DNA from: Bacteroidia bacterium
GTDB taxonomy: Bacteria; Bacteroidota; Bacteroidia; J057
Direction: 5' to 3'
Length of the DNA: 46,165 nt
Assembly (NCBI GenBank): GCA_019695295.1
Contig: JAIBAH010000023.1
Coordinates: forward strand, 1 to 46,165
Positions 1 to 46,165 of the stretch are shown here, one piece after another. The notes beneath the pieces are model-generated. The model was given only the letters and a program-made list of their open reading frames with translations, was not told the origin of the DNA and made no database searches. Numbering within the stretch: the first letter of the stretch is position 1; the number at the start of each line of letters is the position of its first letter. A program made the translations under genes and the position numbers.

Positions 1-178
1 CTTTTTAGGGTAAAATAAGGGACTTTTGAATAATGAGAATTTATGTAAATTTAAAGAGAATCAATGTCTTATATAAGAAAGAGCGTAAGTCCTCATAATA
101 AATCTGGAGATACGACTAGTTCCGTTTAGTTCATCTCTAAAAAAAATATGGTCCTTTTTTAGGTTTTTTTTTAAACGA

Positions 179-209
179 TTGCCAATGTTAAATATTCTTT
201 TTAACTTTG
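179..209 (+). promoter_or_regulatory. Bacteroidota-type promoter of EGF lipoprotein
   Basis: TTG at 179-181 (-33 element), a 20-nt spacer, then TAACTTTG at 202-209, which matches the Bacteroidota -7 consensus TAnnTTTG exactly. The predicted leader to the ATG at 256 is about 40 nt. The rest of 1-255 has no ORF or other feature I can support. Confidence 0.6.
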
Positions 210-255
210 CATTATAATCAAAAAAGCACATTCAACTTTAAAATGTTACAAAATT

Positions 256-984
256 ATGAAAAACGTATTTTTATGTCTATTTTTTGTGTTTTGTTTATGT
301 ATGGTTTCTTGTAATAAGAAAGACTGTGGGGAAGGCGTTTACGAAAAGGGAGAATGTTTATGTAATGCCGGATGGAAAAAAGACGCAAATGGAAGATGTA
401 CGGAACAAGACCTTTGCTATAATAAGGACTGTGGAGAGCACGGTAATTGCAATTCACAAGGAAATTGTGAGTGTGATCCGGGCTGGGCGATTGGCGGCTC
501 GGGGAAATGTGACACTCAGGACCTCTGTTATAATAAAGATTGTGGGCACGGAACTTGTTCCTCTCCTTCGGGTGTCTGCAATTGTGACCCGTATTATGAA
601 AAAGACGCAAATGGAATATGTACAATAGAGGTTCGTTCCAGATTTGTAGGGACCTGGAGAGGAGATCATGTAAATACCGTTTCAGGAAACAGTTCCGGAA
701 TCTATGATTTCACCATTACTGCACCTGATTTTGATATAACCAAAATCAAAATCTCTAATTTATTTAATTATAGCTGTAATAGTGGAAGGTTAGAAATTTA
801 TACCACTATTGGTTCGAGTGGGAATACCGCAGCCGGCGCAAGCTCTTTATGCTCCCAATATCCAGTATCCAATAATTTTTCCATCCAATTTATTGATCCT
901 AATACCATCAAGCTCAGAGGATTTGTAGAAGATGGCGGAACGGGACTTGGCTGGAATCTGGAAGGAATATATTCCAGGCAATAA
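256..984 (+). CDS. Lipoprotein with three EGF-like repeats
   Basis: 242 aa. The signal peptide ends in a lipobox (CMVSC, Cys19), so this is an envelope lipoprotein, possibly surface-exposed. Three EGF-like modules follow at about residues 19-48, 54-85 and 91-122. Modules 2 and 3 have the six-cysteine pattern (C54, C59, C65, C71, C73, C85 and C91, C96, C101, C108, C110, C122). Module 1 has only C24, C34, C36 and C48 besides the lipidated C19. The modules share the motif CYNKDCG and the phrase KDANG, and the DNA repeats too (around 376-393 and 598-615), so they arose by internal duplication. Residues 128-242 form a beta-rich domain starting FVGTWRG, resembling lipocalin-like lipoprotein domains. 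Function unknown; EGF modules usually mediate protein or glycan contacts. It is monocistronic, with its own promoter and a hairpin behind it. Confidence 0.85.
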   Translation: MKNVFLCLFFVFCLCMVSCNKKDCGEGVYEKGECLCNAGWKKDANGRCTEQDLCYNKDCGEHGNCNSQGNCECDPGWAIGGSGKCDTQDLCYNKDCGHGTCSSPSGVCNCDPYYEKDANGICTIEVRSRFVGTWRGDHVNTVSGNSSGIYDFTITAPDFDITKIKISNLFNYSCNSGRLEIYTTIGSSGNTAAGASSLCSQYPVSNNFSIQFIDPNTIKLRGFVEDGGTGLGWNLEGIYSRQ

Positions 985-990
985 TCTCTC

Positions 991-1026
991 AAAGAACCGG
1001 ATTGTTTTATGCTTTTGGGTTCTTTT
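991..1026 (+). terminator. Weak hairpin terminator after EGF lipoprotein
   Basis: AAAGAACC (991-998) pairs with GGTTCTTT (1018-1025). The loop is 19 nt and the T run short, so it is a modest candidate 6 nt after the stop codon. Confidence 0.4.
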
Positions 1027-1153
1027 GCAAGTTATTTGGAGCTATTCAATATGCTGAAATGTTCTGCATACAATCCATAGCTTTTTTTTGTATAAAATTG
1101 ATTTTTTAAACAAAATCCATAGGGTTTGGTTATTAAAAAATTAATCAAAAGGA

Positions 1154-2395
1154 ATGCGAATACTGATTTTTGCAGTACATTTTCCGTATCCTGAATTCAA
1201 TGGATACAGTTTTACCATAATGGAAACCGTCCGGAGGCTGAGTGCTGCGGGTGCTGAGGTGACTGTATTTGGAATGCATAAGTCAGGGGAAGCTTTTGAT
1301 TTTACGAAAATGCCGGAAGAGGTGAAATCGATTGCTGATTATATTTCGGTGGAAATCAATCCGGTAATCACCCCGGTAGAAAAATACGTGAATTTCTTTT
1401 TTTCTTCCCAGTCGCTGGAAATGGAAAAATATTATTCACAGGGAGTAGAACAGGAATTGCTGAAAGTGCTGGAAAACAATACTTTTGATATCATACAAAT
1501 AGAAGATATCCAGCTTTCAAAATACCTGAAAATAATCTATGCAAAGCACGGAGGGCAAATTGTTTTAAGAATTCATAAGTTACCCTCGTTTGAGTTACAG
1601 GCTGCTATATCCCGTTCAAAGGGGAAAATCGCTGTAAGTATGGCAAACGAAATCAGGAACAGGATGAAAGAGCAGGAAACCCGGGTACTTTTATTCGAAG
1701 ATATAGATTATATTCTGACTTTGGGGGAAGCAGACAAACAATACATTCAGCAGCTTTTCCAAAATGCAATCAAACAAAAAGTAGAAGGAATTAATAAAGC
1801 TACAGTAAAAATGCTTTCCCTGGGATGGAATATTTCCCTTTCAGGAGAAGCTCCGGTAAGAGAGAAAGGCGTAATTTATACCGGTTCACTTCAGTATCCG
1901 GCAAACCTCAGTGCTTTCTCCCGTTTTTTTCAGAATATCTGGCTGCCCGTTTACAAAATGTATCCTGACATCCGTCTTCATGTGGTTTCAAGGGTAAAAC
2001 CGGAGGGAAATATGGGGAATATTGGCCTCAGCGAAGGAGTAGTCTGGGAAGGAGAAATAGCCGGTTACTATGATTTCCTTCGCAGCAAAAGCATCATGGT
2101 ACTACCGGTGTACGAATCCGATGGCTGGCAAAAAAGGCTATGGGAAGGAATGGCCTGCGGGTGTGCTTTGGTGGTTACACCGCCTGCGATGGATGGGGTT
2201 AGGATTGTACATGGAGAACATGCTTTGATAGCCAAAGGAGAAGCCGAATTCCGCCGGTATCTTGGAACGCTCATTGAACATGAAAATATAGCCGATACCA
2301 TCGGAAGACATGCAGGTGAATACGTAAGTCGTTTAACCTCAGAAAATAAAACCTCGGAAGAACTCACTGGATTTTATCAGAAATTGATTTTATGA
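1154..2395 (+). CDS. Glycosyltransferase family 4-like protein
   Basis: 413 aa cytoplasmic or membrane-associated GT-B glycosyltransferase. The N-terminus (MRILIFAVHFPYPEFNG) is the first Rossmann strand and glycine loop typical of GT4 enzymes. The C-terminal half has the donor-binding fold: IYTGSLQYPANLSAF, then VLPVYESDGWQKRLWEGMACGCALV, which matches the GT4 E-x7-E region. The sugar donor and acceptor cannot be read from the sequence. An AAAGG precedes the ATG by a few bases. The stop overlaps the next GT start by ATGA, so the two are translationally coupled and probably act in the same glycan pathway (lipopolysaccharide, exopolysaccharide or glycoprotein glycan). Confidence 0.88.
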   Translation: MRILIFAVHFPYPEFNGYSFTIMETVRRLSAAGAEVTVFGMHKSGEAFDFTKMPEEVKSIADYISVEINPVITPVEKYVNFFFSSQSLEMEKYYSQGVEQELLKVLENNTFDIIQIEDIQLSKYLKIIYAKHGGQIVLRIHKLPSFELQAAISRSKGKIAVSMANEIRNRMKEQETRVLLFEDIDYILTLGEADKQYIQQLFQNAIKQKVEGINKATVKMLSLGWNISLSGEAPVREKGVIYTGSLQYPANLSAFSRFFQNIWLPVYKMYPDIRLHVVSRVKPEGNMGNIGLSEGVVWEGEIAGYYDFLRSKSIMVLPVYESDGWQKRLWEGMACGCALVVTPPAMDGVRIVHGEHALIAKGEAEFRRYLGTLIEHENIADTIGRHAGEYVSRLTSENKTSEELTGFYQKLIL

Positions 2396-3606
2396 AAATA
2401 CTCATGGTTTGTATAAAGCCTCCTTTTCCTGCGAAAGACGGAGCTTCAGTAGTGATGAAAGTAAGCATTCAGTCTTTGGTTGAAGAAGGGCATGATGTAA
2501 GTGTAATTCTGATGAGCACCCAAAAACATACAATGAATGAATCCGATATTCCAACGGAGTTCAGGGGGAAGGTTCATTTTGAAATCGTACAGGTAAATAC
2601 TGCTTTTACCCAATGGGGACTATTGAAGAACTATCTTTTTTCCCGTCAGCCATTTCATGCCGAAAGGTTTAATATTCCGGATTTTCGCAAGAGACTGGAA
2701 AACCTGTTACAAAGCCGCAGTTTTGATATTATTCAACTGGACGGATTATATATGGCTGAATACTTAGATACAATAAGACGTCATTCGAAAGCAAAAATTG
2801 TGCTTCGTGCCCATAATCTCGAGCAGGAAATCTGGTACAGAATGAGGGCAAATGAAAAAAATCTTCTCAAAAAAATATATCTGAAAAGTCTTGCAGACAG
2901 GCACCAGGAATACGAATGGGGGATATTGAACCGGGAAGAACTGGATGGAATCGTGTGCCTTTCCGCTAGAGACGCCCGAATGATGAAGGAGGCAGGAGTA
3001 TCCAAACCGGTAATCGTGGCAGAATATAGCATTGATGTTTCAGAAATGGGAAAAAAGAATCCCTTTCCCGGTGAAGTAAAATACCCGGTTTTCTTTATCG
3101 GCTCTATGGACTGGACGCCTAATATTGAGGGGGTTAACTGGTTTTTGAATGAAGTATGGGATAGAGTCCGCTTACGTTTTCCGGATCTTATCTTTTATAT
3201 AGCAGGGCGAAATATGCCCGAAGGATTTGCGGAGGGAATCAGGGGGGTCAGGGTTATCGGAGAAGTAGAAGATGCGCACGAATTCATGGCATCGGGAGGG
3301 GTAATGCTTGCGCCTTTGCTTACAGGAGGAGGAATTCGGATTAAAATCATAGAAGGAATGGCAATGGCAAAACCTGTCGTGGCTACTACGCTGGCAATGG
3401 AAGGAAACCCCGCCAAAAATGGGGTTGAAGTACTGATTGCAGACTCTCCCGTTGCATTTGCAGAAGGAGTCATTCTGCTTCTCCAAAACCACGATATAGC
3501 CCGGAAAATGGGGGTAGCTGCAAGAGAATTTTCATTAAATTATTTTAACAATAAAAATATCACCCTCAAGGTATTATCTTTTTACCATAATCTAACGAAT
3601 AATTAA
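2392..3606 (+). CDS. Glycosyltransferase family 4
   Basis: 404 aa GT-B glycosyltransferase, paralogous in layout to the gene before it. N-terminal domain from MKILMVCIKPPFPAKDG (glycine loop). The C-terminal donor domain has PVFFIGSMDWTPNIEGV, LAPLLTGGGIRIK and IIEGMAMAKPVVATTLAMEG, the canonical GT4 nucleotide-sugar site. Similar enzymes decorate polysaccharides in Bacteroidota. The start ATG sits inside the previous stop (ATGA). No terminator is visible behind it. Confidence 0.92.
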   Translation: MKILMVCIKPPFPAKDGASVVMKVSIQSLVEEGHDVSVILMSTQKHTMNESDIPTEFRGKVHFEIVQVNTAFTQWGLLKNYLFSRQPFHAERFNIPDFRKRLENLLQSRSFDIIQLDGLYMAEYLDTIRRHSKAKIVLRAHNLEQEIWYRMRANEKNLLKKIYLKSLADRHQEYEWGILNREELDGIVCLSARDARMMKEAGVSKPVIVAEYSIDVSEMGKKNPFPGEVKYPVFFIGSMDWTPNIEGVNWFLNEVWDRVRLRFPDLIFYIAGRNMPEGFAEGIRGVRVIGEVEDAHEFMASGGVMLAPLLTGGGIRIKIIEGMAMAKPVVATTLAMEGNPAKNGVEVLIADSPVAFAEGVILLLQNHDIARKMGVAAREFSLNYFNNKNITLKVLSFYHNLTNN

Positions 3607-3648
3607 GATTGTATTAAAAAAGTTTGTAATTTCGTAAAAGTATTAATT

Positions 3649-3677
3649 GCTTTTGCGATGGATGCGTAAGCAAAAGC
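3649..3677 (+). other. Hairpin in the leader of the OmpP1-type porin
   Basis: GCTTTTGC (3649-3656) and GCAAAAGC (3670-3677) form a perfect 8-bp stem with a 13-nt loop. There is no T run after it, so it is not a normal terminator. It lies 83 nt before the porin ATG and could be an mRNA-stability or operator element. Confidence 0.35.
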
Positions 3678-3759
3678 GTCATTACCGTTTTGATATATCA
3701 GTGAATGAAGAAAATAAATCCGAATGAAGCGATTCGATAAGTTAGTTTAAGCCAAAGGG

Positions 3760-5010
3760 ATGTCATATTATTTAAAAAATTCTGCGGCCTGCATTATATT
3801 CTTTTTTTGTGCTGCTTTTTCTGCGTTGGGAGGAGAGACAGGAGGGATTGACATCAATTATGATGTGATACGCTCTGCTGGTATGGGAAATACGGGAGCA
3901 GGGTTTTCTTTGGGGGCAGGAAGCGTTTTTCTGAATCCCGGGGCACTTCCGATGCAATACAAAAATCAGTTTGCCATCAGCGCAACCTCCAATTTATCCT
4001 ACACAGCGTATCAGAACCGTACTCCCTCCCTGTATAAAACCGTAAGCAATCCTCAGTGGACCACTCCTTTTGGCGTTTACGGAATTTTCAGGCTGAATAA
4101 ATATAGCCGGTGGGCATTGGGAATATCTGTAAACTCGCCTTTTTCTATCAAGACGTCCTGGAAAAACGACTGGAAAGGCAGAGCAATTGTCAATAATTAT
4201 GTTTTCAATACAATCATTATTCAACCGGCAGTGAGTTACAGAATTTCCGAAAAGGTGGGAGTAGGAGTCGGGTTAATGTATTGCAGGGCAGGTTTATGGA
4301 CAGACAGAGTCATCCCGGATATTATTCCCTCCAATGGGGAAACCAATATGAGAATTTATGGAAATGGTCAGGGATGGGGCCTCAATACCGGAGTCTATGT
4401 AAGGTGGAATGAGAGAGTCAGTGCCGGAGTGAATCTGAGAACCCCCGTAATGCTTCATCTAAAAAAAGGCAAAGTATCCGTTGACGCTCTGAATGATTCT
4501 AAAACTACTCCTTTTACCACTTTCAGTACAGAACTCCCGCTTCCGTATATTGCAACCGCAGGTATTGGTATTCGCTCCTTACGTCAGTTACTGATTGCTG
4601 CCGAGGTTTCCTATGCCGGCTGGAATTTATGGGATTCTACCGTTATCCGTTATGACAGCCTTGCAGAACAACTTCCGGAATATGCCCGTCATGTAAATCT
4701 CAGAAATACCCTTTCTTTCAAGTCGGGCGTTGAGTGGAATTCCAATGAGCATTTTACCTTTCGGTTTGGGGGGTATTACATTTTGTCTCCGGTCAGAAAT
4801 GGCTTTGTAAGCCCTGAATACCCCGACGCCAACCGGATTGGACTCACCGCAGGGCTTGGAATTACTCCGGCTGAAAATTTTCATATAGAAATGAGTGGAA
4901 AATATGAAATGACGGGGGAAAGAACCTTTACTTTTACTCAGGAGGGATTTTCCGGGATTTACAAAATGAATACCTACGGTGCCGGAATCAGTATGGCATA
5001 TGATTTTTAA
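3760..5010 (+). CDS. OmpP1/FadL/TodX-family outer membrane protein
   Basis: 416 aa. A signal peptide (to about residue 24) is followed by an FadL-family beta-barrel. The N-terminal segment resembles the FadL hatch region: RSAGMGNTGAGFSLGAGSVFLNPGAL fits the AGxGxAxxA...NPA pattern in spaced form. A mid-protein stretch with ISVNSPF and WKGRAIVN, and closely spaced amphipathic strands to the C-terminal aromatic residue (YDF), complete the barrel. Family members carry hydrophobic molecules (long-chain fatty acids, aromatics) across the outer membrane; the ligand here is unknown. It stands alone, with a hairpin in its leader and a hairpin-rich 3' region. Confidence 0.88.
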   Translation: MSYYLKNSAACIIFFFCAAFSALGGETGGIDINYDVIRSAGMGNTGAGFSLGAGSVFLNPGALPMQYKNQFAISATSNLSYTAYQNRTPSLYKTVSNPQWTTPFGVYGIFRLNKYSRWALGISVNSPFSIKTSWKNDWKGRAIVNNYVFNTIIIQPAVSYRISEKVGVGVGLMYCRAGLWTDRVIPDIIPSNGETNMRIYGNGQGWGLNTGVYVRWNERVSAGVNLRTPVMLHLKKGKVSVDALNDSKTTPFTTFSTELPLPYIATAGIGIRSLRQLLIAAEVSYAGWNLWDSTVIRYDSLAEQLPEYARHVNLRNTLSFKSGVEWNSNEHFTFRFGGYYILSPVRNGFVSPEYPDANRIGLTAGLGITPAENFHIEMSGKYEMTGERTFTFTQEGFSGIYKMNTYGAGISMAYDF

Positions 5011-5020
5011 AGAGTAAACC

Positions 5021-5087
5021 ATCAATACAATTTCCCTGAAAACCTCGCCCATGCAGGTTTTTTTCACCTGAATGTATCCTGATAAAA
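5021..5087 (-). pseudogene. Decayed C-terminal remnant of a duplicated alpha/beta hydrolase
   Basis: The 28 bases at 5016-5043 recur at 5126-5153 with one mismatch; the second copy holds the last codons and stop of the intact hydrolase. Similarity continues, with one gap and roughly two thirds identity, for about 38 more bases into the hydrolase gene. Read on the minus strand, this piece encodes a segment like SGEKNLHG and then, after a 1-nt frameshift, FSGKLY-stop. The intact gene has SGEVNLRM and FLGKLY-stop. I infer the vestige of a tandem duplicate, now too short to function. Confidence 0.6.
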
Positions 5088-5120
5088 TCAGGTTGTTGGT
5101 GGGCTTCGACACACCAACAA
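5078..5120. terminator. Hairpin pair between convergent porin and hydrolase genes
   Basis: CCTGAT-AAA-ATCAGG (5078-5092) and a perfect 9-bp stem TTGTTGGTG (5093-5101) / CACCAACAA (5112-5120) lie back to back between the two convergent genes. T runs are poor, so termination is inferred from position and stem strength. Confidence 0.4.
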
Positions 5121-5131
5121 CTTCGAAACCA

Positions 5132-6040
5132 TCAATACAATTTCCCTAAAAACACACTCATCCGTAAATTTACTTCACCGGAGTGTGTCTCCATCGGGCA
5201 GTGCCCTCCTTTGGCTATGAGATAAATACCCGTACCCGGAGGCATAGTATGATAACATTTTCGGGTTTTACGGAAAGAAACTACCCGGTCTTTTTTACCC
5301 CAAATCTGAATACACGGAACATTAATACACTGATTGGGGAACTCCTGAACCTGTGGGGAGCCCAACAGTCTCGCAATGCCACCGGCAAGTCCTTTCTGAT
5401 TCAGAATTTTCCGGTAACCCAGTACGGCTTCCTTGTCCGGCCGGATGCTGTAAGCCTTAAGGGAGAGAATCTGGCGAATACTCCCTTTTTTTAAAAATAA
5501 AAATTTTCCGGATACTTCCGCCAGTTTATATACAAAATCATTACTCAGTATTTTTTGCCTGAACTCAGACGGATTTCCAAACAGAATAAAAGCCGGGTCT
5601 ATAAAAATAATGCCCTTTACTTTTTCAGGATGCAGGAAAAACATCGTTCTGCATATTTCTCCTCCCATTGAATGGCCGCATAAAATCCATTGCTGTGTAG
5701 AATCTCCAAGCAGGCTGATGGTTTTCCAGACAAGCCCCGCCAGAAAGGAAGTAGAAAGATTGGGTAATTTCCGCTTATCACTGTATCCGAACGGCGGTAA
5801 ATCAATCGCTGTGACTTCGTATCCCTGTGAAATCAGGCTATCGGTATTTTTTCTCCACGTAAAAGTCGAACCACAAAATCCGTGTATCATCAGAATCTGT
5901 CCTTTGGGTTTTCCCTCAGGTTTCCATTGCCGAAAATGAATCTTTATACCCTCAACCTCAAGATATTTGCTTTCAGTATATTGAGAAAAGAGGAATAAGG
6001 GAATCATAAGAAAGGAGAAAATAAAAAGCGTTTTAATCAT
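5132..6040 (-). CDS. Secreted or membrane-anchored alpha/beta hydrolase
   Basis: 302 aa from the chosen start. Residues 1-20 are a signal peptide or anchor (MIKTLFIFSFLMIPLFLFSQ). The alpha/beta-hydrolase fold shows the oxyanion motif HGFCGS (about 53-58), the nucleophile elbow GHSMGG (Ser124), the acid in GKKDRV (Asp251) and GGHCP (His280), so the triad looks complete. Substrate unknown; relatives include esterases, lipases and C-C hydrolases. The frame stays open upstream to 6190, but a TAACTTTG promoter element at 6116-6123 and the signal peptide favour the ATG at 6040. Its 3' end was duplicated downstream (remnant at 5021-5087). Confidence 0.88.
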   Translation of the reverse strand: MIKTLFIFSFLMIPLFLFSQYTESKYLEVEGIKIHFRQWKPEGKPKGQILMIHGFCGSTFTWRKNTDSLISQGYEVTAIDLPPFGYSDKRKLPNLSTSFLAGLVWKTISLLGDSTQQWILCGHSMGGEICRTMFFLHPEKVKGIIFIDPAFILFGNPSEFRQKILSNDFVYKLAEVSGKFLFLKKGSIRQILSLKAYSIRPDKEAVLGYRKILNQKGLAGGIARLLGSPQVQEFPNQCINVPCIQIWGKKDRVVSFRKTRKCYHTMPPGTGIYLIAKGGHCPMETHSGEVNLRMSVFLGKLY

Positions 6041-6115
6041 ACAAATTTTTATATTCGCACTAAAAATGAGAAAGAGCCTGCTTATAGTCATCATGATAAA
6101 ACGGGATTTTTTCTG

Positions 6116-6123
6116 CAAAGTTA
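6116..6123 (-). promoter_or_regulatory. -7 element for the alpha/beta hydrolase
   Basis: TAACTTTG on the minus strand matches TAnnTTTG exactly; no clear -33 element. It lies about 75 nt upstream of the ATG at 6040 and inside the longer open frame, which argues against a start further upstream. Confidence 0.5.
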
Positions 6124-6212
6124 AATTTTTTTCTGCTTCTTTGTGTGAAATCCGGTGAATGAATGCATCTTTTGGGTGTAATGAAATCAAATTAATAAAT
6201 CAATAATTTTTT

Positions 6213-7931
6213 ATGAAACGAATACTGATTGTTTGTGTTGTATGGATGACGATGTTCAGGGCTTATGCCGAAAACAGGGTAAACAGTACTGTAAAAGAAG
6301 TAACCGTTTATCTCAACGGAGCAAAGCTGATGACAACAGCCAAAGTAAAGGTAGAAAAAGGAACTTCTGAGGTGATTTTCGAAAATCTCTCTCCTGATTT
6401 TTATGCACCCAGTCTTCAGGTAAAAATTAAAGGAGACGCCAGATTATTATCCGCTAAATTCCGGTCCCGTTATCCCGAAACCCCAAAACTCGACCCACGC
6501 ATAAAAATCATTCAGGATTCCATGGTGATACTCGGAGATATCCTGGTCGGATATACAGATGAAAAGGATGTGATTGCAGGGGAAGAAAATATGATAAAAA
6601 TTGATGTTCAGAAAATAGGAACGGCAATTTCCGGACCTTCCGGTACAGTTTCTACCTTGTCCATGACGGAAATGAAAGAGATGCTTACTTTTTACCGTAC
6701 CCGAATACTCGAAATTAAAAACCGCTGGAGAGAACTCGGGATTAAAGAAAGAAAACTGAATCAGGAACTGGCTTCTATGCGGCAGAGAATTTCCAATATC
6801 GCTTCTCCGGAAGTAAAGGTAACCGGTGAAATTGCGCTGCAAATCAACAGTAATTTCTCTCAGGAAATAGAATTAGACTGTATTTATCTGATTACTTCGG
6901 CTTCCTGGGTACCAATGTATGATATTAGTTCGGAAGGGACAGATAAGCCGGTATTGCTTACCTACAGAGGGGGAATCCGCCAGAATTCAGGATTTGACTG
7001 GAAAGAGGTAACCCTGAAATTATCTACTTCAAATCCTTTTTTAAACAACAGCCGCCCGGTTTTAAATCCTGCTTATGTAAATTACAGAGTGTATTACGGA
7101 GGATACGGAGGTCCGGCCAAAGATAATCTTGCAACGATATCATCCGCTCCTTCGAGTGCAATGAATACTTACACCTTAAAAAATGAAGATATGGACAAGG
7201 AGGAGGAACGCGGAAGATATAAATCCCTGAGCCTGTCCGACTCAATTAGTTTGGGTTTATCAAACCAGCTCCGTGACCAGGATGAAGTACAGTATGTACA
7301 GGAAGTCCTGAATAATGCCAATGCTTTCAGCGTATTACTCGATGTCCCCCTTCAGCACTCCATCAGCGCCAATGGAGAAGAGCATATCGTTGAGGTGGAG
7401 ACCCATGAAATCAAAGCATTGTATCAATATCATGCCGTACCAAAATTAGACCCTTCGGTTTTTCTGCTTGCTAAAATAACCGATTACGGACAATATAACC
7501 TGATGCCTGGCAATGCCAATATTTTTTATCAGAATACCCTGATTGGTCAGTCATTTATTGACCCCAAAACGGTAGCAGATACACTTCTGCTTTCCTTTGG
7601 AAGAGATGAAAATATCACAATCAAAAGAGTAAAAGCGGTAGATGTAACCTCCGCAAAAATTATCGGTACAAACCGAAAAGAGACCATGGCTTTTGATATT
7701 ACTGTGAAAAACAATAAGAAAGTCGCTGCCAGTATTGAAATCCTCGATCAGATACCCATCTCCAGGAATACCGATATTGTGGTGGAAACCGAAGAACTCG
7801 GCGGAGCAGAATATATAAAAGACTACGGAAAACTGCTTTGGAGGGTAAGTGTTCCCCCCAATTCCAGTAAAAAAATCCGCTTCTCCTATACCATAAAGTA
7901 TCCTAAGGATAAACAAATAGACATTCAATAA
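6213..7931 (+). CDS. MuiA-like DUF4140/DUF4139 domain protein
   Basis: 572 aa. Signal peptide ending near Ala-Tyr-Ala-Glu (residues 1-20), then a DUF4140-type N-terminal beta domain (VKEVTVYLNGAKL, about 25-110). A helical stretch (about 165-205) and a long C-terminal DUF4139 region follow (SWVPMYDISS about 230, then beta-rich to the end). Families with this layout are annotated mucoidy inhibitor MuiA; the biochemical role is unknown and they are thought to act in the periplasm or at the outer membrane. A less conserved insert lies at about 290-360. The start is well placed: ATG followed by Lys-Arg and a hydrophobic core. The gene has its own transcript and ends at a strong hairpin shared with the convergent gene. 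Confidence 0.88.
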   Translation: MKRILIVCVVWMTMFRAYAENRVNSTVKEVTVYLNGAKLMTTAKVKVEKGTSEVIFENLSPDFYAPSLQVKIKGDARLLSAKFRSRYPETPKLDPRIKIIQDSMVILGDILVGYTDEKDVIAGEENMIKIDVQKIGTAISGPSGTVSTLSMTEMKEMLTFYRTRILEIKNRWRELGIKERKLNQELASMRQRISNIASPEVKVTGEIALQINSNFSQEIELDCIYLITSASWVPMYDISSEGTDKPVLLTYRGGIRQNSGFDWKEVTLKLSTSNPFLNNSRPVLNPAYVNYRVYYGGYGGPAKDNLATISSAPSSAMNTYTLKNEDMDKEEERGRYKSLSLSDSISLGLSNQLRDQDEVQYVQEVLNNANAFSVLLDVPLQHSISANGEEHIVEVETHEIKALYQYHAVPKLDPSVFLLAKITDYGQYNLMPGNANIFYQNTLIGQSFIDPKTVADTLLLSFGRDENITIKRVKAVDVTSAKIIGTNRKETMAFDITVKNNKKVAASIEILDQIPISRNTDIVVETEELGGAEYIKDYGKLLWRVSVPPNSSKKIRFSYTIKYPKDKQIDIQ

Positions 7932-7960
7932 GAAAAAGAGTTTTGTCTCCAAAGTGTATT

Positions 7961-8004
7961 CCCCGCCGTTGACTGTTTTCTGCAGACCGACGACGGGGAT
8001 TTTT
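7961..8004. terminator. Bidirectional hairpin between muiA-like gene and convergent ORF
   Basis: CCCCGCCGTTG (7961-7971) pairs with CGACGACGGGG (7988-7998) with two non-pairing positions, followed by ATTTTT. It lies 29 nt after one stop and 2 nt beyond the other, so it can serve both genes. Confidence 0.65.
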
Positions 8005-8006
8005 AA

Positions 8007-8549
8007 CTACTTTCCGTTTTTCTTCAAAAATTTCTGATAGGGTTTTTGAAAATCCCCCAGATTCTTTGCCGGCGGAAATTCCAAAAGCGGGTTACAATGA
8101 TATGCTTTATCTACCTCAGTATTAATTACACTTCCCAATCTTACTACTTTTCCTCTGGAATAGGCAAAATGATAATTCAGGGTTGCCAGAGTCGGATAGT
8201 CAAATTCATTTTCATACACATGCCCTTGAATTTCTACGCTTTCCATTTTCCCTTTTGTATTCACATTTCCTCCGGCAATCACGGTTGCCGTTAATTTAAC
8301 GGAATAACGGCTTGCATCGTAGGTGCAGGGGATGATTTCCGTCGCATCCACCCGGATAAGACTTGCAAACACCCTTTCTCCGCCGGGATTTTTATCACAA
8401 CAATCGCAATAATCCACGAGATACGGATTGTCCTTCAGATATTTTACCAGGCTTTTGGCTTCTTCCATCGTCATATCTTCAATCGGGTCAGCCATGACAG
8501 CCAAAAAAGTAAAACAAAAAAGTAGTAAAACGAACAATTTTCTGGTCAT
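8007..8549 (-). CDS. Secreted protein of unknown function with CDCC motif
   Basis: 180 aa. A clear signal peptide (MTRKLFVLLLFCFTFLAVMA) is cut before Asp-Pro. The mature part has a short helical region (EEAKSLVKYL), a cysteine cluster YCDCCDKNPGG at about 47-57, then a beta-rich domain with further cysteines (IIPCTYD, YHCNPLL). The cysteines suggest disulfides or metal binding. I do not recognise the family. It has its own promoter (8644-8674) and shares the downstream terminator with the convergent gene. Confidence 0.8.
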   Translation of the reverse strand: MTRKLFVLLLFCFTFLAVMADPIEDMTMEEAKSLVKYLKDNPYLVDYCDCCDKNPGGERVFASLIRVDATEIIPCTYDASRYSVKLTATVIAGGNVNTKGKMESVEIQGHVYENEFDYPTLATLNYHFAYSRGKVVRLGSVINTEVDKAYHCNPLLEFPPAKNLGDFQKPYQKFLKKNGK

Positions 8550-8643
8550 AATTTATGAGGTATAAAAGTTTATATTTGATTAAAAATAATGAGAACCTGG
8601 CTTTGGAACTGTTAAACATGTATCGTGAAAGATCCATCTGATA

Positions 8644-8674
8644 CAAAAGTAAAAAAAATAAATAATAATTCAAT
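8644..8674 (-). promoter_or_regulatory. Promoter for the CDCC-motif secreted protein
   Basis: On the minus strand ATTG (8671-8674) is followed after exactly 19 nt by TACTTTTG (8644-8651), matching the Bacteroidota -33/-7 layout. The predicted leader is about 90 nt. The rest of the 8550-8845 gap holds only this promoter and the divergent one at 8808. Confidence 0.6.
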
Positions 8675-8807
8675 TTCTATCTCATTTTATGTATCATTCC
8701 ATAGTCCCTTAATGAAAAGGGGTAGGTAATTTTTAGCTAAAAAGTAGAAATCTTTAAAAAAATACTTTCTTTGAAATCTTAAAATATGAAATTGACCTTA
8801 AAAATCG

Positions 8808-8815
8808 TATATTTG
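8808..8815 (+). promoter_or_regulatory. -7 element for secreted unknown protein
   Basis: TATATTTG matches TAnnTTTG. Transcription from it would begin near 8822, downstream of the first in-frame ATG at 8786, so the ATG at 8846 is the likely start. No good -33 element is visible. Confidence 0.5.
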
Positions 8816-8845
8816 TGTAGTTTCATGATTAACTTAAAAAGCTAT

Positions 8846-9934
8846 ATGAAAAAATGGATTTTGACAGGTTTTTATTTGCTGGTATTGTATTTTACGGCTT
8901 ATACACAAACTAATCCTCCGGAAAAATGTCCTGCAAATTTTGGGGGACCGGCTTTTGTTCATACCAAGTACGAATTTGAAAATCGCTACTATCAATCACT
9001 GATGGAATTTTGTCTCGATACCGTTAAAAAAAATCTTTTTAAGGGAACCTTAAAAGTAGATGGAAATTTGCATATGCGGGGCATTTTTGCGCTAAACAGT
9101 GACTATAATTTCTCCCCCGACAAAAACCATGAATCCATATTATATGATGTAGCGGATACGACCATTCGGTTGCAGGCACATTTCAACGGGTATTATAGTC
9201 TGACTCCGGGTAGTGGGAGTTTTTCCATTGCAGGCAAAAAGTATCCCGTCAGGATTTCTGATGAATTTGGTATATGGTTTCGTGTGGGAACAGATACCAT
9301 TGATAACCAGCTTTTGATTGAACATTTTAAATATCTGTCTGAGAATGGCACAAAAGATGCAACTACCGAACTTGTTACAGGCTACCAGAATTATGCTATG
9401 TGGTACAAGGTGATTTATTCTAAAGATTATAAACCGGCTCCCTCTGCCCCACAGGTAAGTCTCCCTGACCCAACAGTAGTGCAAAATAATCAAAACCTGG
9501 AATATGAAAAACTCTCCCGTTTGTTGGACCTAACGCTTGCTGAAGCCAAAGAAGCTGTTGTGCCCAATGCTTATGTAAGTGAAGTATTAAGTGCAGATAT
9601 AAACCATATAGCCTATTTTTCAAAAACGCTGTATCCGGCCCGTTATAAGTGGGATAAATATACAATCTCTGTTTTTGTACCCAAACAATACTCCAGTCAA
9701 TTCCGGTATTTGGCAGAACGCAGTTACACCCTCAACGGACAACAGATTAAAGAACCAATGAGTGGCATGATAGACCCGATAGACTTTAATAATGGGGTTT
9801 ATTGCTTCACTCAGGCTCTCTATCTTCCTGAGAAAACAGACGCCGATGGTGGAAAGATAGATATAAAATTATGGTATGCCACCAATTGCCCCTTATTTCC
9901 GGTAAGGGTAATGATCAGACGGCTGAGTTATTGA
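8846..9934 (+). CDS. Secreted protein of unknown function
   Basis: 362 aa from the chosen ATG. Residues 1-21 (MKKWILTGFYLLVLYFTAYT) are a signal peptide. The mature protein has no recognised domain: an N-terminal half with cysteines and beta strands (GTLKVDGNLHMRGIF resembles a repeat-type beta element) and a C-terminal half with aromatic-rich strands and single cysteines (YCFTQAL, YATNCPLFPV). An open frame begins 60 nt earlier at 8786, but a promoter -7 element at 8808-8815 lies within that extension. It is convergent with the E1 dehydrogenase gene, 57 nt away; no clear terminator in between. Confidence 0.75.
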   Translation: MKKWILTGFYLLVLYFTAYTQTNPPEKCPANFGGPAFVHTKYEFENRYYQSLMEFCLDTVKKNLFKGTLKVDGNLHMRGIFALNSDYNFSPDKNHESILYDVADTTIRLQAHFNGYYSLTPGSGSFSIAGKKYPVRISDEFGIWFRVGTDTIDNQLLIEHFKYLSENGTKDATTELVTGYQNYAMWYKVIYSKDYKPAPSAPQVSLPDPTVVQNNQNLEYEKLSRLLDLTLAEAKEAVVPNAYVSEVLSADINHIAYFSKTLYPARYKWDKYTISVFVPKQYSSQFRYLAERSYTLNGQQIKEPMSGMIDPIDFNNGVYCFTQALYLPEKTDADGGKIDIKLWYATNCPLFPVRVMIRRLSY

Positions 9935-9991
9935 GCCCTCATCCCTTTGGAGGAAGACTCAAAATGATTGAAAAACTCCCTTATCCAAAAA

Positions 9992-12400
9992 TCAATAAAA
10001 TATCGGATATTGCTTTGGATTAAACTCATTCATCATTTCATACACAGCACGGAAAACATGCTCTGCCTGAGATTTGGAGAAGTAATCTCCATCAGTTCCG
10101 TATGCAGGTCTGTGGTCTTTGGAAGAAACCGTTTTGGGCGGAGAATCGAGCCAGCGGTATCCGCCCTGTACTTCGAGTACCTGCTGCATCATAAAGCCTG
10201 TACTGCCTCCGGTTACATCTTCATCCACAAAAACAATGCGGTTGGTTTTCTTCAGGGATTCAACGATTGAGTGATGAATATCAAAAGGGATAAGGCTTTG
10301 AATATCAATTACTTCACACTCAATACCTAAAGTAGATAATTGAGTAGCGGCTTCCATTACTACCCGGCAGCATGCGCCATAAGTAACCAGGGTTACATCA
10401 CTGCCTTCCTTTAATGTTTCAGGAACCCCGACAGGAAGGGTAAATTCTGCAATATTTTCCGGAAGCTTTTCTCTGAGTCGGTATCCGTTGAGTACTTCTA
10501 CTACCAAAGCCGGCTCATCGGATTGCAGCATGGTATTGTAAAAACCTGCCGCCTGTGTCATATTTCTGGGTACAAGCACATACATTCCTCTGAGTCCGTT
10601 GATAATCATTCCCATAGGAGAGCCTGAATGCCATATTCCTTCGAGTCTGTGTCCGCGGGTACGAATAATGGCAGGAGCTTTCTGCATGCCTTTGGTTCTC
10701 CACATCAGGGTGGCAAGGTCATCGGAAAGAATTTCGAAACCATACAACAGATAGTCCAGATACTGAATTTCAGCGATAGGTCTAAGTCCTCTCATAGCAA
10801 GCCCTATAGCCTGTCCCATAATTGTAGCTTCGCGAATACCCGTGTCAGAGACCCTAAGTTCTCCGTATTTATTCTGTAATCCGGCAAAAGCCTGATTTAC
10901 GTCTCCGATTTTTCCTACATCCTCTCCAAAAGCGATGACTCTTGGGTCACGGGAAAGAATAGCGTCAAAACAACGGTTCAGGATTTCATAACCGGGAATT
11001 TCAGGAGAATCTGCAGAGAATACCGGCTTGACTTCCTGCACTTTTAATGCAGTCCCGGAATATAAAAGGGAACTGTAGCGATCTTCATTGAGCGTGTCCT
11101 GTCCGGATTTCCAGCTTTTCAACCGCTCAATCGAAGGATTGTTTTCGGTTCTTACAGCAAGATAAATCTGCTGAATTGCAGTCATAATATCTCTGCGGAA
11201 AGGCTCCGCTATTTTTCTTACAGATTCAATAATTGCGTTTACTGCTGCTGAGTTGGAGGATTGAGCAGCAACTTCGGACGCAAGCTGACAAAAATCATTG
11301 ACATCCCGCAAAATTTCCTGCTGATATTCGTTCCAGGCTTCTGCTTTCCAGTTTCTTACGTCTTTTACGGCTTCTTTTTCCAGTTCATCCAACGTTTCAG
11401 CAGTAGCGATTTCGGATTCAATCATCCAGGTTTTCATCTTGCTGAGTCCGTCAAAATCCTCTTCCCATTTCAATCTTTCGGGGGTTTTGTAGCGACGGTG
11501 GTCGCCCGAAGTGGAGTGCCCCTGAGGCTGAGTTACCTCAATAACGTGTACGAGACAGGGAACGTGTTCTGTTCTTGAAATTTCGGCAGCCTTGCGATAG
11601 GTTTTAACCAGTTCAGGGTAGTCCCATCCTTTGACCACAAAAATTTCAAACCCCTGACTATTTTCATCTCTTTGTAATCCTTTCAGAATTTCAGAGATAT
11701 TGGATTTCGTAATTTGAATATGATTGGGAACGGAGATTCCATATCCATCGTCCCAAACCGACATGACTACCGGTATCTGTAAAACCCCAATTGCATTGAT
11801 CGCTTCAAAGAAAAGGCCTTCAGCGCAACTCGCATTCCCAATCGTTCCCCAAGCAATCTCATTTCCAAGAGTGGAAAATCCGGTAAGAGAATGCAATTCA
11901 GGGATTTCCCGGAATAATTTGGAGGCTTGTCCCAATCCCACCAAACGAGGCATCTGAGAAGCAGTAGGGGAGCCGTCTGCTGCGGTATTGTATTGTTCTG
12001 TGAGTGATTTCCAGGTTCCGTCTGCATTGAGAGACTGAGTAGCAAAGTGACCATTCATTTGACGTCCGGCAGAATGAGGCTCTCTCACAATATCCGGGTC
12101 TGCATATAACTGTGCAAAAAACTGCTTGATTGTCATGATTTCCAGAGCGAAATGCATCGTCTGATCACGGTAGTAGCCTGAGCGGAAATCTCCTTTTTGG
12201 AAAGACTGACAAAGAGCTACCTGAGCAATTTCTTTTCCATCCCCAAAGATGCCAAATTTGGCTTTTCCGCTGAGTACTTCTCTTCTGCCCAGTAAGCTTG
12301 CCTGACGACTTTGATAGGAAATGCGATAGTCCCTGATAATCTGATCTTTAGATAGTCCAAGTTCAGATAATATGAGGGGTAAAGTTTGCGATTGAGTCAT
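9992..12400 (-). CDS. Fused E1 alpha/beta 2-oxoacid dehydrogenase
   Basis: 802 aa thiamine-diphosphate-dependent E1 component of a 2-oxoacid dehydrogenase complex, probably branched-chain or pyruvate type. Residues 1-360 are the alpha part: substrate-channel region with REPHSAGRQMNGH, then the ThDP site GNASCAEGLFFEAIN (188-202) and SVWDDGYGIS. Residues from about 470 are the beta part (IAFGEDVGKIGDVNQAF, SDTGIREATIMGQAIGLA, FVDEDVTGGSTGFM). The reaction is oxidative decarboxylation of a 2-oxoacid with acyl transfer to the E2 lipoyl group, in the cytoplasm. Single-chain alpha-beta fusions are common in Bacteroidota. Oddity: residue 189 of the ThDP/Mg motif is Asn (codon AAT at 11834-11836) where GDA/GDG is usual. 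No E2 or E3 gene is nearby. Confidence 0.93.
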   Translation of the reverse strand: MTQSQTLPLILSELGLSKDQIIRDYRISYQSRQASLLGRREVLSGKAKFGIFGDGKEIAQVALCQSFQKGDFRSGYYRDQTMHFALEIMTIKQFFAQLYADPDIVREPHSAGRQMNGHFATQSLNADGTWKSLTEQYNTAADGSPTASQMPRLVGLGQASKLFREIPELHSLTGFSTLGNEIAWGTIGNASCAEGLFFEAINAIGVLQIPVVMSVWDDGYGISVPNHIQITKSNISEILKGLQRDENSQGFEIFVVKGWDYPELVKTYRKAAEISRTEHVPCLVHVIEVTQPQGHSTSGDHRRYKTPERLKWEEDFDGLSKMKTWMIESEIATAETLDELEKEAVKDVRNWKAEAWNEYQQEILRDVNDFCQLASEVAAQSSNSAAVNAIIESVRKIAEPFRRDIMTAIQQIYLAVRTENNPSIERLKSWKSGQDTLNEDRYSSLLYSGTALKVQEVKPVFSADSPEIPGYEILNRCFDAILSRDPRVIAFGEDVGKIGDVNQAFAGLQNKYGELRVSDTGIREATIMGQAIGLAMRGLRPIAEIQYLDYLLYGFEILSDDLATLMWRTKGMQKAPAIIRTRGHRLEGIWHSGSPMGMIINGLRGMYVLVPRNMTQAAGFYNTMLQSDEPALVVEVLNGYRLREKLPENIAEFTLPVGVPETLKEGSDVTLVTYGACCRVVMEAATQLSTLGIECEVIDIQSLIPFDIHHSIVESLKKTNRIVFVDEDVTGGSTGFMMQQVLEVQGGYRWLDSPPKTVSSKDHRPAYGTDGDYFSKSQAEHVFRAVYEMMNEFNPKQYPIFY

Positions 12401-12419
12401 ATTGTTTTCAAATTTTTGG

Positions 12420-12427
12420 CAAAATTA
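12420..12427 (-). promoter_or_regulatory. -7 element for E1 dehydrogenase
   Basis: TAATTTTG on the minus strand, 20 nt before the ATG at 12400, matches TAnnTTTG. No convincing -33 element; it sits in the 48-nt gap after the upstream gene. Confidence 0.45.
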
Positions 12428-12448
12428 AGGATTTTTCTTTTTCTACTG

Positions 12449-12922
12449 CTATTTTAATGCCACTTTTATTAATTTGCCCTGATAAAAAGATAAAATCAAG
12501 ACACCATAGCAATCAATAAACCGTCCTTTGGATTTGGCTGGAAGCCATTTTGAGGGAAGTTCCTGTATGGCTTCCAGTGCTCTTTCACAATACATTGTTT
12601 CTATCCCTTCGTGTTTGCCCAGCAACTCAAATGCACTTGCCTGACCTTTGCAATTCAGGGAAAATGCAATACTGGCGAAAAAAGTCTGATTTTGCTCCTC
12701 CGGCAAATCAGAGAGTTTCGACTGTACGAACTCTGTAAGGAATTTTGTTCCGCCTTCGTATTCAGGTTTTACTTCCGGCAGGGTTTTTTTTCCGACTTTC
12801 TGACTTAGAAGATAGTCATCCACTGCGAATACTGCTTTGGGGTTGCAGAATGAAGATTGGGCGACTGTTTTTTGCTGATTCATCATCGCTACAATTATCA
12901 GAAGGAAGCAAAAATATTTCAT
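12449..12922 (-). CDS. Secreted protein with TonB C-terminal-like domain
   Basis: 157 aa. Signal peptide to about residue 22 (TVAQ). The mature part follows the Bacteroidota TonB C-terminal pattern: PEYEGGTKFLTEFV (about 53-66), FASIAFSLNCKGQASAFELL (strand-turn-strand), ERALEAIQELPSKWLPAKSKG (the EAxxxxxxxPxWxPG helix and loop), then VLILSF. Energy-transducing TonB would have an N-terminal membrane anchor and proline-rich linker; both are absent, so this is a free-standing periplasmic domain of unknown partner. Cysteines (C90, C111, C138 approx.) may form disulfides. It lies 48 nt upstream of the E1 gene on the same strand. Confidence 0.72.
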   Translation of the reverse strand: MKYFCFLLIIVAMMNQQKTVAQSSFCNPKAVFAVDDYLLSQKVGKKTLPEVKPEYEGGTKFLTEFVQSKLSDLPEEQNQTFFASIAFSLNCKGQASAFELLGKHEGIETMYCERALEAIQELPSKWLPAKSKGRFIDCYGVLILSFYQGKLIKVALK

Positions 12923-13005
12923 GGGGATTTACGGTTTATTGATTTGTGAAAAATAAAAGCTACTATACGGAATAAGAACGGCATCTGTTCTGATTATTTA
13001 TAAAA

Positions 13006-13031
13006 CAAAAAAAGCACCCTTCCGGATGCTT
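13006..13031 (-). terminator. Terminator of the 119-aa secreted protein gene
   Basis: On the minus strand AAGCATCC-GGAA-GGGTGCTT (one G.T pair) is followed by a run of Ts. It begins 20 nt after the stop at 13051. Confidence 0.75.
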
Positions 13032-13050
13032 AAATATAATATTGTATTGA

Positions 13051-13410
13051 TTATTCGTTTTCAATCGTATAATGTCCTTGATCGTCAAGAAGCGTAATTC
13101 TCAAGAGTTTACAGGCATCAAAATTGGGGAAAATAACGCCATGTCCTGACAGGTCTGTAATCTGCATATCAAACATACAGGACTCTCCAAACTCAGCCGG
13201 AACAGTTACCTTGATTTCCATTCCGTCTTCGAATAAGGTAGGAAGGGTGTCGTCATGCCATTTTTCTGATTCTGCCGGAGATACGTGAACCGCATTTAGG
13301 GTAAGACCTGTATTGTTTACAACATAAAAGTAGAGCTCCTGTGCATTCACATTTGTGCTCAGAAACATAAGGGAAAAAAGAAAAGCAATGGAGAAAAATT
13401 TGGTTTTCAT
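13051..13410 (-). CDS. Small secreted protein, NNTG...VHVSP family
   Basis: 119 aa. Signal peptide MKTKFFSIAFLFSLMFLSTNVNAQ, then a compact beta-domain of about 95 aa: VVNNTGLTLNAVHVSPAES, KWHDDTLPTLFEDGMEIKV, SCMFDMQITDLSGHG. The layout N-x-TG-x-x-hydrophobic-x-x-h-x-VSP...W..D.L....G matches a small bacterial secreted-domain family that is often misnamed argininosuccinate lyase by transfer; it has no lyase features. Two cysteines (about 79 and 98) could form a disulfide. Monocistronic, with a strong terminator. Confidence 0.78.
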   Translation of the reverse strand: MKTKFFSIAFLFSLMFLSTNVNAQELYFYVVNNTGLTLNAVHVSPAESEKWHDDTLPTLFEDGMEIKVTVPAEFGESCMFDMQITDLSGHGVIFPNFDACKLLRITLLDDQGHYTIENE

Positions 13411-13550
13411 TTGATGATAAATTTAAAGATTTAAAAAAAAATATAGTTCTTTACAAATAAACTAATAAAAAAGATTATTTGCAAAAAAATATAAACAGAA
13501 TATCATCCAATATATTGTACGGGAATTGAAAAAAGTATTCAAATAAAATA

Positions 13551-13586
13551 AAGATACTGGCAAAAATAACTCATTACCAGTATCTT
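13551..13586 (-). terminator. Terminator of the TauE-rhodanese operon
   Basis: AAGATACTGG (13551-13560) and CCAGTATCTT (13577-13586) make a perfect 10-bp stem. On the minus strand it is followed by TTTATTTTATTT and lies 40 nt after the rhodanese stop. Confidence 0.75.
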
Positions 13587-13626
13587 ATATTTTCTAAAAG
13601 AACGAAAAAATGAGAAATAAATTTCT

Positions 13627-14013
13627 TTATTTCACTGTTTTTCCTTTCCATCCATTGATTCCGCCACTCAGGTTTACTACCTTAAATCCTTTGGCTGCCA
13701 TTAAAGAACAGGCATTACCACTTCTTCCTCCGCTTTTGCAATAGATATAATACGTTTTCGATTTGTCTAATGAAGAAACTTTCTCTTCAAAGCCAGGAGC
13801 ATTGAAATCTACAAACAAAGTAGCTCCCTCAATGTATCCCGCTGCTACTTCGCCGGGAGTTCTGACATCCATGATGACCGCATTTTCAGATTTCATTTCC
13901 TGCTCAAATTCAGCGGAGGCTAATTGCTTAACACCCGAAGTCTGCCCATTGGAACAGGAGGAAAACATCATAAAGAAACTCAATACGCCAATTAACAAAA
14001 AATATTTACTCAT
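13627..14013 (-). CDS. Rhodanese-domain lipoprotein
   Basis: 128 aa single-domain rhodanese on the envelope. The lipobox FSSC puts the acylated cysteine at residue 20. The domain spans about 30-125 with VIMDVRTPGEVAAGYIEGA (the DxRxxxExxxGHI-like motif, with Tyr replacing His) and the active-site loop CKSGGRS at 92-98, Cys92 being the persulfide-carrying residue. Such proteins move sulfane sulfur or reduce polysulfide. It follows the TauE/SafE gene by 19 nt, so both are likely one operon handling reduced sulfur. Confidence 0.9.
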   Translation of the reverse strand: MSKYFLLIGVLSFFMMFSSCSNGQTSGVKQLASAEFEQEMKSENAVIMDVRTPGEVAAGYIEGATLFVDFNAPGFEEKVSSLDKSKTYYIYCKSGGRSGNACSLMAAKGFKVVNLSGGINGWKGKTVK

Positions 14014-14032
14014 GATTTTTCAAATAAAAAAA

Positions 14033-14827
14033 TTAATATAGTTCTTTAAAAATTATATAAATACCCATCAATAATACAAAATATCCGAATCCTTTCTTGA
14101 GTTTATCACCGGAAAAGAAACGGGTAAGATAATTGCCCATAAAAATACCGGCAATGGAGGCGAGCGTAAATCCGCATAAAAGCATCCAGTTGATTGCATT
14201 ACTCCTTTCCAGATCTCCGATAAATCCAATCAGGGATTTTGCTGCAATAATAAGTAAAGATGTACCAATTGCCAAACGCATAGGAAGCCGGGCCAGTAAA
14301 ACCAAAGCAGGAATGATTAAAAATCCTCCTCCCGCGCCTACAAGTCCTGTCAGTATGCCTACAATTGTCCCTTCCAGCAAAATCAGGGGATAATTGTACC
14401 GGATTTCTTCTTCAGCGGTAGCCTCGGTTTTCTTCCCAGACCGTATCATGGAATAGGAAGCCAAAGCCATAAATACCGCAAAGAGCAACATCATTGCAAC
14501 GGGTTTTGTCAGCGTAAAGGAATCAAAGCTCAGGATTTCCTGTGGAATTACGGGAACTAACCATTTCCGGGTTGCATAAACCGCAGCGATAGAAGGTGCC
14601 CCGAAAATAAGGGTGGTTTTATAATCTACCTTTTTTTGCAGTGCATTCTGAATCCCGCCTACAAGCGCAGTGGACCCTACGATAAAAAGCGAATAGGCCA
14701 TAGCCAGTACGGGTTCTACTCCCATTACATATACCAGAATCGGAACAGTAAGGATAGAACCTCCGCTTCCGATTAACCCCAGTGATACCCCAACAATTAA
14801 AGCCAGTATATAGCCTAAAATTTCCAT
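14033..14827 (-). CDS. TauE/SafE-family sulfite/anion exporter
   Basis: 264 aa from the chosen ATG, the usual size. Polytopic inner-membrane protein with two homologous halves, each starting with the family motif: GLIGSGGSILTVPILVYV near residue 15 and GLVGAGGGFLIIPALVLL near 165. Family members move sulfite, sulfoacetate, thiosulfate or related anions. The frame extends to 14938, but that extension (from MPFCHQKYK) crosses the CRP-like operator and -7 element and is not membrane-like, so MEILGYILAL at 14827 is the start. First gene of an operon with the rhodanese lipoprotein. Confidence 0.9.
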   Translation of the reverse strand: MEILGYILALIVGVSLGLIGSGGSILTVPILVYVMGVEPVLAMAYSLFIVGSTALVGGIQNALQKKVDYKTTLIFGAPSIAAVYATRKWLVPVIPQEILSFDSFTLTKPVAMMLLFAVFMALASYSMIRSGKKTEATAEEEIRYNYPLILLEGTIVGILTGLVGAGGGFLIIPALVLLARLPMRLAIGTSLLIIAAKSLIGFIGDLERSNAINWMLLCGFTLASIAGIFMGNYLTRFFSGDKLKKGFGYFVLLMGIYIIFKELY

Positions 14828-14843
14828 TCTATTAAATTTTATG

Positions 14844-14851
14844 CAAAATAA
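14844..14851 (-). promoter_or_regulatory. -7-like element for TauE-rhodanese operon
   Basis: TTATTTTG on the minus strand, one base off TAnnTTTG. It predicts a transcript start near 14840, putting the CRP-like palindrome centre about 41 nt upstream. Confidence 0.4.
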
Positions 14852-14872
14852 CCAATAGTTTCTGTAAAGTTG

Positions 14873-14888
14873 AGTGATTTTTATCACA
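14873..14888 (-). promoter_or_regulatory. CRP/FNR-family operator upstream of sulfur operon
   Basis: AGTGA-N6-TCACA, nine of ten bases of the CRP consensus TGTGA-N6-TCACA, with a perfect GTGAT/ATCAC core (14874-14878, 14883-14887). Its centre (14880.5) is about 41 nt before the predicted start of transcription, the position used by class II CRP/FNR activators. The nearby membrane-protein gene runs the other way from 15025. Confidence 0.5.
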
Positions 14889-15024
14889 TTGATTCTGTAT
14901 CCCGAAAAATATTTGTACTTTTGGTGACAAAATGGCACTCAACTCTCCGTTAAGTTGAAAACATCTTTGGCCTTTAGTGTAGTCAAAATGGGAGAGGATT
15001 TTGCTACGTAAGTGAGAAGTTCTG

Positions 15025-15411
15025 ATGGTAAAAAACAAATCATACATAAAAATTCTGGTTGGCATTACGATATTTGCTATAATATTTCATTTACTCATCC
15101 TGATCAGACTAATTCCTTATGAAATCACCTGGGGAGGCAGATTGAAAACGGTCGAAGAGATGTATGTTTTTGAAGGGGTTTCCATTCTGATTAATTCATT
15201 TTATGTTTTTATTTTATTACAGAAAGGCGATTTTATCTCATTGTTTTTAAGCAAAAAAACAATTACTTTTATTTTATGGATATTCTTTGCTGTATTTACA
15301 TTAAATACTGTGGGTAATTTACTGGCCAGAACCACATTTGAAAAATTGTTTGCAATATTGACACTCGTGAATGCTTTCTTAATCTGGAGAATTAATACGA
15401 CAAAAAAATAA
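15025..15411 (+). CDS. Small four-helix membrane protein, unknown function
   Basis: 128 aa. Four predicted membrane helices at about 8-30, 48-66, 78-98 and 103-121, with a charged loop ITWGGRLKTVEEMYVFE between helices 1 and 2 that looks like the conserved part of the family. No enzymatic motif. It is divergent from the TauE operon and its stop is 20 nt before the TTG start of truA, so they may share a transcript. Confidence 0.75.
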   Translation: MVKNKSYIKILVGITIFAIIFHLLILIRLIPYEITWGGRLKTVEEMYVFEGVSILINSFYVFILLQKGDFISLFLSKKTITFILWIFFAVFTLNTVGNLLARTTFEKLFAILTLVNAFLIWRINTTKK

Positions 15412-15431
15412 AGTAATAATACTATCAAATT

Positions 15432-16214
15432 TTGAGATACGTTATAGACATAAGTTATTTCGGAAAAAACTACGCAGGCTGGCAGATTCAGAAAAATGCA
15501 ATTTCCGTTCAGCAGATTCTGGATAAATCCTTGTCAGACTTACTGCGTTGCCCCATCTATACACTTGGAGCGGGAAGAACCGACGCAGGCGTACATGCTA
15601 CTCAATTGATTGTTCATTTTGATTATGAAGGCGAATTTCCCTTTGATTTTCTGTACAGAATCAATGCAATATTACCCCGGGATATCAGCGTTCAGAGCCT
15701 GAACCGGGCAATCAAGCCGGATTTTCATGCCCGCTTTGATGCCATCAACCGGCGGTATGCCTATCATATTATCCGTCAGAAAAACCCTTTTCTGGATAAT
15801 TTTACCTGGTATCACAGAATTCCGCTGGACGTAGAGAAAATGAATGAAGCTGCTGCTCTTCTTCTTCAATATCAGGACTTTGCTGCATTTGCCAAAACCG
15901 GTGCAGACAATAGTACAACCTTATGCAGGATAGATTATGCATACTGGGGCTTTACGCCGACTGAAGGACTTCCATTTGCGGGAATCTCTCCGGTCCTGAC
16001 TTTTCATATTCAGGCAAACCGTTTTTTAAGGGGAATGGTAAGAGCGATTGTAGGCACTTTGGTAAAAGTAGGGGAGGGCAAATTATCCAAAGACGATTTC
16101 CGGGAAATCATTGAGTCACTGAGCCGTACAAAAGCAAGGGAAAGTGCTCCTGCAGAAGGATTATTTCTTACAGGAGTGGATTATCCGGAAGGATATTTTG
16201 AAAAAATTCAATAA
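15432..16214 (+). CDS. truA: tRNA pseudouridine(38-40) synthase TruA
   Basis: 260 aa, normal for TruA. Converts U38-U40 of the tRNA anticodon arm to pseudouridine in the cytoplasm. It has the N-terminal MRYVIDISYFGKNYAGWQIQ signature and the catalytic loop GAGRTDAGVHA with the nucleophilic Asp51. RRYAYHI and FLRGMVRAIVGTLVKVG follow as in the family. The start is TTG at 15432: homology begins exactly there, no ATG lies upstream before an in-frame stop at 15417, and the next methionines are inside the domain. The 3' end overlaps the convergent lipoprotein gene by 7 bp. Confidence 0.96.
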   Translation: MRYVIDISYFGKNYAGWQIQKNAISVQQILDKSLSDLLRCPIYTLGAGRTDAGVHATQLIVHFDYEGEFPFDFLYRINAILPRDISVQSLNRAIKPDFHARFDAINRRYAYHIIRQKNPFLDNFTWYHRIPLDVEKMNEAAALLLQYQDFAAFAKTGADNSTTLCRIDYAYWGFTPTEGLPFAGISPVLTFHIQANRFLRGMVRAIVGTLVKVGEGKLSKDDFREIIESLSRTKARESAPAEGLFLTGVDYPEGYFEKIQ

Positions 16215-16696
16215 AAAAGATATTCTTCTGAAAGCGCAAACGATACATAAACCAACTCCGGGTTTACCTGAGGATTGGCGGTAATATAATTAATCCACCA
16301 CGTTTTTTCGGCAATCGAAGGCTCTCTTACATAAAACCGCTTATAAGTATCCCTGATAAATGCGTCTTTGTCCGCAAGCATATCCGCTTTTGAGGGGACA
16401 ATAATTCCGCTTCGGTTCATGAAGTTGCTCACCACTACTTCGTGTACGAGTTCTTTATCGCCGATAGAGGCAATCACCTTTTCTATTTCAATCAGTTCGT
16501 TGGCAGAAATCGCCTTTTGAAACAGATTAGCATACAAAATAGAAATATATTGTTGCTCCGTTTTGCGTTTGGTTTTTCCGGAATTATAAGGGTTTACGCT
16601 CACTTCATTCAATTCATATTCATAGACATCCTGACCGGTTTTACAACCCGAAAGAAACAGAAAAAGGATAAAAACCGAAAATATTGCTTTTTTCAT
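16208..16696 (-). CDS. DUF4214-like lipoprotein, shorter of a pair
   Basis: 162 aa. Lipobox LSGC, acylated Cys18. The mature protein is helical. The segments ISILYANLFQKAISANELIEI and YKRFYVREPSIAEKTWWI, then LVYVSFALSEEYLFY, resemble the LYxxxLgRxPsxxE...fl.SxEY layout of DUF4214 and related domains. Function unknown. It starts 39 nt after the stop of the longer related lipoprotein, so the two are probably one operon. Its last 7 bp overlap truA tail to tail. Confidence 0.75.
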   Translation of the reverse strand: MKKAIFSVFILFLFLSGCKTGQDVYEYELNEVSVNPYNSGKTKRKTEQQYISILYANLFQKAISANELIEIEKVIASIGDKELVHEVVVSNFMNRSGIIVPSKADMLADKDAFIRDTYKRFYVREPSIAEKTWWINYITANPQVNPELVYVSFALSEEYLFY

Positions 16697-16735
16697 GGAG
16701 ATTTGATTTTTTATAAAAGATAAATGGATTCTTGA

Positions 16736-17677
16736 TTAATTAAAACCGGCATATTCATCCGTTACGAGGATATCCGCCTGTACTTTCTGAAAATTACCCG
16801 TATTATTAAAGTCCTGCATGGCTTTAAAAACTTCTGCAGTTTTTGCTTCCCTTGCAAGAAGCGTAGAATAAGCCCACCGGATTATCCCTTCTTTGGCTTC
16901 GCGGGAATGGGTTAAAATGGTGATGTACTCATCCTTATTGGAGCAGGAAACCCCGAAAAGCGTGCCCGCAGTACTGTATTCAATTGTATTGTAGCAGTCA
17001 TTGTACTCAGAATCAGTTGGATACCTTCCAAATATATCCTGAAAACTGGCACGGATGAAATTAAAGGTATTCATATTGATTTTATCATATAATGCATTAT
17101 TCAGCATTCGCTCAAATACATCCTCCACTTTGATTTCGCCTTTACGATACGCAAACTCTGACTGGATTACTGCCTTAAATTTCCGGATAATAGCCCGGTT
17201 TGCCTCGACGCCCTGAGTATTCCCGGTAAGAGAATCCCCGAGTAAGGCATATTCAAAAATCCCGATTTCACTTTCGATGTCTTCGTTGGAAGCACCCTCA
17301 ATAAACCGGCCTTTCCATAATTCATACAAACGGTGATAATAGGCAATAAAAAAACTGCTGTCTCCTTCCTGATAGGTTGTATTGCTCTGAAGCTTGCTGA
17401 TAAGGTTGTATCTCGCCGATTCCTGAAGGCCCTGAGATTTGAGAAAATCTGTTTCTGACTGCATTTCGGCGTCGGTAGGTTCCCGGCCAATGAGGTCAAT
17501 ATACAAGCGGTTTACATAATTTTCGATGAGGATTGTAGGGATACCCTCATAAGGAGGAGGATTATTGTCCTCTATGATGATGAGCTTTCCTTCGTCCCTG
17601 CAACTGCTCAGGGAGAATAGAAAAAACCCGGCCAAAACCCATATTATCTTTTTGAAACTGCCTGAATTCATATACAT
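16736..17677 (-). CDS. DUF4214-like lipoprotein, longer of a pair
   Basis: 313 aa (311 if the ATG at 17671 is used). Lipobox SLSSC with acylated Cys26. After a short Pro-rich linker (DNNPPPYEG) comes the helical motif YVNRLYIDLIGREPTDAEMQ at about 53-72, and a second similar turn SFQDIFGRYPTDSEYND near 218-234. These match the LYxDLLGRxPtxxE pattern seen in DUF4214/DUF1549-like modules, so the protein may hold two or more copies. No catalytic motif. First gene of a two-lipoprotein operon with the 162-aa relative. Confidence 0.78.
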   Translation of the reverse strand: MYMNSGSFKKIIWVLAGFFLFSLSSCRDEGKLIIIEDNNPPPYEGIPTILIENYVNRLYIDLIGREPTDAEMQSETDFLKSQGLQESARYNLISKLQSNTTYQEGDSSFFIAYYHRLYELWKGRFIEGASNEDIESEIGIFEYALLGDSLTGNTQGVEANRAIIRKFKAVIQSEFAYRKGEIKVEDVFERMLNNALYDKINMNTFNFIRASFQDIFGRYPTDSEYNDCYNTIEYSTAGTLFGVSCSNKDEYITILTHSREAKEGIIRWAYSTLLAREAKTAEVFKAMQDFNNTGNFQKVQADILVTDEYAGFN

Positions 17678-17793
17678 TATTTTTTTCTGTTCAAATATCC
17701 GGATTATTTTTCACTTGTGCAAAAAAACAAAAAAGATTTTCTGTAAACCAATGAAATATTTTTGAAGAAATAGCATAATATATTAGAATTTTG

Positions 17794-17824
17794 TTTGTAT
17801 TTTGAAATATTGGTATCATATTTG
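17794..17824 (+). promoter_or_regulatory. Promoter for SUMF1-fold protein
   Basis: TTTG (17794-17797), exactly 19 nt, then CATATTTG (17817-17824), seven of eight bases of a TAnnTTTG -7 element. Transcription would start near 17831, downstream of the first in-frame ATG at 17802. Confidence 0.55.
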
Positions 17825-17864
17825 CTTTTTTATCAGTTCAGAATATTTTATCAAACAGTATATT

Positions 17865-18653
17865 ATGAAAATCCAGTCTATTTTTATTTCTCTTATCTTT
17901 TTTCTGAGTACCGTATTTTCGTTAAAGGCTCAAACGCTTTCCCCTTTTGAAATGCAGTTTGTAAAGATTAATGACTCGGTTTATGCATCCCGGTTTGAAG
18001 TTTCCAATGATGAATACATGCAGTTTATGACTACAATTGACCGTAAAAACAAACTGTTCAGTAAAGTGAAAGTCGATTCTCTGGGATGGAATTGTTGTAT
18101 TAATATGAAGGAACTCTCTGATTATCACAGGCATAGTTCATTTTCAGACTATCCTGTTGTCAATATTCCCTATGAAGGTGCGGTTGAATATTGTAAATGG
18201 CTGACCCGGAACTACGCTGTGAGTGTGAATCCTAATTTTAAGAATGCAGTATTCCGGCTACCTTCTGAAATTGAATGGGAAATTGCCGCTCAGGGAGGCA
18301 TAAAGGAAAATATTTATGGATTTGAAGGGGTGGAAATCATGGACGCAAAAGGAAATCTTATGTGTAATTTTAAAGACATCACTGCTGCTGTTTCCTCCAG
18401 AAAATCCCATAAGAACCAGATGACAATGACCGATCATCATGTAATAACCGCCCCTGTTAAGTTCTATAAGCCCAATGCCTTAGGGGTATATAATATGAGT
18501 GGCAATGTGGCGGAAATGACCCTCGAAAAAGGCTATTCCAAAGGGGGAAGCTGGTTTTCTCCGAGAGATAAGGTCGAAATCAGTCAGTTTGAAATGTATG
18601 AAAAGCCTGAGCCTTTTGTAGGATTCAGGGTGTTTATGGTTGTGAAAAAATAA
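17865..18653 (+). CDS. Secreted SUMF1/FGE-fold domain protein
   Basis: 262 aa from the chosen start. Signal peptide to about residue 23 (LKAQ). The rest is a formylglycine-generating-enzyme (SUMF1) fold: FEVSNDEYMQFM (44-55), DYPVVNIPYEGAVEYCKWL (95-113), RLPSEIEWEIAAQGG (131-145), GVYNMSGNVAEM (207-218), KGGSWF (226-231) and FVGFRVFMVV (251-260). The paired active-site cysteines of true FGE near the C-terminus are absent, so I do not predict sulfatase activation. In Bacteroidota such domains often serve structural or binding roles. The ATG at 17865 is preferred because a promoter lies between it and the upstream ATG at 17802. Confidence 0.85.
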   Translation: MKIQSIFISLIFFLSTVFSLKAQTLSPFEMQFVKINDSVYASRFEVSNDEYMQFMTTIDRKNKLFSKVKVDSLGWNCCINMKELSDYHRHSSFSDYPVVNIPYEGAVEYCKWLTRNYAVSVNPNFKNAVFRLPSEIEWEIAAQGGIKENIYGFEGVEIMDAKGNLMCNFKDITAAVSSRKSHKNQMTMTDHHVITAPVKFYKPNALGVYNMSGNVAEMTLEKGYSKGGSWFSPRDKVEISQFEMYEKPEPFVGFRVFMVVKK

Positions 18654-18809
18654 TTTTTGGTTCAGATAGTTACGTTTTAAGAATCTATGTCATTAATTTT
18701 CAAAACGGAGAAGTAAAACCTTTTTTTTGCTTTTTCGTAATATTTACAGGTTTAGATATAATGCCTGAATTTCATTTATTTGCTTTTAAATGTTTAACTA
18801 CTGAAAAAA

Positions 18810-19421
18810 ATGAACCGGATTACTTTTTTGTGTCTTTTTTCTGTCATTCTGACTACGCTTTTATTTACAGGTTGTACCAAATTTGTCGAGAACGGTCCCA
18901 GTAAGGTAAATGCTGAGGCACTTGAATGGCTCCCTTTTCAGGGAAATGAAGTACTTGTTTACAAAACAGCGGCCGGAGAGAGCATGACAATCCTTAATAA
19001 CGAAAAGAAAACAATCTTTAACTCACTGGAAGATTGCTATGATCAGGGACTGAAACAAATCTGTGACCGCTTTCTGATGGAACAGGTATTTGTAAGTGGG
19101 GTGGAAAGCACCCGTTCCCTCGTGATTTCCTATACTATAAGCCACAGAGTGAAAGAACAAAAATTTTATGATGTACTCGAAGTACTGATTACGCATAAGT
19201 CCAAACCTCAGATTAATTTACCAATGGTGGTTTTCAATGACCTGGAAGTTACCAATACAGAAATTACTCCGCCGGTTTTTACCCCCTCCATGGTATTAAA
19301 CGGGAAATCTTTTCAGAATGTATATCACAAAGCAGAAGGAAGTAAAAACATTTATTACACAAAAGATAAAGGAGTTGTAGCCTTCAATTATGACGGAGAA
19401 GCCCTTTGGGTTTTACAATAA
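18810..19421 (+). CDS. Lipoprotein of unknown function
   Basis: 203 aa. Lipobox LFTGC, acylated Cys22. The mature part has a beta-rich fold without a recognised family; the motifs ALEWLPFQGNEVLVYKTAAGE and YYTKDKGVVAFNYDGEALWVL at the C-terminus suggest a lipocalin- or DUF-type barrel seen in many Bacteroidota lipoproteins. Two cysteines (about 78 and 87, in EDCYDQGLKQICD) may pair. It stands alone with a clear terminator. In the 155-bp gap before it I see only a weak -7-like TTTATTTG near 18775. Confidence 0.75.
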   Translation: MNRITFLCLFSVILTTLLFTGCTKFVENGPSKVNAEALEWLPFQGNEVLVYKTAAGESMTILNNEKKTIFNSLEDCYDQGLKQICDRFLMEQVFVSGVESTRSLVISYTISHRVKEQKFYDVLEVLITHKSKPQINLPMVVFNDLEVTNTEITPPVFTPSMVLNGKSFQNVYHKAEGSKNIYYTKDKGVVAFNYDGEALWVLQ

Positions 19422-19454
19422 ACAATACTTTTTTGAGATTTTTCTCTGGAAATT

Positions 19455-19490
19455 GCGGGTGTGTCAAAACCACATCCGCATTTTCTCTTT
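19455..19490 (+). terminator. Terminator after the 203-aa lipoprotein
   Basis: GCGGGTGTG (19455-19463) pairs with CACATCCGC (19471-19479), with one G.T pair and a 7-nt loop, followed by ATTTTCTCTTT. It is 33 nt after the stop. Confidence 0.8.
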
Positions 19491-19545
19491 ATGAGTGTCA
19501 GTCAGGAGAGAGAAATCAGGAATTGAAAGAATTCTTGTCCGGAGT

Positions 19546-19576
19546 TTTGATTATCTGCAAATCCTGCTTAAATTTG
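19546..19576 (+). promoter_or_regulatory. Promoter of exonuclease-flippase-carotenoid run
   Basis: TTTG (19546-19549), exactly 19 nt, TAAATTTG (19569-19576): a full match to the Bacteroidota consensus. Transcription would start near 19583, so the in-frame codons before 19606 are not translated. Confidence 0.7.
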
Positions 19577-19605
19577 CGCTATCAAAATTCAACACTATAA
19601 TTATA

Positions 19606-20334
19606 ATGTACAATATTCATCAGGTAATCGAAAAAGTAATCTTTCTGGATGTAGAAACTGTTTGTATGACTCCTTCTTATGCGGAATTGCCCGAAAGGAT
19701 GAAGCCGCTGTGGGATAAAAAAGCATCAAAATTTCAGAATCCTGAAAAAAGTCTGAATGTAGAAGATTTGTTTTTTGAAAAAGCAGCGATTCAGGCTGAG
19801 TTTGGAAAGATAATCTGTATTTCCTGTGGATACCTGATTCTGGAAGAGGGGAAAATGGTGATGAAAACCAAGTCTTTTTACGGACATGATGAATACATTC
19901 TGCTGAATGATTTTGCAGAGATGGTCAATACTTTTTTTGCAAAAGATGTACAGGTTAAAAAATTCTGTACCCATAACGGGAAGGAGTTTGATATCCCTTA
20001 CATTTGCCGGAGAATGCTCATCAATCGGGTAAAACTCCCCAAACTGCTGGATATTGCAGGTAAAAAAACGTGGAATGTGGATTTTATACTGGATACTCAG
20101 GATTTATGGAGATTCGGGGATATGAAGGCATTTACAAGCCTCGATTTACTTTCTGCGGTTTTTGGGATTCCTTCCCCAAAGGACGATATCGAAGGAAGTG
20201 AAGTAAGCCGGGTGTATTGGGTTGAGAATAATCTCGAAAGAATCAAAACCTATTGTGAAAAAGACGTTAAAACTACGGCTCAGGTATTTCTTGCCATGAA
20301 TCAGTTGCCTTTGCTTCCCAAAGAAGAAGCCTGA
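19606..20334 (+). CDS. DEDDy 3'-5' exonuclease, PolB-related
   Basis: 242 aa from the chosen ATG. Resembles the predicted 3'-5' exonucleases related to the proofreading domain of DNA polymerase B. Motif I is FLDVET (Asp15, Glu17), motif II lies around THNGKEFDIPYICRRM, and motif III is YCEKDVKTTAQVF, giving a metal-binding DEDD set. It would degrade single-stranded DNA or RNA in the cytoplasm; the polymerase domain is absent. The open frame starts at 19495, but a strong promoter lies inside that stretch. The flippase start follows 29 nt after its stop, so it may be the first gene of the carotenoid run, though a functional link is not obvious. Confidence 0.87.
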   Translation: MYNIHQVIEKVIFLDVETVCMTPSYAELPERMKPLWDKKASKFQNPEKSLNVEDLFFEKAAIQAEFGKIICISCGYLILEEGKMVMKTKSFYGHDEYILLNDFAEMVNTFFAKDVQVKKFCTHNGKEFDIPYICRRMLINRVKLPKLLDIAGKKTWNVDFILDTQDLWRFGDMKAFTSLDLLSAVFGIPSPKDDIEGSEVSRVYWVENNLERIKTYCEKDVKTTAQVFLAMNQLPLLPKEEA

Positions 20335-20363
20335 TTTTATTCATCTGCCAAATATCATACACT

Positions 20364-21857
20364 GTGGGGATAGTTCAGCGTCAGGGTTTTCAGAATACAC
20401 TTTGGTCATACGCCGGTATCTTACTGGGGTACATTAACAAATTTGTACTTTTTACACATATTCTGAAACTCGAAAAAATGGGGATTGCCGAGCTCCTGCT
20501 CTCTGCTGCGGTGGTTTTTGCAGAACTGGCAAGAATGGGAAGTTATGTAATGTTGCTGAGGTTTTTTCCACACTATTCCGGAAGAAAAGATAAAGCCGCT
20601 TTTAATTTTATCACTACCCTTTTTCTTCCCTTCGCAGGATGTATTCTGTTTACCCTCCTTTTTTTTATTTTTAAAACCCCGATACTCAATACTTTTTCTG
20701 TAAAATGTACCCTCTTTCCTGAGTATTACCTTTTTTTTCTGCCGATTGGTTACGGACTTACCTTTCTGGGCGTTTTTACCAATTACGCACAGTCCAATAT
20801 GAAGTCTGTTGTGCCTACGGCAATTCTTGAAGTGGGCAACAGAATGTTTCATACGGTTGCTGTTTTATTATTGTGGCTGAACCTGATTCATTTTCAGGGG
20901 TTTTTATGGATATTTTCAGGCGGATATCTGATTGCTTTCGGGGTAATTGTCTCTTACCTTATCTGGCTCAAACGCTATACAATTTCTGTGGATTTCAGTA
21001 TCCTTCGGACAAGGCTTATGAAAATCACCCTGTCTTACGGTTTTTACAACTACTTCTCCCGCTCTGCAGTCATCATCATGGAACAAACCGGTGTACTGCA
21101 AGTCGGGGCTTTGATGGGAGAGACGAATGCTGCGATTTATCAGATAGCCTATTTCCTGTCTCAGCTTGTTTATACCCCTGCCCGGTCTATGTATTCGGTT
21201 GTGGGGCCCATCGTCGCCAAACATATTCACAAAAGAAACTTTGATGAGCTAAAGTCAATTTATGTCAAATCCTCTCTTAACGGATTCATCGCAGGCCTTT
21301 TTGTGTTTATTATTATCCAAACCAATTTGAAGGACTTGCTTATCCTGTTACATCTCGATATTCCGGAAGCGGTAACGGTGTTTTTCTTTGTAGGGCTTGC
21401 AAGGCTCATTGACGTAGCCAATGGCGTGAATTATACCATTGTGGTGTACTCAAAGCACTACAAAGCCAGTTTATGGGGGTCCATCGCACTTTTATTGCTT
21501 ACGCTGGGCCTTAATAACTTCCTGATTCCGGTATGGGGAGCGGTAGGGGCGGGGATAGCGTCCGGACTTGCGCTCTTGTTGTTCAATGCCTTTAATTCCT
21601 ATATCGTCTGGCAACATTTCAAGATGCTGCCTTATACCTTTGGACATATTATTGTCACCGGAATATCCGCTTTCCTGCTGCTTCTGTTGTTTTACCTCCC
21701 TTTTCCGTTTCCTCCTCTTCTTGCAATGATACTGAGAGGAATGCTGACGCTGATTCTGTTTACGGGAGCGGTTTATTTTACCGGGGTTTCAGGAGATATG
21801 AATCATGTTATTAGCGTTGTGATGAACAGACTAAAAAAAATAGTCAGGTTGAAATAA
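20364..21857 (+). CDS. Wzx-like lipopolysaccharide/polysaccharide flippase
   Basis: 497 aa MATE/MOP-superfamily membrane protein with about 12-14 helices spread over its whole length. The N-terminus GIVQRQGFQNTLWSYAGILLGYINK is typical of Bacteroidota polysaccharide-biosynthesis flippases, which move undecaprenyl-linked sugars across the inner membrane. The start is GTG at 20364, set by this N-terminal match; no ATG lies near. C-terminal loops are Lys/Arg-rich (MNRLKKIVRLK). It lies between the exonuclease and the cruF-like gene on the same strand. Confidence 0.88.
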   Translation: MGIVQRQGFQNTLWSYAGILLGYINKFVLFTHILKLEKMGIAELLLSAAVVFAELARMGSYVMLLRFFPHYSGRKDKAAFNFITTLFLPFAGCILFTLLFFIFKTPILNTFSVKCTLFPEYYLFFLPIGYGLTFLGVFTNYAQSNMKSVVPTAILEVGNRMFHTVAVLLLWLNLIHFQGFLWIFSGGYLIAFGVIVSYLIWLKRYTISVDFSILRTRLMKITLSYGFYNYFSRSAVIIMEQTGVLQVGALMGETNAAIYQIAYFLSQLVYTPARSMYSVVGPIVAKHIHKRNFDELKSIYVKSSLNGFIAGLFVFIIIQTNLKDLLILLHLDIPEAVTVFFFVGLARLIDVANGVNYTIVVYSKHYKASLWGSIALLLLTLGLNNFLIPVWGAVGAGIASGLALLLFNAFNSYIVWQHFKMLPYTFGHIIVTGISAFLLLLLFYLPFPFPPLLAMILRGMLTLILFTGAVYFTGVSGDMNHVISVVMNRLKKIVRLK

Positions 21858-21924
21858 AAATATATTTCAGTGTTTTTTGTCAAAACTATTTTTAACTTCC
21901 GCCGTTATTCCAAAAAATAAACCG

Positions 21925-22581
21925 ATGACACACGCACTGTTTGCCTTTTTCCGGAAAATTCCCCGCACTACAATTCTGCATGCGTTGATAGTGATATTTT
22001 ATACCGTAGGCTGGGTAGGAATGGTTTTTTTTGATACCCAAAAAATGGCTGCACTCACTCCTTTGAATTTACTGATTACCCTGGGAATCATGATTTATTC
22101 GGGGAGAGAATCCGGGAAACCGTTTTTGTGGTTTTTTGTGCTTTCGTTTGCAATCGGGATGATTACAGAAATGATAGGAGTGAATACCGGATATTTGTTT
22201 GGCGATTATAATTATGGGGCAAATCTTGGACCTAAAATCGTGGGGGTGCCTTTCCTGATTGGGGTTAACTGGTTTGTGACCATGTATTGTGCCTCTGAAG
22301 TGATACATTTATTCAGGCTTAATCTCTGGGTAAAAGTAGCTTTATCGGCTTTGCTGGCAGTGGTGCTGGATTTTTTTCTGGAGCAGGTCGCCGGCAAACT
22401 GGATTTCTGGTACTGGAAAGGAGATATCATCCCAATGTATAATTATATTTGCTGGTATGGAATAAGTTTTCTTATTTTGGGGATTCAGGCAAATTATTTA
22501 CCTGTCAGAAGAAACATATCGGCAGTTTTTTTGTTTGGAGTTCAGGTTCTGTTTTTTATGTCATTATCTTTAATATTATGA
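21925..22581 (+). CDS. cruF: CruF-like carotenoid 1',2'-hydratase (DUF422)
   Basis: 218 aa integral membrane protein of the carotenoid biosynthesis (DUF422) family, about seven helices. The conserved loop segments EMIGVNTGYLFGDYNYGANLGPK, GVPFLIGVNWF and FLEQVAGKLDFWYWKGDIIPMYNYICWYGISF match CruF/CrtC-like proteins. CruF adds water across the 1',2' double bond of an acyclic psi end, as in gamma-carotene to 1'-hydroxy carotenoids. The frame is open from a TTG at 21877, but the ATG at 21925 is a better start. Its stop overlaps the crtZ start by ATGA, so the two are coupled. The symbol is by family and context. Confidence 0.82.
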   Translation: MTHALFAFFRKIPRTTILHALIVIFYTVGWVGMVFFDTQKMAALTPLNLLITLGIMIYSGRESGKPFLWFFVLSFAIGMITEMIGVNTGYLFGDYNYGANLGPKIVGVPFLIGVNWFVTMYCASEVIHLFRLNLWVKVALSALLAVVLDFFLEQVAGKLDFWYWKGDIIPMYNYICWYGISFLILGIQANYLPVRRNISAVFLFGVQVLFFMSLSLIL

Positions 22582-23051
22582 TTTTTCTGTATATTTTCAT
22601 CGCAATTCTCACTTTTTTCGGGATGGAATGGGTAGCATGGGCAATGCACAAATACGTTATGCATGGTTTTCTGTGGTATCTTCATAAAGATCATCATCAG
22701 AAAGAACCCGGTTTTTTCGAAAAAAATGACGCCTTTTTTCTGATTTTTGCGATTCCCAGCTGGCAGTTTATCATGTGGGGGCTGATTTATGAAATCTACT
22801 GGCTTGTGGCTATTGGAGCCGGTATTGCATTATACGGTATGGCGTATTTTATTGTACACGAAGTGATTATACATCAGCGTTTTAAGTGGTTCACCCGTTC
22901 TGATAACCGTTATGTCCGTGTAATACGGTGGGCACATAAAATGCATCACAAACATTTGCAGAAAGAAGAAGGAGAGTCTTTTGGAATGCTGATTGTGGAT
23001 AAAAAATACTGGGATAAAGTGGCAAAAGATATCGAAAGACAATCTGCCTGA
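22578..23051 (+). CDS. crtZ: Beta-carotene 3-hydroxylase CrtZ
   Basis: 157 aa, standard for CrtZ. A four-helix membrane di-iron hydroxylase that hydroxylates C3 of the beta-ionone ring. All histidine motifs are present: HKYVMH (24-29), HKDHH (36-40), HEVIIH (94-99) and HKMHHKH (120-126). The frame extends upstream to 22449 inside the cruF-like gene in another register, but the ATG overlapping the cruF stop (22578) is right. The lycopene cyclase start follows 4 nt after its stop. Confidence 0.95.
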   Translation: MIFLYIFIAILTFFGMEWVAWAMHKYVMHGFLWYLHKDHHQKEPGFFEKNDAFFLIFAIPSWQFIMWGLIYEIYWLVAIGAGIALYGMAYFIVHEVIIHQRFKWFTRSDNRYVRVIRWAHKMHHKHLQKEEGESFGMLIVDKKYWDKVAKDIERQSA

Positions 23052-23055
23052 AAAT

Positions 23056-23760
23056 ATGAACACACATTTAACCTATCTTTTACTGGATTTATTTACCATT
23101 TTAGGGCCTCTGATATTGAGCTTTGACAAGAAAGTGGCCTTTTATACCAAATGGAAATACTTTTTTCCGGGAATGCTTATAACCGCTGTTTTTTTTCTGG
23201 TGTGGGACGAGATTTTTACAAGAAAGGGCGTTTGGCAATTCAATCCGGAATTTGTTACCGGTGTTTTTCTGGGAAGCCTTCCGCTGGAAGAGTACCTTTT
23301 TTTTATGGTAGTTCCTTTTTCCTGTATTTTTATCTATGAATGTATTCTCTGCTATTTCCCATTTCCGGCTGAGGACAAACGCTTTAATCAGGTGCTTGTG
23401 CTGTTGGGTGGAATACTGGTGATTGCTGCTATGTTTTTTCATGACAAAGCTTATACATTCTGGAACTTTCTGTTTGCGGGTGCTTTTTTGCTTCTGACCT
23501 TTGTGATTTTCCGAAACAATTTTCCCTTTAACAGCAAAGCATTCATGATTTCGTTCGGGATTTCCCTGATTCCTTTTTTGATTGTCAATGGTTTCCTGAC
23601 GGCTTTGCCGGTATTGATTTACAATAATGCCGAAAATCTGGGAATCAGAATTTATACAATTCCTTTTGAAGATGTTTTTTACGGAATGTTGTTAATGGTA
23701 ATGAATATCGCCTTTTATGAATGGAGAAGAAGAGACACACTCTCTAAAGGGCTAAAATAA
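23056..23760 (+). CDS. crtYcd: CrtYcd-type fused lycopene cyclase
   Basis: 234 aa membrane protein with two tandem lycopene-cyclase (CrtYc and CrtYd) halves in one chain, as in several Bacteroidota. The first half has the motif PLEEYLFF (76-83), the second PFEDVFYG (203-210); these acidic loop motifs recur in each half. It would cyclise the psi ends of lycopene to beta rings (gamma- or beta-carotene). With CrtZ and CruF this fits a monocyclic hydroxylated carotenoid such as saproxanthin or myxol type. Upstream genes crtB and crtI are not in the window. The frame opens at 22993, but the ATG at 23056 is preferred. Confidence 0.9.
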   Translation: MNTHLTYLLLDLFTILGPLILSFDKKVAFYTKWKYFFPGMLITAVFFLVWDEIFTRKGVWQFNPEFVTGVFLGSLPLEEYLFFMVVPFSCIFIYECILCYFPFPAEDKRFNQVLVLLGGILVIAAMFFHDKAYTFWNFLFAGAFLLLTFVIFRNNFPFNSKAFMISFGISLIPFLIVNGFLTALPVLIYNNAENLGIRIYTIPFEDVFYGMLLMVMNIAFYEWRRRDTLSKGLK

Positions 23761-23815
23761 TGTAGGTTTTATATAAATTTATTAAAAAAGATACTGGTTA
23801 CTTAAAAAGTTTGCG

Positions 23816-23823
23816 TAACTTTG
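23816..23823 (+). promoter_or_regulatory. -7 element for small lipoprotein
   Basis: TAACTTTG matches TAnnTTTG exactly, 38 nt before the ATG at 23862; the -33 region (ACTG near 23793) is weak. Confidence 0.55.
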
Positions 23824-23861
23824 CAGACTTTTTATTAATTAACAAATAATATTAAATTTTT

Positions 23862-24338
23862 ATGAACAAGTTTTGGTTAGTTTTAGCGTTCGCAGCAACA
23901 TTTTCTATGTTTTCAGCATGTGGTGGAAAAGAAGAATCTCATGATGGAGCTGCTAAAACCGAAGAAAAAGCACCTGAAAGTGCTGCAAGTGTTGTAGGTA
24001 AGTGGACTCTTTCTGATGTAGTGGTTGATGTTGAGTCTTTACCAAAAGAAATGAAAGATAAATTTAATGCAGATCCTAAAATGAAAGAAAAAATGGATGA
24101 AGGGGTTAAAAAAATGATTGAAGAAGGAATGTCTTTTGATTTCATGGCTGACGGTGCTGCTAAAATTACTTTAAGAGGTAAAGAAGAAGAAGGTAAATAT
24201 GAGTACAAAGACAAAGTACTTACCCTTACTGACAAAAAAGGACCTAAAGCATTAAATGTAACTGAACTTACAGCTAATTCTTTAGCTTTCGTTATGGAAG
24301 AAGGTGGTTTGAAAATGAATATGAAATTCAAAAAATAA
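23862..24338 (+). CDS. Small lipocalin-like lipoprotein
   Basis: 158 aa. Lipobox FSAC with acylated Cys20, then an Ala/Glu/Lys-rich linker. The domain at about 43-158 begins VVGKWTLSDVVVDVE and has KITLRGKEEEGKYEYKDKVLTLTDKKG and SLAFVMEEGGLKMNMKF, the layout of lipocalin-like Bacteroidota lipoproteins (GKW motif, strand series). Between strands lies a Lys/Met-rich helix (about 59-85). The gene favours a narrow set of A/T-ending codons (GCT, GAA, AAA), unlike its neighbours, which with its clean promoter and terminator suggests strong expression. Ligand unknown. Confidence 0.82.
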   Translation: MNKFWLVLAFAATFSMFSACGGKEESHDGAAKTEEKAPESAASVVGKWTLSDVVVDVESLPKEMKDKFNADPKMKEKMDEGVKKMIEEGMSFDFMADGAAKITLRGKEEEGKYEYKDKVLTLTDKKGPKALNVTELTANSLAFVMEEGGLKMNMKFKK

Positions 24339-24391
24339 TTCTCTGAAACCATATACTCTTCTGGAAGGGTAAAGTTTTAGTGATACCGGTT

Positions 24392-24437
24392 CGTTCAGTA
24401 ATAATCCTTTACGGGGTTTTACTGAACGTTTCTTTTT
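24392..24437 (+). terminator. Strong terminator after lipocalin-like lipoprotein
   Basis: CGTTCAGTAA (24392-24401) and TTACTGAACG (24419-24428), a perfect 10-bp stem with a 17-nt loop, followed by TTTCTTTTT. It may also affect the convergent gene ending at 24450. Confidence 0.85.
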
Positions 24438-24449
24438 ATAAATTCCGGA

Positions 24450-24875
24450 TTACTCTCCCATGAATGAAAGAGGAGTATAAACCCCGTTTTCGCTGACCTG
24501 ATAAAAAAACAGGCTTTTACCGTTGGTAATCAGCAAATAAGGGGCTTTCAGTATCAGGTTGTATTCTCCAATCTGATATACAGTCATCTGAGTGATTTCG
24601 ATTTCCGGTGCTTTGCATTCACATAATATCAGTGGATTTCCGCTTTTGTCAAACACTACGACATCAAACCTTTTTTTTCTTTTATAGAGTTTTATTTCCT
24701 TTTCAACGGCAATCATGCTGAGAGGAACTCCTTTTTCCCTGACAAAATAATGCAGTAAGTGCTGACGTACTTCCTCTTCCGGAGTATAAATAATCCATTT
24801 TTTCCGACTGATGTCCCACACTTTTCTGACATCTCCTTCTGTATTTACTACGATTTCAAATTCTGGAAAAAGCAT
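24450..24875 (-). CDS. Orphan HsdR N-terminal-like nuclease domain protein
   Basis: 141 aa, matching the type I restriction enzyme R-subunit N-terminal domain (HSDR_N type) with nothing else fused. The PD-(D/E)XK core is visible: helix EEEVRQHLLHYFVREKGVP, Glu60, Asp71 in KRFDVVVFD and the CECK dyad (Glu86, Lys88), followed by APEIEITQMTVYQIGEYN. HsdR proteins carry helicase domains after this; here the protein ends at about the end of the nuclease fold. No HsdM or HsdS gene is near, so restriction is unlikely. A stand-alone DNA-processing or repair nuclease is possible. Predicted cytoplasmic. Confidence 0.85.
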   Translation of the reverse strand: MLFPEFEIVVNTEGDVRKVWDISRKKWIIYTPEEEVRQHLLHYFVREKGVPLSMIAVEKEIKLYKRKKRFDVVVFDKSGNPLILCECKAPEIEITQMTVYQIGEYNLILKAPYLLITNGKSLFFYQVSENGVYTPLSFMGE

Positions 24876-24902
24876 AGTTCTGCCTGAAAATTATTGAAAA
24901 GG

Positions 24903-24910
24903 CAAAGATA
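24903..24910 (-). promoter_or_regulatory. -7 element for orphan HsdR-N protein
   Basis: TATCTTTG on the minus strand, exact TAnnTTTG match, 28 nt before the ATG at 24875. No clear -33 element. In the rest of the gap before sppA (24911-25084) I see nothing firm. Confidence 0.45.
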
Positions 24911-25084
24911 AAAGAAAAACAGAATTTCTCCTTGTTTTACCCAAAGAATTCACTTCCGCTTCTCACCGGAATATTGATTCTTTTTTCCCGGAAGAAATTG
25001 TTTGTAATATTTTTTTTAATCCTTACGACATATTCCCCGAAATGAAACGATTTTTTAACATAACTGTATTTAATTAACTCAATA

Positions 25085-26896
25085 ATGGCACAATCAAATA
25101 TGACGTTCGGGAAAACCTTTCTTGCCGCTTTACTGGCATTTGGTGTTGTAGTTCTCACGGTGATTTTACTTTTCGCATTAAGCATTGCAAGTATGATTGC
25201 AACTTCAGGAGGAGGGTCATCCAAAGTAAAAGTCAAAGATAAATCTGTTTTACATATGAAGCTGGCAGGCGAGGTGTCTGAAAGTGCTCAGCAGCCGGAA
25301 ATAGACCTGGAAAAATTATTCCCCGGTGCGTCAGCTTCTGCTAAAATCGGATTGTATCAGACAATTCAGGCTATCCGTCATGCAAAAACGGATGACAAAA
25401 TCAAAGGGATCTATCTGGATATTGATATGGTCTTTTCGGGAGGCTGGGCTTCTCTTAAAGCGTTAAGGGATGAATTGAACGATTTTAAAAAATCGGGAAA
25501 ATTCATCGTTTCCTATGCGCAGGCCTATACAGAAAAAAGCTATTATATAGCCTCGGTATCCGATAAAATTTATATGACACCTTCCGGAATTGTAGAGTTT
25601 AACGGGCTTTCCTATACACCCATGTTTTATACCGGAATGTTTGAGAAACTGGAGCTTCAGCCTAAAATCTACCGCGTAGGTACTTTTAAGTCTGCCGTTG
25701 AGCCGTATTTCCTCAAAGAAATGAGTGAAGCCAGTGAAATGCAGGTAAAGGCTTTTCTGGGAGATATCTGGAATCAGTTTGCAGAAGATGTTGCTGCTTC
25801 CCGTAAGATGTCAGTAGAGGAGATAAATCAACTGGCTACCACTTTTGTATTTGGGGATGGCAATGCTGCGGTGAAAGCAAAACTCGTGGACAAAGCTGCG
25901 TATGAAGATGAGGTAAAAGACGAACTGAAAAGCCTGAGTGGGCTGGATGTGAAAGATAAGGACGAAAAACTTCGTTTGGTTCAACTCAAAAAATACCGTA
26001 CGCTTGTATCTGAGAAAAACGAAAATGCAAAAAATAAAATTGCGGTAATCGTGGCGGAAGGTCAGATTAATACGGGAAAAAGCAGCGACGGGACCATCGG
26101 TTCTGCTACCCTGATTGAGCAACTGCGTAAGGCAAGAGAAGATGAAAAAGTAAAGGCGGTGGTATTGAGGGTAAATAGTCCGGGTGGAAGTGCCCTGGCT
26201 TCTGATGAAATCAACCGGGAGGTAATTCTGACCAAAGGGTTTAAACCGGTCGTTGTTTCTATGGGAGACCTAGCTGCTTCCGGAGGATACTATATCTCCG
26301 CTAATTCTGACTATATTTTTGCGGAAAAAAATACAATCACCGGCTCAATCGGAATTTTTGGAGTCCTTTTCAATACGCAGAAGTTTATGAATAATAAATT
26401 GGGGCTTACTTTTGACGAGGTGGAAACACATGAAAATGCCGATTTCATCAATCCGAATTTCCCTTCCAATCCGCTTCATGACTCTATTATGCAGCATTAC
26501 GTAACCAACGGATACGGAGATTTCCTCAAAGTAGTGCAAACCGGAAGGAAGTTTGCGGATACTCTTAGCGTAGATAAAATTGCTCAGGGAAGAGTATGGT
26601 CAGGAAAAGAAGCCCTTCCGCTTAAGTTGATTGACGGTTATGGAAACCTGGATTCAGCGATAGTGAAAGCAGCCAAACTTGCGAATCTTACCGAAAAGGA
26701 TTTTCGGATTGATTTAGTGCCTAAGGCAAAACAGCCGTTTGAAGATTTGTTTGAAATCGGCTCAGATGCAATGTATCAAAAAGCGATGGCTCAGGAACCT
26801 TTATATGAAGAAGTCAGATTGCTGCGCGAAATCAAAAAGCATTTCCCTAAAAACGGTACTTATGCTTTAATGCCTGCCGTAATGAATATTCAATAA
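25085..26896 (+). CDS. sppA: Signal peptide peptidase SppA, 67K type
   Basis: 603 aa, the long two-domain form. An N-terminal membrane helix (about 12-40) anchors it to the inner membrane with the peptidase in the periplasm. Both halves of the ClpP-like fold are present. The general base is Lys202 in YRVGTFKSAVEPYF, and the nucleophile is Ser399 in SMGDLAASGGYYIS; NSPGGSALASDEINRE (about 364-379) is the oxyanion region. It degrades signal peptides left in the membrane after secretion. Single gene with its own strong terminator. Confidence 0.95.
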   Translation: MAQSNMTFGKTFLAALLAFGVVVLTVILLFALSIASMIATSGGGSSKVKVKDKSVLHMKLAGEVSESAQQPEIDLEKLFPGASASAKIGLYQTIQAIRHAKTDDKIKGIYLDIDMVFSGGWASLKALRDELNDFKKSGKFIVSYAQAYTEKSYYIASVSDKIYMTPSGIVEFNGLSYTPMFYTGMFEKLELQPKIYRVGTFKSAVEPYFLKEMSEASEMQVKAFLGDIWNQFAEDVAASRKMSVEEINQLATTFVFGDGNAAVKAKLVDKAAYEDEVKDELKSLSGLDVKDKDEKLRLVQLKKYRTLVSEKNENAKNKIAVIVAEGQINTGKSSDGTIGSATLIEQLRKAREDEKVKAVVLRVNSPGGSALASDEINREVILTKGFKPVVVSMGDLAASGGYYISANSDYIFAEKNTITGSIGIFGVLFNTQKFMNNKLGLTFDEVETHENADFINPNFPSNPLHDSIMQHYVTNGYGDFLKVVQTGRKFADTLSVDKIAQGRVWSGKEALPLKLIDGYGNLDSAIVKAAKLANLTEKDFRIDLVPKAKQPFEDLFEIGSDAMYQKAMAQEPLYEEVRLLREIKKHFPKNGTYALMPAVMNIQ

Positions 26897-26910
26897 TAAA
26901 ATAACCATAA

Positions 26911-26950
26911 AAAAAACGGAACGCACTCAAAAAGCAGCGTTCCGTTTTTT
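26911..26950. terminator. Bidirectional terminator for sppA and LamG lipoprotein
   Basis: AAAAAACGGAACGC (26911-26924) and GCGTTCCGTTTTTT (26937-26950): a perfect 14-bp stem with a 12-nt loop. The A and T runs in the arms serve both directions, 14 nt after the sppA stop and 14 nt after the convergent gene's stop. Confidence 0.9.
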
Positions 26951-26964
26951 ATTTTAGCTGTGGC

Positions 26965-29910
26965 TTATTCTGCTTCGAGGATAATTTCTGCGATTTCAAT
27001 TCCCGTATTCTGTGTCATTACAGCAAGAATATGATTCTGATTCAGGGAAAGGCCGGTAATTTTTTGAGAAATAGTTACTGTTTGCCAGTTTGAGTTGTTG
27101 ATGCTGGCGGTTCCTTTACTCTGATTATCCACTAATATCTGAAGGGTTCCGCTACCGGATTTTGAGCGGGCTTTGATTTTTACATTATAACGACTGCTTC
27201 CGTTCAGGTTCGGCTGAAAATGATATTCTGCTTTGGTATTTGCCGGGAGTACAATATAGCTCAAAGCATTCCGGGTATCCGTTGTGCCTCCGTTTGTAAG
27301 GAGTTGCTCAGTTTTGATACTGATGTCTCCACCTGCATTATCGAAAAGTGCTGAGGCGAACCGGAAGTTTTTGCTCCAGTAATAAGGGTGAGTGGCTTCG
27401 TGCCATTCATCCAGCTGATAAAATACAGCAGGATTCACGGATTTGTCATAAATATAGACACTTCCCTGTCTTCTTACATTGAAAATCAAGGTTTCACCCT
27501 CCAGATTTATTTCCGCTACTCCTTCCATTGGTGCATTATTGACAATGTTGGAAATAGGATTGATATTGCCGGAAATCACGTACTTCGACCCGTATTTTCT
27601 TACTCCCACCAGAATCCGCTCGTCTTTGGCGTGAAAAGTGTACTTGTAATCCGCAGGATATTTGCCATTTCCGGAAGGGTGATTGCCTTCCATGATATTT
27701 CCGTTTCTGAAAACATCTTCGTATCGGGAAACGATACCCTGAACGTAAGAAGGGGTAGTCGTCATCCATGCGTATTCATTGCCATGCTCCCTGCATCCGA
27801 TTCCTTTATCCGGACACTGACGGTAATAAAAATTATAGTAAAATTCAGCTCCGGTTACAGAAAGATACTTCAGCAATCCTAACCACTGAGCAGGTGAATA
27901 TCCTCCTTCATTGATTTGATTGGAGGTTTTTGCACCAGTTTCTTCCCAAACAGGGGAAGTGTAGGCATACGGGTCAATAAAGGGGGAATAAAATTTGTCT
28001 CCTGCACTGAGCGTGGTTTCCAGTGATTTTCTCATTCTGCCAATACTGTTAATAGAGCCTGCCGAAAATTCATTCCAGTATTTGGGATAAAACGGGTAGA
28101 AATTTTCAGTAGCATAATATGTACCGTTAAATGGCGTCATCAGTTGGCGGGCAATCGGGTAATGCATACGGTAATTGCCCCAGTCTCCCCCAATCTGATA
28201 CTGAGTAAATTTAGAAGAAGGACTTACAATATTGGCAGATAATGCATCCGGAGCTTTCAAAAAAGCATCCCGAAATACTACGGTGTAGCGTTTCATTCTT
28301 TTTTCGGTATCGTAAGTGTGCCAGTTTTTGGCATATCCTGAAGGTGTCCACTTTTTGTAATCAGCAAGAATTCTGCTGTCTTTTTCCATGATTCCGCCGC
28401 TTCCGTCCGGGTCGGTATCAGTAGGCGGAGTGGCAATGCCTGCTACCATTTCACCATTACAGATAAATAAATCTATCGGGCGGTTCAGGAAGGGTTTTAT
28501 TTTCATCAAAGTATTTTTATAGGAAATACCATCCTCTGTGAAAGCGTCGTTGGGCGCAAGGGGGCTAAAAGAATATCTTTTACCAATGGGGTTACTTCCT
28601 TCACAAACATAATATCCGCCCTCTCCGCATACGGGGGTCAGGGCTACTTTCTGACTTTGTTTTGCAAAATTCTGCTTTTGAAAAATCGTGGTAGATACAG
28701 GTAATCCCGGATTCAGTTTTGCGTTGAGCAGGAATTTTCCGCTTACGGTATTGGTGTCGCAAAAGCGGGTGTAAGTTTCCGCTTTATCCACTACGGGTAT
28801 TGAAGGAATGCTCAAATAGTAATTCCAGTTTTGCGCCAGTTGGAGTTGTACAAAAGATGCATTTTGCTTTTTGGTACTATAACCCGGCTGATTTAACGAT
28901 ACTGCCAGGCCTGCGTTGGGTTCAGATATAGCCTCAAGGTCTATGAATAAAGCATTTCTGAGTAAGGAATGCCCGGGCTTAAACCTGGGAAAAGGAAAGG
29001 TTTTTAACTGCTCCGTTACTCCGTTTTCTTTGCTTAGGTTTTTGGGTGCAAAATCCATGGGATTGAGTGTTCCGGATACCTGTACATCAGGAGGAATACA
29101 ACTTGCGTTGTAGTTGTCTGTAAAGTCCCATTCGGCTTCATTGTTTTTTACCGATAAGTAATGTTTATAAATCAGGGTTTTGGGGACATTCTGAGTATAA
29201 ACCGTAATATCGTCCAGATCTCCCAGAAATCTGCGGGTGGGGTGAACACTTGCTTTATTATGTACACTCAGCAGGACTTCTCCCTCACTCAATGCGGGAG
29301 GGGTAGCGTCGGCAGGAATGATATCTTCCCTTTTTTCAATCAGCTGTCCGTCTATCCAGACCTCCATATCATGCGTATTGAAGTTGGCCATGGCTACAAA
29401 ATGATGAAACTGCCTGTCTGTATAATAGGAAAAAGATTTACGGTCAGTACCATTAAAATCCACCGTCATTTTGGCTTTTGTCCCTTTGGTACTGGTTGCG
29501 TTATTATAGGATACATTAAACTGAATTCCGCTGTAATCAATATTAATGCCTGCATTGGGCAGGGAAATCAGCAATGGATTATAGTTTTCGTTAAACCGGA
29601 ACCGGAATTCATACACCAGAATATTATTGTTCCAGGATAGTTCTTTTTCGTTTTTTACGGTTAATGCATCATCTGTTTCTTCCAGCGATAAATAAGCATT
29701 ATTTCCATTCTTACCAATTTTCACGCTTTTTGCAGCTGCAAAACTCCCTTTTCCATCTTTGCTTTTCCCCCAGCTTTCAGGAGCATTGAAGTTCCAGTAT
29801 TTTGCAGGATTGATAGTGGTGGTGGAATTCGTAGTACACTGTGCGAGGCTCTTACTTTTACTACATCCGGAGAAAACAACTGTAAGCAATAATAATATTC
29901 TGAAATTCAT
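26965..29910 (-). CDS. Large lipoprotein with LamG domain and C-terminal CBM-like domain
   Basis: 981 aa. Lipobox FSGC, acylated Cys16. Residues about 35-255 are a LamG/concanavalin-A-like jelly roll (YEFRFRFNENYNPLL, HHFVAMANFNTHDMEVWIDGQLI, GDLDDITVYTQ). The large middle (about 270-830) is unrecognised but carries enzyme-like features, with many Trp/Tyr and the stretches DLFICNGEMVAG, GGYSPAQWLGLLKYLSVTGAEFYYN and REHGNEYAWM. Then comes a beta-sandwich-like part (DERILVGVRKYGSKYVISGNI). Residues about 890-981 look like a CBM6/malectin-type module (AEYHFQPNLNGSSRYNVKIK...EIAEIILEAE). Likely a surface glycan-binding or glycan-cleaving protein. It lies 53 nt behind the second LysM gene and may share the operon. 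Confidence 0.8.
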   Translation of the reverse strand: MNFRILLLLTVVFSGCSKSKSLAQCTTNSTTTINPAKYWNFNAPESWGKSKDGKGSFAAAKSVKIGKNGNNAYLSLEETDDALTVKNEKELSWNNNILVYEFRFRFNENYNPLLISLPNAGINIDYSGIQFNVSYNNATSTKGTKAKMTVDFNGTDRKSFSYYTDRQFHHFVAMANFNTHDMEVWIDGQLIEKREDIIPADATPPALSEGEVLLSVHNKASVHPTRRFLGDLDDITVYTQNVPKTLIYKHYLSVKNNEAEWDFTDNYNASCIPPDVQVSGTLNPMDFAPKNLSKENGVTEQLKTFPFPRFKPGHSLLRNALFIDLEAISEPNAGLAVSLNQPGYSTKKQNASFVQLQLAQNWNYYLSIPSIPVVDKAETYTRFCDTNTVSGKFLLNAKLNPGLPVSTTIFQKQNFAKQSQKVALTPVCGEGGYYVCEGSNPIGKRYSFSPLAPNDAFTEDGISYKNTLMKIKPFLNRPIDLFICNGEMVAGIATPPTDTDPDGSGGIMEKDSRILADYKKWTPSGYAKNWHTYDTEKRMKRYTVVFRDAFLKAPDALSANIVSPSSKFTQYQIGGDWGNYRMHYPIARQLMTPFNGTYYATENFYPFYPKYWNEFSAGSINSIGRMRKSLETTLSAGDKFYSPFIDPYAYTSPVWEETGAKTSNQINEGGYSPAQWLGLLKYLSVTGAEFYYNFYYRQCPDKGIGCREHGNEYAWMTTTPSYVQGIVSRYEDVFRNGNIMEGNHPSGNGKYPADYKYTFHAKDERILVGVRKYGSKYVISGNINPISNIVNNAPMEGVAEINLEGETLIFNVRRQGSVYIYDKSVNPAVFYQLDEWHEATHPYYWSKNFRFASALFDNAGGDISIKTEQLLTNGGTTDTRNALSYIVLPANTKAEYHFQPNLNGSSRYNVKIKARSKSGSGTLQILVDNQSKGTASINNSNWQTVTISQKITGLSLNQNHILAVMTQNTGIEIAEIILEAE

Positions 29911-29963
29911 TTTTTAATTAATAATAATTCTACCTTTTAGACGCAGTACCGAAGAAAAGTAAT

Positions 29964-30782
29964 TTATTTTGCAGGAATTTTAAGTACTTGCCCTATTTTA
30001 ATGGCATTATCTGCCAGATTATTGGCTTTTTGAATAGATGCAACGGGAACTCCATATTTCTTGGAAATACTGTAAAGCGTCTCTTTGGCTGCTACAGTAT
30101 GCGTTTTTGCAGAAGCTGCAGTACCTGAAGAGGGAGGTAAAACTACCGGTTTCGTGCCGGGATAAGTATAATATTTTACCCCGGGATAAGCTTTTAGGGT
30201 AATTCCGGTACGAATTTTTTCATGAAGCATTTTTTTGTTTACCGCACACAGCAATTCAGCCGTAGTATTGTATTTTTCGGCCAGACTTGCCCAGGTGTCT
30301 CCCGCTTCGGTCAGGTGTTTTACTGTTTTTACGTTTTTGGGTAAAACGGGAGATAGTTTTACATATACTTCTGCAAGCAGCTCAAAAATAGCGTCACTTC
30401 CGCCACCATTTAAGCGGTTTGCTACGGCTCTTGTACCTGCCGAAGAAGTGAGTTTGAATTTGCCGCAGTCCAGTCCCAAAGAAAGAGAGGCTACTTCTGT
30501 TCCGGTTTCATTGTAAAATATTACTTTATCATACAAAGAACAATCCTCAGATACAGAGCCACTTACGTCATAAGACTCAGCAGAGGACATAATCCAGTTA
30601 AGTTGTTTTGCCTGCCACCCTGATAAAGGGATACCGTTGGCATGAGAAGCAGGCTCATATCCTGAGTTTAGTTTATAGGCTTTTGCGTGATGATAGGGAA
30701 CACCAAGGAAATTGCCCTGAGCAGCCAATGGAAAAACATTCAGGGTAATCAACAGAAGAAACAGAAACTGTTTTAGCGTCAT
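29964..30782 (-). CDS. Secreted LysM protein, second of tandem pair
   Basis: 272 aa. Signal peptide to about residue 22. An N-terminal domain of about 130 aa (YKLNSGYEPASHANGIPLS, CSLYDKVIFYNETG, LGLDCGKFKL) is shared with the upstream neighbour. Two LysM modules follow: about 156-199 (LTEAGDTWASLAEKYNTTAELLCAVN) and 227-270 (HTVAAKETLYSISKKYGVPVASIQKANNL...IKIGQVLKIP). LysM binds N-acetylglucosamine in peptidoglycan or chitin, so the protein should sit in the cell wall. The paired architecture shows that the two LysM genes arose by duplication. Its start overlaps the stop of the first by ATGA. Confidence 0.88.
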   Translation of the reverse strand: MTLKQFLFLLLITLNVFPLAAQGNFLGVPYHHAKAYKLNSGYEPASHANGIPLSGWQAKQLNWIMSSAESYDVSGSVSEDCSLYDKVIFYNETGTEVASLSLGLDCGKFKLTSSAGTRAVANRLNGGGSDAIFELLAEVYVKLSPVLPKNVKTVKHLTEAGDTWASLAEKYNTTAELLCAVNKKMLHEKIRTGITLKAYPGVKYYTYPGTKPVVLPPSSGTAASAKTHTVAAKETLYSISKKYGVPVASIQKANNLADNAIKIGQVLKIPAK

Positions 30783-31783
30783 ATTTTGGGTATTATTAAT
30801 TTTTGTCCGATTTTAATCGCGTTGTCTTTCATTTGGTTTGCCTTTTTGATGGCGTCCACGGCAATACTGTATTTACGGGAAATACTGTATAGTGTTTCTC
30901 CGGATTTTACAACATGACTTTGCTCCGTATTGTTGTCGGCCGGAGGGGTACTGATTTCGTTTCCCTTTCCGGGTATGTCCTGAGGTTTTGCCGTGCCGGA
31001 GGAAGGTTTGCTATCCGATGTGGCTGGCTTTTTGTCCTCTGCTTTTCCCGGATTTTCCTTAATACCAGAAGGTTCCTCTGTTTTTTTAGGGCTTTCACCT
31101 GCAATCAGTGCTGAAAAATCCGATTTCATATATTCTTTTTTAAGTTCGGGATATTTGAAATAAGGATAATTCTGATAAATAATGAGTTCATCTCCCGGGG
31201 TAGGAGTCCATTGGGTATTTTTCTTATTTACCGCTGCAATCAAATCAATGGTTGTATTATAGTTTTTGGCGATAATATCCCATTTATCTCCTTCTGCCAC
31301 TATATGTGTTAATTGACTAATTTCCTCAGGTGCAGTATTTTTCAGGTCTTCCGCAAAAGAAGCGAGCAAAATTTCAAGTGTATCCAAAGCCTGAACACTT
31401 AGCCCGTTGCCTTTCTTATGGGCAATCGGGATAGCCGGGTCGGGCAATATTTTTTTACATTTAAAAGCCAGGTCCAGCCGACCGGTAATCCGGTTTTTGT
31501 CGTTGTAAAAAATAAATACATCATTGGGGTCATAGCATTTAAATACAGGCTCGATATAGGAAGCTGTATCGGAAAGGACCGTCATCAGGGTATTGACCTG
31601 TTCAGGGGATAACAGAATCCCATTTTCTGCTTTGGGTGGCTCAAAACCTGCTCTTAATTTATAATAATGAACTCTTGTAAACTCCCTTCCCGGAAAAAAA
31701 GGAGTCTGCTGTGCAACTATTTCTGCAAAAGAAATTCCTGAAAGCAACAGGACAAGACCATACATAAAAAGACTAAGCTTCAT
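30779..31783 (-). CDS. Secreted LysM protein, first of tandem pair
   Basis: 334 aa. Signal peptide to about residue 25. The shared N-terminal domain (YYKLRAGFEPPKAENGILLSP, CYDPNDVFIFYNDKN, LAFKCKKILPD) spans about 35-150. LysM 1 at about 160-204 (HIVAEGDKWDIIAKNYNTTIDLIAAVN) precedes a disordered linker rich in Lys, Pro, Ser and Glu (about 218-285). LysM 2 is at 290-333 (HVVKSGETLYSISRKYSIAVDAIKKAN). Likely a peptidoglycan-binding scaffold. It follows the L,D-transpeptidase gene by 41 nt and overlaps the next LysM gene, so the three are one operon. Confidence 0.88.
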   Translation of the reverse strand: MKLSLFMYGLVLLLSGISFAEIVAQQTPFFPGREFTRVHYYKLRAGFEPPKAENGILLSPEQVNTLMTVLSDTASYIEPVFKCYDPNDVFIFYNDKNRITGRLDLAFKCKKILPDPAIPIAHKKGNGLSVQALDTLEILLASFAEDLKNTAPEEISQLTHIVAEGDKWDIIAKNYNTTIDLIAAVNKKNTQWTPTPGDELIIYQNYPYFKYPELKKEYMKSDFSALIAGESPKKTEEPSGIKENPGKAEDKKPATSDSKPSSGTAKPQDIPGKGNEISTPPADNNTEQSHVVKSGETLYSISRKYSIAVDAIKKANQMKDNAIKIGQKLIIPKI

Positions 31784-31824
31784 ACTTTATATATTGAAAA
31801 TTTAATTAGGTTGACAATTCAATG

Positions 31825-32457
31825 CTAAATATTGATAATCAGAACTTTTTCTCCGACACTGGTCACATCAAACAATTCTGTTACTTCCTGATTTTTCATC
31901 CTGATACATCCATGGGAAGCGGGCTTCCCCAGCAATCCTTCTTCCGGTGTGCCATGAATATAAATATAACGACTGTAAGAATCCACATTACCGCCGGCAT
32001 TAATTCCTTTTTCTTCTCCTTTCAGCCATAATATACGGGTAGTAACAAAATCTGTTTTTACATCTGTTTCGTCTGTATAGATTTCAGCAATTTCTCCTGT
32101 ATATTTTCTGGCTTTCAGAATTCCCCCCAAAGGCACATCATCCCCGTATTTTTCAGCCACAAAATGAAGCCCTGTAGGAGTCTGATTACTTCCCGACTTA
32201 CATCCTGCTCCCGCTTTTGCGCCTGAAATAATATAGGTGTTTATGGCAGTCCAGTTTCTGACCCGGTACATTTTCTGTTCTTTGAGGGAAACCAATAAAA
32301 AATTACCCTCCTTTAACTGAGGATAATTCTGCTCTATAAATACTCTTTCTGAAATACCCGTGTTCATATCCTGACTAAATGACGAAACCGGAAGCCAATA
32401 CGCTGCAATTAAAATAAAAATTCTGAATAATAAGAAGCGAATCTGATGATTTTCCAT
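31825..32457 (-). CDS. L,D-transpeptidase (YkuD family)
   Basis: 210 aa. Signal peptide or anchor to about residue 29 (SSFSQ). The YkuD catalytic domain spans about 52-210: FLLVSLKEQKMYRVRNW, TPTGLHFV, IYIHGT (His169) and the active-site motif SHGCIRMKN with catalytic Cys184 and His182. Such enzymes form 3-3 cross-links in peptidoglycan or attach proteins to it, in the periplasm. No LysM domain of its own, but the two LysM genes follow at once, so the operon probably supplies the targeting in trans. Divergent from the small OMP gene at 32588. Confidence 0.92.
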   Translation of the reverse strand: MENHQIRFLLFRIFILIAAYWLPVSSFSQDMNTGISERVFIEQNYPQLKEGNFLLVSLKEQKMYRVRNWTAINTYIISGAKAGAGCKSGSNQTPTGLHFVAEKYGDDVPLGGILKARKYTGEIAEIYTDETDVKTDFVTTRILWLKGEEKGINAGGNVDSYSRYIYIHGTPEEGLLGKPASHGCIRMKNQEVTELFDVTSVGEKVLIINI

Positions 32458-32517
32458 AAAAAAATAAAATATTAATAAAAAATGAGTAGAATATTGACCT
32501 TAAAATAAAAATACTTT

Positions 32518-32546
32518 TTTGAAAATATAATTAATTTATATCTTTG
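32518..32546 (+). promoter_or_regulatory. Promoter of small outer-membrane protein
   Basis: TTTG (32518-32521), 17 nt, TATCTTTG (32539-32546). The -7 matches exactly and the spacer is slightly short. Leader of about 35 nt. Confidence 0.5.
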
Positions 32547-32587
32547 TCCGCTTTCTTTCAAAAACAGTTTTTCTTATTAAAATATTT

Positions 32588-33097
32588 ATGAAGCAAACGA
32601 TTTTTACATTCATCTTATTATCTGTTTTAACGTTTCAGGTAAGCGTGGCGCAAAGCTATGAAAAAGAAACGTTCAAACGTCACAGAAATTTGGTTTCTTT
32701 CGATTTAATGGGTTCGGGAGGGTATGCCTCTGTCAATTATTCTTATGTGGCAGCCAGTTTCAAAAACTTATTTCTGGATTTCAAACTTGGGGTAGGTACA
32801 CATGGATTTCCTCATGGATTCAGCCTGAACGTGGGTGGAGGAAGTCATTATTTTCAGGGAGGAGTATCCGGAAGATGGGATTATTATAAAGAACCCACAC
32901 CAAGATATACCATTGCCCCGGTGATAGGATACAAATTACAACCTGTCGAAAAAAGATTTTTCTTTAATGTGTATGTTACTTCTTTCAGAGACAATTACTT
33001 TGGTTCTTCGGGAGTAGGCGGAAATCCGGTAACGAAACCCTGGTTTGGAATCGGTACGGGATATTTGTTTTCCAAAAAGCCCAAAGCGGCAAAATAA
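32588..33097 (+). CDS. Small secreted or outer-membrane beta-barrel protein
   Basis: 169 aa. Signal peptide MKQTIFTFILLSVLTFQVSVAQ. The mature part has alternating amphipathic strands rich in Gly and aromatics (NLVSFDLMGSGGYASVNYSY, LGVGTHGFPHGFSLNVGGGSHYF, IGYKLQP, PWFGIGTGYLF), fitting an eight-stranded OmpA/OMP-b-brl type barrel with short turns. The C-terminal tail PKAAK is hydrophilic. Function unknown. The gene is monocistronic, with promoter and terminator. Confidence 0.75.
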   Translation: MKQTIFTFILLSVLTFQVSVAQSYEKETFKRHRNLVSFDLMGSGGYASVNYSYVAASFKNLFLDFKLGVGTHGFPHGFSLNVGGGSHYFQGGVSGRWDYYKEPTPRYTIAPVIGYKLQPVEKRFFFNVYVTSFRDNYFGSSGVGGNPVTKPWFGIGTGYLFSKKPKAAK

Positions 33098-33120
33098 TAG
33101 TTAAACATACAATTTTAACA

Positions 33121-33162
33121 TAGCCCGCAGGATTTCTGTAATACAGATAACCCTGTGGGTTT
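33121..33162 (+). terminator. Hairpin after small barrel gene
   Basis: AGCCCGCAGG (33122-33131) pairs imperfectly with CCCTGTGGGT (33151-33160), with an inner TCTGT-AAT-ACAGA stem. The T run is short (TTTATTG). It lies 24 nt after the stop and 20 nt before the SDR start. Confidence 0.6.
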
Positions 33163-33181
33163 ATTGTAAATCTTTTTGATA

Positions 33182-33991
33182 ATGAAAAATAAGGTGGTTA
33201 TCATTACAGGGGCTTCCAGCGGAATAGGGGAGGCCCTCGCGCATCAGTTTGCAAAGGAGGGGGCAATTGTAGTACTTGCGGCCAGAAGCCCGGAGAAATT
33301 ACAGGCTTTGGCCTCCCTGCTTGCTGCCCAGTATGGAGTACAGGCTTTGGCTGTGCCTGCTGATGTTACAAAGGTTGCTGATTGTCAGAATCTTATAGAA
33401 AATACCGTTGCGAAATTCGGGCGGATTGACGTGCTTATCAATAACGCAGGAATCTCTATGCGTGCACTTTTTGAAGATACTGAGGTAAAAGTAATTGAAA
33501 GCCTGATGTCAGTCAACTTTATGGGTGCAGTATATTGTACCCGTTTTGCTTTACCTTATTTGCTTCAGTCCAAAGGGTCAATCGCCGGGATTTCCTCAAT
33601 TGCAGGATACAGAGGTTTGCCGGCAAGAACGGGTTATTCCGCTTCTAAATTTGCCTTGCAGGGGTTCCTTGAAGCACTCAGGCCGGAAGTAATGGACAGG
33701 GGAGTAAATGTACTGACGGTATGCCCGGGATACACCGCTTCCAATATCCGTAAAACAGCCCTTACCTCTGACGGCAGCACTCAGGGAGAAACTCCCCGGA
33801 ATGAAGAAAGCATGATGTCTGCCGAAGAGTGTGCCCTGCATATCTATAAGGCGATTGAAAAAAGAAAAAGAACCCTTATTCTGACCCCTATCGGTAAAAT
33901 AACCGTTTTCCTGAATAAATTTTTCCCGGGCCTGATGGATAGAATGACCCTGAATTTTCTGAAAAAAGAACCGGATTCTCCTTTTAAATAA
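33182..33991 (+). CDS. SDR-family oxidoreductase
   Basis: 269 aa, classical short-chain dehydrogenase/reductase. The NAD(P)-binding motif is TGASSGIG (9-16), structural motif NNAG (87-90), Asn112, Ser139 and the catalytic YSASK (Tyr152, Lys156). The Ala-Arg pair after beta-2 (LAARSPEKL) suggests NADPH preference, by family rule. Substrate unknown; the C-terminal LILTPIGKITVFLNKFFPGLMDRM resembles DltE/retinol-type SDRs with a hydrophobic tail that may touch membranes. The upstream TTG at 33176 is also open, but the ATG at 33182 is more likely. Confidence 0.92.
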   Translation: MKNKVVIITGASSGIGEALAHQFAKEGAIVVLAARSPEKLQALASLLAAQYGVQALAVPADVTKVADCQNLIENTVAKFGRIDVLINNAGISMRALFEDTEVKVIESLMSVNFMGAVYCTRFALPYLLQSKGSIAGISSIAGYRGLPARTGYSASKFALQGFLEALRPEVMDRGVNVLTVCPGYTASNIRKTALTSDGSTQGETPRNEESMMSAEECALHIYKAIEKRKRTLILTPIGKITVFLNKFFPGLMDRMTLNFLKKEPDSPFK

Positions 33992-34137
33992 TCCGGGAAG
34001 GTTTAAATACTTCTTTAAGAGTACAACTCTGAGTGTTATAATGCATTGAGAAGTGTTTTTGTTTCCGGAAGGTTGGTAAAAAAATGTTGTGAAAAATGAT
34101 TTTTTTATTGTTTTTTTTTATTTCTGTGAAATATTTG

Positions 34138-34145
34138 TATTTTTG
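34138..34145 (+). promoter_or_regulatory. -7 element for zinc-ribbon protein
   Basis: TATTTTTG matches TAnnTTTG; leader of about 65 nt to the ATG at 34215. The rest of the gap 33992-34214 shows nothing clear. Confidence 0.4.
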
Positions 34146-34214
34146 TTTTAAAATAAAACGGATAAAATTGAATTGCTATAATTTATTTACCACCATTTTT
34201 TACTACATACAAAT

Positions 34215-34985
34215 ATGATTATTTTTGGCTCAAGAGGAAGTAAAATCGCCGACCTCGATGTAAAGGGAACAACCTGCTCTCATTGCGGGCAAAGTGATAC
34301 CCAAAAAGTTCATGTATATGGAAGATACTTTCATATTTTCTGGATTCCCTTTCTTACTATTGGAAAAAAGGTGTATTCTGAGTGCTCACACTGTAAAAAG
34401 ACCATTGAAGAAGAGTCTTTTCCGAAGGAGTTAAAGCAACAATATGACGCACAGTCTCAAAACGTAAAACGGCCTTTATGGCACTCATTGGGTTGTCTGG
34501 GATTTGTAGGGATAATAGGGGTAAATATTATTTTGGCTTTGGGTGCTTTGATATGGGGCACAACCAAAGAACCGGATACAAGAGATGCTTTGTACAGGGC
34601 TGATTTAAGCAAATTAGTGAGTACACCTTCTTTTGAATCGGATTCTCTTTCCTTTAAGTTGAAATCCAGCTTTGATAAAATGGACGCCTCCATGCTTGAC
34701 CCTTTGACTTTTGAGTACTTTGCCAAAGTAGAAAATGAGAAAGTATTGTTTTTAATGAAAGTGCCGGACCTGAAAAAGGTTCCTAAAGAAAAAAGGGAAG
34801 TAGTAACGAATATTGTCAATAAGTTTTTAGACAGGCAGGAAGGGCTGAAGGGGAAAAAGCGGTATATCGGTATTCATGGAAAGTATAATATGATGATGGT
34901 CAATACTCCTGATACTCAGGAAAACGGAAATTTGGTTGCATCTTTGCCTTTACTTGATTTTTATGGCGAGAAAAAGACTAAGTAA
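34215..34985 (+). CDS. Zinc-ribbon, single-helix membrane protein
   Basis: 256 aa. The N-terminus is a zinc ribbon: C21-x2-C24 and C57-x2-C60 around a hydrophobic hairpin (YFHIFWIPFLTIGKKVYSECSHCKK), as in the zinc-ribbon-15 type. One membrane helix spans about 93-115. The C-terminal 140 aa are soluble: a Lys/Asp-rich region with DALYRADLSKLVSTPSFESDSLSF and a mixed fold ending in NGNLVASLPLLDFYGEKK. Unknown function; no catalytic motif. It stands alone with promoter and strong terminator. Confidence 0.8.
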   Translation: MIIFGSRGSKIADLDVKGTTCSHCGQSDTQKVHVYGRYFHIFWIPFLTIGKKVYSECSHCKKTIEEESFPKELKQQYDAQSQNVKRPLWHSLGCLGFVGIIGVNIILALGALIWGTTKEPDTRDALYRADLSKLVSTPSFESDSLSFKLKSSFDKMDASMLDPLTFEYFAKVENEKVLFLMKVPDLKKVPKEKREVVTNIVNKFLDRQEGLKGKKRYIGIHGKYNMMMVNTPDTQENGNLVASLPLLDFYGEKKTK

Positions 34986-35051
34986 GATATTTTTGAGGTA
35001 GTATCACCTGGTAATATCTAATATATCACTGTTGCTATTTTTTTGTATATT

Positions 35052-35097
35052 ATCCGTTAATGATATACCTTTGTGTATCATTAACGGATTCTTTTTT
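35052..35097 (+). terminator. Strong terminator after zinc-ribbon gene
   Basis: ATCCGTTAATGATA (35052-35065) and TATCATTAACGGAT (35076-35089), a perfect 14-bp stem that can extend inward, followed by TCTTTTTTG. It is 66 nt after the stop. Confidence 0.88.
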
Positions 35098-35133
35098 GTG
35101 TAAATTATAAAAAAGTGATTTTTGTGAAGTTTT

Positions 35134-35141
35134 TATCTTTG
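35134..35141 (+). promoter_or_regulatory. -7 element for GH19 chitinase
   Basis: TATCTTTG matches TAnnTTTG; leader of about 60 nt to the ATG at 35205. No convincing -33 element. The rest of the gap 34986-35204 holds only the terminator of the gene before. Confidence 0.5.
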
Positions 35142-35204
35142 GATGGATTGCTTTAGGATTGGTTAATGAAATTTGGCAGGCATTGGTTTTTATAAATATA
35201 AAGG

Positions 35205-36851
35205 ATGAAGTATATTATTAATATTAAATATTTTCAATTATTTTTTTTTGTTTTTTTTAGTTTAAAGGGTTATACTCAGAATACCAACCTTACTAATCTG
35301 ATTACTGCTTCACAATGGAATCTGTTGTTTCCAAACCGTGCAGGCACTTCACCCGGACATCCTCAGGGTTATACAACAGATTTTTATTCTTACAGTAATT
35401 TTAACCAGGCGGTTAATGAAATGTCTGATTATCTTGTGAATATCAGATTAAAAAATGGAGTTTGGGGACAACTTATCACAGTTACCCGAAAATCCAATGG
35501 CAATACCTATATTTACTCAGATGTTGATTCCTGGTGGTATTCAAATCCAACTCCCGAAACGGTAATTGACGTGGATTTCGCCGATTTCATAAACAGGTAC
35601 TCTTCTCAAAATAATAAAAGAGAATTGGCCGCATTATTGGCCAATATCTCAAAAGAAACAACCGGAGGCTGGCAATTGCCGGTTGGAGGCGGGGCTTACG
35701 GAGACTATGCAAACTGGGGGTTGTATTATGTGCATGAGCTGGGATATAATAGCTCAAATGGAGCTGGTACTTATTCTCAGCCACATGTTGAGTATCCTCC
35801 CAATCCATTAAAAGGGTATTACGGAAGAGGCCCGATTCAGCTATCCTGGAATTATAACTATGGGCAGTTAAGTAAATTTTTATATAATGATAAAAATATA
35901 TTGCTCAATAATCCGGATTCGGTTCAGATGAACGGGGTTCTGGCTTTCAAGTCAGCGATATGGTTTTGGATGATGCCTCAGTGCCCCAAGCCTTCCTGTC
36001 ATCAGGTAATGCATGATTTATGGGAGCCGCAACCTGGAGATTATCCTGCCGGTAAAATGTATAATAAAGGATTTGCTCATACCAATAATATCATTAACGG
36101 AGGACTTGAATGCAGGTCTGCCTCTTCTCCTGCATTTACTCAAAAAGTAGTTATTCGGTCTCAGTTGTATCAATATTATTTAGGCATTATGGGCTTTAAC
36201 AGCACTCAAATCGCAATGGAGGATTCAAATAATTATTCTACTTTATGTTACGAGTCAGCCTCCAATGCCATGAATGATTATATTAACTGTTTTGTCAATA
36301 GTAATCCTTTGCCTGTGGAGTTGAAATCCTTTTATGGTTATTCTGAAAATGGCAAAAATATACTCAAATGGGAAACGGCTTCTCCTGTAAATATCAGTCA
36401 TTTTGAAGTAGAGCGTAGGAATAATGGCTTACAGTTTGATGCATTAGGTACTGTAGAGATTCATCCCGGAGGGAATTATTCTTTTATTGACAGTAGTTTA
36501 TCAGAAGAACTCCTAAGCTTTTATCGCTTAAAATCGATGGATTTTGACGGGAAATATACCTTTTCCGGCGTTATTTCTGTCCTTAATCAGAAAGCAGAAT
36601 CAAAGCTGAAACTTTATCCGAATCCTGCCGGTAATGACGTAAGTTTAGGTTTCAGTAATAATGAGTGGGCGGGGCAAAAAAATGTATGGAACATAGTAAT
36701 AACTAATTTACAAGGCGTAAAAGTGCTCGAAATGGCTATAGATAAACAGCAAAATTCAGTTTTTGTTGGTAATCTTCCCGAAGGGCTGTATCTTTGGGAA
36801 GTAAAATCAGAAAACTTAAAAGAGTTTGGGAAACTGATGATTCAAAGATAA
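35205..36851 (+). CDS. Secreted GH19 chitinase with T9SS sorting domain
   Basis: 548 aa. Signal peptide to about residue 25. The GH19 catalytic domain (about 30-340) has the family signatures: LANISKETTGGW with catalytic acid Glu151 and VHELG with second Glu178 (equivalent to the two catalytic glutamates of plant class I/II chitinases). KGYYGRGPIQLSWNYNYG, LLNNPDSV, FKSAIWFWMMPQ and KPSCHQVM follow. It hydrolyses beta-1,4 GlcNAc links in chitin with inversion. Then an FnIII-like stretch (about 370-460, LPVELKSFYGY...) and a T9SS type A sorting domain (about 470-548: LKLYPNPAGND, GLYLWEVKS, LMIQR). So it is exported by T9SS and released or surface-attached. A bacteriolytic phage endolysin role is unlikely given the export signals. 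Confidence 0.94.
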   Translation: MKYIINIKYFQLFFFVFFSLKGYTQNTNLTNLITASQWNLLFPNRAGTSPGHPQGYTTDFYSYSNFNQAVNEMSDYLVNIRLKNGVWGQLITVTRKSNGNTYIYSDVDSWWYSNPTPETVIDVDFADFINRYSSQNNKRELAALLANISKETTGGWQLPVGGGAYGDYANWGLYYVHELGYNSSNGAGTYSQPHVEYPPNPLKGYYGRGPIQLSWNYNYGQLSKFLYNDKNILLNNPDSVQMNGVLAFKSAIWFWMMPQCPKPSCHQVMHDLWEPQPGDYPAGKMYNKGFAHTNNIINGGLECRSASSPAFTQKVVIRSQLYQYYLGIMGFNSTQIAMEDSNNYSTLCYESASNAMNDYINCFVNSNPLPVELKSFYGYSENGKNILKWETASPVNISHFEVERRNNGLQFDALGTVEIHPGGNYSFIDSSLSEELLSFYRLKSMDFDGKYTFSGVISVLNQKAESKLKLYPNPAGNDVSLGFSNNEWAGQKNVWNIVITNLQGVKVLEMAIDKQQNSVFVGNLPEGLYLWEVKSENLKEFGKLMIQR

Positions 36852-36950
36852 AGAAAGAAATAATGAATTGAGTGTGGATACAGATTTTTCCAAAATTCAA
36901 TCCATTGTGAACTCTTTTGGAAAGTTAGCCATACGATAAGCGTGAAATGA

Positions 36951-36988
36951 TAACCGGCAAAGGAAGTGAACACTCTCTTTGCCGGTTA
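36951..36988. terminator. Bidirectional terminator between chitinase and BNR protein
   Basis: TAACCGGCAAAG (36951-36962) and CTTTGCCGGTTA (36977-36988): a perfect 12-bp stem with a 14-nt loop, centred between convergent genes, 100 nt past one stop and 34 nt past the other. T-richness is moderate. Confidence 0.75.
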
Positions 36989-37021
36989 CTGTTTTGTCTT
37001 TGAAAAATAGATTGTCTCTTT

Positions 37022-40000
37022 TTATTTCATTACCTTTTCTGTTTTTTCTCCGTATTCAGATATCACTTTCAGGAGATAAATACCTTGTGGGAGATTTTCA
37101 GTAGAGAATGTGATAAATTCGCTGGGAGAAAAAGTATTGGTGTAAAGAACGCTTCCTTTGGAATCTGTAAGGCGAACGTTTACAGGCGACAGATAAGGTT
37201 TGCTGGAAGCAATCGTGATTTCATTGTGGAAAGGATTCGGTAATACTCCGATATTCCAGTTTTTCACGATGGAGAAGGTTTTTATCCCGGAATAAGAGAA
37301 TAAACCATCATTGTCAATCATTTTCAGGCGATAACTATACCATCCTTCATTCAGATTCCTATCGGTGAATTCATACCGGTTAAAGGTCTGATTTTTAGCG
37401 GAAACATTCGCAATTGTCTGAAAATTATTTCCTGAACTGGTTCGTTGTATTTCAAATTGAAAACAGTCTCTCTCATCCTGAGTTTCCCAGAACAAATGAA
37501 TGTCCTGATTTACCGGGTTGCCATCAAATTCCATGAGGGAAAGAGGTAGAGGAGGGGGAGTTGGTCCGGGATTTCCGCCACCAAAGCCTGAAAATCCACT
37601 GAATGTAGCGGTGAAGGAATGATGTGTCGTATTATAGCTGGCATAGGTTCCTGCGGAGGCCAAAGTTACATCACTTGTGTAGGGTGTGGTAGGCGTAACG
37701 GCTGAAACGTCATGCCCCGTAACCTTGAGTAACCCAAAAGAAGAAAGCGGATTACCTGTAGCCGTCATCCATCCACTGATTTCTGCGCTGGTATAATAAA
37801 GGGTAAGATTATAGCTTGCTGAAAGATTATTGTTCTCAGGAGTTACCCTGAATGTTTTGCTTGCGATATTTTTTGTGACATCCGAAGGATACCAGAAAGG
37901 GAGCGCGCTTGTCCCTGCTCTGTCCACTTCAAATTTTGTACATCCAAAATCGTGGCTACCTGTATTCTGGACAGTGGCCATGATGTTCCCGGTATTATCA
38001 TAAAAATGTACGGTTTGGTTAGGTCCCAGATAATACTCCTGTACGCCCGGGTTTACAGCTGTTTGTATCTGAGCAGGTACTTTGTAAATAAATCGGGTAT
38101 TGGGCCGGTTATTGGAAGTAGAGGTTGAACCCGTAAATACGCCCATAGAACACCCTGTTTGTCCGTCATCTCTTCTGAAAAGCATTCTTGCAGCACCGAT
38201 TCCTGTGCTCTGAACTGCATCATCATTGGTCCAGGAGTTATTGTCAAAGCAGACTTCCAGCAGCAGATTACTGGTGCCGTTCCATACAAAATTGTTTTGA
38301 AAATTAAACATATTCCATCCGACAAATGTCGTGTGATTTCCGGTAAAAACCGTTGTAAAGCCCGGGGCATTCGGGGTTTGAAAAGCAGCTGTAGTAAGTG
38401 TATTTGCGGCGGTATGTCCGAGTTTTAAGGTAAAGCCATTATAAGGCTGAGTACTCCCCTTGGTGAGGACATTAAATCCCAGCCCCCCGATTACTGTACC
38501 GGAACTCATCCCCAATCCGGTTAAATCTGCAACGGTATAGATAATTTGCGTTTTTTCATCTTCATAAATCCCCCTGAATGGAGCATTCCCAAAACTGACT
38601 GTTCCGGCTCCCAGAGTAACGGTTGTATTTGCTGCAGCTATCGGAGAGTAGTCATCACTAAAAAGCGTAATGGTGTGTTGAGCGGTTGTGATAGCGGTGA
38701 TATCGGGATGAGAAGTGGATAAATTCAGAACGATAGTTTCTGTTCCCTCCTCAGCGTCATCATTATAGATTCTGACAGTTACGTTTTGGGATATAGCGCC
38801 TGAGGTACTGAAAGTAAGCGTTGTATTCAGTAATTCAAAATCTATATTTTGTGTAGCTGTAGAAGAAGGGTCAACTGTTATATTTACAGTAGCATTACTG
38901 GTTACGGGCCGTTTGGTTACTTTTACCGGGATGGTTACATCCGAGAAACCAAGACAATCATCCGGAGAGGGCAGGGGAGTAGTAGCTGCGTTCTCGTTAA
39001 AGACAGAGGTGGGGTTAACAAAGCCCAGTTGATTGAAAGGGGCAAATGCCATTGTAGTAAACAAGCCTCTTCCATGTGTAGCAGCCGCAATCAGGTTGTC
39101 TGAAGTGCGGAATTGCAGCATGTCAGTTCTTACATTGGCAAGTCCTTCATTGGAGGGTTGCCAGTTGGTTGCACCTCCGTTCAGATTATCGGTACTCCAT
39201 ACCCCGATTTCAGTGGCAATTAAAGCCATATCATTATTCAAGGGAGAGAAAATCACCCACCGAATCGGCATATCGGGCAAATTTCCTTCTATTGAGGCAA
39301 AGACCGGTGCTCCAGCTGTGGCATTAACCGATTCAAACGCACTTGTCAGCCCGTAATTGCTGTAGGTAATCAGCATGTGATTTTCATTGCCTTGCTCAAC
39401 GGCAATTCCGGATACTGAGCCTGACCCGTTATAAACCAGAGTGCCGGCAATAGTCGTTCCTGTATGTGCATTATCCACCCTTACAATATCTCCGTTATCC
39501 AACCCAAAATAAACCCTGTTAGCCACATTCGGAGAAACATATACATGCGTGACAAATCCCGTCCCGAATGCAGTAACGGTAACCGCAGTAAATGCACCGG
39601 CGGGAACGGTCATTCTTTTATACTGACCATTCAGATTAGCGCAATACAAAATATTGGCTGTATTATCATAATCCGTTGGGTTGATAAAATCTCCATCTGC
39701 GCTGCTAAAGAAATTTGCCGAAGCAAAATTATCAGTGGTAATCGTATAACTATTTCCTGTATAGGAAGTAATCTGAGTATTGGGATTATCCTGATCGATA
39801 TGGCAGAATCCTCCATCTCCTCCGGTAACCTCAGAGGTTGAGTTGATGCCTGTGATTGAGTATTTGTGTGTACCATTATCCTGAGCGCCTGCAAGGAAAT
39901 TGTTTGAGTTGAGAGTGGGGTTTACTGCACAGGCATAAAACTGAGTTACATTATACCCTGAATTTTTTTCAGCGAAGGTGGGAGTAGCCGTATTCATATT

Positions 40001-41350
40001 GGTTGCATAAAAAACTCCTCCATCGCATCCCCACAAAGCCGTTCCATTGCTTCCGGGTTGAAAAACGATAGTATGAATATCAGCATGTACATAAATAGCG
40101 GGTGAGGTACAGCCCCCTCCGGCTCCACCTGTCCAGGATGTATAGTTCGCCCATGAAGTTCCGCCGTTGGTCGATTTTGCGCCATCCACTCCCCCAACGT
40201 AAACCGTATTCTCATTAGAAGGATCAACCGCAATTGCTAAATCATACCAAGCCTGGTTTCCGCCTCCACTTCTGGTAAAAGCATCTGCTGTTCCCTGATC
40301 ACACATAGAGGGAGTAGTAACATTTGCCCAGGAAGTACCACCGTTAGTGGTTTTCATCGCCCTTCCGCTATTTCCGTCATCAAATAAAGCATATACTACA
40401 TTGGAATTAGAGGGTGCACAGGCCAGTTCTATTCTTTCTTTTGTTCCGGCAGGCAGGGTCATTGCTGTCCAAAAACCCACATTTCCAGTATTGGCACCAT
40501 TAGATGCAGCAGATTTGAAAACAGAGCCGGCATTAAAAATCCCAAAAGAACAGTATAAATCTCCGTTTGCTGCAATTTCAAAATCTGCGCAGGCGTTGTT
40601 TGCGCCTCCGCTTACCCCATTTCCCAGTACTTTCGTCCAGGTTGTTCCTCCGTTTGTAGATTTCTGTAACCCATTCGCGCGGGTACACGCATAAACATTG
40701 CCTGTATTATCCACCACTACTTTTTGTACATGATTGAAATTGGCCACATTGGTTGAAGCGAGTTGTGTCCATGTAGTTCCACCATCGGTACTTTTCCAGA
40801 TTCCGTTTCCTCTGATGGCATCTCCGTTATACCATCCTTCCCCGGTACCAAAATATAAGATATTGAAATTAGTTGGGTCCTGGGCAATGGACGTGATTGC
40901 CAAATTGGCAAAAAAGGGATTAATTTCCTGCCAAACAGGTGCTGTGACAGTAATGTCGTTCGTTTTCCATAATCCTCCCCCTACACTTCCTGCCCAAACT
41001 GTTTTACTGGTATTATCATTTTTATCGAATATGACTGTTCTTGTTCTGCCTCCAACATTCGAGGGGCCTCTTTCTTCCCAGAAAACACCCGGAATTGCGG
41101 CTCTTTTATCTTTTAGTTCTTTTCGTATGCGTTCTGTTTCTTCGTATGCAGCAACTAACCGTTCTTTTGGTACATAGCCAAGGGCCAAATCTTTGGTTCT
41201 GGCAATTTCCTGACGGATGGCCTCATCCGGACGGTCCTTTTCCTCTTCCTCTCCTAACTGATGAGAAATCGGTTTGGTTAAAACAAAGGTAAGTAAAAAC
41301 AGTGAAATTAAAACAAAAGTAGGTGAAAACTTAAGGCAAAGTCTGTACAT
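37022..41350 (-). CDS. Giant T9SS-secreted BNR/sortilin-like Calx-beta protein
   Basis: 1442 aa from the ATG at 41350. A hydrophobic segment (about 12-28) is the export signal. A beta-propeller region follows (about 85-770) with Asp-box/BNR repeats KSTDGGTTW, KSTNGGTTW, KTTNGGTSW and KSTNGGTSW, of the VPS10/sortilin-like propeller type that binds proteins or glycans. A Calx-beta domain lies at about 830-930 (IDFELLNTTLTF, NDDAEEGTETIVLNLS), then beta-sandwich modules, an FnIII-like domain (LPLSLMEFDGN...RLKMIDNDG) and a T9SS type A sorting domain (about 1370-1442, GVLPNPFHNEITI, LPQGIYLLKVISE). Expected at the cell surface as an adhesin or substrate-binding protein. Monocistronic. The frame opens 3 nt earlier with TTG. 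Confidence 0.92.
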   Translation of the reverse strand: MYRLCLKFSPTFVLISLFLLTFVLTKPISHQLGEEEEKDRPDEAIRQEIARTKDLALGYVPKERLVAAYEETERIRKELKDKRAAIPGVFWEERGPSNVGGRTRTVIFDKNDNTSKTVWAGSVGGGLWKTNDITVTAPVWQEINPFFANLAITSIAQDPTNFNILYFGTGEGWYNGDAIRGNGIWKSTDGGTTWTQLASTNVANFNHVQKVVVDNTGNVYACTRANGLQKSTNGGTTWTKVLGNGVSGGANNACADFEIAANGDLYCSFGIFNAGSVFKSAASNGANTGNVGFWTAMTLPAGTKERIELACAPSNSNVVYALFDDGNSGRAMKTTNGGTSWANVTTPSMCDQGTADAFTRSGGGNQAWYDLAIAVDPSNENTVYVGGVDGAKSTNGGTSWANYTSWTGGAGGGCTSPAIYVHADIHTIVFQPGSNGTALWGCDGGVFYATNMNTATPTFAEKNSGYNVTQFYACAVNPTLNSNNFLAGAQDNGTHKYSITGINSTSEVTGGDGGFCHIDQDNPNTQITSYTGNSYTITTDNFASANFFSSADGDFINPTDYDNTANILYCANLNGQYKRMTVPAGAFTAVTVTAFGTGFVTHVYVSPNVANRVYFGLDNGDIVRVDNAHTGTTIAGTLVYNGSGSVSGIAVEQGNENHMLITYSNYGLTSAFESVNATAGAPVFASIEGNLPDMPIRWVIFSPLNNDMALIATEIGVWSTDNLNGGATNWQPSNEGLANVRTDMLQFRTSDNLIAAATHGRGLFTTMAFAPFNQLGFVNPTSVFNENAATTPLPSPDDCLGFSDVTIPVKVTKRPVTSNATVNITVDPSSTATQNIDFELLNTTLTFSTSGAISQNVTVRIYNDDAEEGTETIVLNLSTSHPDITAITTAQHTITLFSDDYSPIAAANTTVTLGAGTVSFGNAPFRGIYEDEKTQIIYTVADLTGLGMSSGTVIGGLGFNVLTKGSTQPYNGFTLKLGHTAANTLTTAAFQTPNAPGFTTVFTGNHTTFVGWNMFNFQNNFVWNGTSNLLLEVCFDNNSWTNDDAVQSTGIGAARMLFRRDDGQTGCSMGVFTGSTSTSNNRPNTRFIYKVPAQIQTAVNPGVQEYYLGPNQTVHFYDNTGNIMATVQNTGSHDFGCTKFEVDRAGTSALPFWYPSDVTKNIASKTFRVTPENNNLSASYNLTLYYTSAEISGWMTATGNPLSSFGLLKVTGHDVSAVTPTTPYTSDVTLASAGTYASYNTTHHSFTATFSGFSGFGGGNPGPTPPPLPLSLMEFDGNPVNQDIHLFWETQDERDCFQFEIQRTSSGNNFQTIANVSAKNQTFNRYEFTDRNLNEGWYSYRLKMIDNDGLFSYSGIKTFSIVKNWNIGVLPNPFHNEITIASSKPYLSPVNVRLTDSKGSVLYTNTFSPSEFITFSTENLPQGIYLLKVISEYGEKTEKVMK

Positions 41351-41387
41351 CAATTTTTTCTTTTCAGGTTTAAATTAATCAGAGATA

Positions 41388-41395
41388 CAAAAGTA
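41388..41395 (-). promoter_or_regulatory. -7 element for BNR/Calx-beta protein
   Basis: TACTTTTG on the minus strand matches TAnnTTTG; leader of about 30 nt to the ATG at 41350. Confidence 0.5.
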
Positions 41396-41450
41396 TGGAA
41401 TATTTTTCTTAAAAATAAATTAATGTCAAAACAACAATATAAATTTAAGA

Positions 41451-41490
41451 AAAAAAACACTTTCGCCAAATTAAGGGAAAGTGTTTTTTT
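41451..41490 (-). terminator. Terminator of TonB-receptor gene
   Basis: AAAAAAACACTTTC (41451-41464) and GAAAGTGTTTTTTT (41477-41490): a perfect 14-bp stem, 12-nt loop, with a T run on the minus strand, 24 nt after the stop at 41514. Confidence 0.9.
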
Positions 41491-41513
41491 GTCTGCATTA
41501 AAGATTCTTTATA

Positions 41514-44366
41514 TTACAAGTCATCCAGATTAACAGTAACCTGGAAATATACAAGTCTTCCGATTCTGGGTCCGCCATACACCTGAAACTGCTTATTGTT
41601 TAACAGGTTGGAAGCTCCAAGTTTGAAAGTAGTATGAATCTTAGGTACTATTTTGTTGATTTGAGCGTCGAGTAAAGTATAGGTCGGAACTGGTCCGGTA
41701 AACTGTGGCGACCCTTCAAATAAAAATCCCTGTATCCATTTGAAGTTTACATTGGCTCCCCAGTGATTGATTTTAAGCTTGCCGATTTTTCCTACTACAT
41801 CTCTTGCTGAAACCCCGATATTGAACTTGTGCTCTGGGGTATTGAATGCCGGAATCAAAGGGTCAGTAGAACCTCTGCGGTCCAGTCTGTTCCAGGAGTA
41901 ATTCCCGTTGATGGCGTAAAACAGCTTGAAATAATAGTTCAGACCGATAGAGAAGCCCTGAGTAGTTACCATATCGGTTGCATTGGCTGCAATCCGGTAA
42001 GCCTGAGCAGCAGTAACAGTATTTGTAGCAGTATCTATGTTTGCATCTACTGCAAGTTTGTATCCTATGAAGTCTTTGTAAAAACTATAATAATAGCTTG
42101 CATCCATATACACATGATTGAAAAGGGTGGTTCTGTACCCCACTTCCATTGTTCTTACTTTTTCAGGCCTGATAGGAGCGATGGATAATTTCACAAGGGT
42201 ATCCCGTACTTTACTGTTCAGGAAGTCGTTCAGTGACTCTATCGTATAAAAATCGTTGTATCCATTGAGATTTCCGATAAGAATTGCTCTTCCCACATTA
42301 TAGTAAAGATACTGGTCGGCGAGCGTCGGATTCCGGATAGCCGAAGCAAAAGAGAATCTTACAACGTCTTTTTCGGTCAGGTTGTACACTGCGGATACTG
42401 CCGGTGAAAACAAAAAGTCAAAATTCTGATTTTTGTCTATCCTTAACGTTCCATTGAGTTTCAGTCTTTCACTGAATAGTTTTTTTTCAGCTCCGACATA
42501 CACTCCGAATTCATGATTGGTGATTACTTTTCTGATGGTGTCACTGGTAACAGTACCATTGATCGTGTCGGTTTTTACGTAGGAAGTATCACTAAAAATT
42601 GTTCCTTCAGAATTGGGGGTATAAAGCCTGAAGTTACCTCCGGTGGTAATATCCATCCATTTGGGCGTAAATTTGTATTCTCCATGTACATGATATAAAG
42701 CTGATTTATCAAAAAAACGGGTTCCACCGTCAGTGGTTTTGAGGGAAGTAATGGAATCAAATGCAGCCTGAAAACGCTCAGTTCCGGGAGCGTAATATCC
42801 ATTTCCTTGGGAGTCAGCGTAGTTGCGAGCGAGTTGATGCCATACAATTAATGAATCCTGATGTTTGGATAGAAAACTGTCCAGGGCCGGGTAGTAAGGA
42901 TTTTGAGCACCTGGAATACCAATTACATATTCAGGAAAACCGGGAAATGCCGCTATTTTAGAAGGAAAATTTCCTAAATTTGGTTTATTCCAATAATTTC
43001 TGTAAGCTGTTGACCAGTCATTATTACTACTTGCCAGTTCATTTAAGCGGAAAGCAGTAAAAACGGCGTCATAGGATTTACCGGCGTCTTCATGCGTAGC
43101 ATAAGCCCGTATAAAAAATTTATCCTGCTTGCGGAGTTCAATCCGGTTTTGATAAAATTTTATCCCTTTCAGGCTGTAACGGTTATCTCCCTGATAAACA
43201 GTGGTTCCTGTTCCAAAATTAAAAGAATAAATGGCTTCAAGGTCGCTATTGATTTTATAGTGCATTGCCGTACTTGCCTTCATATTTCGGGTATCATAAT
43301 CTACGAGGTCATCTTCATTATACCCTGTTCTGTGCCAGATTCCTAACCCGGGAGAATTCAATCTACCACTATAACTGGAAGCATTATTGTATCCATCGGT
43401 CAGGTTTTCATCCCCGTAGCGATTCACTGCGTCATATCCACCGGGGTTTGCCGTTCCTACCTTAGAAGAAGTAGAAGGGTCATAATTTCTTGCTTCCCAG
43501 TCATTTGCAGTAAATGCATACAGATTGATTTTGTAAGCAAATTTATCTGTTCCTGCTTTGTTTTTGTAAACATGAGCGTAACGCAAAGCAAATTCTCCCA
43601 TCATTCTTTCTGCACCTTTGAAAGAAATACTCAGTCCCGGATTAAAGAAAGGGTCTTTGGTGGTCATGCTGATTACGCCATTAAAAGCATTCGGGCCATA
43701 AAAAGCAGAACTTGCTCCCACAATCAAATCTACTTTCTGCACGTCCAGATCCGAAGCTCCAAGGAAATTCCCCAAAGAGAAATTCAGGCCGGGAGACTGA
43801 TTGTCCACCCAGTCAATAATCTGAAGGGAGCGTACAGGGGAAGTACTGTTAAATCCCCTGGTATTGATTACTTTAAATCCCAGACTGGCAGAGGTTAAGT
43901 CCACCCCTTTCAACTGACCCAGTCCTTCATAGAAATTCAGGGCCGGAGACTCTTTGATTGCAATTACATCCAGTGCTTCTACTGTGAGCGGTGCTGTTTT
44001 TTGTTTTTCGGAAACCCTTGTGTCCGTAATAATTACATCTCCGGTAGATTCACTGTTTTGAGACGGGGATAAATCAATCTTTATCGGTTTATTCAGGTCA
44101 GATACCACCTGTTTAACTTCGTCATAGCCTAAATAATTAATAACGAGCGTAAAAGGCGGAGGAACCGGAGATTCTACTGTAAATTTTCCTTTATCATCTG
44201 TATATCCGCCGGCTTCCGTGCCCTCAATCATCACTACTGCACCTACGAGAGGAGTAGCAGTGCTTTTATCATTAATCACTCCCGATACAATATTCTGAGA
44301 ATAAGCAGAAGTAATAATGAAAGAAAGTATAAAAATAAAATATAATTTGTATGTGCTGTGCTTCAT
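41514..44366 (-). CDS. TonB-dependent receptor with CarbopepD-reg domain
   Basis: 950 aa from the chosen ATG. Signal peptide to about 24 (ITSAYSQ). A CarboxypepD_reg-like domain (about 25-110, GVINDKSTATPLVGAVVMIEGT, YLGYDE) is followed by the plug (about 125-250: FYEGLGQLKGVDL, NTRGFNS, VDLIVGASSAFYGPNAFNGVISM) and a 22-stranded barrel to the C-terminus (GRLVYFQVTVNLDDL). It imports a substrate across the outer membrane using TonB energy. No SusD partner is nearby; the neighbour upstream on the same strand is a T9SS alpha/beta-hydrolase-fold protein, so the two may work on one substrate. The frame opens at 44396 with TTG, but the ATG at 44366 begins a proper signal peptide. A terminator-like hairpin lies in its leader. 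Confidence 0.93.
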   Translation of the reverse strand: MKHSTYKLYFIFILSFIITSAYSQNIVSGVINDKSTATPLVGAVVMIEGTEAGGYTDDKGKFTVESPVPPPFTLVINYLGYDEVKQVVSDLNKPIKIDLSPSQNSESTGDVIITDTRVSEKQKTAPLTVEALDVIAIKESPALNFYEGLGQLKGVDLTSASLGFKVINTRGFNSTSPVRSLQIIDWVDNQSPGLNFSLGNFLGASDLDVQKVDLIVGASSAFYGPNAFNGVISMTTKDPFFNPGLSISFKGAERMMGEFALRYAHVYKNKAGTDKFAYKINLYAFTANDWEARNYDPSTSSKVGTANPGGYDAVNRYGDENLTDGYNNASSYSGRLNSPGLGIWHRTGYNEDDLVDYDTRNMKASTAMHYKINSDLEAIYSFNFGTGTTVYQGDNRYSLKGIKFYQNRIELRKQDKFFIRAYATHEDAGKSYDAVFTAFRLNELASSNNDWSTAYRNYWNKPNLGNFPSKIAAFPGFPEYVIGIPGAQNPYYPALDSFLSKHQDSLIVWHQLARNYADSQGNGYYAPGTERFQAAFDSITSLKTTDGGTRFFDKSALYHVHGEYKFTPKWMDITTGGNFRLYTPNSEGTIFSDTSYVKTDTINGTVTSDTIRKVITNHEFGVYVGAEKKLFSERLKLNGTLRIDKNQNFDFLFSPAVSAVYNLTEKDVVRFSFASAIRNPTLADQYLYYNVGRAILIGNLNGYNDFYTIESLNDFLNSKVRDTLVKLSIAPIRPEKVRTMEVGYRTTLFNHVYMDASYYYSFYKDFIGYKLAVDANIDTATNTVTAAQAYRIAANATDMVTTQGFSIGLNYYFKLFYAINGNYSWNRLDRRGSTDPLIPAFNTPEHKFNIGVSARDVVGKIGKLKINHWGANVNFKWIQGFLFEGSPQFTGPVPTYTLLDAQINKIVPKIHTTFKLGASNLLNNKQFQVYGGPRIGRLVYFQVTVNLDDL

Positions 44367-44392
44367 AATATAAGTATGATAATGCGATGGAT

Positions 44393-44436
44393 TCAAAAAA
44401 AATAATAGCGGGGCAACGATTCTGCTGCCCCGCTAT
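44393..44436 (-). terminator. Terminator-like hairpin between T9SS protein and TonB receptor
   Basis: ATAGCGGGGCA (44405-44415) and TGCCCCGCTAT (44426-44436), a perfect 11-bp GC-rich stem with a 10-nt loop. On the minus strand it is followed by TATTTTTTTT, the profile of an intrinsic terminator, 47 nt after the upstream stop and only 27 nt before the receptor ATG. Confidence 0.88.
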
Positions 44437-44456
44437 CGCTGCATTGAGTGTTTGCG

Positions 44457-44464
44457 CAAATATA
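44457..44464 (-). promoter_or_regulatory. -7-like element upstream of the receptor's leader hairpin
   Basis: TATATTTG on the minus strand matches TAnnTTTG. It lies before the hairpin at 44405-44436 in the direction of transcription, so transcripts from it would have to pass the terminator. No -33 element at the right spacing. Confidence 0.35.
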
Positions 44465-44483
44465 ATTTTACAATTTAATTGCC

Positions 44484-46028
44484 TTATTCAAACCAGACTT
44501 TGCCTGCGCCTTCTCCGTCTTTAAAGCGGATTCGTACATAATACAAGCCTGCATTTAATCCATTTCTCTCAAGCATAAATTCCTGAGTAGATAAATTATC
44601 AAAAGTGCGAATTTCCCTTCCGGTAATATCCATTAAAGTTACTCCTGTAATTACTTCATTTTTAGTGCTCTTGATCATTACCTGAGATTTTGCCGGATTA
44701 GGATATAATTTAAGTTCTCTGTTGAATTTATTGTCAATTCCTACGATGCTGAGTGTTCCTACAATACGGGGATTAAGGTATCCCATGATAGAGTCAATGT
44801 AAAGACGACCTTTGGCGGCTGACATGTCAGGGTTTCCAAGTCTTGCTTTACATACTGCAGTGGGTCCTGCTCCGGGCTGCTGAGAGTTTACAGCGGCTTC
44901 ATACCAGGTTTCGTTCCACCAATCCCATGGGCTTCCTTCGGGGAAGTTAGGATATGCATTCCCGTCAGGGCAGGTAGTGGTTGGGGTAGAAGGCATAGGT
45001 CTTACCATTGGGAACATTCCTTCGTATCCATTATTCAATGCATTTGCACGTAAAGTGTAAGGGTCATTGAAACTTGCAGCAGCCTGAACAATTCCATCAT
45101 TGTTACCTAACTGATTTGCTCTGCGGATTGCGCCGTAAGTACCGGATACGTTTACAACGAAGTCACCGGTTGTAGGTACAATTACCGCACCATATTCGTA
45201 AGGAGCAAAAGGATCTGTAGGGCAATGGAAGCCAATCATTGGAGTTTCTCCCGCTTCAAGCCAGGTAGAGTCCCCTAAAGCACCTCCCAAATTGAAAACA
45301 AGACTTAATGCTGAACTATACCCAACGTGGTTGGGGCGGCATAAAGCGGTAGAGTCTGTTCCGTCAAAGTTACCATTTAAAGCAGGAATTACATACGGCT
45401 GACCGCTAGTAGCGTTGATAAATTTGGTTAGGTTCAACTCACTGGTTTTGTCAAGTGTAGCAGCACCAAAGGTGATATATCCACCGGTTCCTATACCGCC
45501 GGCAATGATGATGTTGGGGTCAATTTTGTAAGGATTGGACATTTCAGCAACAGAACGACGGAAATAACGAACACATGTACGTAAATCCTGAATTCCTCTG
45601 TAAGCTGCATTTAATAATGTACCTGTACGGGTATCCTGATCAGGAGAAGTTGGAAGCCATCCCAAACGGTTTGACATTATAGCTGCAACATAACCTCTTC
45701 TGGCAAATTGTTTTGCCATTTCAACTGCAGTTGAATCTTTGCGTGATCCGGTAGGTTGTCCGTTTATTACAGGAGGAAGGAAACTACCCGTATGACAAAT
45801 AATAATCAATGGCCGGCTGGTTAACTGGTCACCGGAAGGCTCATAAACGTCCATTCTCAGAGGAGAAAGTGCAGGTGTACCCGTAAGAATTGAAATGTTC
45901 TGACCATATACTACTTCTGAAGTAGAATCAAAACTGGTAAACACTTCAGTTAAATAGCGCTGTGAAAAGCCTGCCGTTGTCCATAAAAACAGAACAAGGA
46001 ACAAGGATGAATGTAAAATTTTTTTCAT
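44484..46028 (-). CDS. T9SS-sorted alpha/beta-hydrolase-fold protein
   Basis: 514 aa. Signal peptide to about residue 22 (GFSQ). The alpha/beta-hydrolase core runs about 50-350: MDVYEPSGD, RPLIIICHTGSFL (oxyanion strand; HTG replaces HGG), RGYVAAIMSNRLGW and AAYRGIQDLRTCVRYFR, as in esterases and peptidases of the BD-FAE/acetyl-esterase type. The nucleophile elbow reads AGGIGTGGY, with Gly180 where Ser would be (codon GGA at 45489-45491). The C-terminus (about 430-514) is a T9SS type A sorting domain (LKLYPNPAKSQVMI, GLNAGLYYVRI). Likely secreted and perhaps inactive as an esterase. It follows another gene by 30 nt and precedes a TonB receptor gene. Confidence 0.88.
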   Translation of the reverse strand: MKKILHSSLFLVLFLWTTAGFSQRYLTEVFTSFDSTSEVVYGQNISILTGTPALSPLRMDVYEPSGDQLTSRPLIIICHTGSFLPPVINGQPTGSRKDSTAVEMAKQFARRGYVAAIMSNRLGWLPTSPDQDTRTGTLLNAAYRGIQDLRTCVRYFRRSVAEMSNPYKIDPNIIIAGGIGTGGYITFGAATLDKTSELNLTKFINATSGQPYVIPALNGNFDGTDSTALCRPNHVGYSSALSLVFNLGGALGDSTWLEAGETPMIGFHCPTDPFAPYEYGAVIVPTTGDFVVNVSGTYGAIRRANQLGNNDGIVQAAASFNDPYTLRANALNNGYEGMFPMVRPMPSTPTTTCPDGNAYPNFPEGSPWDWWNETWYEAAVNSQQPGAGPTAVCKARLGNPDMSAAKGRLYIDSIMGYLNPRIVGTLSIVGIDNKFNRELKLYPNPAKSQVMIKSTKNEVITGVTLMDITGREIRTFDNLSTQEFMLERNGLNAGLYYVRIRFKDGEGAGKVWFE

Positions 46029-46058
46029 TACTTTCTAGTTAACGTGAGTTCGGGATAA

Positions 46059-46165
46059 CTAAGCAGCCAAAGCGTGTAATATTTGATTATTATCAATGAG
46101 AAAAGGGAACTCGAAATTAGCAGCGGGCTTTTTATCCAACGAGGTTTGATAAGCAGCGATAGCGG
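46059..46165 (-). CDS. 3' end of a gene cut by the window edge
   Basis: The minus-strand frame starting at the edge reads 34 codons and a TAG stop at 46059-46061. The residues (beginning AIAAYQTSLDKKPAANFEF and ending ILHALAA) look like a real C-terminus, with balanced composition and no low-complexity signs; other frames are poorer. Too little is visible to name it. It ends 30 nt before the ATG of the T9SS alpha/beta-hydrolase-fold gene, so the two are probably one transcription unit. Confidence 0.5.
   Translation of the reverse strand, partial: AIAAYQTSLDKKPAANFEFPFLIDNNQILHALAA

Follow-up and report, generated by a model that had tools for sequence, protein, structure and literature searches.

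A candidate three-gene peptidoglycan unit of an ElsL-type YkuD enzyme and two LysM paralogues in a Bacteroidia genome, with an independent LamG-like neighbour

The DNA analysed here (the window) is a stretch of 46,165 nucleotides, positions 1 to 46,165 of contig JAIBAH010000023.1 in the Bacteroidia bacterium assembly GCA_019695295.1. Four genes lie next to each other on its minus strand. These include, from upstream to downstream, the gene for a YkuD-family cysteine enzyme of apparent ElsL type (31825..32457, 210 aa), the genes for two putatively secreted proteins, LysM-A (30779..31783, 334 aa), with two LysM domains and a Lys/Pro linker, and LysM-B (29964..30782, 272 aa), with two LysM domains and a 4-nt overlap with LysM-A, and the gene for a 981-aa putative lipoprotein (26965..29910) with a LamG jelly roll, a barrel resembling those of glycoside hydrolases (GH) and a CBM6-like domain, judged here to be a neighbour outside the unit. 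The gene set, order, single strand and spacings of 41, -4 and 53 nt, computed directly from the ORF coordinates, are exactly those given in the earlier note.

A strong hairpin with a 14-bp stem follows the 981-aa gene (26911..26950), and T-runs flank it on both sides, indicating that it also terminates the convergent sppA-like gene; the strong end terminator of the earlier note is thus present, but it is bidirectional and shared. Neither terminator-like hairpins nor the Bacteroidota -7 motif were found in the two internal gaps (41 and 53 nt), and no visible feature would stop transcription on the way from LysM-B into the 981-aa gene. No clear promoter for the YkuD gene was found in its upstream region, where the sole Bacteroidota-type promoter (TTG-N17-TATCTTTG, 32519-32546), with a -7 motif conserved in the sibling genome G002, faces away toward the gene at 32588. 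The YkuD and LysM genes may nevertheless be co-transcribed. Elsewhere, the window encodes a GH19 chitinase carrying a sorting tail for type IX secretion (35205-36851, plus strand; Glyco_hydro_19 1e-44, Por_Secre_tail 1.3e-9), a 141-aa protein made up mainly of an HSDR_N_2 domain (24450-24875, minus strand; 1.6e-31) with no evident restriction enzyme adjoining, and two adjacent lipoprotein-like proteins (16208-17677, minus strand) with weak, sub-cut-off matches to DUF4214 and PBS_linker_poly.

The enzyme carries the YkuD domain (PF03734; 77 bits against a cut-off of 23.4, E-value 2.9e-21) and the catalytic SHGC motif as SHGCIRM, with Cys184. It had been called an L,D-transpeptidase; the family holds, and the type is changed here to ElsL-like, based on its best NCBIfam match (ElsL, NF040925), which at 139.6 bits is far ahead of the next model (36 bits) and below the curated cut-off of 270 bits. 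An Acinetobacter baumannii protein (CP040041) annotated as "L,D-transpeptidase" reaches 328 bits on the same model, above the cut-off, and is taken as ElsL; the window enzyme is 44% identical to it over 126 residues, and both contain RILWL..E.G.N.G and RYIYIHGTP....G.P.SHGCIRM. Six YkuD matches were obtained in the window genome, five of them above the cut-off, and the ElsL model matches only the protein at 31825-32457. None of 14 control genomes had a match to this model, though six of them have YkuD proteins. ElsL-type proteins were found in 5 of the 13 family genomes, and at 1e-15 the window protein was the only one in a 296-genome phylum sample (1/296), indicating that such proteins are rare in Bacteroidota and patchily distributed.

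ElsL itself has been described as a leaderless, cytoplasmic L,D-carboxypeptidase, active as a purified protein and dependent for its function on the active-site Cys, with orthologues counted only if leaderless and found mostly in Proteobacteria but in Verrucomicrobia as well (PMC8649774). The N terminus of the window enzyme is hydrophobic and of export type, as judged by eye, and by the same reading so are those of most related enzymes inspected in other Bacteroidota families. Because of these N termini, the window enzyme would fall outside the ElsL class as that class is defined and count as an exported relative. The enzyme is placed with the ElsL (L,D-carboxypeptidase) type, instead of with typical L,D-transpeptidases, on profile scores and pairwise identity.

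As the only YkuD protein of its genome with ElsL resemblance, the enzyme seems at least as likely to trim peptides as to cross-link them, and L,D-carboxypeptidase activity is slightly favoured here over transpeptidase activity; the sub-cut-off score (140 against 270 bits) and the cytoplasmic location of ElsL proper mean that its activity may differ. The competing reading is an ordinary exported L,D-transpeptidase, making 3-3 cross-links or anchoring proteins, with the LysM proteins as glycan-binding helpers and without the LamG protein. The YkuD domain, the export-type N terminus and the placement with LysM genes all agree with it, as exported YkuD proteins are usually transpeptidases, but the ElsL-type signature, missing from the other YkuD proteins of the genome, speaks against it, leaving it a tentative reading of appreciable probability.

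The two LysM proteins match PF01476 with 75.9 bits (LysM-A) and 74.3 bits (LysM-B) against a cut-off of 20.9, each in two stretches and not in one, with C-terminal LysM domains at 30788..30916 on the minus strand in LysM-A (residues 290-332) and at 29973..30101, also minus, in LysM-B (residues 228-270). The long Lys/Pro-rich linker reported previously for one of them belongs to LysM-A, at approximately residues 222-288 (30920..31120, minus strand), and coincides with the gap region of alignment A1. The N-terminal parts are paralogous (phmmer 2.9e-20), as expected from the duplication that had been proposed. Between species, the N-terminal domains of LysM-A are 69% identical, versus about 30% between LysM-A and LysM-B, so that the duplication is older than the split of the two species. 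A third LysM paralogue in the same genome (contig C215) stands alone beside an ffh-like gene.

The earlier note had left this shared domain unrecognised, and the searches lead to a Bacteroidota domain without a name, defined by a C..P...CxxC pattern and absent from Pfam, NCBIfam and the PDB. By itself, the domain has weak relatives in the window genome and in other Bacteroidota genomes; those read are exported- or lipoprotein-like in appearance and have no LysM, and the pattern is invariant in 12 such LysM-less relatives. The N-terminal domains of LysM-A (31334..31708, minus strand) and LysM-B (30357..30716, minus strand) join this family in profile-profile comparison (hhalign A2 vs A8, 98.3%, E-value 2.1e-14, 107 columns). 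Two of the three cysteines are kept in LysM-A, two in LysM-B and none in the C215 paralogue. On these domain relationships, which were computed directly, the shared domain is a degenerate member of the unnamed family. The structure model of LysM-B, built from two sequences, has a pLDDT of about 30 in this domain. One LysM-less three-Cys protein of the window genome (L119, contig C139) is encoded between mraY-like and murD-like genes (names given by eye), a position which hints at a link of the domain to peptidoglycan.

The arrangement was compared with the two further genomes placed in the genus, G001 and G002. In G002 (Bacteroidota MAG KLAP112, contig C422, CAUJFT010000422.1), the YkuD, LysM-A and LysM-B genes have the same order as in the window, with the same divergent gene and an SDR-like gene on the other side. 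The unit shares 62-70% protein identity between the two genomes, and the low dN (0.23-0.32) at saturated synonymous sites (pS 0.73-0.78) indicates purifying selection on the three genes. A hairpin terminator lies closely 3' of LysM-B in G002. The last LysM of G002 LysM-A has an in-frame TGA (L037, 10050-10052), beyond which homology carries on, and which corresponds either to an assembly error or to beginning decay. In G001, the gene for the YkuD enzyme (65%) adjoins a peptidyl-prolyl isomerase-like gene, with no LysM pair neighbouring, and no LysM neighbours were found for the YkuD orthologues in five other genomes. The three-gene unit is real but narrow in conservation, since only G002 shares the order; of the four-gene order noticed previously, the YkuD-LysM-LysM part is kept in this one sibling and the whole is not.

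A widespread LysM-pair operon was considered and rejected, as strong matches to the fusion of the N-terminal domain and LysM occur, among the 13 family genomes, only in the window genome and G002; outside these two, a search of the phylum listed mainly LysM regions. A phage or plasmid origin was likewise rejected, with LysM stretches alone being matched. Nothing on point was found in the literature on a YkuD-LysM-LysM gene arrangement. The enzyme in G001 without the pair, the other orthologues without LysM neighbours and the solitary third paralogue could be read as chance adjacency, with the enzyme and the two LysM proteins acting independently. The order and the short spacing have persisted in G002 although synonymous divergence is saturated, which makes such an explanation unlikely, and the earlier observation that a YkuD enzyme lacking a LysM of its own lies beside two LysM paralogues stands as an envelope unit with its order kept in G002.

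In the structure model of the 981-aa protein (pLDDT 82.7, pTM 0.89), a jelly roll at the N terminus is followed by a central barrel and, at the C terminus, a CBM6-like domain, all encoded on the minus strand. The LamG/CBM-like character given in the earlier note is borne out by the model and the relatives. Pfam LamG gave no match in the window protein itself, and the lipoprotein signal (VVFSGC) is a reading by eye. Residues 29-256 (29143..29826) have a jelly-roll fold (Z 17-18), and six of the 13 aligned members of the family match Pfam LamG (Laminin_G_3). Their top structural matches are clostridial neurotoxin lectin-like subdomains and an arabinanase module; the jelly roll being a common one, the neurotoxin matches say nothing on toxicity. 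Named matches in the viral structure library were mostly of LamG type. The CBM6-like domain (residues 848-980, 26971..27369) aligns with 2cdp_C (Z 17.2, rmsd 1.8, 116 aligned), and one of the 13 members has Pfam CBM_6.

The barrel (approximately residues 298-755, 27646..29019) belongs to no sequence family: no GH catalytic-domain Pfam match was found among the 13 members, nor any PDB sequence match with profiles A3 and A5. At residue 484 (28459-28461), 47 of 49 sequences have E or D, with C in the window protein and S in G002, and at residue 574 (28189-28191) E or D is found in 40 of 49, with G in both genomes. The motif that is INENGE in most relatives is FICNGE in the window protein, E487 never varies and E689 is retained. 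With two conserved acids lost from its sequence in the genus of the window genome and G002, the barrel may be inactive or altered.

All four genes had been read as one operon, with the LamG lipoprotein as the surface partner. The 53-nt gap without a terminator, the common strand and the single terminator at the end fit such a functional operon, but the comparative evidence, computed directly, does not. The G002 orthologue of the 981-aa protein (66%) is on a different contig, beside a rimO-like gene, and the G002 terminator after LysM-B closes the unit before any fourth gene; at the corresponding rimO-like locus in the window genome, no gene of this type is present. Among 53 loci with relatives of the protein, collected in one scan of genome contigs, none has a YkuD or LysM relative in the flanking DNA covered, at most 8 kb per side. 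About ten of the loci, with those from one genome counted once, are surrounded by glycosyltransferase, epimerase, acetyltransferase and asparagine-synthase-like genes (names given by eye), sets which are typical of polysaccharide clusters. The LamG lipoprotein was thus rejected as an operon member and as a surface partner, and a four-gene functional operon is considered very improbable. The 981-aa gene is an independent polysaccharide-related gene that adjoins the unit in the window genome, and the division of the locus into three genes plus one is held with high confidence. Close same-strand pairs of long relatives (~1,000-2,000 aa) were seen at L101, L141, L142, L144, L155 and L157, and the end of one L101 relative resembles, by eye, a type IX secretion sorting tail.

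Here it is proposed that YkuD, LysM-A and LysM-B form a three-gene peptidoglycan unit with an ElsL-type trimming enzyme, the 981-aa gene being independent; this reading as a whole is put forward at even confidence. In the proposed unit, the exported cysteine enzyme would trim stem peptides in the periplasm, taking D-Ala4 off tetrapeptides, with cross-linking as the alternative activity. LysM-A and LysM-B, made in tandem and secreted, would bind glycan strands through their paired LysM domains, and these co-made proteins would place or regulate the enzyme. Their degenerate three-Cys N-terminal domain may be a contact site for the enzyme or for some other protein of the envelope; a physical partnership between the enzyme and the LysM proteins is regarded as evenly poised. 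A further extension, offered as speculation and thought improbable, is that an exported ElsL-type branch in Bacteroidota acts as a sacculus L,D-carboxypeptidase positioned by a double-LysM pair, with docking through the N-terminal domain, a complex which to our knowledge has not been described.

If true, an enzyme class that recycles wall fragments in the cytoplasm would have an exported Bacteroidota branch acting on the wall with separate wall-binding partners, and labelling exported ElsL-like proteins as cross-linking L,D-transpeptidases would be inadvisable. The LysM fusion would also give the unnamed Bacteroidota three-cysteine domain its first context. The 981-aa protein possibly represents an unclassified barrel enzyme family tied to polysaccharide gene clusters.

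Among known systems, the GH101, GH30, GH98 and GH86 multidomain hydrolases resemble the 981-aa model at the fold level (Foldseek E-values about 1e-7 to 1e-11), but the whole-chain TM-scores are low, there is no sequence family match, and the two acids conserved in the relatives are lost here. The N-terminal domains of LysM-A and LysM-B align over 107 columns with the exported C..P...CxxC proteins (L111, L119, L121, L135 and others), which differ in lacking LysM and in having three invariant cysteines. For Csd6 of Helicobacter pylori, we know of no LysM partner genes. By description, Csd6 is similar in being a YkuD-type L,D-carboxypeptidase that trims stem peptides and does not cross-link them (PMC4599014). 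The canonical exported L,D-transpeptidases (Bacillus YkuD, LdtE and related proteins) share the fold family, the catalytic motif and export with the window enzyme, but the similarity is weak, with best PDB hits of 1e-4 to 1e-6 in the C-terminal motif region only, and unlike the canonical enzymes considered here it has no LysM of its own. ElsL is alike in the YkuD core, the catalytic Cys motif and the RILWL and RYIYIHGTP signatures, whereas the window protein differs from it in the export-type N terminus, the score relative to the model cut-off and the LysM partner genes.
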